NCBI GenBank assembly: GCA_947644325.1
Contig: CANRZD010000010.1
Span: 1 to 33,424, forward strand
Source: an uncultured Clostridia bacterium
GTDB taxonomy: Bacteria > Bacillota > Clostridia > Oscillospirales > Acutalibacteraceae
Direction: 5' to 3'
DNA length: 33,424 bases
Position numbers and translations under genes: made by a program
The notes under the pieces: model-generated
Database searches by the model: none
The model's input: only the letters and a program-made list of their open reading frames with translations
Told to the model about the DNA's origin: nothing
Shown: one piece after another, positions 1 to 33,424 of the stretch
Layout: each line of letters starts with the position of its first letter
Position numbering within the stretch: position 1 is the stretch's first letter

Positions 1-235
1 CGCTAAAAAAAGCTGAAGCCTCAGAAAACTCCATTTCTGAGGCTTCACTACCTACATCCGTCAATATCGCCCGCAGCTCTGGGTAGGGCATGGAGTAGCG
101 CTGGCTGAGATAGCGCAGGGAGGCGCCGATCTCGCCGTGGGGCCCGCCATACTGACTGATAATAATCTTCGCCAGCTTCGGGTTGGGGTTCTGGATGTGC
201 ACGGGGTACTGCAGCCTTTTTTCATACACAAACAT
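1..235 (-). CDS. cotJC: Spore coat protein CotJC, 5' part only, interrupted
   Basis: The frame opens with an ATG directly after the cotJB stop. Residues 1-62 (MFVYEKRLQYPV, QYGGPHGEIGASLRYLSQRYSMPYPELRAILTDVG) match the manganese-catalase-like CotJC family, an inner spore-coat component about 190 residues long. From residue 63 the family sequence (normally T/S-E-E-L-x-H-x-E, carrying metal ligands) is lost; the frame continues as SEASEMEFSEASAFFS, encoded by a perfect hairpin of lower GC. The gene is therefore either truncated by an insertion or rearrangement, or joined to foreign sequence by mis-assembly; the window edge prevents a decision. The protein as seen lacks most of the ferritin-like four-helix bundle and would not be functional. 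CotJC identity is very likely; the nature of the break is open. Confidence 0.85.
   Translation of the reverse strand, partial: MFVYEKRLQYPVHIQNPNPKLAKIIISQYGGPHGEIGASLRYLSQRYSMPYPELRAILTDVGSEASEMEFSEASAFFS
14..47 (-). terminator. 14-bp perfect hairpin with U-tract at the cotJC break
   Basis: Arms TGAAGCCTCAGAAA and TTTCTGAGGCTTCA pair perfectly around a 6-nt loop. On the minus strand the hairpin is followed by GCTTTTTTT, the form of an intrinsic terminator. It begins where CotJC homology ends. Its source (end of an inserted element or an assembly joint) cannot be decided here. Confidence 0.7.
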
Positions 236-487
236 TTAATTTGCCTCCTTTTCCCAGGGCCACGGGTCGCTGATCCAGGCCCAGCGGCTGGTGTTTGCGC
301 TCGTCTCCCCAATGGGCCCGAACTTATCCTCGAACTCCTTAGTGAGGGCCGACAGCTCCCGTTTATACTCCTCCAGCTTCCGGGCGGCGTCGCAGTTGTT
401 GGGGTGGGTATCCAGGAACAGGTGCAGCTCCCAGCAGGCAAATTTCACCGCGCCGATACGCCGGCGCAAGGCTTGCTCCTCATTCAT
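236..487 (-). CDS. cotJB: Spore coat protein CotJB
   Basis: This 83-aa protein has the CotJB signature: an N-terminal helix with AVKFACWELHLFLDTHPNN, a charged middle (EYKRELSALTKEFEDKFGP) and a W/P-rich C-terminus (WAWISDPWPWEKE). CotJB is about 85-100 aa in Bacillus and Clostridia and is needed with CotJA and CotJC for a spore inner-coat layer. The start ATG overlaps the cotJA stop by 4 bases (ATGA) and the stop is followed at once by the cotJC ATG, so the three genes are translationally coupled. Product identification is by family resemblance and gene order. Confidence 0.93.
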   Translation of the reverse strand: MNEEQALRRRIGAVKFACWELHLFLDTHPNNCDAARKLEEYKRELSALTKEFEDKFGPIGETSANTSRWAWISDPWPWEKEAN

Positions 488-705
488 CTGGGCTCCCTCC
501 TTCCCCCCAGAAAGGGCTTATCCAGCACCGGGAACAGCGTCCCGGCGTCCAGGGCGCGCTCGGCGGTGTGCAGGTCCTTCTGCCACTGCTGGTAGGGCAC
601 GTAGGCCATGGCGGGCACGGGGTCCTCGGGCAGGGGCGTCAGGTCGTTATACAGGCCGCAGCTCTGGCCCGTCTTTTCGTCTGCCAAAATGACCGCTCCT
701 CTCAT
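484..705 (-). CDS. cotJA: Spore coat protein CotJA
   Basis: This 73-aa protein carries the CotJA core AMAYVPYQQWQKDLHTAERALDAGTLFPVLDKPF, with the typical 'AYVP.Q.W...Y/L...AL..GTLFP.L..PF' pattern. The longer ORF of the track (to 1047) runs antisense through nfnA. I place the start at the ATG at 705, preceded by AGGAAA about 11 bases upstream, which leaves a normal-sized protein. The upstream ORF extension (MQGAHTLLTRDKID...) has no good ribosome site. CotJ operons are transcribed by sigma-E in the mother cell. A CATACTCT box at 767-774 (minus) could be a sigma-E -10, but I cannot see a convincing -35, so I do not annotate a promoter. Confidence 0.9.
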   Translation of the reverse strand: MRGAVILADEKTGQSCGLYNDLTPLPEDPVPAMAYVPYQQWQKDLHTAERALDAGTLFPVLDKPFLGGRREPR

Positions 706-780
706 AAAAAATCGTTTTCCTAATCTTGTATACGGCCAGGGACCGTCTATCTTGTCCCTTGTTAACAGAGTATGCGCCCC

Positions 781-809
781 TTGCATTTTTGTCCCTGCTA
801 TGCTATACT
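781..809 (+). promoter_or_regulatory. SigA-type promoter of nfnAB
   Basis: TTGCAT at 781-786 and TATACT at 804-809, 17-bp spacer. Transcription would start near 816, leaving a short leader with AGAGAGGAG before the nfnA GTG. Confidence 0.8.
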
Positions 810-838
810 TTTTTTCATAAAGAGAGGAGTGGAATGAA

Positions 839-1687
839 GTGAACCTCATACGAAAGAAGCGGGCCTTGAACCCCACCGTCACCCTCATGGAGATCGACGC
901 GCCGCTGATAGCAAAGAAGGCCCAGCCCGGCCAGTTCATCATCCTGCGGGTAGACGAGGAGGGCGAGCGCATCCCCCTGACTATCGCGGACTTTGACCGG
1001 GAGCAGGGCACGGTGACCATCATTTTCCAAATCGTGGGCGCCACCACCGAGAAGCTGAACCATAAGCAAGAAGGCGATTATCTACAAGACTTCGTTGGCC
1101 CCCTGGGCCAGCCCACCCACACCGAAGGCCTGAAAAAAGTGGCCGTGGTGGGCGGCGGCGTGGGCTGCGCCATCGCGTACCCTGTGGCCAAGAAGCTCCA
1201 TGAGCAGGGGTGCGAAGTCCACTCCATCGTGGGCTTCCGCAATGAAGATTTAATAATCCTAAAAGAAGAATTCCAGTCAGTCAGCGAAAAATATGTGCTC
1301 ATGACTGACGACGGTTCCGCCGGGGAAAAGGGCCTTGTGACCGACGCTCTCCGGCAGTTCATAGACAGCGGCGAGCAGTACGACAAGGTCATCGCCGTCG
1401 GCCCGCTGATCATGATGAAGTTCGTGGCCGCGCTCACCAAAGAGTTCGGCATTCCCACGGTTGTCAGCATGAATCCCATCATGATCGACGGCACGGGCAT
1501 GTGCGGGGGCTGCCGCCTGACCGTGGGCGGGCAGACCAAATTCGCCTGCGTAGACGGCCCGGATTTCGACGGCCACCAGGTGGATTTCGACGAGGCCATG
1601 GCCCGCGCCGCCATGTACAAGGACTTCGAGCGCCGCGCTTTTGACGCGGCCTGCAATCTGTTCAAGGGGGTCGATAGCCATGCCTAA
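839..1687 (+). CDS. nfnA: Electron-bifurcating ferredoxin:NADP oxidoreductase, small subunit NfnA (SudB-type FAD/NAD protein)
   Basis: 282 aa, GTG start 9 bases after GAGAGGAG. The N-terminal FNR-like barrel shows RIPLTIAD (about residues 44-51), the FAD-binding motif of the dihydroorotate dehydrogenase electron-transfer/sulfide dehydrogenase family. A nucleotide-binding VGGGVGCAIAYP follows at about 104-114. The C-terminal GMCGGCRLTVGGQTKFACVDGPDFDGH provides the three cysteines plus an aspartate that hold the [2Fe-2S] cluster in NfnA. The partner NfnB follows with an 8-base overlap. The complex couples reduced ferredoxin and NADH to NADP+ reduction in anaerobes, supplying NADPH in the cytosol. 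The alternative name, sulfide dehydrogenase beta subunit, describes the same family; the paired gene makes Nfn the better call. Confidence 0.88.
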   Translation: MNLIRKKRALNPTVTLMEIDAPLIAKKAQPGQFIILRVDEEGERIPLTIADFDREQGTVTIIFQIVGATTEKLNHKQEGDYLQDFVGPLGQPTHTEGLKKVAVVGGGVGCAIAYPVAKKLHEQGCEVHSIVGFRNEDLIILKEEFQSVSEKYVLMTDDGSAGEKGLVTDALRQFIDSGEQYDKVIAVGPLIMMKFVAALTKEFGIPTVVSMNPIMIDGTGMCGGCRLTVGGQTKFACVDGPDFDGHQVDFDEAMARAAMYKDFERRAFDAACNLFKGVDSHA

Positions 1688-3077
1688 CATGTCACTGAAA
1701 AAGAACGAAATGCCCTCCCAAGAGCCCCACATCCGCAACAAAAACTTCGATGAAGTGGCCCTGGGCTATACCGAGGAACAGGCGCTGGATGAAGCTAAGC
1801 GCTGCTTAAATTGCAAAAACAAGCCCTGCGTCTCCGGCTGCCCCGTACAGGTGCGCATCCCGGAATTCATCGAAAAAACCGCCGCCGGGGACTTCGAGGG
1901 GGCCTACCAGATCATCGCCCAGTCAAGCTCATTGCCCGCCGTATGCGGCCGCGTCTGCCCCCAAGAGAGCCAGTGCGAAAAGCTCTGCGTCCGGGGCATC
2001 AAGGGCGAGCCCGTGGCAATCGGCCGCTTAGAGCGCTTCGTCTCCGACTGGCACAACGAAAAAATGCAGGATTCTAAAGAGAAACCTGCATCAAACGGCC
2101 ACAAAGTAGCCGTGGTGGGCTCGGGCCCGGCGGGCCTCACCTGCGCCGGGGATCTGGCCCGGCTGGGGTACGAAGTCACCGTGTTCGAGGCCCTGCACAC
2201 CCCCGGCGGCGTGCTGGTCTACGGCATCCCGGAGTTTAGGCTGCCCAAAGCCATCGTGCAGAAGGAGATCGACGGCCTGAAGGCCATGGGCGTGAAGATC
2301 GAGACCAACATGGTCATCGGCCGGGTGCTTTCCATCGACGAGCTGCTGGGCGGGCAGGGCTTCGAAGCCGTGTTCATCGGCAGCGGCGCGGGGCTTCCCC
2401 GGTTCATGAACATCCCCGGCGAGAACCTCAAGGGCGTGTACTCTGCAAACGAATTTCTGACCCGGGTGAACCTGATGAAATCCTATCGTGAAAATAACGA
2501 TACTCCCATACAGCGAGCAAAAAAAGTTGCAGTAGTAGGCGGAGGTAACGTAGCTATGGACGCGGCCCGGTGCGCCAAAAGATTGGGCGCGGAGGAGGTC
2601 ACCGTAGTCTACAGGCGCTCAGAAAAAGAGCTGCCAGCCCGGGCCGAAGAGGTGGAGCACGCCAAAGAGGAGGGTATCATCTTTAAGCTGCTCAACAACC
2701 CCACGCGCATTTTAGGCGACGAAAACGGGAACGTGAAAGCCATGGAGTGCCTGGAAATGACCCTGGGCGAGCCCGACGCCTCCGGCCGCCGCCGCCCAGT
2801 GGAGAAGCCCGGCAGCGAGTTCACATTGGACGTAGACTGTGTGATTATGGCGATTGGCACCAGCCCAAACCCCCTGATAAAGTCCACCACAGAGGGCCTG
2901 GAAACCCAGCGCTGGGGCGGCATCATCGTGGAGGAGGAGACGGGCCTTACGAGCCGCGAGAATGTCTACGCCGGCGGCGACGCGGTCACCGGCGCGGCTA
3001 CGGTGATCCTCGCCATGGGCGCGGGGAAGACCGCCGCCAAGGCTATTCACGAGGCTCTATCACGAACCGCCGGATAG
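1680..3077 (+). CDS. nfnB: Electron-bifurcating ferredoxin:NADP oxidoreductase, large subunit NfnB (GltD-like)
   Basis: 465 aa from the ATG at 1680, inside the end of nfnA (coupled translation). The upstream extension in the ORF track is the nfnA reading region. Two cysteine sets lie N-terminally: C42, C45, C50, C54 and C89, C93, C99, C103. In Nfn and the glutamate synthase small subunit these bind [4Fe-4S] clusters. FAD-binding VVGSGPAGLTCAGDLARLGYEVTVFEA starts near residue 145, and a second Rossmann motif VAVVGGGNVAMDAARCAKRLGAEEVTVVYRR marks the NADP(H) site. The C-terminal YAGGDAVTGAATVILAMGAGKTAA is the second FAD contact. A stand-alone glutamate synthase beta subunit would look similar, but there is no gltB nearby and nfnA precedes it. 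The 3' end overlaps the convergent HAD gene by 35 bp. Confidence 0.9.
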   Translation: MPNMSLKKNEMPSQEPHIRNKNFDEVALGYTEEQALDEAKRCLNCKNKPCVSGCPVQVRIPEFIEKTAAGDFEGAYQIIAQSSSLPAVCGRVCPQESQCEKLCVRGIKGEPVAIGRLERFVSDWHNEKMQDSKEKPASNGHKVAVVGSGPAGLTCAGDLARLGYEVTVFEALHTPGGVLVYGIPEFRLPKAIVQKEIDGLKAMGVKIETNMVIGRVLSIDELLGGQGFEAVFIGSGAGLPRFMNIPGENLKGVYSANEFLTRVNLMKSYRENNDTPIQRAKKVAVVGGGNVAMDAARCAKRLGAEEVTVVYRRSEKELPARAEEVEHAKEEGIIFKLLNNPTRILGDENGNVKAMECLEMTLGEPDASGRRRPVEKPGSEFTLDVDCVIMAIGTSPNPLIKSTTEGLETQRWGGIIVEEETGLTSRENVYAGGDAVTGAATVILAMGAGKTAAKAIHEALSRTAG

Positions 3078-3882
3078 CCTCGGCCAGACCGTCCTTATCG
3101 TGGGGGGCGCGGGTCACGTAGCCCGCCGCCTCCTTTGCCTCCCGGGACCCATCCCCCATGGCCGCGGAGAACCCGGCGGCCTGCAGCATGGTCACGTCGT
3201 TGCCGTTGTCCCCCAGGGCCAGCACGTTCTCGCGCCCCAGCCCCAGCATATGGGCCACGGCCAGCACGGCGCTGCCCTTGTCGGCGTCCCCGGCGTTTAT
3301 CTCCAGGTTGTCCGGGATGGACGACGTGACCCGCAGCCCTCCCAGCTCCCTGAGCCTGCGCCAAATCTCGTCCCGGGCCTCCGGCGTGAGAAACGGCAGG
3401 TTGATCTTCTCGGGCTCCAGCCCCGTGTCCAACAGCGCCCCAAAGCTTTCCGCCAGCTGATAGCGCTTCCCGTCCACAAAATGCCACTTGCTTTGCGGGA
3501 AGCCGAAGTACCCCCGGGCCTTCTCCGGGTAGCCTTTTTGGGTGATGGCGCTGCCGTTTTCGTAATATTCTATGTAAAAATCGTACTCATCCAGTATCTC
3601 CTGCACCTGCCGAGCCTTCTCATTGGAGATGCACCTTTTATAGACCGCCTGGCCGCTCTGCAGGTCGTAGACGGCCGCGCCGTTGGCGGTCACCGCGTAG
3701 CGCACCCCGGGCAAGGCGATGACGGCCTCCGGCAGAAAATCCCGCATGCGGCCCGAGGCCGGAAGCAAATGTACGCCCCTCTCCCCCGCCCAGCGCAAGG
3801 CCTCCTCGTTGCCCGGCGTCAGGTGCTTGTGCTCTACGATGGCCGTGCCGTCCAGGTCAAAGGCGATCAGCTTGATGTCCAT
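3043..3882 (-). CDS. Cof-type HAD-superfamily phosphatase
   Basis: 279 aa. HAD motif I is FDLDGTAIVEHK near the N-terminus (both catalytic Asp present), motif II is LPASGR, and motif IV is LALGDNGNDVTMLQAAGFSAAMGDG. The long insert between motifs II and III is a type IIB cap, placing it in the Cof/YidA subfamily (Pfam Hydrolase_3), usually cytosolic sugar-phosphate or FMN/PLP phosphatases. The substrate cannot be read from sequence. The ATG follows GAGGAG with suitable spacing. Its 3' end lies antisense inside the last 35 bp of nfnB, so the two mRNAs overlap. No SigA promoter is evident upstream; the region beyond 3919 belongs to the small-peptide locus. Confidence 0.85.
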   Translation of the reverse strand: MDIKLIAFDLDGTAIVEHKHLTPGNEEALRWAGERGVHLLPASGRMRDFLPEAVIALPGVRYAVTANGAAVYDLQSGQAVYKRCISNEKARQVQEILDEYDFYIEYYENGSAITQKGYPEKARGYFGFPQSKWHFVDGKRYQLAESFGALLDTGLEPEKINLPFLTPEARDEIWRRLRELGGLRVTSSIPDNLEINAGDADKGSAVLAVAHMLGLGRENVLALGDNGNDVTMLQAAGFSAAMGDGSREAKEAAGYVTRAPHDKDGLAEAIRRFVIEPRE

Positions 3883-3918
3883 ATCCGCACTCTCCTCAGA
3901 TTATTTCTTCCCACCCCC

Positions 3919-3947
3919 TTGCAAAACCCCGGGGTATGGTGTATAAT
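3919..3947 (+). promoter_or_regulatory. Promoter of the convergent (antisense) RNA
   Basis: TTGCAA at 3919-3924, 17-bp spacer, perfect TATAAT at 3942-3947. No ORF with a ribosome site lies downstream on the plus strand before the terminator at 4227-4248, so it should drive a non-coding RNA of about 295 nt. Confidence 0.75.
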
Positions 3948-3958
3948 ATTTACAGTAA

Positions 3959-3983
3959 GGCGCTGCCGTGTGGCGGTTAGCCC
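3959..3983 (+). repeat. Left copy of an inverted repeat shared by both leaders
   Basis: GGCGCTG (3959-3965), six bases, then GGCGGTTAGCCC (3972-3983). The same two blocks in the same order, reading on the minus strand, are at 4226-4220 and 4209-4198. Both convergent RNAs therefore start with a near-identical leader. Confidence 0.85.
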
Positions 3984-4039
3984 GTCTGACTAATTTGGGT
4001 TTTTAATCCACACTAGCCGTTTGGGTGTTGGCCAAGCGG

Positions 4040-4135
4040 CTAGTACGCTTTTGGGGATATGTAGGCCAGCCATAAGGCTGCAAGTGCCAAACACACCGCG
4101 AAACGCAGGACCTTCGCCCAGCGCCCGTTTCCCAT
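4040..4135 (-). CDS. 31-aa hydrophobic peptide, candidate type I toxin
   Basis: Too short for the ORF track. The peptide is MGNGRWAKVLRFAVCLALAA plus LWLAYISPKAY: a basic N-terminus, one membrane-spanning stretch (about residues 9-26) and a short polar tail. Translation support is strong, with AGGGAGGTGA 5 bases before the ATG. A TTGACA/TATAAT promoter lies 110-140 bases upstream and drives a leader that starts with a G/C hairpin and contains a second hairpin (CCATCCCC...GGGGGTGG) just before the ribosome site. A convergent RNA covers it completely. Single-span peptides of about 30 aa with structured leaders and antisense RNAs are typical of type I toxins (Fst, TxpA, BsrG families). I do not recognise this one as any named family, so the toxin role is inference. 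Confidence 0.65.
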   Translation of the reverse strand: MGNGRWAKVLRFAVCLALAALWLAYISPKAY

Positions 4136-4197
4136 AAGCTTCACCTCCCTTCGAATGTTCTCAGGGAAAATGAACCACCCCCTTTCGTAGAGGGGAT

Positions 4198-4226
4198 GGG
4201 CTAACCGCCTTTTACGCGACAGCGCC
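4198..4226 (-). repeat. Right copy of the inverted leader repeat
   Basis: On the plus strand this reads GGGCTAACCGCC (4198-4209), ten bases, CAGCGCC (4220-4226). It is the inverse of the left copy at 3959-3983; blocks of 12 and 7 bases are exact, with different spacing (10 versus 6). Confidence 0.85.
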
Positions 4227-4248
4227 GCCCCCTTTTGGGGGCCTTTTT
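4227..4248 (+). terminator. Terminator of the antisense RNA; also the 5' hairpin of the peptide mRNA
   Basis: GCCCCCTTTTGGGGGC followed by CTTTTT. On the plus strand it is a clean intrinsic terminator. On the minus strand the same stem forms the first bases of the peptide mRNA, directly after its -10 box. Such 5' stems stabilise toxin mRNAs in type I systems. Confidence 0.75.
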
Positions 4249-4278
4249 ATTATATCGCATGCTGCCGCTTTTTGTCAA
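4249..4278 (-). promoter_or_regulatory. Strong promoter of the 31-aa peptide gene
   Basis: On the minus strand TTGACA (4278-4273) and TATAAT (4254-4249) are both consensus, with an 18-bp spacer. Start of transcription would be near 4242. Confidence 0.85.
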
Positions 4279-4285
4279 CAAAGAG

Positions 4286-4324
4286 AAAAACAGCCCTCCC
4301 CCTCCCCGGGGCAAGGCTGTTTTT
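4286..4324 (-). terminator. Bidirectional terminator after the DUF1540 gene
   Basis: AAAAACAGCC and GGCTGTTTTT form a 10-bp stem around a G/C-rich loop, with T runs on both strands. It ends the DUF1540 gene and isolates the peptide promoter beside it. Confidence 0.75.
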
Positions 4325-4330
4325 CCCGTT

Positions 4331-4657
4331 TTACTTGCAGGTAAAGGTGCAGCACTCTGTGCCGCTCTTAGAGCACACGTCGTCGCAGCAGCAGCCCACG
4401 CACACCCGCTCGGCATCGCACTTGCAGTCCGAGTTATAGGCGCAGTTCTGGGCGTAGCAGGTGATGGAGGAATCCACGCTGGCGCTGCCCCCCACAGAGG
4501 CCGTGCCCGAGGACCTGCCCCGCTCCCGGTAAGAACTGCAGCAGGTCTGGTCGCACACCTTGGCCCCGGGGCCGTCCACCTGGATGCCGGGCAGGCTGCA
4601 GAGGCCGCCGTCGTAGTGCTGGCAGGAAGATACCTGACATTCCAATCTGTTTTTCAT
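4331..4657 (-). CDS. DUF1540 cysteine-rich protein
   Basis: 108 aa from the ATG at 4657, which has GAGGTG four bases upstream; the longer track ORF lacks such a site. Two DUF1540 units are visible: LECQVSSCQHYDGGLCSLPGIQVDGPGAKVCDQTCCSSY near the N-terminus and ITCYAQNCAYNSDCKCDAERVCVGCC in the second half, joined by a Ser/Gly linker. An extra Cys-rich tail (CCCDDVCSKSGTECCTFTCK) follows. The spacing suggests metal binding; function is unknown in the family. DUF1540 proteins are common in spore-formers. On the minus strand GTATC (4740-4736) and CAGAATA (4718-4712), 17 bp apart, resemble a sigma-G promoter just upstream, which fits but is weak. Confidence 0.85.
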   Translation of the reverse strand: MKNRLECQVSSCQHYDGGLCSLPGIQVDGPGAKVCDQTCCSSYRERGRSSGTASVGGSASVDSSITCYAQNCAYNSDCKCDAERVCVGCCCDDVCSKSGTECCTFTCK

Positions 4658-4730
4658 AGGGCACCTCATTTTCACAAGATTCATGGGGCTAATTGAAAGC
4701 CTCACACGCCCTATTCTGCCCTTTAGCCGC

Positions 4731-5987
4731 TTATTGATACAAAGGATATTTCTGGCAGATGCCGTTTACCATAGCCCGGAGCTTTTCTTTATTGTTTTCA
4801 AAATCATCTTCCATCGAGAGGGCGATGCAGGCGGCAATCTCGTCCATGTCGGCCTCCTTCAGGCCCCGGGTGGTGACGGCCGGGGTGCCCAGCCGCACGC
4901 CGCTGGTGACAAAGGGGCTGCGCTTCTCCCCGGGCACGGTGTTCTTGTTGGCGGTGATGTACACCTCGTCCAGCCGCCGCTCCAGCTCCTTGCCGGTGAG
5001 CTCGCTGTCGGAAAGGTCAACGAGCATCAGGTGGTTGTCCGTGCCGCCGCTCACAAGCTTCACGCCCCGCTTTAAGAGCCCGTCGGCCAGAGCACTGGCG
5101 TTCTTCACCACCTGCTGGCCGTATTCTTTGAAGGAAGGCTGCAGCGCCTCCCCCAGGCACACGGCCTTGGCGGCGATGATGTGCATCAAAGGCCCGCCCT
5201 GGGTGCCCGGGAAGATGGCCTTGTCGATGGCCTTGGCGTACTGCTCTTTGCAGAGGATGAGCCCGCCCCGGGGCCCTCTCAGGGTCTTGTGGGTGGTGGT
5301 GGTGACTACGTCGGCGTAGGGCACCGGGTTCTGGTGCGCCCCGGCGGCCACGAGGCCCGCTATGTGCGCCATGTCCACCATGAGCAGCGCCCCGCAGGCG
5401 TCGCAGATCTCCCGGAATTTAGCAAAGTCAATGGCCCTGGGGTACGCGCTGGCCCCGGCCACGATGAGCTTGGGGCTAACTTCCAAAGCCTGCGCCATGA
5501 GCTTTTCATAGTCGATGCGCCCGGTCTCCGGGTCCACCCCGTAGGGCACGAAGTTATAAAGGGCCCCGGACATGTTTACAGGCGACCCGTGGGTCAGGTG
5601 CCCGCCTTCTGCCAGGTTCATGCCCAGCACCGTGTCGCCGGGCTGCAGCAGGGCAAAGTACACTGCCAGGTTCGCCTGGGCCCCGGAGTGGGGCTGCACG
5701 TTGGCGTGCTCGGCCCCAAAGAGCTTGCAGGCCCTATCCCTTGCGATGTTCTCGGCGATATCCACGCACTGGCACCCGCCGTAGTAGCGCTTTGCGGGGT
5801 ACCCTTCCGCGTACTTGTTCGTCAGTACCGAGCCCATGGCCGCCATCACCGCCGGGGACACGATGTTTTCCGAGGCGATGAGCTCCAGGTTCCGCCGCTG
5901 GCGGGAAAGCTCCTCCTTCATGGCCTCCCCTACCTCCGGGTCCGCCTGAGAGACAAAGCCGATACTGTCCATCAGATTTTCAAACAT
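4731..5987 (-). CDS. glyA: Serine hydroxymethyltransferase
   Basis: 418 aa, normal length. It interconverts serine plus tetrahydrofolate with glycine plus 5,10-methylene-THF in the cytosol. Conserved blocks are [15 protein letters not shown] (residues 33-47), [17 protein letters not shown] (57-73), the H/S-rich [13 protein letters not shown], and the PLP lysine K234 in [17 protein letters not shown] use the ATG at 5987 (MFENLMDS) because AAAGGAG lies 8 bases upstream; the track start six codons earlier has no ribosome site. It starts 14 bases after the TraX-like gene and may be cotranscribed with it. Confidence 0.97.
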
Positions 5988-6001
5988 AGCTAAAACTCCT
6001 T

Positions 6002-6652
6002 TCACAAATTACCTGGGTTTTGCAAAAACCAAATGCCCGCGTACAAGGCTAAGTGCACCGGGTACAGGATGTACAATAGATACTTGGGGGCCCGCCGGCC
6101 CCGCTGGCCGTTATAAAAGAACAGGGGCACCGCCGCCAGCACCGCCCAAACCTGAAAGAGGCTATGGTGCTGGGCGCAGTAAAGCAGCGTCAGCGCCACA
6201 AGGCACAGAAGCCCCAGGGGCCGCTTCTCCCTAAAAACATAGAAGCACACACACAAGAGCACCCCGTAGGCCCCATAGCTGAGGCCCCCTATCTGGGCAA
6301 AAACCACCAGCCCCGCCGCCCCAAAGAGCCACGGCCCGCCCTTTTTCACGCACCACAGGACAAGTAAGCTCACAAACAGGGCAAACAGGATGTTTTTCAT
6401 CCCGAAACCCAGCTGCCGGTAGATCATCAGCTGGTAGGGCGCCTCTGACACCACCGCGAAGAAAAGAAGCCGCCCCAGGTATTTTTTTAGGTCCCGGGTG
6501 TGCACAAAGCCCTCGCTCAAGAGAAAGGCGAAGATGGGGAACGACAGCCGCCCCACCGCCCGCAGCACGGGTGCCCCGGGGAAGAAGCAGTATCCCAGGT
6601 GGTCAATGAGCATGGTGAAAAAGGCCAGCGCCTGCAGGCCCGCCGTTGTCAT
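6002..6652 (-). CDS. TraX family integral membrane protein
   Basis: 216 aa from the ATG at 6652 ([26 protein letters not shown]). The opening block with 'LK/QxxA...MxIDHxG' and the [29 protein letters not shown] segment are diagnostic of TraX (Pfam PF05857), as is the C-terminal [11 protein letters not shown]. About seven membrane helices are visible. F-plasmid TraX acetylates pilin, but chromosomal Firmicutes copies occur far from transfer genes and their role is unknown. No conjugation gene is in this window. The gene has its own SigA promoter and lies just before glyA. Confidence 0.85.
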
Positions 6653-6698
6653 GGTGAAAAGCCCCCCTTTCCCAAAATACCCCATACAGGGTAAAAAT

Positions 6699-6727
6699 AT
6701 TATGGCACATGGGCGCTCTCTTGTCAA
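6699..6727 (-). promoter_or_regulatory. Promoter of the TraX-like gene (and probably glyA)
   Basis: On the minus strand TTGACA (6727-6722) and CATAAT (6704-6699), spacer 17. Its -35 box overlaps that of the divergent nth promoter. Confidence 0.8.
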
Positions 6728-6749
6728 CGCCCGTTTTTTGTTGTAAAAT
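6721..6749 (+). promoter_or_regulatory. Promoter of nth
   Basis: TTGTCA (6721-6726), 17-bp spacer, TAAAAT (6744-6749). The -35 hexamer occupies the same bases as the -35 of the opposite promoter. Confidence 0.7.
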
Positions 6750-6783
6750 AGGGGAAAGTAAAAAAGAATCGAGGTTTTCCCCC

Positions 6784-7416
6784 ATGGATAAGAAAGAACG
6801 GGCCCTTCTCTGCGTAGAGGCCTTAAAGAAAGAGTACCCCGGGGCCGTGTGCTCCCTTACCTACACAGACCCCCTGCAGCTGCTCATCGCCACCCGGCTC
6901 TCGGCCCAGTGTACAGACGCCCGGGTAAACCAGGTGACCCCCGCCCTCTTTGCCCGCTTCCCCACTTTAGAAGCCTTCTGTGAGGGTACGGAGGAGGAGA
7001 TAAGCGGGCTTATCCGCTCCTGCGGCTTCTATAAGATCAAGTCAAAGGACATCTTAGCCGCCTGCCGCATGATACGGGACGACTTTGGCGGCAAAGTGCC
7101 CGACACCATAGAGGACCTCATAAAGCTTCCCGGCGTGGGCCGCAAGACCGCCAATCTCATCATCGGCGACATCTACCACAAGCCCGCCGTGGTGACGGAC
7201 ACCCACTTTATCCGCATCACCGGCCGCCTGGGGCTGACGGAAAACAAGGACCCCAAAAAGGTGGAGGACGACCTGCGGGCCCTTCTGCCCCCGGAGGAGT
7301 CAAACGACTTCTGCCACCGCACGGTGCTCCACGGCCGGGCCGTGTGCACCGCCCGCAAGGCCCATTGCGAAAGCTGCTGCATGGCCCCCTTCTGCTTGAC
7401 AAACGGCGTAAAGTAG
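6784..7416 (+). CDS. nth: Endonuclease III (Nth), DNA glycosylase/AP lyase
   Basis: 210 aa, full length. It removes oxidised pyrimidines and cleaves the abasic site. The helix-hairpin-helix LPGVGRKTANLI carries the catalytic lysine K121, and D139 in VVTDTHFIRITGRLGL is the second catalytic residue (E. coli K120 and D138). The [4Fe-4S] loop C-x6-C-x2-C-x5-C is intact (C188, C195, C198, C204). The start is the ATG at 6784, eight to nine bases after GAGG; the track's earlier start lies upstream of the promoter -10. The last codons contain the promoter of the next gene. Confidence 0.96.
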   Translation: MDKKERALLCVEALKKEYPGAVCSLTYTDPLQLLIATRLSAQCTDARVNQVTPALFARFPTLEAFCEGTEEEISGLIRSCGFYKIKSKDILAACRMIRDDFGGKVPDTIEDLIKLPGVGRKTANLIIGDIYHKPAVVTDTHFIRITGRLGLTENKDPKKVEDDLRALLPPEESNDFCHRTVLHGRAVCTARKAHCESCCMAPFCLTNGVK

Positions 7417-7424
7417 TGCATAAT
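7396..7424 (+). promoter_or_regulatory. Promoter of the MalY/PatB gene inside the nth 3' end
   Basis: TTGACA (7396-7401), 17-bp spacer, CATAAT (7419-7424). The -35 is made of the Leu-Thr codons near the end of nth; a GGGCTTTTGCCC hairpin lies in the leader. Confidence 0.75.
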
Positions 7425-7477
7425 AATTGTGTCGAAAACGGGGCTTTTGCCCCCAATTTTGGGAGGTTTGCATTGTT

Positions 7478-8644
7478 ATGAAGTATGATTTCGAGACCCT
7501 TATCGACCGCTCAAACCACGGCTCCGGCAAGTGGTCGGCCATGCGGGAAAAGAACCCCGAGGTAAAGGAAGGCGTGGTGCCCTTCTCTGTGGCGGACATG
7601 GAGTTTAAGAACGCCCCGGAGATCGCCGAGGGCTTAAAGAAGTACATGGACACCCACATCCTGGGCTACACCGGCCCCACCCAGGAATACCTTGATACCG
7701 TGTGCCAGTGGATGAAGGACCAGCACGGCTGGGAGATAAAGCCAGAGGAGATCGTGTGCACCTGCGGCGTGGTGGCGGCGCTCTTTGTGGCGGTGCGGGC
7801 CTTCTGCCAGCCCGGGGACGGCGTCATCGTCATGCCCCCTGTGTACTACCCCTTCTACATGGCGGCGGAAAACGGCGGCTGCGAGATCACCCGCTGCCCG
7901 CTGATCTATAAGGACCATACATATTCTATGGACTTCGACCTTTTAGAGAAGCTTGCAAAAGACCCCAAAAACAAGATGCTCATCTTCTGCAGCCCCCACA
8001 ACCCCGTGGGCCGTGTGTGGACAAAAGAAGAACTCCGGCGCGTAGGGGAAATCTGCATCGAAAACGACGTGCGCATCATCAGCGACGAGATACACTTTGA
8101 CCTTATCATGCCCGGCCACAAGCACACGGTCTTTTCAAACGCCGGGGACTTCGGCGACAAGGTCATCGTCTGCACCGCCCCCAGCAAGACCTTTAACCTG
8201 GCTGCCATGCAGACCTCCAATATCATCATCCCCAATGAGCAGGACCGGGAGGCCTTTAAGAAAGAGCTGGGCCACGGGGGCCCCGGCGCCCTGGGCCTGG
8301 AGGCCTGCCGCATCGCCTACACCCAGTGCAAGCCCTGGATGGCTGAGGTGCTGGAAACCATCTGCGGCAACTACCGCTTCGCCGTGGATTTCTTAAAAGA
8401 GCGCCTGCCGGAGATCGTCCCCATAGAGCTGGAGGGTACGTATCTGCTGTGGCTTGACTGCACGGCCTTCGGCAAGACCGCCAAAGAGCTGGAGGACATC
8501 ATGGTGCAGAAGGGCCAGCTCTTCTTCGACGAGGGCTATATGTTCGGGCCCGAGGGCGAGGGCTTCGAGCGGGTGAACTTGGCCGTGCCCCAGTGGGTCT
8601 TGAAAGAGGGATTGGAGCGCATGGAAAAGGCCCTCCGTTCTTAA
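7478..8644 (+). CDS. MalY/PatB family PLP-dependent aminotransferase (cystathionine beta-lyase type)
   Basis: 388 aa from the ATG at 7478, preceded by GGGAGG. It is a fold-type I PLP enzyme with VPFSVADMEFKNAPEI at the N-terminus (the 'WVADMDF' block of MalY/PatB), CSPHNPVGRVWTKEEL, ISDEIHFDLIMPGHKHTVF and the PLP lysine K237 in TAPSKTFNLAAMQTSN. PatB-like members split cystathionine to homocysteine, pyruvate and ammonia; others are cysteine desulfhydrases or aminotransferases. Which applies is not decidable from sequence. It is monocistronic, with its own promoter and a strong terminator. Confidence 0.9.
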   Translation: MKYDFETLIDRSNHGSGKWSAMREKNPEVKEGVVPFSVADMEFKNAPEIAEGLKKYMDTHILGYTGPTQEYLDTVCQWMKDQHGWEIKPEEIVCTCGVVAALFVAVRAFCQPGDGVIVMPPVYYPFYMAAENGGCEITRCPLIYKDHTYSMDFDLLEKLAKDPKNKMLIFCSPHNPVGRVWTKEELRRVGEICIENDVRIISDEIHFDLIMPGHKHTVFSNAGDFGDKVIVCTAPSKTFNLAAMQTSNIIIPNEQDREAFKKELGHGGPGALGLEACRIAYTQCKPWMAEVLETICGNYRFAVDFLKERLPEIVPIELEGTYLLWLDCTAFGKTAKELEDIMVQKGQLFFDEGYMFGPEGEGFERVNLAVPQWVLKEGLERMEKALRS

Positions 8645-8659
8645 AAAAACAACAGCAAG

Positions 8660-8687
8660 GGGCCGGGAGACCGGCCCTTTTCTTTTT
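8660..8687. terminator. Bidirectional terminator between the MalY/PatB gene and rnhA
   Basis: GGGCCGG, loop GAGA, CCGGCCC, followed by TTTTCTTTTT on the plus strand and an A/T-rich run on the other side. It lies between two convergent stop codons 46 bases apart. Confidence 0.85.
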
Positions 8688-8690
8688 GGC

Positions 8691-9293
8691 TTACTCCGCG
8701 AGCCCCAGGGCCTTCTTGGCTAAATAGTCGGCCCGGTCGTTATATTTGTCGCCAGAGTGGCCCTTCACCTTCACAAAGCGCAGGGAGAGCTTCTCCCCCG
8801 CCCGCCTGCAGGCCTGGGCGTAGGCCATGGTGCCGGGCTTATTGGCCTTCCACTGGCCCTGGGCCCACTTGGCCACGCCCTCGTAGTCGTGGTGGATTTC
8901 CAAAGCCGGGATGCCCTCTTTCAGGCAGTAGTCGATGACCGTCAGGGCCCCCATGATCTCCCCGGCCACGTTGTGCATAGCCGAGAGCTCTTTGTCGTCA
9001 AACTTCCGGGAGAACTCGATCTCCTCCCCCCGGTAGAACAGCACCGCCCCGCAGGAAAACGCCCCCCCGTAGAAGCTGCCGTCCACATAAGCTATGGCGG
9101 TGTCCTCCGGGGGCGTGTCCTCCCCGGCGGGCGCGCCGCCTGTGAGAAAGGCCTCCGCCTCTGGCAAGTCGGCAAAGCCCTTGTACGCCACCCCCGGCAC
9201 CCCGATGACCTGCCGCCTGCACTGGTCCCAGGAGGTGTAGATCTTGTCCCCCTCCCGGCCGCCCACCACGGCGTAGTACTTCTTTTTCGACAT
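8691..9293 (-). CDS. rnhA: Ribonuclease H with N-terminal viroplasmin-like domain
   Basis: 200 aa. Residues 1-50 (KKYYAVVGGREGDKIYTSWDQCRRQVIGVPGVAYKGFADLPEAEAFL) form the viroplasmin/RNase H N-terminal hybrid-binding domain. Residues 65-200 are the type I RNase H domain with the DEDD set: D71 in YVDGS, E112 in VAGE, D136 in HHDYEG and D189 in NDRADYLA, plus the GHSG histidine loop. It cleaves RNA in RNA-DNA hybrids. The ATG follows GAAGGGGAAAA. It is convergent with the MalY/PatB gene. Confidence 0.94.
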   Translation of the reverse strand: MSKKKYYAVVGGREGDKIYTSWDQCRRQVIGVPGVAYKGFADLPEAEAFLTGGAPAGEDTPPEDTAIAYVDGSFYGGAFSCGAVLFYRGEEIEFSRKFDDKELSAMHNVAGEIMGALTVIDYCLKEGIPALEIHHDYEGVAKWAQGQWKANKPGTMAYAQACRRAGEKLSLRFVKVKGHSGDKYNDRADYLAKKALGLAE

Positions 9294-9331
9294 TTTTCCC
9301 CTTCTTTCCTTCTTTTTTCACAAAGTTTTTG

Positions 9332-9361
9332 TTGACCCCAGGGGGATATCTCCTGTACAAT
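9332..9361 (+). promoter_or_regulatory. Promoter of the lipoprotein gene
   Basis: TTGACC (9332-9337), 18-bp spacer, TACAAT (9356-9361); the gene follows 43 bases later with AGGGAAGGAGG before the ATG. Confidence 0.7.
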
Positions 9362-9403
9362 AAGAATAGATTGATTTAGACCCCAGGGAAGGAGGCCCGG
9401 CCC

Positions 9404-10393
9404 ATGAGACGCAAACGCACGGCCCTGTGGCCGGCGCTCATCCTGTGCCTGCTGCTCACCGGCTGCGGGGTCTTTCCCGACCCCCTCTCCCTGCTGCCCT
9501 GGGGGGAACCCCAGGAGGAACCCCCGGAGCCCCAGCTGCTTTTGGGCCCGGGCCTGGAGGAAGAAGGCCTGCCCGGGGCCGAGTGGAGCGTCTTCGCCAT
9601 GATGCGCCGCCCCGGCGGGGAAGCGCCCCAGGAGGACGGGGCCTTTACGGCCTATGTGCCCAGCCGCACGCCCATTTTCGACGCCCCCTACGGGGAAACG
9701 CGCCCCGGGGAGACTGTGGCCGGGGGCACCTTCCTGCGGGTAGAGCCGGGGGAGGGCCTCCTGTGGTTCGCCTACGGCGGCGGCTGGCTCTACGGGGAGG
9801 ACCTGTACCCCGTCATAAACGGGGCCCCCGGGGACCGGAGCATAAGCGAGACTCTCATTGAGGAGCGCTTTCTGCGGCTGGAGAGGAAGCTGCCCGAGGG
9901 CTCTTACTGGAACCACTACGGCAGAGAGCTGCCCCAGGGGGTGGAGTCCCCCTTCTCTGTGACCCAAACCCCCTGTGAGCACATGCGGTTTGACCAGCTG
10001 TACTGCAACCAGTATAACGGCCGCACCCTGGCGTATTTCCCGGAATTCCCCCGGCTGTGCCAGTGCCTGGGGTACGCAAGTCTTCTCAGCGACCAGCTTT
10101 TCGGGGAGGACGCGCCCCTGTATCTTCTGCCCGAAGACGCCCCCCTGCGCCCCGGCGACCACCTGCGGCTGAGAGAGTACGAGCACTCCGTAGTGGTGCG
10201 GGAGGTGACGGAGGAGGGCCTGCGCCTGGCCGAAGTGAACGCCGGGTACGAAGACTGCCTTATTTCCTGGCAGCGCGCCTTCACCTGGCAGGAGTGGCGG
10301 GACCTCTACGGCTGGGACGTGGAGGCAGCCCTGACCCGCTACCCCCTTCTCCCCACGGAAAACGGCTGGGCCCCCTTAGACCCGCAGCCGTAG
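9404..10393 (+). CDS. Lipoprotein with SH3-like segment and putative Cys-His-Asn hydrolase domain
   Basis: 329 aa. A signal peptide with a basic start (MRRKRT), hydrophobic core and lipobox LLTG-C21 predicts a lipid-anchored, cell-surface protein. After a Pro/Glu-rich linker, residues about 80-135 (TAYVPSRTPIFDAPYGETRPGETVAGGTFLRV...GGGWLYGEDL) look like a bacterial SH3 segment. The C-terminal part has a pattern seen in CHAP/NlpC-like cysteine amidases: C221 in QCLGYASLLSDQLFG, GDHLRLREYEH with H261, and N279 in LAEVNAGYEDCLISWQR. This would suit peptidoglycan hydrolysis, but the assignment rests on pattern only and substrate is unknown. The 3' end overlaps the convergent methyltransferase by 18 bp. 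Confidence 0.75.
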   Translation: MRRKRTALWPALILCLLLTGCGVFPDPLSLLPWGEPQEEPPEPQLLLGPGLEEEGLPGAEWSVFAMMRRPGGEAPQEDGAFTAYVPSRTPIFDAPYGETRPGETVAGGTFLRVEPGEGLLWFAYGGGWLYGEDLYPVINGAPGDRSISETLIEERFLRLERKLPEGSYWNHYGRELPQGVESPFSVTQTPCEHMRFDQLYCNQYNGRTLAYFPEFPRLCQCLGYASLLSDQLFGEDAPLYLLPEDAPLRPGDHLRLREYEHSVVVREVTEEGLRLAEVNAGYEDCLISWQRAFTWQEWRDLYGWDVEAALTRYPLLPTENGWAPLDPQP

Positions 10394-11698
10394 CCCCTTG
10401 GGGTAGCGGTTTTTGAGCCGCCCCCCCGCCGCCTTGCCAAAGCCCGTAACGACCCCGTTCACACACACGGCCGTGTAGCCCCGGCCCTCCCAGGCAATCT
10501 CCTCCCCCCGCAGAAAGCCCAGCAGCTCCGGGCTCTCCGGGGGGAAATCTGCGGCCCCCAGGCACGCCCCCTTTTCCCGGGCCATAAAGGCCCCGTGGGC
10601 GGGCTCCAGGCGTTTGCCCTTTCGCTCGGCCAGCTGGGCCCCGGCCCGCAGCACGTGCAGGCCCGTAAAGTCCGGCAGGCCCTCCGGCAGCAGCAGCACC
10701 TTGTCCCCGAAGATGCCAACAGGGCCCATCTCCCCGGTGAAAAGCTCCGCAAAAAGGCTCTCCGCCTCCCGCCGGGCCGGGCCCCCGGCCGCCCCCGCAA
10801 AGGGGGCTTTTTCGCGCTTTTCTTCCCCTTTTCGCCGGAAACGGGCCACAAAATGCCCCTCTCCCCCGTCCATGGGGAAGATGCGCCGGGCGGGGCTCCC
10901 GTCTAAGGCCGGGCGGCCGAAGGGGACGGGGATGGGCTCGAAGGAAAACTCCGGGTGGGCCCGCAGGAAGCTTTCGCACACGCCCTCGTTCTCCTCATAA
11001 GAGAAGGTGCAGGTGGAGTACACCAGCACCCCGCCCCCCTTCACCGCCTGGGCCGCGCAGTCGAGAATGAGCCCCTGGCGCTGGGCGCAGGCCGCCACAT
11101 GCTCCGCTGACCACTCCCCTATGGCCCCCGGGTCCCGGCGGAACATCCCCTCCCCCGAGCAGGGGGCGTCCACCAGCACCCGGTCGAACCACCCCTCAAA
11201 GGCCCCGCACAGCCGCCCGGGGCTCTCGCAGGAGACCACCGCGTTCTGGGCCCCCAGGCGCTCGAGATTAGAGAGCAAAGCCCCCGTGCGGCCCCGCACC
11301 ACCTCGTTTGCCCACAAGAGCCCCCGGCCCTGTAAAAGCCCCGCGATCTGCGTGGCCTTGCCCCCCGGGGCCGCGCACAGGTCTAAAATCCGCTCCCCGG
11401 GCAGCGGCCCCAGGGCCGTCACCGCCGAAGCGGCCGAGGGCTCCTGGGAATAGAACATCCCCGCGTGGTGGGCGGGCAGGGCCCCCACCTTCTCCCCGCC
11501 CCCGTAAAAGCACAGGGGCGAAAAGGGCGTTTCCGTCAAAGGGAAGGGAAGGCTCTCACGCAGAGTATCCTCCGTGCATTTCAAGGGGTTCAGCCGCACC
11601 CCGCGAAAGGGCGGCTCCGTAAACCCTTCTGAAAAGGCCCCCCACTGTGCCCCCAGCATTTCCTTCATCCTCGCGCAAAATCTCTCCGGCAGCTCCAT
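10376..11698 (-). CDS. rsmF: RsmF-like 16S rRNA (cytosine-C5)-methyltransferase, NOL1/NOP2/Sun family
   Basis: 440 aa from the ATG at 11698, with GGAGG five bases upstream (the track's longer start has none). The SAM-binding motif LDLCAAPGGKATQIAG lies at about 106-120. The two cysteines of m5C methyltransferases are present: C180 in VDAPCSGEGMF and C230 in YSTCTFSYEENEGV. The N-terminal block (ERFCARMKEMLG...FRGVRLNPLK) and the C-terminal PUA-like extension (LLPEGLPDFTGLHVLRAGAQLAERKGKRLEPAH, ending NRYPKGLRLRV) match RsmF/YebU architecture. The position methylated in the ribosome is not certain from sequence. Confidence 0.9.
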   Translation of the reverse strand: MELPERFCARMKEMLGAQWGAFSEGFTEPPFRGVRLNPLKCTEDTLRESLPFPLTETPFSPLCFYGGGEKVGALPAHHAGMFYSQEPSAASAVTALGPLPGERILDLCAAPGGKATQIAGLLQGRGLLWANEVVRGRTGALLSNLERLGAQNAVVSCESPGRLCGAFEGWFDRVLVDAPCSGEGMFRRDPGAIGEWSAEHVAACAQRQGLILDCAAQAVKGGGVLVYSTCTFSYEENEGVCESFLRAHPEFSFEPIPVPFGRPALDGSPARRIFPMDGGEGHFVARFRRKGEEKREKAPFAGAAGGPARREAESLFAELFTGEMGPVGIFGDKVLLLPEGLPDFTGLHVLRAGAQLAERKGKRLEPAHGAFMAREKGACLGAADFPPESPELLGFLRGEEIAWEGRGYTAVCVNGVVTGFGKAAGGRLKNRYPKGLRLRV

Positions 11699-11737
11699 AG
11701 GGGCCTCCTTTTTTCTAAAAAATTCCAGCGGGCATGT

Positions 11738-11766
11738 GCATATTGCCCGGCTTCCTGCCCACAATA
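11738..11766 (+). promoter_or_regulatory. Forespore (sigma-G/F)-like promoter
   Basis: GCATA (11738-11742), 17-bp spacer, CACAATA (11760-11766). This matches the sigma-G pattern gHATR-N17/18-CATHHTA at all but one -10 base. No SigA promoter is visible in this gap. A hairpin AAAACGCC/GGCGTTTT follows in the leader. Confidence 0.4.
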
Positions 11767-11823
11767 AGCAATGGAAAAACGCCGCGTCTCAGGCGTTTTA
11801 TCAAAAGAAAGAGGGTAAAAAGC

Positions 11824-11976
11824 ATGAGCAACCAGAACCAGAACAATCAGAACAACAGCCAGAACAAGAGCCAGAATAAGCAGAACCAGAATAGCCAGAA
11901 CAACAAAAACCAGCAGAATCAGCAGAGCAAGAACCAGCAGGGCCAGAACAAGTACAGCCAGAACGACTACGAGTAA
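11824..11976 (+). CDS. Small Asn/Gln/Lys/Ser-rich protein, possibly spore-associated
   Basis: 50 aa: MSNQNQNNQNNSQNKSQNKQ, then more of the same, ending QNKYSQNDYE. It is nearly all N, Q, S and K, a low-complexity hydrophilic peptide with no cysteine and no membrane segment. AGAGGG lies upstream of the ATG and a strong terminator follows, which support a real gene. Similar Asn/Gln-rich small proteins occur in spore-formers, and gamma-type SASPs are also rich in N and Q, but the SASP repeat sequence is not present here. A sigma-G-like promoter upstream makes a spore role reasonable. Function unknown. Confidence 0.7.
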   Translation: MSNQNQNNQNNSQNKSQNKQNQNSQNNKNQQNQQSKNQQGQNKYSQNDYE

Positions 11977-11994
11977 AGGCCCCGGCCGGAAAGG

Positions 11995-12025
11995 CCCGAT
12001 AAGCGTTTCGCTTATCGGGTTTTTT
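11995..12025 (+). terminator. Terminator after the Asn/Gln-rich gene
   Basis: CCCGATAAGCG, loop TTT, CGCTTATCGGG, then TTTTTT. The 3' arm lies inside the last codons of the convergent yitT gene. Confidence 0.9.
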
Positions 12026-12932
12026 CGTCTTTTACTTTCTGTATCAGCTCTTTTAAGGGCTTGTCATCGCTGTGCATGGAGCGGAAGCCCTCTCCCGTCA
12101 CCTGCCCCGCGTCGCCTACGATGACGAAGGCGTCCTTGTCCACCTCTTTGATGATGCTCTGCACCTGGAACACCTCGAACCGCCTGACTACGCACAGCAG
12201 GGTCCTGCCCGCCTCCCCGGTGTAGCCGCCCTGGGAGTTGAGGTACGTGACGCCCCGGTCCAGCTCCTTCATGATGCGCCCGCCCATTTCCTCAGCCTTT
12301 GCGGTCATGATGAGGAACATCTTCCCGGTGCCCGCGTCGGTGCCGTAGAGGATGGAATCGATAAGGCTCGTTGAAACGAAGATGACGATGCAGGCGTACA
12401 TGGCGTTTTCCACGCTGCCGTACACAAAGGCCGAGGTGAGCACCACCAGGCCGTCCACGGCCATCATCAGCTTCCCCATAGAGAACTGCGGCATATGCCT
12501 GCCCAGAAGCCGCGCCACCATGTCCGTGCCCCCTGTGGTGGCGCCCCGTATGAAGGTAAGGGACAGCCCCACGCCCTCGCACACCCCGGCGAAGACCGCC
12601 ACCAAAATGGGGTCGCCCCGGTAGGCGGGGAGGAACCGGGCGAACAGGTCGATCATCACCGAAGAAAGCACGATGGCCGCCATGGTCTTCACCACCAGCT
12701 TGTAGCCGATCTCCACCATGGCCCAGATGACGATGGGCACGTTTATCAGCAGCACCACCAGGCCTATGGGCGTGCCGAACACGTACTGCAGCATGGTGGC
12801 GATGCCCGTGACGCCCCCGGCGGCGATGTTGTTGGGGGCGGTGAACACGTTGACGCACACGGCGTAGGCCATGGCCCCCAACGTCATAAATAGAAAATCC
12901 AAAATAAAATCTTTCACAATACCCTTTCTCAC
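12012..12932 (-). CDS. YitT family membrane protein (DUF2179)
   Basis: 306 aa, GTG start five bases after GGAGGG. The N-terminal two thirds hold about five membrane helices with the YitT_membrane signature (LGAMAYAVCVNVFTAPNNIAAGGVTGIATML, RGATTGGTDMVARLL). The C-terminal DUF2179 domain runs from about residue 215 (GKMFLIMTAKAEEMGGRIMKELDRGVTYLNSQGGYTGEAGRTLLCVVRRFEV). The TAPNN...GG motif is typical. Function is unproven; some members have been linked to transport. A repeat with two hairpins separates it from mrnC upstream. Confidence 0.92.
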   Translation of the reverse strand: MRKGIVKDFILDFLFMTLGAMAYAVCVNVFTAPNNIAAGGVTGIATMLQYVFGTPIGLVVLLINVPIVIWAMVEIGYKLVVKTMAAIVLSSVMIDLFARFLPAYRGDPILVAVFAGVCEGVGLSLTFIRGATTGGTDMVARLLGRHMPQFSMGKLMMAVDGLVVLTSAFVYGSVENAMYACIVIFVSTSLIDSILYGTDAGTGKMFLIMTAKAEEMGGRIMKELDRGVTYLNSQGGYTGEAGRTLLCVVRRFEVFQVQSIIKEVDKDAFVIVGDAGQVTGEGFRSMHSDDKPLKELIQKVKDEKTR

Positions 12933-12959
12933 AACGTCCCTCCTATGCCAGTTCGCGGT

Positions 12960-13003
12960 CCAGGGGCGTTTGGCCCCTGGCGGGGTTTGGGGCAGCGCCC
13001 CAA
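12960..13003. repeat. REP-like double hairpin between mrnC and yitT
   Basis: Two G/C-rich palindromes lie in tandem: CCAGGGGCGTTTGGCCCCTGG (12960-12980) and TTGGGGCAGCGCCCCAA (12987-13003). There is no U-tract. The form matches the short extragenic palindromes scattered in many clostridial genomes; only one copy is in this window. Confidence 0.6.
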
Positions 13004-13007
13004 GGTC

Positions 13008-13439
13008 TTACTGCGGCAGGTTCGACAGGGCGAAGGACTCGTCCTCCTGCCGTTTGGCGGATTCCATGGCCAGGGCGAAAAGCTGCCCCAGCCGGGTGCC
13101 CTGGTCCTCTAAAAACAGGTAGCCGAAAAGGGCCTCCAGGGCGGTGGCGGCGTGGTAGTCCCCCACAGAGGCGCTTTTGGGGATGTGCCCCACGTGGGCA
13201 TTGCGGCCCCGCATGGCCACCTCCTTCTCCGTTTCAGATAGGAAGGGCCAGATGAACACCAGGGCCTTTGCCTGGGTCTGGCAGCGCACCAGCTCTATCT
13301 TCCGGCGGTTTAAGGAGCGCACCGGGCAGTTGCCCTCACTCACCAGGTAGTTTCGCACCAAAAGCTCGTACACCGCGTCCCCCATGAAGGCCAGGGTCAG
13401 GGGGCTGTAGCTTTTGGCCGGTATGGCGTTTTTTTCCAT
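13008..13439 (-). CDS. mrnC: Mini-ribonuclease III
   Basis: 143 aa from the ATG at 13439. AGGTGG, overlapping the obg stop codon, lies eight bases upstream; a GTG four codons earlier is the alternative. Mini-III is a dimeric RNase III catalytic domain without the dsRNA-binding domain, and matures 23S rRNA. Hallmarks are SPLTLAFMGDAVYELLVRNYL (catalytic Asp), RNAHVGHIPKSASVGDYHAATALEALFGYLFL (catalytic Glu) at about family spacing. In B. subtilis mrnC lies with cysS and rlmB; here it follows obg, 12 bases after its stop, extending the ribosome cluster. Confidence 0.92.
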   Translation of the reverse strand: MEKNAIPAKSYSPLTLAFMGDAVYELLVRNYLVSEGNCPVRSLNRRKIELVRCQTQAKALVFIWPFLSETEKEVAMRGRNAHVGHIPKSASVGDYHAATALEALFGYLFLEDQGTRLGQLFALAMESAKRQEDESFALSNLPQ

Positions 13440-13451
13440 GGGTCCCACCAC

Positions 13452-14789
<1,338 letters not shown>

Positions 14790-14801
14790 TTATTCCCGCT
14801 C

Positions 14802-15080
14802 TTACTCGGCGTACACGCTGACCTTCTTGCGGTCGGCGCCCATGCGCTCGAAGCGCACCCGGCCGTCCACCTTGGCGAACAGGGTGTCGTCCGAGCCCCG
14901 GCCCACGTTCTCACCGGGATGGATCTTGGTGCCGCGCTGCTTCACGAGGATGTTCCCCGCCAGCACGAACTGCCCGTCGGCGCGCTTTACGCCCAGGCGC
15001 TTGGATTCGGAATCGCGGCCGTTCTTGGTGGAGCCCATGCCCTTTTTGTGGGCAAAGAGCTGGATGTCTATTCTCAGCAT
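14802..15080 (-). CDS. rpmA: 50S ribosomal protein L27, Prp-processed type
   Basis: 92 aa. The N-terminal extension [30 protein letters not shown] is the Firmicutes form in which nine residues (pattern MLxxxxQxF) are removed by the cysteine protease Prp so that the mature N-terminus reaches the peptidyl-transferase centre. The core [50 protein letters not shown] is standard L27. The protease gene is directly upstream, three bases away. Confidence 0.98.
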
Positions 15081-15083
15081 ACT

Positions 15084-15413
15084 CTAGCCTTCCCTTCTTT
15101 GAAAAGTTACTTTTACCGCCTGCGGGTACTGCTCCGCAAGCCCCGATAAATGGGCCCTGAGCCCGGCAAAGAGCGCCCGGCACATGGGCTCGTCCCGCCC
15201 GTATATGAGCAGGCACATCTCCCCCTCCCCCGCTTCCAGGGTCCGGGGCGTGACACGCAGGACATCCGTAATGGTGTTTGCCACCAGATACGCAGCGCTT
15301 GACACCGCCGCGCAGACGATATCCTGCCCCGCCTCCCCGCAGCCCGCGTGCCCCGAGATGTGAAACCCCAGGACCGCCCCGCCGGGAGCCGTCAAAAAGC
15401 AAGCGGCGACCAC
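15084..15413 (-). CDS. prp: Ribosomal-processing cysteine protease Prp
   Basis: 109 aa, GTG start immediately after the rplU stop (TAAGTG). The catalytic pair sits at H22 (SGHAGCGEAGQDIVC) and C34, the same positions as described for S. aureus Prp; the following AAVSSAAYLVANTI is also conserved. It cleaves the L27 N-terminal extension encoded by the next gene. In older annotation it is YsxB/DUF464. The ribosome site is weak, suggesting coupling to rplU translation. Confidence 0.95.
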   Translation of the reverse strand: MVAACFLTAPGGAVLGFHISGHAGCGEAGQDIVCAAVSSAAYLVANTITDVLRVTPRTLEAGEGEMCLLIYGRDEPMCRALFAGLRAHLSGLAEQYPQAVKVTFQRREG

Positions 15414-15719
15414 TTAGCCGATCTCTTCGATCTGCACCTTGGTGTAGGGCTGGCGGTGGCCCAGCTTGCGCTTGGAATTCTTCTTGGGCTTATAGGTGAA
15501 CACGGTGATCTTCTTGGCCTTGCCGGACTTTATGACCTTAGCCGTGACGGTGACGCCCTCTACATAAGGGGCCCCCACCTTGGTCTCGCCCTCGCCGAAC
15601 AGGGCCTGTACGGGGAAGGTAACGGTGTCGCCGTCTGCGGCCTCGAGCTTCTCAATGTAAAGCTCGTCGCCCTTTTGCACCTTGTACTGCTTCCCGCCGG
15701 TCTCCATAACTGCAAACAT
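15414..15719 (-). CDS. rplU: 50S ribosomal protein L21
   Basis: 101 aa, complete: [25 protein letters not shown] at the start and the basic [28 protein letters not shown] near the end are L21 signatures. The ATG follows AGGAAAAAGG. It is the first gene of the L21 operon, behind an L21 leader and a clear promoter. Confidence 0.98.
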
Positions 15720-15795
15720 CCTTTTTCCTGCCTTTACTGTAGTCTCGCTATTGTCAGGCGGGCGCGTGCCTCTTAAATGCCCGCAATAAGCGGCT
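15720..15795 (-). promoter_or_regulatory. L21 leader RNA
   Basis: The minus-strand leader between the promoter and rplU contains GAGGCACGCGCCCGCCTGAC, AATAGCGAGACTACAGTAAA and GGCAGG, closely resembling the Firmicutes L21 leader (Rfam ribosomal L21 leader), thought to mediate autoregulation by L21. It is recognised by eye, not by a covariance search. Confidence 0.75.
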
Positions 15796-15800
15796 TATAC

Positions 15801-15829
15801 ACTATACCATATGTTGGGGCCAAAGTCAA
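15801..15829 (-). promoter_or_regulatory. Promoter of rplU-prp-rpmA-obg
   Basis: On the minus strand TTGACT (15829-15824), 17-bp spacer, TATAGT (15806-15801). Confidence 0.85.
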
Positions 15830-15836
15830 GGGGGAA

Positions 15837-16037
15837 CTACTTCTTTTCTTTCTTCTTTGCCGCCTCCCAGGTCAAAAGCACCTTCACGTCCTCGTCCCCC
15901 TCTATGGCGTGAATGACCTCCGCCCGCCGAAGGAGCGACAAAGCGAGGCTCAGCGCCAAATTGATGCATGTCACGACGGCCAGGAAGATCTTCCCTTTGG
16001 TGGAGGGCCTGCGCCTTGCGCCGTTTTTCTTTTTCAT
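15837..16037 (-). CDS. 66-aa membrane protein coupled to pyrI
   Basis: I do not recognise the family. The protein has a very basic N-terminus (MKKKNGARRRPSTKGK), one hydrophobic helix (IFLAVVTCINLALSLALSLL, residues 17-36), an acidic middle (HAIEGDEDVK) and a Lys-rich end (AAKKKEKK). The ATG overlaps the pyrI stop (ATGA), the usual sign of translational coupling, so it is probably the third gene of the pyrB-pyrI operon. Its stop lies eight bases before the -35 of the L21 promoter. The tight coupling supports a real gene. Confidence 0.6.
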   Translation of the reverse strand: MKKKNGARRRPSTKGKIFLAVVTCINLALSLALSLLRRAEVIHAIEGDEDVKVLLTWEAAKKKEKK

Positions 16038-16453
16038 TTTTTATACTCCTGTTCGCAGTACCGGCAGCGGTAGCGGTGGGCCTTTTCGTCGCAGAGGTAG
16101 AACACCTGGTCCACGTTCTCCACACTGGTGATGCACCGGGGGTTTTTGCATTTTACGATGTTCACAAGCTTCTTTGGCAGATGGGGCCGTTTCTTTTCCG
16201 CGAGCTTCCCGTCCCGTATAATGCACACGGTGGCGTGGTCGTCGATAAAGCCCAGCACGTCCAGGTCGATATCCGTTACGCCCTCTATCTTGATGATGTC
16301 CTTTTTGCCGTACTTCTCGCTCCTGGCGTTCTTGATGATGGCCACGCAGGTGTCCAACGCCTGCAGCTCTAAGAGGTCATACACCCGCATGCCCCGGCCG
16401 GCGGTGATGTGGTCGATGACGATGCCGTTTTCTATACTGTCTATGTTCAGCAC
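16034..16453 (-). CDS. pyrI: Aspartate carbamoyltransferase regulatory subunit
   Basis: 139 aa with a GTG start (MLNIDSIENGIVIDHITAGRG, a classic PyrI opening). The N-terminal allosteric nucleotide-binding domain is followed by a zinc domain with C102, C107, C130 and C133 (C-x4-C and C-x2-C), all present. In E. coli-type holoenzymes PyrI makes the PyrB trimers sensitive to CTP and ATP. The start is three bases after the pyrB stop, with AGGGGG as ribosome site. Confidence 0.96.
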   Translation of the reverse strand: MLNIDSIENGIVIDHITAGRGMRVYDLLELQALDTCVAIIKNARSEKYGKKDIIKIEGVTDIDLDVLGFIDDHATVCIIRDGKLAEKKRPHLPKKLVNIVKCKNPRCITSVENVDQVFYLCDEKAHRYRCRYCEQEYKK

Positions 16454-16456
16454 AAA

Positions 16457-17398
16457 TTATGCCCCCTCTCCACTGAGAATGCCCTTTTCCAGGCCCAAAA
16501 GCGTGAGGATCAGCGCCATGCGCACAAAGACGCCGCCCCTTGCCTGCTCAAAGTACACGGCCCTGGGGTCCCCGTCCACCTCCGGGGCAATCTCATTGAC
16601 CCGGGGCAGGGGGTGCAAAATCGAAAGGTCTTTTTTGGCGGCCCGCAGCTTGTCCTTTGTGAGGATGTAGGAGTCTTTCAAGCGCACATAGTCTTCCTCG
16701 TTAAAGAAGCGCTCCCGCTGCACACGGGTCATGTAGAGGATGTCAAGCTCCGGCATCACGTCCTCCATGGCCCGCACTTCCTCCCACTGGTGGCCAGAGG
16801 GCATCACCACTTCCTTTAAGATGTAGCTTGGCACCCGCAGCTCCTCTGGGGAGATGAAATAAAAGCGCACGTTTTCATACCGCACCAAGGATTTTATAAG
16901 GGAGTGCACTGTGCGGCCGAATTTCAGGTCTCCGCACAGGCCGATGGTCACGCCGTCTACCTTCCCCCTTCTGCGGCGGATGGTAAAGAGGTCTGTGAGC
17001 GTCTGGGTGGGGTGCTGGTGGCCGCCGTCCCCGGCGTTTATCACCGGGATGCGGCTGTACTGGGAGGCTACAAAAGGCGCGCCCTCTTTGAAGTGCCGCA
17101 TGGCCGCGATGTCCGCGTAGCCCGACACCATGCGGATGGTATCGGCCACGCTCTCACCCTTTGTGGCGGAGCTGCTGCCCGCGTCGGAAAACCCCAGCAC
17201 CTGGCCCCCCAGGCGCAGCATGGCCGACTCGAAGCTCAGGCGGGTGCGGGTGCTGGGCTCGAAAAACAGGGTGCCCAGTATCTTCCCGTCGCACCGGTGG
17301 GCGTACTTCTGGGGGGATTCCAGTATCTTCTCCCCCAGCCCCAAAAGGCGGTCCGTTTCCTGCCTGGTAAAGTCCAGAGGGTCGATCAAATGCCGCAT
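16457..17398 (-). CDS. pyrB: Aspartate carbamoyltransferase catalytic subunit
   Basis: 313 aa. It joins carbamoyl phosphate and aspartate in the second step of pyrimidine synthesis. [15 protein letters not shown] (residues 46-60) holds the carbamoyl-phosphate loop. SSSATKGES carries the lysine of the neighbouring-subunit loop. [16 protein letters not shown] and [10 protein letters not shown] complete the active site. The promoter is just upstream with a leader of only about 30 nt, too short for a PyrR-type attenuator, so regulation probably differs from that of the Bacillus pyr operon. Confidence 0.97.
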
Positions 17399-17434
17399 CT
17401 TTCCACCATTCCTTTCCTGTTTTCTCTGCCGTCT

Positions 17435-17463
17435 ATTATAGCGGAAGGCCGGGGCTAAGTCAA
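17435..17463 (-). promoter_or_regulatory. Promoter of pyrB-pyrI
   Basis: On the minus strand TTGACT (17463-17458), 17-bp spacer, TATAAT (17440-17435). The -35 lies in the loop of a 10-bp inverted repeat (17447-17456 with 17470-17479). Confidence 0.85.
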
Positions 17464-17479
17464 GAAAAAAGCCCCGGCC
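17447..17479. repeat. Inverted repeat straddling the pyrB -35 box
   Basis: GGCCGGGGCT and AGCCCCGGCC pair perfectly (10 bp) around a 13-base loop containing the -35 of pyrB. It directly follows the stop of the 58-aa membrane protein gene and may also act as that gene's terminator, although the T run is in the loop and not after the stem. Confidence 0.6.
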
Positions 17480-17656
17480 CTATTTTGTTCGGACAGCTAC
17501 GGACAGCATCAGCAGGACCAGCAGGATCATGACGCTCCCCACCACGATCTCCCCCAGCATCGCCCCCTTGGACACCCCCGGCGCCTGGGCCTTCACAAGG
17601 AGCAAAAGCACAATGGCCGCCAGCACCGCCAGCAGCAGAATGACAACAGGCCACAT
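17480..17656 (-). CDS. 58-aa membrane protein, two helices
   Basis: No family recognised. The protein is MWPVVILLLAVLAAIVLLLLV, a short loop KAQAPGVSKGAM, then LGEIVVGSVMILLVLLMLSVAV and RTK: two membrane spans with a short polar loop. I take the ATG at 17656 because GGGAGGGG lies eight bases upstream; a GTG three codons earlier is possible. It has its own promoter and is divergent from the XRE regulator, which makes it a candidate target of that regulator. Confidence 0.6.
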   Translation of the reverse strand: MWPVVILLLAVLAAIVLLLLVKAQAPGVSKGAMLGEIVVGSVMILLVLLMLSVAVRTK

Positions 17657-17693
17657 ACGGGCCACCCCTCCCTTCCCCCCTTAGGATTCTTCC

Positions 17694-17722
17694 AGGATAT
17701 CACACTTTTAGAGTGTTGTCAA
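17694..17722 (-). promoter_or_regulatory. Promoter of the 58-aa membrane protein gene with dyad in the spacer
   Basis: On the minus strand TTGACA (17722-17717), 17-bp spacer, TATCCT (17699-17694). The spacer contains ACACT-TTTAG-AGTGT (17702-17716), a 5-bp dyad that could be an operator. Confidence 0.65.
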
Positions 17723-17748
17723 CCGAATCTTACACGGGTAAAGCCTAT

Positions 17749-17779
17749 TTGAATAACAACCACAAGTTGTTACCATAAT
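17749..17779 (+). promoter_or_regulatory. Promoter and likely operator of the XRE gene
   Basis: TTGAAT (17749-17754) and CATAAT (17774-17779) with a long, 19-bp spacer. The spacer holds the dyad AACAAC-CACAA-GTTGTT (17755-17771), placed as expected for an autoregulatory operator. Confidence 0.55.
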
Positions 17780-17799
17780 GCAGAAGGGGGGAAGGAATC

Positions 17800-18132
17800 A
17801 TGGTCAAAAACCTACGGGCCCTGCGCCTGCAGAAGGGCGTCAGCCAGCAGGCCGTGGCCTGCCACCTGGGCATCACCCAGCAGTCCGTTTACCGCTATGA
17901 AAAAGACAAGTTCGAGCCCGATATCGCCACCCTCATGGCCCTGGCCGACTACTTCGGCACCACGGTGGATTTCCTCATCGGCCACACCCCGCCGGAAGAG
18001 GGCGAGCCCTTCGGGGGGCTGGAGCCGGATAAAAGCGAGCTGGCCCTTCTGCGGGACATGCGGATGCTCACAGCGGAGGAAAAGCGGAGCATACAGCTGG
18101 TCATAGAGAATTATTTGCGGGGCCGCCGTTGA
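17800..18132 (+). CDS. XRE-family helix-turn-helix regulator
   Basis: 110 aa. Residues 4-60 form a typical Cro/C1 HTH: NLRALRLQKGVSQQAVACHLGITQQSVYRYEKDKFEPDIATLMALADYFGTTVDFLIGH, with recognition helix around TQQSVYRYE. The C-terminal 50 residues (ELALLRDMRMLTAEEKRSIQLVIENYL) are a short helical tail probably used for dimerisation. There is no peptidase or ligand domain. The gene follows AAGGGGGGAAGGA. The dyad in its own promoter suggests negative autoregulation; the divergent membrane protein gene is a plausible target. Confidence 0.9.
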   Translation: MVKNLRALRLQKGVSQQAVACHLGITQQSVYRYEKDKFEPDIATLMALADYFGTTVDFLIGHTPPEEGEPFGGLEPDKSELALLRDMRMLTAEEKRSIQLVIENYLRGRR

Positions 18133-18157
18133 TATGCGCCCCCGGGTATGCTATACT
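18129..18157 (+). promoter_or_regulatory. Promoter of the Uma2 gene
   Basis: TTGATA (18129-18134), overlapping the XRE stop codon, 17-bp spacer, TATACT (18152-18157). Confidence 0.75.
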
Positions 18158-18180
18158 AATAGGGAAAGGGAGGGATACCC

Positions 18181-18750
18181 ATGACGCCAATGCCCCAGGA
18201 AAAGAAATACACCTACGCAGACCTGCTGGAGTGGCCGGAGGACGCCCGCTATGAGCTCATAGACGGGGAGCCCCGCCTGCTCTCGGCGCCCTCGCGGGTG
18301 CACCAGGAGATCTCCATCGCCATAGCCTCACAGCTGTACCTTTTTCTGAAAGACAAGAAATGCAGGGCCTACTCGGCCCCCTTTGACGTGCGGCTGTTCC
18401 AGCAGGAGGAGGACGCGCCCTATGATGTGGACACGGTGGTGCAGCCGGACATCGCCGTCATATGCGACCCGGAGAAGCTCAATGACCTGGGCTGCCGGGG
18501 CGCACCGGACCTTATCGTTGAGATCCTCTCCCCCGCCACCCGGCGGTACGACCGGCTCATAAAGTTCAATCTTTACCAGCGGGCCGGGGTGCGGGAATAC
18601 TGGATCGTGGACCCGGAGGCCCGGGTGGTGTCGGTGCACACCCTGGAGGAGGGCCAGTACGGCTCCCCGGCCATTTACCGGGACTGCGACCAGGCCCCCC
18701 TGACGGTGCTGGAGGGCTGCGTCATAGACCTGCCGGCGGTGTTCGCCTGA
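18181..18750 (+). CDS. Uma2 family protein (DUF820), restriction-endonuclease fold
   Basis: 189 aa, normal for the family. YTYADLLEWPEDARYELIDGEPRLLSAPSRVHQEIS opens the domain with the conserved YELIDGE and the H of the N-terminal helix. The PD-(D/E)xK-like core is QPDIAVIC followed by APDLIVEILSPATRRYDRLIKFNLYQRAGVREYWIVDPEARVV. Uma2 proteins are abundant in cyanobacteria and scattered in Firmicutes; nuclease activity is assumed from the fold, and their biological role is not settled. There is no methyltransferase partner here, so a restriction role is unlikely. Confidence 0.9.
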   Translation: MTPMPQEKKYTYADLLEWPEDARYELIDGEPRLLSAPSRVHQEISIAIASQLYLFLKDKKCRAYSAPFDVRLFQQEEDAPYDVDTVVQPDIAVICDPEKLNDLGCRGAPDLIVEILSPATRRYDRLIKFNLYQRAGVREYWIVDPEARVVSVHTLEEGQYGSPAIYRDCDQAPLTVLEGCVIDLPAVFA

Positions 18751-18770
18751 CAGCGGCATAATGGAAGAAA

Positions 18771-18796
18771 GCGGGGGCCTTTGCCTCCGCTTTTTT
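18771..18796 (+). terminator. Terminator after the Uma2 gene
   Basis: GCGGGGGC, loop CTTT, GCCTCCGC (one G-U pair), followed by TTTTTT. It stands right before the convergent cimA stop codon. Confidence 0.85.
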
Positions 18797-18800
18797 GCGT

Positions 18801-20393
18801 TTACGGTGTCTTGTCCCCGGGGGGCATCTCCCCGGCCTTTAAGAGCAGGTACTCTATAGAGTCCTCCAGGGCCTTCCAGCTGGCGGCCACCACGTCGCCG
18901 GAGACGCCCACGGTGGTGAAGCTCTCCCCCGTGCCCGCCGAGGAGGTGAGCAGCACCCGCACCCCGGCGGCCGTGGCGCTCTTGCTGTCCAGCACCCGCA
19001 CCTTGTAGTCGGTGAGCTTCACCTGGGCCAGCACGGGGTAGAAGACCTCCAGGGCCTTTCTCAGGGCCCGGTCCAGGGCGTTCACGGGGCCGTTGCCCTC
19101 GGCGGCCATCAGCTGGATGCCCTGCCCCACCCGCACCTTCACCGTGGCGCTGGCCCCGGTGCGGTTCTGGCCGTAGTCGGTGTAGATGTGGTAGTGCAGC
19201 AGCTCGAAAAAGGGCGAAAAGGGCAGCAGCCGCTTTCGCACCAAAAGCTCGAAGGAAGCGTCCGCCCCCTCGAACTGGTAGCCCTCCTTCTCCAGCTCCT
19301 TCAGGTCTGTGAGCACCCCACGGGCCGAGGCCGCGTCCAGTTTCAGCTGGGGGAAGGCTTTGCGTATCTTTTCCAGCACCACCGCCCGGCCGCTGATCTC
19401 CGAAGCCGGGAAGCGCCGGGTGTTGCCCACAAGATAGGGGTCGATGTGCTCAAAGGACAAGGGCGTCTTCAAGACCCCGTCCGCGTGCATGCCCGCTTTA
19501 TGGGAGAAGGCGTCCTCCCCCACGTAGGGCAGGCCCTTTGGCAGGTCCCAGTTGGCGATGGCCGCAAGCTCCCGGGCGCTGTGGGCGAGCCGCCCGATCT
19601 TTTCCTGGGGGATGCAGGGGAGGCCCAGCTTGCACTGCAGGTCCCCGATGACCGCCGAAAGGTTGGCGTTGCCGCAGCGCTCCCCGAAGCCTAGGAGCGT
19701 ACCCTGTATGTGCCCGGCCCCGTGCCGGGCGGCGGTGACGCTGTTGGCTACGGCCATGCCGCAGTCCTCGTGAAAGTGCACGCCGATGGGCAGGTGGAAC
19801 CGGGCCGAGACCTCCTCCACGATCTTTGCCGCCTCCTCCGGGAAGGCCCCGCCCTTTGTGTCGCACAGGCAGAGGATGTCGGCCCCGCCCCGGGCCGCCG
19901 CTTTAAGGGCCCCCAGGGCAAAGGCCGGGTCGTCCTTGTAGCCGTCGAAGAAGTGCTCGGCATCGAAAATCACCTCTCGGCCGTGGTCCTTTATATACCG
20001 GCAGCTCTCCTCTATCATGGCGAAATTTTCCTCCGGCGTGGTCTCCAGCACCCAGTCCACGTGGAATTTCCAGGCCTTCCCGAAAAGGGTGCAGCAGGCC
20101 GTGCCCGCCCCCAGAAGGGCCCGCAGGTTCCCGTCCTCCTGTGGGCGCACCCCCTTCCGGCGGGTGCTGCCAAAGGCCGTCAGGGTGCTGTGGGCAAGGG
20201 GCAGGGCCCCGGCCCTCTTAAAGAACTCCTCGTCCTTGGGGTTCGAGCCGGGGTTTCCCGCCTCGATATAATCGATCCCCAGATGATCCAGCACCCGCAC
20301 CGCCATGAGCTTGTCCTCAACAGAAAAGGCGATGCCGCTGCCCTGGGCCCCGTCCCGCAGGGTGGAATCCAGCAGGGTGATACCCTTCTCCAT
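18801..20393 (-). CDS. cimA: (R)-citramalate synthase
   Basis: 530 aa from the ATG at 20393 with GGGAGG eight bases upstream; the track's 613-aa ORF runs back through the promoter. The enzyme condenses acetyl-CoA and pyruvate to citramalate, the threonine-independent route to 2-oxobutyrate and isoleucine. The TIM barrel opens with LLDSTLRDGAQGSGIAFSVEDKL and IDYIEAGNPGSNPKDEEFF, a form typical of CimA (TIGR00977) and different from LeuA. VHFHEDCGMAVANS is the metal/acetyl-CoA site. GEDAFSHKAGMHADGVLK starts the linker, and the C-terminal 120 residues are a LeuA-type allosteric domain, likely inhibited by isoleucine. No other branched-chain genes are adjacent. Confidence 0.93.
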   Translation of the reverse strand: MEKGITLLDSTLRDGAQGSGIAFSVEDKLMAVRVLDHLGIDYIEAGNPGSNPKDEEFFKRAGALPLAHSTLTAFGSTRRKGVRPQEDGNLRALLGAGTACCTLFGKAWKFHVDWVLETTPEENFAMIEESCRYIKDHGREVIFDAEHFFDGYKDDPAFALGALKAAARGGADILCLCDTKGGAFPEEAAKIVEEVSARFHLPIGVHFHEDCGMAVANSVTAARHGAGHIQGTLLGFGERCGNANLSAVIGDLQCKLGLPCIPQEKIGRLAHSARELAAIANWDLPKGLPYVGEDAFSHKAGMHADGVLKTPLSFEHIDPYLVGNTRRFPASEISGRAVVLEKIRKAFPQLKLDAASARGVLTDLKELEKEGYQFEGADASFELLVRKRLLPFSPFFELLHYHIYTDYGQNRTGASATVKVRVGQGIQLMAAEGNGPVNALDRALRKALEVFYPVLAQVKLTDYKVRVLDSKSATAAGVRVLLTSSAGTGESFTTVGVSGDVVAASWKALEDSIEYLLLKAGEMPPGDKTP

Positions 20394-20427
20394 GGCTTTT
20401 CCCTCCCTTTCTCCTCCTGTACTCTTG

Positions 20428-20456
20428 ATTATAGCAAAAGAGGCCCCCGCCGTCAA
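20428..20456 (-). promoter_or_regulatory. Promoter of cimA
   Basis: On the minus strand TTGACG (20456-20451), 17-bp spacer, TATAAT (20433-20428). The leader of about 28 nt leaves no room for a T-box or leucine-type attenuator. Confidence 0.85.
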
Positions 20457-20483
20457 ACTTTCCCGCTGTTTTCCCCCAGGGCC

Positions 20484-20511
20484 TTGCAACCGCGTTTTTT
20501 TCTGGTATAAT
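20484..20511 (+). promoter_or_regulatory. Promoter of the 76-aa cysteine protein gene
   Basis: TTGCAA (20484-20489), 16-bp spacer, TATAAT (20506-20511). Confidence 0.75.
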
Positions 20512-20546
20512 AGAGGTACCACAGGAATCACGGGGGGAATGCGCAG

Positions 20547-20777
20547 ATGCTGTTCAAAAAGAAGAAGAAACGGGCCCTTTTCGGGGCCGACATCCCCCCG
20601 GACTGCGCCTACTGCCAGCATAACAGCGGCGCCCCCGGCCAAGTGCTGTGCGCCGTGCGGGCCTCTATGACGGACGGAAAGTGCCGCCAGTACCGCTATG
20701 ACCCCCTATTGCGGGAGCCCCGGCCCCGCCCCGCCCTGCATAACGACGGCTACACCGAGGAAGACTTCAAGCTGTAA
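20547..20777 (+). CDS. Small conserved clostridial protein with four cysteines
   Basis: 76 aa. A basic start (MLFKKKKKRALFGADIPP) is followed by CAYCQHNS, VLCAVRASMTDGKCRQYRYDPLLREPRPRPAL and the end YTEEDFKL. The cysteines C-x2-C ... C-x10-C, together with the YDPL.R.PRP and EEDFKL segments, recur in small hypothetical proteins of Clostridia as I remember them; a small zinc ribbon is plausible. GGGGGGA precedes the ATG and a promoter lies upstream. The role is unknown. The last 11 bp overlap the convergent trmB. Confidence 0.75.
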   Translation: MLFKKKKKRALFGADIPPDCAYCQHNSGAPGQVLCAVRASMTDGKCRQYRYDPLLREPRPRPALHNDGYTEEDFKL

Positions 20778-21420
20778 GCCGGGCTTTAAGGGCCTTTGTG
20801 GGGATGCCCTGTGCCGTGAACATCACCTCGTGCTCAGTGAGGATGTTCTGGGGGTCGCTTTCGGCGTGCAGGTCCTTTGTGTCAAAGAACACCGTGAAGC
20901 CCGCCTCTGCGAAATACCGGCGGGTGGCAAGGTACAGGTCGTCGTTGTCGGTCTTGAACCAGATCTCGCCCCCTGGGGCCAGCAGGCCCTTGTAAGACAA
21001 GAGCTGCCGGGTGTGGGTCAGGCGGCGCTTGTGGTGGCGGGCGGCGGGCCAGGGATTGCAGAAGTTGATGTAGATGCGCTGGGCCTTTTCCCCTTCTGAA
21101 AAGAGCTCCGGCAGCCGCTCGATGTTATAGGCGCACAGGGCCACGTTCCCGGGCTCCTCGTCTCCATAGAGCCCCTGTATGTTGCGCCTGCCCACCCCCA
21201 GTATGTCAAGGCTTATGTCGATGCCTAAGAAATTTACCTCCCGCTGCCGGTGGGCCGCTTCCGCCAGGAAGACGCATTTGCCGCAGCCCAGGTCCAGGTG
21301 CAGGGGCTGCTTCTTTAGAAAGACCTCCTCCCAGGCGCCCTTCTGGGCCTTGGGGTCAGAGAGAAAATAGGGGCAGGCGGCAAGCTCTGGCCGGGCCCAG
21401 TCTTTTTTTCGGATACGCAT
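20767..21420 (-). CDS. trmB: tRNA (guanine-N7-)-methyltransferase
   Basis: 217 aa from the ATG at 21420, eight bases after AAGGAGG; the longer track ORF crosses the promoter. The enzyme makes m7G46 in the variable loop of tRNA. The SAM motif is LDLGCGKCVFLAEAA, followed by FLGIDIS and by the TrmB hallmark YINFCNPWPAARHHKRRLTH with the catalytic Asn/Pro-Trp-Pro segment. The C-terminal FFDTKDLHAESDPQNILTEHEVMFTAQGIPTKALKA matches the family end (TEYE..F...G..I). Normal length. Confidence 0.95.
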   Translation of the reverse strand: MRIRKKDWARPELAACPYFLSDPKAQKGAWEEVFLKKQPLHLDLGCGKCVFLAEAAHRQREVNFLGIDISLDILGVGRRNIQGLYGDEEPGNVALCAYNIERLPELFSEGEKAQRIYINFCNPWPAARHHKRRLTHTRQLLSYKGLLAPGGEIWFKTDNDDLYLATRRYFAEAGFTVFFDTKDLHAESDPQNILTEHEVMFTAQGIPTKALKARLTA

Positions 21421-21447
21421 GGGAAAACCCTCCTTAAAACAGCCTTT

Positions 21448-21476
21448 ATTATAGCCCAAAGCATTTTGGAAATCAA
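21448..21476 (-). promoter_or_regulatory. Promoter of trmB
   Basis: On the minus strand TTGATT (21476-21471), 17-bp spacer, TATAAT (21453-21448). Confidence 0.8.
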
Positions 21477-21508
21477 GCCGGAAATCAAGAGCGTGAAAGG
21501 AACGGAAC

Positions 21509-22363
21509 ATGGAAAGAAAAGCGATCGTGCTGGAAGGCGGCTCTCTGCGGTGTATGTTTTCCGCCGGGGCCGTAGACCTGATGATGGAAGAGGGCATCAC
21601 CTTCGACGGGCTCTTCGGCGTCTCCGCCGGGGCCCTTACGGGGGTGAACTTCGTGGCCGGGCAGATAGGCCGCACCGCCCGGGTGAACCTTGATTACGTA
21701 AACGACAAGCGCTACCTGGGCTTTCGAAACCTGCTGCTGCACAAGAGCCTCTTTAATTTCGACTTCCTCTTTGGGGAGATCAGCGACACCCTCATCCCCT
21801 TGGACCGGGAGGCCTTTATAAACTCCCCCTGCCGCTTCACCGCCGTCTCTACAAACTGCCTGACAGGGGAGCCGGTCTTCAGCGAAAAGAGCGAATGCAC
21901 AGACATCTACGCCGCCATACGGGCCAGCGCCAGCCTGCCCATGATGGCACCCATGGTCATGGTGGAGGGCGCGCCCTGTCTCGACGGGGGCGTGTCCCTG
22001 TCCATCCCCTACCGGCGGGCCCTGGAGGAGGGCTATGACAAAATCGTAGTCATCACCACCCGGGAGCACGGCTACCGCAAGCCCCCGGTGTCCCGGCCCG
22101 TGGCCCGCATGTACGCCCGGGTGTACCGCCATTACCCGGCCCTGGTGCGGGCCCTGCTCAACACCCCCCGGCGCTACGGGGCCGAGCTGGACGAGCTCGA
22201 CCGGCTGGAGGCCCAGGGCCGCCTCTTTGTGCTGCGGCCGCCCAGGCCCGTCACTGTCTCCCGGGCGGAAAAGGACGTGGAGAAGCTAAGGGCCCTGTAC
22301 CAGGAGGGCCTTGAAACCTGCCGGGAGAGCCTTTCCTCCCTTCGGGCTTATCTGGGCAGTTGA
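21509..22363 (+). CDS. Patatin-like phospholipase
   Basis: 284 aa. The Ser-Asp dyad of patatins is complete: oxyanion motif LEGGSLRC (residues 9-15), nucleophile S39 in GVSAG, and D159 in DGG (CLDGGVSLSIP). It is predicted to release fatty acids from phospholipid or acylglycerol at the inner membrane face; there is no signal peptide. The bacterial group with 'GGSLRCMFSAGAVDLMMEEGITFDGLFGVSAGALTGVNFVAGQ' is widespread in Firmicutes and sometimes annotated as YjjU-like. The start follows AAAGGA by seven bases. Confidence 0.9.
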   Translation: MERKAIVLEGGSLRCMFSAGAVDLMMEEGITFDGLFGVSAGALTGVNFVAGQIGRTARVNLDYVNDKRYLGFRNLLLHKSLFNFDFLFGEISDTLIPLDREAFINSPCRFTAVSTNCLTGEPVFSEKSECTDIYAAIRASASLPMMAPMVMVEGAPCLDGGVSLSIPYRRALEEGYDKIVVITTREHGYRKPPVSRPVARMYARVYRHYPALVRALLNTPRRYGAELDELDRLEAQGRLFVLRPPRPVTVSRAEKDVEKLRALYQEGLETCRESLSSLRAYLGS

Positions 22364-22388
22364 CCCCGGGGACAAGATATGCTATAAT
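22360..22388 (+). promoter_or_regulatory. Promoter of the CBS-domain protein gene
   Basis: TTGACC (22360-22365, containing the patatin stop codon), 17-bp spacer, TATAAT (22383-22388). Confidence 0.8.
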
Positions 22389-22414
22389 AGTTAGAAAATA
22401 TTTTAATAAAGGAT

Positions 22415-23683
22415 GTGGTCTTCCCTTTTATGGACAGTCACAGTACAACGATGATTCTGGTTCTCATTGGGCTTATCGTGCTTTCCGGCTACTTTTCCGC
22501 TACCGAGACGGCCTTTTCGTCCCTGAACCGCATACGCCTGAAGAACATGGCCGCGGGCGGCAACAAGCGGGCCCAGACGGTCTTCGACCTGTCGGAAAAT
22601 TACGACGAGCTGCTCTCCACCATCCTGGTGGGCAACAACATCGTGAACATCGCCTCGGCCTCCATTGCCACCACCCTGTTCGTCAGGGCCCTGGGGGAAG
22701 ATATCGGCCCCACGGTCTCTACTGTAGTCATGACGGTGGTGGTGCTCATCTTCGGCGAAGTGAGCCCCAAGAGCCTGGCAAAGGAGAACGCCGAGAGCTT
22801 CGCCATGTTCTCCGCCCCCTTCCTGCGGGTGCTGACGGTGGTGCTGCGGCCGGTAAACTTCCTCTTTTCCCAGCTGAAAAAGGGCCTGAGCCGCCTTTTC
22901 CGCACAAAGTCCGCCTATTCCATGACGGACAGCGAGCTTCTCACCATTGTGGAGGAAGCTGAGCAAGGCGGCGGCATCGACGAGGCCGAGGGCGCCATGC
23001 TGCGCAACGTCATCGAGTTCGACGACATAGAGGCCATCGACATTATGACCCCCCGGGTAGACGTGGAGGCTGTGCCCATAGACGCCAAGAAGGACGACGT
23101 GGCCCAGCTTTTCCGCTCTACGGGCTTCTCCCGGCTTCCGGTGTACCGGGAGACCATTGACAGCATCGTGGGCGTCATACACGAGAAGGATTTCTACGGC
23201 TTTGTGTGGGACACCGAGGAGGAGATCGACCACATCGTGAAGCCCGCCGAGTTCATCCCCCCCTCCATGAAGGTGTCGGCTGTTTTGAAGCTTCTGCAGC
23301 AGAGCAAGTCCCACATGGCCGTCATTGTAGACGAGTTCGGCGGCACCGAGGGCATCATCACCCTGGAGGACGTGCTGGAGGAGCTGGTGGGCGAGATCTG
23401 GGACGAGCACGATCAGGTGGTGCAGGAGGGCATACAGAAGCTGAAGGAGGGGGAGTACCGGGTGTTCTGCTCGGCTGATTTGGACGACCTCTTTGAGTTT
23501 TTCCACCTGGAGTGCGAGACGGACGCCTCCACCATCAACGGCTGGATACTGGAGAACCTGGACCGCATCCCCTCTGTAGGCGACGCTTTCAGCTTCCAGG
23601 GCCTTACCTTCACCGTGGCCCGGGTGGACAGCAACCGCACCCAGGAGGTGCTGGTGCGCTGCCCTATTGATTCCGCTACATAA
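22415..23683 (+). CDS. HlyC/CorC-type membrane protein with CBS pair (CNNM/DUF21)
   Basis: About 422 aa. The start is uncertain: the GTG at 22415 lies one base after AAAGGAT, the ATG at 22430 lies fifteen bases away, and neither spacing is ideal. The N-terminal DUF21/CNNM domain (residues 12-190) has four membrane segments with GYFSATETAFSSLNRIRLKNMA and FGEVSPKSLAKENAE. A CBS pair follows (IMTPRVDVEAVPIDAKKDDVAQLF, LLQQSKSHMAVIVDEFGGTEGIITLEDVLEELVGEIWDEHD), then a CorC_HlyC C-terminal domain (GWILENLDRIPSVGDAFSFQGLTFTVARVDSNRTQEVLV). Related proteins export Mg2+ or Co2+; 'hemolysin' is an old misnomer. Its stop codon touches that of recQ with no base between. Confidence 0.93.
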   Translation: MVFPFMDSHSTTMILVLIGLIVLSGYFSATETAFSSLNRIRLKNMAAGGNKRAQTVFDLSENYDELLSTILVGNNIVNIASASIATTLFVRALGEDIGPTVSTVVMTVVVLIFGEVSPKSLAKENAESFAMFSAPFLRVLTVVLRPVNFLFSQLKKGLSRLFRTKSAYSMTDSELLTIVEEAEQGGGIDEAEGAMLRNVIEFDDIEAIDIMTPRVDVEAVPIDAKKDDVAQLFRSTGFSRLPVYRETIDSIVGVIHEKDFYGFVWDTEEEIDHIVKPAEFIPPSMKVSAVLKLLQQSKSHMAVIVDEFGGTEGIITLEDVLEELVGEIWDEHDQVVQEGIQKLKEGEYRVFCSADLDDLFEFFHLECETDASTINGWILENLDRIPSVGDAFSFQGLTFTVARVDSNRTQEVLVRCPIDSAT

Positions 23684-25516
23684 TCACGCCTCCCCAGTAA
23701 ACAGGGAGAGGAAGGCCGGGCCGTACTTTTTGGCCTTTACCTCCCCCACCCCAGAGACAAGGCGGAACTCCTCCATGGTCTGGGGGCGCTTTATGGCCAT
23801 GTCAGAAAGGGTGGCGTTTGAAAAGACAATATAGGCGGGCACGTTTTCCTTCGTGGCAAGCTTTGCCCGCAGGGCCCGCAGTTTCTCATAGAGCTCTGCC
23901 GTTTCCTCGTCCCCCTGCGCCTGCGCGGCGCAGGCTGGGGCGAGTTTTTCTTGCTGCTGGGGCTTAAGGCGGGTAAAGAGCACCTTTTCTCCCCCTGTGA
24001 GCACCCCCCGGGCCCGCTCCCCCAGGCGCAGCACCGGGTACTCCCCGGCCCCCTGCTCCAGGTAGCCTGTAAGGGTCAGAAAGTCCACATAGGCCGAAAG
24101 GGCCGCCCGGGGCACGTCCGCCATGATGCCGTAGGTGGAGAGGGTATCGAGGCCCCAGTCCTTTATCTTCTGGCGCTTGCTGCCCCGCAGCATGTCGATG
24201 ATAAGGGCGCTGCCCATGCTGTTCTTGTATTTGCGCTCTACCCGCGCCACCCCAGACAATATCTTCTGGGCCTCCAGGGTGATGTCCCACTGTTCGGTCT
24301 CCCCTTGGCAGCTGCCGCAGTTGCCGCAGGCGGCGGGGGCCTTCTGGCCGAAGTACCCCAGCAGGAAGGCCCGCAGGCACCCGAAGGTCCCGCAGTATTC
24401 GGTCATCTGGCGCAGGCGCTCCAGGTCCCGGGCCCGCACCTGGCGGCGCTCCGCTTCGGTGAGGGATTCGTTCTCCTGGGCGTTATCAATAAGGAACCGG
24501 GCCGTGCGCACGTCCCTTTGGGAAAAGAGCAGGGCGCAGTGGGCGGGCTGGCCGTCGCGCCCTGCCCGGCCCGCCTCCTGGTAGTAGCTTTCCAGGTTCT
24601 TTGGCATGTTGTAGTGCACCACAAAGCTCACGTTCGACTTGTCGATCCCCATGCCGAAGGCGTTGGTGGCGGCCATGACCCGGGCCCGGTCGTACTCGAA
24701 GTCCTCCTGGTTTTTCTGCCTTTCTTCGTCCGTGAGCCCCGCGTGGTAGCGGGTGGCAGCCACACCCTTTTGCCGCAATAGGGCGCAGACCTCCTCCACG
24801 CCTTTGCGGGTGGCGCAGTAGACGATGCCGCTCTGCCCCGGGCGCTTGCCGATAAAATCCAGGAGCCAGGCGTCCTTGTCCTTCACCCGCACCACCTCGA
24901 AAAACAGGTTGGGCCGGTCGAAGCCGGTTGTAAGCCGCAGGGGGTCCTGAAGCCCCAAGAGCTTTTCGATGTCGTCCTTTACTTCCCCGGTGGCCGTGGC
25001 CGTAAAGGCCCCCACCGCCGGGCGCTGGGGCAGGGCCTGTATAAACTCCGGTATCTCCAGGTAGCTGGGCCTGAAATCCTGCCCCCACTGGGAGACGCAG
25101 TGGGCTTCGTCCACCGCCAGCAGCGAGAGCCCCGCGTCTTTTACGAGCCCCAGAAACTCCGGGTCCGACAGGCGCTCGGGCGCAACGTACAAAAGCTTCA
25201 CGGCCCCCACCCGGGCCCGCTCCAGGGCCTGCTGCCGCTCTGGGAAGCTCTGGGAGGAATGGATGCAGGCGGCGGGCACGCCGCTGTGGGTCAGGGCTGC
25301 CACCTGGTCCTTCATCAGGGAGATAAGGGGCGACACCACCACCGTGAGGCCGGAAAGCAGCATGGCCGGCAGCTGGTAGCACACCGATTTCCCCGCCCCC
25401 GTGGGCATGACCCCCAGCACGTCCCGGCCGGAGAGCAGGGCGTCTATAAGCGCCTCCTGCCCCTCCCGGAAGCCCTGGTGGCCGAAAAGGACCTTTAAGA
25501 GCGTGAGCTTGTCCAT
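23684..25516 (-). CDS. recQ: ATP-dependent DNA helicase RecQ
   Basis: 610 aa. Superfamily 2 motifs are FREGQEALIDALLSGRDVLGVMPTGAGKSVCYQLP (Walker A K43), VDEAHCVSQWGQDFRPSY, and FGMGIDKSNVSFVVHYNMPKNLESYYQEAGRAGRDG. The zinc site (CGTFGCLRAFLLGYFG...CGNCGSC) and winged-helix (RQC) region follow, and an HRDC domain ends the protein (TLSDMAIKRPQTMEEFRLVSGVGEVKAKKYG). It unwinds DNA 3'-5' in recombination and fork repair. The ATG overlaps the recD2 stop by one base (TAATG), so the two helicases are translated together. There is no space for a terminator between recQ and the convergent gene. Confidence 0.96.
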   Translation of the reverse strand: MDKLTLLKVLFGHQGFREGQEALIDALLSGRDVLGVMPTGAGKSVCYQLPAMLLSGLTVVVSPLISLMKDQVAALTHSGVPAACIHSSQSFPERQQALERARVGAVKLLYVAPERLSDPEFLGLVKDAGLSLLAVDEAHCVSQWGQDFRPSYLEIPEFIQALPQRPAVGAFTATATGEVKDDIEKLLGLQDPLRLTTGFDRPNLFFEVVRVKDKDAWLLDFIGKRPGQSGIVYCATRKGVEEVCALLRQKGVAATRYHAGLTDEERQKNQEDFEYDRARVMAATNAFGMGIDKSNVSFVVHYNMPKNLESYYQEAGRAGRDGQPAHCALLFSQRDVRTARFLIDNAQENESLTEAERRQVRARDLERLRQMTEYCGTFGCLRAFLLGYFGQKAPAACGNCGSCQGETEQWDITLEAQKILSGVARVERKYKNSMGSALIIDMLRGSKRQKIKDWGLDTLSTYGIMADVPRAALSAYVDFLTLTGYLEQGAGEYPVLRLGERARGVLTGGEKVLFTRLKPQQQEKLAPACAAQAQGDEETAELYEKLRALRAKLATKENVPAYIVFSNATLSDMAIKRPQTMEEFRLVSGVGEVKAKKYGPAFLSLFTGEA

Positions 25517-27732
25517 TACAGCGCCTCCTCTTCCCGGGCGAGAAAGCGCCCCAGGCCCGTGTAGCGGCGGGTCTTGCGGTCGTTTTCTATCATGGCGGCG
25601 ATGGTGGCCCTGCGCCCCACTAAGATGAGCAGCTGCTTTGCCCGGGTGACCCCGGTGTAGAGCAGGTTCCGGTAGCGCAGCTGGCCCGGCGGGTCCAAAA
25701 CCGGGATGACGACGGCGGTGAACTCATTGCCCTGGCTCTTGTGCACGGTGACGGCGTAGGCGGGCTCCAGCTCGTTTGCGGCGTGCTCGAAGTCATAGAG
25801 CACTTCCTTATCGTCGATCTGCACCCGTATGGCCGCCCCGGGCCGGTCGATTTCCGTAATGACCCCCATGTCCCCGTTGAAGACCCCTTCCCCGGAGGTG
25901 CCGTCCTCCCGCACCCAGGGCAGGTTGTAGTCGTTTTTCACCTGCATGACCTTGTCCCCCAGGCGGTAGAGCTGGCCGTTTATCTTCGCCTCCGTCTTGC
26001 CCTTCTGGGGGGGGTTCACGGCCTCCCGCAGAAGTTTATTGAGCTCCACGGTGCCCAGCTCCCCCTTGCGGCCCGGGCACAGCACCTGTATGTCAGAAAG
26101 GCTCGAAAAGCCGTAGCTTTTGGGCAAACGCTGGGCGCACAGGGACACAATGAGCTTCTGGGCCTCGCCCCCGTCCTCCCGGGGCATGAAGAAGAAGTCG
26201 CTGTCCCGGCGGGAGAGCTCCGGCAGCTCACCCTTTACGATGCGGTGGGCGTTCGTGACAATGAGGCTTTCCATGGACTGGCGGAATATTTCTTTCAGCT
26301 GCACCGTGGGGAAAAGCTCTGACGCGATCAGGTCCCCCAGCACGTTCCCCGCCCCCACAGAGGGCAGCTGGTCGCTGTCCCCCACTAAGATGAGCCGGCA
26401 GGAAAGGGGCAGGGCTCGCAGCAGGCTCTCGAACACATAGGCGTCCACCATAGAGAGCTCGTCCACCACCAGGCAGTCGCAGTCCAAGGGGTTTCGCTCG
26501 TTGCGGGTGAAGACCGGGTTGTCCTGCTCGTCCCAGTCCACCTGCAGCATGCGGTGGATGGTCTTGGCCTCCTCCCCGGTAAGCTCGCTCATGCGCTTGG
26601 CCGCCCGGCCCGTGGGGGCCGCCAGCAGCACCTTTTCCCCGGAAATTTTCAAGATGTGGATGATGGCGTTGAGCGTAGTGGTCTTGCCCGTGCCGGGGCC
26701 CCCGGTGAGGATGAGCACGCCCTTCTCCATGGCGGCCCGTATGGCCTCCTTCTGCTTCTCGGCGTAGCGTATGCCCCGGCTGCGCTCGATAGTGGCGATC
26801 TGCAGGGCCGCGCCCTTTAAGGCCTTGGGCGGCATGCGCAGCATGGCCTTCATGCGGGCGGCGATATAGGACTCTGAGAGATGCTGCTTATCGAGAAAGA
26901 TAAAGTCCTTCCCGTCAAAGTTCTCGCACCGGGTGGCGAGGCTCTCGCACAGGGTGTACACGGCGTCCTGGGCCAGGTCCACCTCCACCCCCAGCATGTG
27001 GGCGGCGGCGGGGCACAGCTTGTCCCAGGGCAGGCAGGTGTGGCCGTTTAAGAGATTGTGCCGCAGCACGAACAGCACCCCCGCCTGCACCCGCCCCAGG
27101 TCGTCCCGGGGCTTCTCCATGCTTTCCGCGATGCTGTCCGCAATGTCAAAGCTGATGCCGACGCCCTCCTCGCACAGCCGGTAGGGGTCCTCCTGTATGC
27201 AGGAAAGGGAATCGGGCCCATAGGCCTTCCACACCAGCACGGCCTCCTCGGGCCGCACGCCGTAGGCCGAAAGGTACGCCATAAGCTCCCGTATGCCGAA
27301 GACCCGCCGAAGCTCCTCCCCCATGGCCCGGGCCTTCTCTTCGGTGATGCCCTTTACCTGGGTCAGCCGCTCCGGCTCCTGCTCGATGACCTCCAACGCC
27401 TTCTCCCCGAAGACCTCTACGATGCGCCGGGCCGTGGCGGGCCCTATGCCCTTCACCGCCCCGGAGGAAAGGTACTTGAGCATGGCGGCCGCCGTGGCCG
27501 GGCGCGCCCGCTCAAAGGCCGTGGCCTTAAACTGCTCCCCGAAGGAGGGGTGGGTGTCCCAGGCGCCGTAGACCTGCAGCTCCTCCCCCTCGCTGACAAA
27601 GGGGAAGGCCCCCACCACCGTGACCCTCTCCTCCCCCGCGGCCATCTCCAGCACGGTGTACTGGTTCTTGTCGTTGTGGTAGACCACGTGCTCTACCGTG
27701 CCCGTAAGCTCCAAAAGCCCGTTTTCCGCCAA
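25516..27732 (-). CDS. recD2: RecD2-type ATP-dependent 5'-3' DNA helicase
   Basis: 738 aa with a TTG start eight bases after GGAGGG. The long N-terminal region (residues 1-330) with an OB-like start (LTGTVEHVVYHNDKNQYTVLEM) and HhH-like segments (SSGAVKGIGPATARRIVEVFG, TQVKGITEEKARAM) is typical of RecD2, the form found without RecBC. The helicase core has Walker A LTGGPGTGKTTTLNAI, VVDELSMVDAYVFESLL, LVGDSDQLPSVGAGNVLGDL, LKEIFRQ and the C-terminal AVTVHKSQGNEFTAVVIP. It acts in mismatch and replication-fork repair. It begins one base after the stop of the preceding 116-aa membrane protein gene. Confidence 0.95.
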   Translation of the reverse strand: MAENGLLELTGTVEHVVYHNDKNQYTVLEMAAGEERVTVVGAFPFVSEGEELQVYGAWDTHPSFGEQFKATAFERARPATAAAMLKYLSSGAVKGIGPATARRIVEVFGEKALEVIEQEPERLTQVKGITEEKARAMGEELRRVFGIRELMAYLSAYGVRPEEAVLVWKAYGPDSLSCIQEDPYRLCEEGVGISFDIADSIAESMEKPRDDLGRVQAGVLFVLRHNLLNGHTCLPWDKLCPAAAHMLGVEVDLAQDAVYTLCESLATRCENFDGKDFIFLDKQHLSESYIAARMKAMLRMPPKALKGAALQIATIERSRGIRYAEKQKEAIRAAMEKGVLILTGGPGTGKTTTLNAIIHILKISGEKVLLAAPTGRAAKRMSELTGEEAKTIHRMLQVDWDEQDNPVFTRNERNPLDCDCLVVDELSMVDAYVFESLLRALPLSCRLILVGDSDQLPSVGAGNVLGDLIASELFPTVQLKEIFRQSMESLIVTNAHRIVKGELPELSRRDSDFFFMPREDGGEAQKLIVSLCAQRLPKSYGFSSLSDIQVLCPGRKGELGTVELNKLLREAVNPPQKGKTEAKINGQLYRLGDKVMQVKNDYNLPWVREDGTSGEGVFNGDMGVITEIDRPGAAIRVQIDDKEVLYDFEHAANELEPAYAVTVHKSQGNEFTAVVIPVLDPPGQLRYRNLLYTGVTRAKQLLILVGRRATIAAMIENDRKTRRYTGLGRFLAREEEAL

Positions 27733-27733
27733 A

Positions 27734-28084
27734 TTACCGTCCCTCCTGCCCGTTTTCGTCCTTTATACTATCATACACCAATTCTTCCCTTTTGCAAACC
27801 CTCATTTCCGGGTACCGCAGCCGCAGGAACCGGCAGATGGAAAGAAGCTCCGGGGTTTCCTCCGGCAGCACGCAAATAAGGCCGCAGCCCCCGCCCATCC
27901 ACCGGGCCCGCTCGGCGGCGGCCCGCACCAGGGCCTCGCAGTCCTCCGCGCCCTGAGGGAAGACGAGAAGGGCCAGTCTTCCCCCTTCTATGGGCTTTGT
28001 GGCCCAGAAGACCACAAGGCGGCAGAGCTCCGCCGCCCCTAAGATCATCAGCACGGCCCCGGCCGCGCACAGAAGTATATTCAT
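27734..28084 (-). CDS. 116-aa membrane-anchored protein upstream of recD2
   Basis: Start at the ATG at 28084 (MNILLCAAGAVLMILGAAELCRLVVFW), four bases after AAGGGGGTG; the track start eight codons earlier is less supported. One N-terminal membrane helix is followed by a soluble domain of about 85 residues (GGRLALLVFPQGAEDCEALVRAAAERARWMGGGCGLICVLPEETPELLSICRFLRLRYPEMRVCKREEL). I recall similar short proteins in Clostridia but know no function. It is one base from recD2 and forms its operon with recD2 and recQ. I see no convincing SigA promoter in front of it. Confidence 0.7.
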   Translation of the reverse strand: MNILLCAAGAVLMILGAAELCRLVVFWATKPIEGGRLALLVFPQGAEDCEALVRAAAERARWMGGGCGLICVLPEETPELLSICRFLRLRYPEMRVCKREELVYDSIKDENGQEGR

Positions 28085-28139
28085 ACCGCACCCCCTTAAC
28101 GCCATCCTATGCGAAGGCGGGGCCCTGCGTGCATGAAAA

Positions 28140-28168
28140 GGGAGCGCCCTTTTCAGTAAGACGCTCCC
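28140..28168 (-). terminator. Terminator of metK
   Basis: On the minus strand GGGAGCG...CGCTCCC (7-bp stem plus internal pairs), followed by TTTTC. Confidence 0.8.
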
Positions 28169-28186
28169 TAAGAAAGTCCGCGTTTC

Positions 28187-29362
28187 TTATTTCACAGCCT
28201 CCAGCAAGGCGTCGATGCGGTCGGTCTTCTCCCAGGCCACGCCCAGGTCCTCCCGGCCCATGTGGCCGTAGGCGGCCAGCTGCCGGTAGATGGGGCGGCG
28301 CAGGTCCAGCTCCTTGATGATGGCCGTGGGCCGCAGGTCAAAGACCTTGCGCACGGCGTCGCTCAGCGCCTCGTCAGAGACAGTGCCGGTGCCGAAGGTG
28401 TCCACCATAATGGACACGGGCCGGGCCACCCCGATGGCGTAGGCAAGCTCTACCTCGCACTTTTTCGCAAGGCCCGCGGCCACGATGTTCTTTGCCACCC
28501 ACCGGGCGGCGTAGGCGGCGGAGCGGTCCACCTTGGTGGGGTCCTTGCCGGAGAAGGCCCCGCCCCCGTGGCGGCCGTAGCCGCCGTAGGTGTCCACGAT
28601 GATCTTGCGCCCGGTAAGGCCGCTGTCCCCTACGGGCCCGCCGATGACGAAGCGCCCGGTGGGGTTGATGTAGATGCGGGTCTGCTGGTCAACGAGGCCG
28701 GCGGGCACGATGGGCTTGATGACATACTTTACCATGTCCTTCTTCAGCTTCTCCAGCTTCACGCCCTCGTCGTGCTGGGTGGAGATGACGATGGCCTCGA
28801 TGCGCTTCACTTCGTCCCCGTCGTACTCCACGGTGACCTGGGTCTTGCCGTCGGGCCGCAGGTACTTGAGGGTGCCGTCCTTGCGCACAGTGGCCAGCTG
28901 CTTAGCCAGCTTGTGGGACAGGGAGATGGCCAAAGGCATGTACTCCGGGGTCTCGTCGCAGGCGAAGCCGAACATCATGCCCTGGTCCCCGGCGCCGATG
29001 AGGCTGTTCTCGTCGGTCTCGCCGTTTTTGGCTTCTAAAGATTCGTTGACGCCCATGGCGATGTCCGGGGACTGGGCGTCGATAGAGGTCATAACGCCGC
29101 AGGTGTTGCCGTCAAAGCCGCAGGCCGGGTCGTCATAGCCGATGCCCTTGACCACCTCCCGCACCACGGCGGGGATGTCCACATAGCAGGTGGTGGCGAT
29201 CTCCCCCATCACGTGGATGATGCCGGTGGTGGCCGTGGTCTCGCAGGCCACGTGGGCCCCCGGGTCCTTCTCCAGAATGGCGTCCAAAACCGCGTCGGAA
29301 ATCTGGTCGCACACCTTGTCGGGGTGGCCCTCGGTGACAGATTCGGAAGTAAACAGCTTCAT
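28187..29362 (-). CDS. metK: S-adenosylmethionine synthetase
   Basis: 391 aa, full length. It makes SAM from methionine and ATP. Signatures are [30 protein letters not shown], the [10 protein letters not shown] motif near residue 120 and [31 protein letters not shown]. The DPDK-type aspartate and the flexible loop are intact. The start follows AAAGGGG. Expression is under a SAM-I riboswitch, closing a feedback loop by its own product. The SAM users trmB and rsmF are in this window. Confidence 0.98.
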
Positions 29363-29410
29363 AAAATTTTGCCCCTTTCAGAAAATTTTTCAAGCCTTTG
29401 GACCCCGAAT

Positions 29411-29442
29411 CAAGAAAAGGGCTCCTCGAAAAACGAGGGCCC
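29411..29442 (-). terminator. Riboswitch terminator (expression platform) of metK
   Basis: On the minus strand GGGCCCTCG, loop TTTTT, CGAGGAGCCC, then TTTTCTT. It forms when SAM binds the aptamer upstream. Confidence 0.9.
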
Positions 29443-29450
29443 TTCTACCG

Positions 29451-29550
29451 CCTCATCTTTCGGTTTACACCGCAGGAATTGGCACCTTGCAGCTTGCGCC
29501 ACAGGTTGCCGGGCATCACAGGGCCTGTCCCTCCGCCTCTCTTGATAAGG
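29451..29550 (-). promoter_or_regulatory. SAM-I (S-box) riboswitch aptamer
   Basis: The minus strand reads CCTTATCAAGAGAGGCGGAG GGA...GCCCGGCAACC...AAGGTGCCAATTCC...GAAAGATGAGG. These are the conserved blocks of the S-box: the kink-turn AAGAGAGG, the pseudoknot GGCAACC segment, GGTGCCAATTCC, and a P1 stem of CCTTATC with GATGAGG. It is followed by an intrinsic terminator and then metK. Confidence 0.95.
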
Positions 29551-29569
29551 ATCTATTCAGCTTTTCTTT

Positions 29570-29598
29570 ATTATAGCACCGGCCCTTCCCCTTGTCAA
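29570..29598 (-). promoter_or_regulatory. Promoter of the metK riboswitch
   Basis: On the minus strand TTGACA (29598-29593), 17-bp spacer, TATAAT (29575-29570): fully consensus. It begins four bases past the stop of the IMPase gene. Confidence 0.9.
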
Positions 29599-29601
29599 CT
29601 G

Positions 29602-30375
29602 TCACAGGGCAGAAAAATGGCGCATCGTGACGGCCGAAAGCTCTGCAAACACCCGGGGGCTTCCCGCCACCACAACCGAGGGGCGGCTGTAGTCAAGGGG
29701 GCTCAACTGGGCCCCGGCCTCTCTCAGTATCACAGAGGCGGCGCAGAAGTCCCAGGGGGACAGGACGGACTCGAAGAACCCGTCGCACCGGCCCGCTGCC
29801 ACATAGCACAGGTCCAGTGCCGCCGAGCCCGAGCGGCGCATGTCCCCGCAAAGCAGGAAAACTTCCTTCACGGCGGCAAAGGTGGCCTCGGCCCGCTCCC
29901 GGTAATAGGGGGAGGTGCCGAAGGCGATGAGGGCGTTTTCCATGGGGGCCTGCCCCGCTTCTATGGGTTCGCCGTTACAGAAGGCGCCCCCGCCCTTTAC
30001 GGCGGTGAAGAGCTCATGGGCCCACACGTCGTACACCAGGCCCATGACCCCCTCCCCGTCCTTTACGAGCCCCACGGAGACCGCGCAGGGCCGGTAGCCC
30101 CGCATGAAGTTGGTGGTGCCGTCTATGGGGTCGATGACCCAGTTGTAGCCGGGGAGAAGCTCATTCTGCTCCTTCTCCTCGGCGAAGAAATGGGCCCCGG
30201 GCAGCAAGGGCCCCAGCCGCTCCAGCAGGAATTTCTGGGAGGCAAGGTCCGCCTCTGTGACGAAATTGGCGTGGCCCTCTTTGGAGTAGACCCGGGGGTG
30301 GGAAAGGCCCCTGATCATGGCCCCGTCCTCCCGCACGATCTTTTCCGCTTTCGTTAATATTTTACTGAGCTCCAT
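29602..30375 (-). CDS. Inositol monophosphatase family phosphatase
   Basis: 257 aa. The metal-binding signatures of the lithium-sensitive phosphatases are complete: FFAEEKEQNE (Glu), WVIDPIDGTTNFMRG (DPIDGT) and SVLSPWDFCAASVILREAG. Likely substrates are inositol-1-phosphate, 3'-phosphoadenosine 5'-phosphate or sugar bisphosphates; sequence does not choose. GGAG lies seven bases before the ATG, and the gene overlaps the rarA 3' end by 14 bp, indicating cotranscription. No terminator follows; transcription would run into the metK leader. Confidence 0.93.
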   Translation of the reverse strand: MELSKILTKAEKIVREDGAMIRGLSHPRVYSKEGHANFVTEADLASQKFLLERLGPLLPGAHFFAEEKEQNELLPGYNWVIDPIDGTTNFMRGYRPCAVSVGLVKDGEGVMGLVYDVWAHELFTAVKGGGAFCNGEPIEAGQAPMENALIAFGTSPYYRERAEATFAAVKEVFLLCGDMRRSGSAALDLCYVAAGRCDGFFESVLSPWDFCAASVILREAGAQLSPLDYSRPSVVVAGSPRVFAELSAVTMRHFSAL

Positions 30376-31690
30376 GATGCTTCTCCTTCCAGGCTTTTAT
30401 TTTCTCCAGCCGCTCCTTCACCCGGCCCTCCACCCCCTGGGTGGTGGGGGTGTAGTATTCCCGGCCCAAGAGGGAATCGGGCAGGCACTGCATGTCCGTC
30501 AGCTTCTCCTCTGTGTCGTGGGCGTACTGGTAGCCCTCCCCGTAGTGCAGGTCCTTCATGAGCCGGGTGGGGGCGTTGCGTATGACTAAAGGCACGGGCT
30601 CGGCCAGCATCTTCATGGCGTCCTTTTTGGCCGACTCGTAGGCCCTATACAGGGCGTTTGATTTGGGCGCCACCGACAGGTACACCACGGCCTGGGTCAG
30701 GTTCACGGTGCACTCTGACATGCCGATGAAGTGGCTGGCCTGATAGGCGGCCACGCACAGCTCCAGGGCCCGGGGGTCCGCCAGGCCCACGTCTTCGCTG
30801 GCAAAGCGGATGAGCCGCCGGGCCACATACAGGGGGTCCTCCCCGGCCTCCAGCATCCGGGCGAGCCAGTAGACGGCGGCGTCCGGGTCGCTGTTGCGCA
30901 TGGACTTGTGCAGGGCGGAGATGAGGTTATAGTGCTCCTCGCCGTTCTTGTCGTAGAGCAGGGAGCGCCGGTTCACGCACTGTTCCAGTATTTCCTCCGT
31001 GACCGTGACCCTGCCCCCCTCCCGGCGGCCGTTTAGGACCACCATCTCCAGGGTGCCCAGGGCGGTGCGGGCGTCACCGTTTGCGAAGGTGGCGATGGCC
31101 CCCAGCATCTCCTCCGCAATGTCCACCTGCTGGCCCCCAAAGCCCCGGGGGTCTGTGAGGGCCCGCTTCAAGAGGCCCACCAGCTCCTCCACCGAAAGGG
31201 CCTGCAGCACGAACACCCGGCACCGGGACAAAAGGGCGGCGTTTACCTCGAAAGAGGGGTTCTCAGTGGTGGCGCCGATGAGCACGATGCTGCCCCGCTC
31301 CACAAAGGGCAGGAAGGCGTCCTGCTGGGCCTTGTTGAAGCGGTGGATCTCGTCCACAAAGACGATGGTCTTTTCCCCGAAGCGGCGATTGTCCTCCGCC
31401 TGCTGCATCACCCCCCGTATCTCCTTGATGCCGCTGGTGACGGCGGAAAAGTCGATGAAGGTGGCCCGGGTGTGGTTGGCGATGACGTGGGCCAGGGTGG
31501 TCTTGCCCACCCCCGGCGGCCCCCAGAAGATCATGGAGGAGACCATGTCCTGCTGGATGATGCGGCGCAGCACCATCCCCTCCCCCAAAAGATGCTGCTG
31601 GCCCACCACCTCGTCGATGGTCCGGGGCCGCAGCCGGGCGGGAAGGGGCTGGGAAGCGCCGCTCCCCCCAAAGCTGAGTTGCTGGTCCAT
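30362..31690 (-). CDS. rarA: Replication-associated recombination protein A (RarA/MgsA)
   Basis: 442 aa from the ATG at 31690 (MDQQLSFGGSGASQPLPARLRPRTIDEVVGQQHLLG), with GGGAGGG nine bases upstream; the track's 606-aa ORF reads back through glpP in another frame. It is an AAA+ ATPase with Walker A WGPPGVGKTTLAHVIA, Walker B IVFVDEIHRFNKAQQDAFLP and sensor 1 LIGATTENPSFEVN. The C-terminal oligomerisation part contains DPLYVARRLIRFASEDVGLADPRAL and the conserved AYESAKKDAM. It acts at stalled replication forks. It is 17 bases downstream of glpP. Confidence 0.96.
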   Translation of the reverse strand: MDQQLSFGGSGASQPLPARLRPRTIDEVVGQQHLLGEGMVLRRIIQQDMVSSMIFWGPPGVGKTTLAHVIANHTRATFIDFSAVTSGIKEIRGVMQQAEDNRRFGEKTIVFVDEIHRFNKAQQDAFLPFVERGSIVLIGATTENPSFEVNAALLSRCRVFVLQALSVEELVGLLKRALTDPRGFGGQQVDIAEEMLGAIATFANGDARTALGTLEMVVLNGRREGGRVTVTEEILEQCVNRRSLLYDKNGEEHYNLISALHKSMRNSDPDAAVYWLARMLEAGEDPLYVARRLIRFASEDVGLADPRALELCVAAYQASHFIGMSECTVNLTQAVVYLSVAPKSNALYRAYESAKKDAMKMLAEPVPLVIRNAPTRLMKDLHYGEGYQYAHDTEEKLTDMQCLPDSLLGREYYTPTTQGVEGRVKERLEKIKAWKEKHHGAQ

Positions 31691-31707
31691 CGGGCGTGTC
31701 CCTCCCT

Positions 31708-32271
31708 TTACAGGCTCCAGACCGCCCGGTTGGTGGAGGACACCGCAGTGGCCCCGTTCTGGAGGGCCAGGAGGATGTCCTCCTTGTCGGTGATAAGGCC
31801 CCCGGCGATGACAGGCAGGCGGCAGCTGGCGGTGATCTTGCGGATGATCTTGGGCATGGTGGCGGGGAGTATCTCGATCATGTCCGCCACGTCGGTCTCG
31901 GCGTACTTCTGGAAGTTGGCAAGGGCCAGGGAATCCAGCAGGAAGAACCGCTGGACGGCCAGCAGCCCCTGCTCCTTGGCGGCCTTGACAATGGCGGGCT
32001 TGGTGCTGATGACCCCGTCCGCCCGGGTGTTCTGCCGCAGGAACATGACCGCCACGTCCTTGCTGGAAAGGCCGTCGACAAGGTCGATGTGGACCATGGC
32101 CAGCTTGTCGGCGGTTTTGATCCGGTCCACCAGTCCCCCCACGCTGCACACGTTGCCGTAAAGCAGGAAGATGACCCGGCATTCGGTGAGGAGGGCCGCC
32201 TCCAGGCCGCTGTCATCCTTCACGGCGGCGATGATGGGGTTTTCCGCCAGGATGGCTCCAAGGTCTTGCAT
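31708..32271 (-). CDS. glpP: Glycerol-3-phosphate responsive antiterminator GlpP
   Basis: 187 aa, normal for GlpP. AVKDDSGLEAALLTECRVIFLLYGNVCSVGGLVDRIKTADKLAMVHIDLVDGLSSKDVAVMFLRQNTRADGVISTKPAIVKAAKEQGLLAVQRFFLLDSLAL is close to the family along its length, and the end IAGGLITDKEDILLALQNGATAVSSTNRAVWSL is diagnostic. In B. subtilis GlpP with glycerol-3-phosphate binds glp leader RNA and prevents termination. No glpF, glpK or glpD is in this window, so its targets lie elsewhere, if they exist. AAGGAG is nine bases before the ATG; the gene is 13 bases from the CPBP gene. Confidence 0.93.
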   Translation of the reverse strand: MQDLGAILAENPIIAAVKDDSGLEAALLTECRVIFLLYGNVCSVGGLVDRIKTADKLAMVHIDLVDGLSSKDVAVMFLRQNTRADGVISTKPAIVKAAKEQGLLAVQRFFLLDSLALANFQKYAETDVADMIEILPATMPKIIRKITASCRLPVIAGGLITDKEDILLALQNGATAVSSTNRAVWSL

Positions 32272-32284
32272 ATCCGGTCGCTCC

Positions 32285-33142
32285 TTATCTGTGATTTGCG
32301 CCCTTTACCAGGGCCAGGCAGCAGACGGCGGCGTACCCCGCCATGGCGATGGCCGAGGTCTCCGCCCCGAAGCTGCCGCCGGTGAGGAGGAGGGGGCCGT
32401 CGGGGATGATGAGAGAGAACACGGGGGAGCCGTAGGTCTCCCCGGCGGGGGTGATGTGCAGGAGGCTGGTGGCCATCACCAGGTTCCAGAGGGTGTGCAT
32501 CAGGACGCTGTTGCTCACCGAGCCGCTCCGGTCCGCCACCAGGGAGAACATGATCCCCACCAGGGAGCCGCCAAGCACCAGCAGCAGCACCTCCCCGGGG
32601 CCGGCGCTGCCCAGCTGGAACAGGTGGGCGGAGGCGAACAGCACCGAGGGCAGCAGGATGGCGGCCCGCTTTCCCCACCGCCAGTCCACCAGCTTCATCA
32701 GGAAGCCACGGAACAGCAGTTCCTCGGTGACGCCGGCCTTGAGGGCGAAGGCCAGGGAGACAGCCAGCGTCCCCAGCACCTCCCCCGGCCCGCCACGGGT
32801 GACCGAGACCTCCCCCAGGGGCAGAAAGGCGGCCGCCACAAGGACCGGGAGCAGCACCGAAGCCGCCACCGCCCAGCCCCGGAGGGAAAAGGTGACGCCG
32901 AACTCCGCCATCCCCAGCCGCAGCCCCCTGGCGGCATAGAGCCGGAACAGCGCCCAGGTGAGGGCCAGCGCCCCCAGGGCCCGGGGCAGCTGGTACAGCC
33001 AGGGGGCAGGGGGCCGGGCCACCGCGAAGAGCAGGTCGAGGGCCAAGGAGGAGAGCAGGTCCCCCGCCAGGAAAAGCAGCAGGCAGACCAGGATATGCCG
33101 GGCGGTGGCCGCCGTGGAAAAGGCCGGTTTTTGCTGGGACAT
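32285..33142 (-). CDS. CPBP family intramembrane glutamic protease (Abi-like)
   Basis: 285 aa from the ATG at 33142, with AAGGGGGT upstream. The protein has eight or so membrane helices. All three CPBP/Rce1 motifs are present: EE-x3-R (E140, E141, R145 in VTEELLFRGFL), FxxxH (H173 in FASAHL) and HxxxN (H216, N220 in HTLWN). Bacterial members are thought to process peptides at the membrane or protect against bacteriocins; the substrate here is unknown. It is the first gene of the CPBP-glpP-rarA-IMPase run. Confidence 0.92.
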   Translation of the reverse strand: MSQQKPAFSTAATARHILVCLLLFLAGDLLSSLALDLLFAVARPPAPWLYQLPRALGALALTWALFRLYAARGLRLGMAEFGVTFSLRGWAVAASVLLPVLVAAAFLPLGEVSVTRGGPGEVLGTLAVSLAFALKAGVTEELLFRGFLMKLVDWRWGKRAAILLPSVLFASAHLFQLGSAGPGEVLLLVLGGSLVGIMFSLVADRSGSVSNSVLMHTLWNLVMATSLLHITPAGETYGSPVFSLIIPDGPLLLTGGSFGAETSAIAMAGYAAVCCLALVKGANHR

Positions 33143-33170
33143 TTCAAAGACCCCCTTTTTATTCAATGTT

Positions 33171-33199
33171 ATCATAGCACGGAACAGGTGGAAAATCAA
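33171..33199 (-). promoter_or_regulatory. Promoter of the CPBP-glpP-rarA-IMPase operon
   Basis: On the minus strand TTGATT (33199-33194), 17-bp spacer, TATGAT (33176-33171). The -35 lies at the very edge of the tandem repeat. Confidence 0.75.
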
Positions 33200-33424
33200 C
33201 CGGGCTGGCGCCCTCCGGGCAAGCGCCCGGGGGCGCGCCCTGCACGGCCTTTGGCCTTACCTTGTAGTAAATTTTTAGCCAGTGCCTGGAGTCTTGGGCT
33301 GATTTGGGGAAGATCGACCGGGCTGGCGCCCGGGGGCGCGCCCTACACGGCCTTCGGCCTTACCTTGTTGTAAATTTTTAGCCAGTGCCTGGAGTCTTGG
33401 GCTGATTTGGGGAAGATCGACCGG
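33199..33424. repeat. Tandem repeat array, unit 103-118 bp, running off the window
   Basis: Unit 1 is 33199-33316 (118 bp), unit 2 is 33317-33419 (103 bp), and the last five bases (ACCGG) begin a third. The units differ by a 15-bp block (TCCGGGCAAGCGCCC present only in unit 1) and three single-base changes; the half from GTAAATTTTTAGCC to AAGATCGACCGG is identical. Each unit contains GGCC(TTY)GGCC palindromes and a G/C-rich block GGGCTGGCGCCC. No ORF with a ribosome site is seen. It has no spacer-repeat form, so it is not CRISPR. Confidence 0.9.

Follow-up and report, generated by a model that had tools for sequence, protein, structure and literature searches.

Does the right-hand end of this contig carry a genuine tandem array and, if so, what kind of element is it and how many copies does it hold? 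The window, i.e. the whole stretch of DNA analysed, is 33,424 nucleotides long and makes up the entire contig C10 of a genome that is in 136 contigs, with an estimated completeness of 90% and an estimated contamination of 2.34%.

A tandem array at the right end of the contig

TRF detected an array at 33215-33424 with a period of 103, 95% matches and a score of 385. With the flanks included in the alignment, the copies have the starts listed in Table 1. The initial annotation, which was made from the sequence alone, had let the array run from 33199 to 33424; it does reach 33424 but its true start lies 9 bp further to the left.

Table 1. Coordinates of the array and of adjacent features in the window
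Feature	Position	Strand	Details	Basis
CPBP family (Rce1-like) membrane protease gene adjoining the array	32285..33142	-		
Predicted extended -10 promoter of the CPBP gene	33171..33199	-	TTGATT, 17-bp spacer, TG before TATGAT	
Repeat copy 1	33190..33307	.	118 bp, includes extra 15-bp segment	alignment with flanks
GC-rich imperfect palindrome in copy 1	33207..33239	.	hairpin of ~14 pairs, shorter in copy 2	folding and alignment
GCGCCC...GCGCCC direct repeat pair	33208..33228	.	flanks the 15-bp segment that copy 2 lacks	sequence and copy alignment
Repeat copy 2	33308..33410	.	103 bp	copy alignment
Terminal 55-mer, assembly-graph vertex where the contig stops	33370..33424	.	identical to 33267-33321	
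Repeat copy 3, initial 14 bp	33411..33424	.	identical to 33308-33321; truncated by contig end	

The alignment of copies 1 and 2 shows five substitutions between them, as well as one 15-bp segment that copy 2 lacks. Three of these substitutions and a 15-bp insertion had been described before, correctly so for the part of the array then considered; the two additional ones, 33194 and 33198 (A against G), are within the 9 bp to the left of it. Copy 2 corresponds to copy 1 minus one GCGCCC word and the sequence between the two words. The differences are confined to the left part of the unit, the last one being at position 33369, and the right-hand 41 bp are the same in both copies, an identity that could reflect constraint, or mere chance together with a recent origin.

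The longest exact direct repeat in the contig has a length of 55 bp, compared with 18 bp when the array is left out and 13-17 bp in 20 shuffles. Therefore, the array is not due to chance and, on the evidence of TRF, the copy alignment and this 55-bp repeat, it is real in the contig, as the initial annotation had held. No open frame crosses the array, stops being present in all six frames and 103 not being a multiple of 3, in agreement with the non-coding character that had been ascribed to it. Thus, the array comprises at least two highly similar units placed head to tail outside genes, i.e. the arrangement that defines an intergenic minisatellite. A CRISPR array was rejected: the entire 103-bp period repeats, and there are no unique spacers.

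The unit was found at a single locus

Contig searches and a profile search of 1.2 Mb detected the unit at no second locus in its own genome; profile hits at C80 and C19 had chance-level scores and were rejected as further copies. Similarly, no contig was found that would continue beyond the array, none of the genome's other contigs searched holding the unit. The unit was absent from the 28 other genomes of the genus that were searched, and it was not found in the family among 398 genomes searched including its own (about 390 others), collections that may leave out genomes very near to the source. Exact-pattern scans of GTDB contigs and viral contigs gave no unit, and blastn against phages and plasmids returned just matches of 27-31 bp to unrelated records. 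Family hits to 'AAGATCGACCGGGCTGGCGCC', at first sight conserved, were rejected as chance matches: the recurrent ones fall mostly within the coding frame of a single GTPase gene (NKIDR motif, TypA-like), and the others are scattered. A genome-wide search, which had been proposed as a check, thus ended at one locus with a unit that is not dispersed. A MIRU, REP or other dispersed repeat was rejected, C10 being the sole matching contig of the genome.

The array resembles a local minisatellite

The array looks like an ordinary local minisatellite that is specific to this locus. We consider it likely that it is a local intergenic minisatellite, which arose from slippage or unequal exchange and is close to neutral. 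Short direct repeats, through replication slippage or unequal exchange between them, would have given rise to the array upstream of the CPBP gene, and the 15-bp segment would have been lost from copy 2 by a slippage deletion between the GCGCCC direct repeats. A slippage deletion is proposed because the 15-bp difference is bounded by these direct repeats inside the hairpin; direct repeats inside a hairpin are the usual setting of slippage deletion. Presumably, three or more copies are present, and the effect on the adjacent CPBP promoter would be mild tuning at most. The array is probably near-neutral and its expandability is plausible.

Bacterial intergenic minisatellites or VNTR loci, as used in MLVA typing, share with the array near-identical, non-coding, head-to-tail units of ~100 bp, the location at one intergenic locus and an internal indel; however, VNTR loci vary in copy number between strains, whereas this array is known from one genome only. 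Should strains differ in copy number, the locus would be usable as a typing marker. Mycobacterial interspersed repetitive units (MIRU), termed minisatellites of M. tuberculosis in PMC3635867, are likewise tandem minisatellites between genes, a likeness that implies no sequence relation; MIRU are present at many loci per genome, in contrast to the one locus of the unit described here. Extragenic palindromes of the REP/BIME type are also GC-rich, imperfect and located between genes, but they are dispersed in genomes, whereas the unit of the array is not and its full palindrome is limited to copy 1.

The array lies upstream of a predicted CPBP promoter

Beyond the CPBP gene, further to the left, come glpP, for a glycerol-3-phosphate antiterminator, and a gene for a RarA/MgsA-type ATPase; glpP gave no synteny, as it had no match in the other genomes of the genus. 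The CPBP promoter pattern was found once, compared with 0.1 expected in shuffles, and its predicted -35 is located in the first 10 bp, i.e. at the left edge, of copy 1. Because the array is upstream of this predicted promoter, it would not be part of the CPBP leader RNA.

With the -35 so placed and the array continuing directly upstream, the array might be a cis-regulatory element, in which repeated binding sites upstream of the CPBP promoter let copy number set expression, and there are bacteria in which promoter repeat arrays tune expression. However, the TTGATT of copy 1 is TCGATC in copies 2 and 3, and the unit does not include the -10; moreover, a 103-bp unit is long for an operator, and no such unit lies near either the CPBP relative that is closest within the genus (44% identity) or a relative in the family (31%). 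Altogether, these observations make a cis-regulatory element improbable. If the array has a function, it might be tied to the right-hand gene, whose sequence lies past the contig end.

Folding of the individual copies

Copy 1 contains a strong GC-rich hairpin, part of which is lost in copy 2. On the minus strand, RNA folding of copy 1 was better than that of 197 of 200 shuffles (z -2.39) and, by inspection, the three interior substitutions amount to one in a loop, one G-C to G-U change and one at a stem end, both of which would suit units that serve as tandem genes for small RNAs or as structured untranslated elements. By contrast, copy 2 and a rotated frame folded with no excess over shuffles (z -0.10 and -0.56), and no terminator-like site was found in the array. 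Moreover, no Rfam family, membership of which is a covariance-model match at the gathering score, matched the array (best score 18.9 bits, with a lncRNA model; cut-off 50), and the genus and family genomes searched yielded no relatives for covariation. We consider such RNA genes or elements very unlikely. Similarly, the structured extragenic element suggested in the initial annotation was not supported: the palindrome is partly lost in copy 2, copy 1 has a folding excess on its minus strand only, Rfam gave no match and the genome holds no dispersed units.

A repeated 55-mer ends the contig and hides the copy number

The match between the terminal 55 bases and 33267-33321 is exact and extends no further. 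Among the contigs of the same genome (81 read, whole or in part), the ends of C1/C64 and of C51/C66 likewise share an overlap of exactly 55 bases, and end overlaps of this length are the mark of a de Bruijn graph assembly that uses k = 55. This is the largest default k of metaSPAdes. Thus, C10 stops where it does because a repeated 55-mer of the assembly graph is located there, and this 55-mer begins right after the point at which copies 1 and 2 last differ. In a toy graph with k = 55, unitigs ended at 33321 and 33424 for 2, 3, 4 and 6 copies alike, and the graph was passed unbroken only for two copies without further unit sequence after them. Therefore, the copy number is unreadable from the contig, and the underlying data extend by at least 14 bp into a third unit or into an equally long flanking direct repeat. 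In agreement with the earlier claim, the copy number is hidden by the end of the sequence inside the array, the cause being the repeated 55-mer. A short-read de Bruijn assembly (k = 55) would thus have failed to cross the array. More generally, short-read assemblies are expected to break at tandem arrays such as the one at this contig end, the visible copy count at such an end is set by the graph and caution is warranted; here, the k-mer length is deducible from the contig ends.

An end at an unresolved graph vertex, in a fragmented genome with 2.34% estimated contamination, would also be compatible with an assembly artefact in which two strain variants or two loci were joined via the shared 55-mer. 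However, with five differing sites and the 15 bp, the copies are not one sequence read twice, and in the toy graph the break itself requires unit-start sequence after the tail of copy 2, which leaves an artefact very unlikely. We also consider it very unlikely that an expandable array regulates the adjacent CPBP protease promoter through its copy number, acting as a slow, reversible expression switch.

Other repeats

At L121 (G000:C85), a 142-bp unit is present in 3.2 tandem copies at 6346-6804. The unit opens with the 5' part of a tRNA-Ala (GGGGGTATAGCTCAGCTGGGAG) and continues with an acceptor-stem complement (TATGCCCCC); an intact tRNA-Ala(GGC), at 6783-6858, comes directly downstream of the array. 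Rfam detected only the intact tRNA in this array, and single units folded no better than shuffles; related sequence of about 164-300 bp with 85-93% identity is present in five other genomes of the genus. At L129 (G373:C57), a 12-bp unit (TCCCTCGGCGCG) is repeated 11.6 times at 283-421, near a CPBP protease gene in a family relative. L059 (G000:C43) has GC-rich repeats at 1082-1611 whose periods (27, 36, 45 and 135 bp) are all divisible by 9 and which at the nucleotide level have a collagen-like look. Finally, TRF detected low-complexity repeats of the CAGAACCAGCAG type, with units of 12-15 bp, at 11830-11964 of the window.
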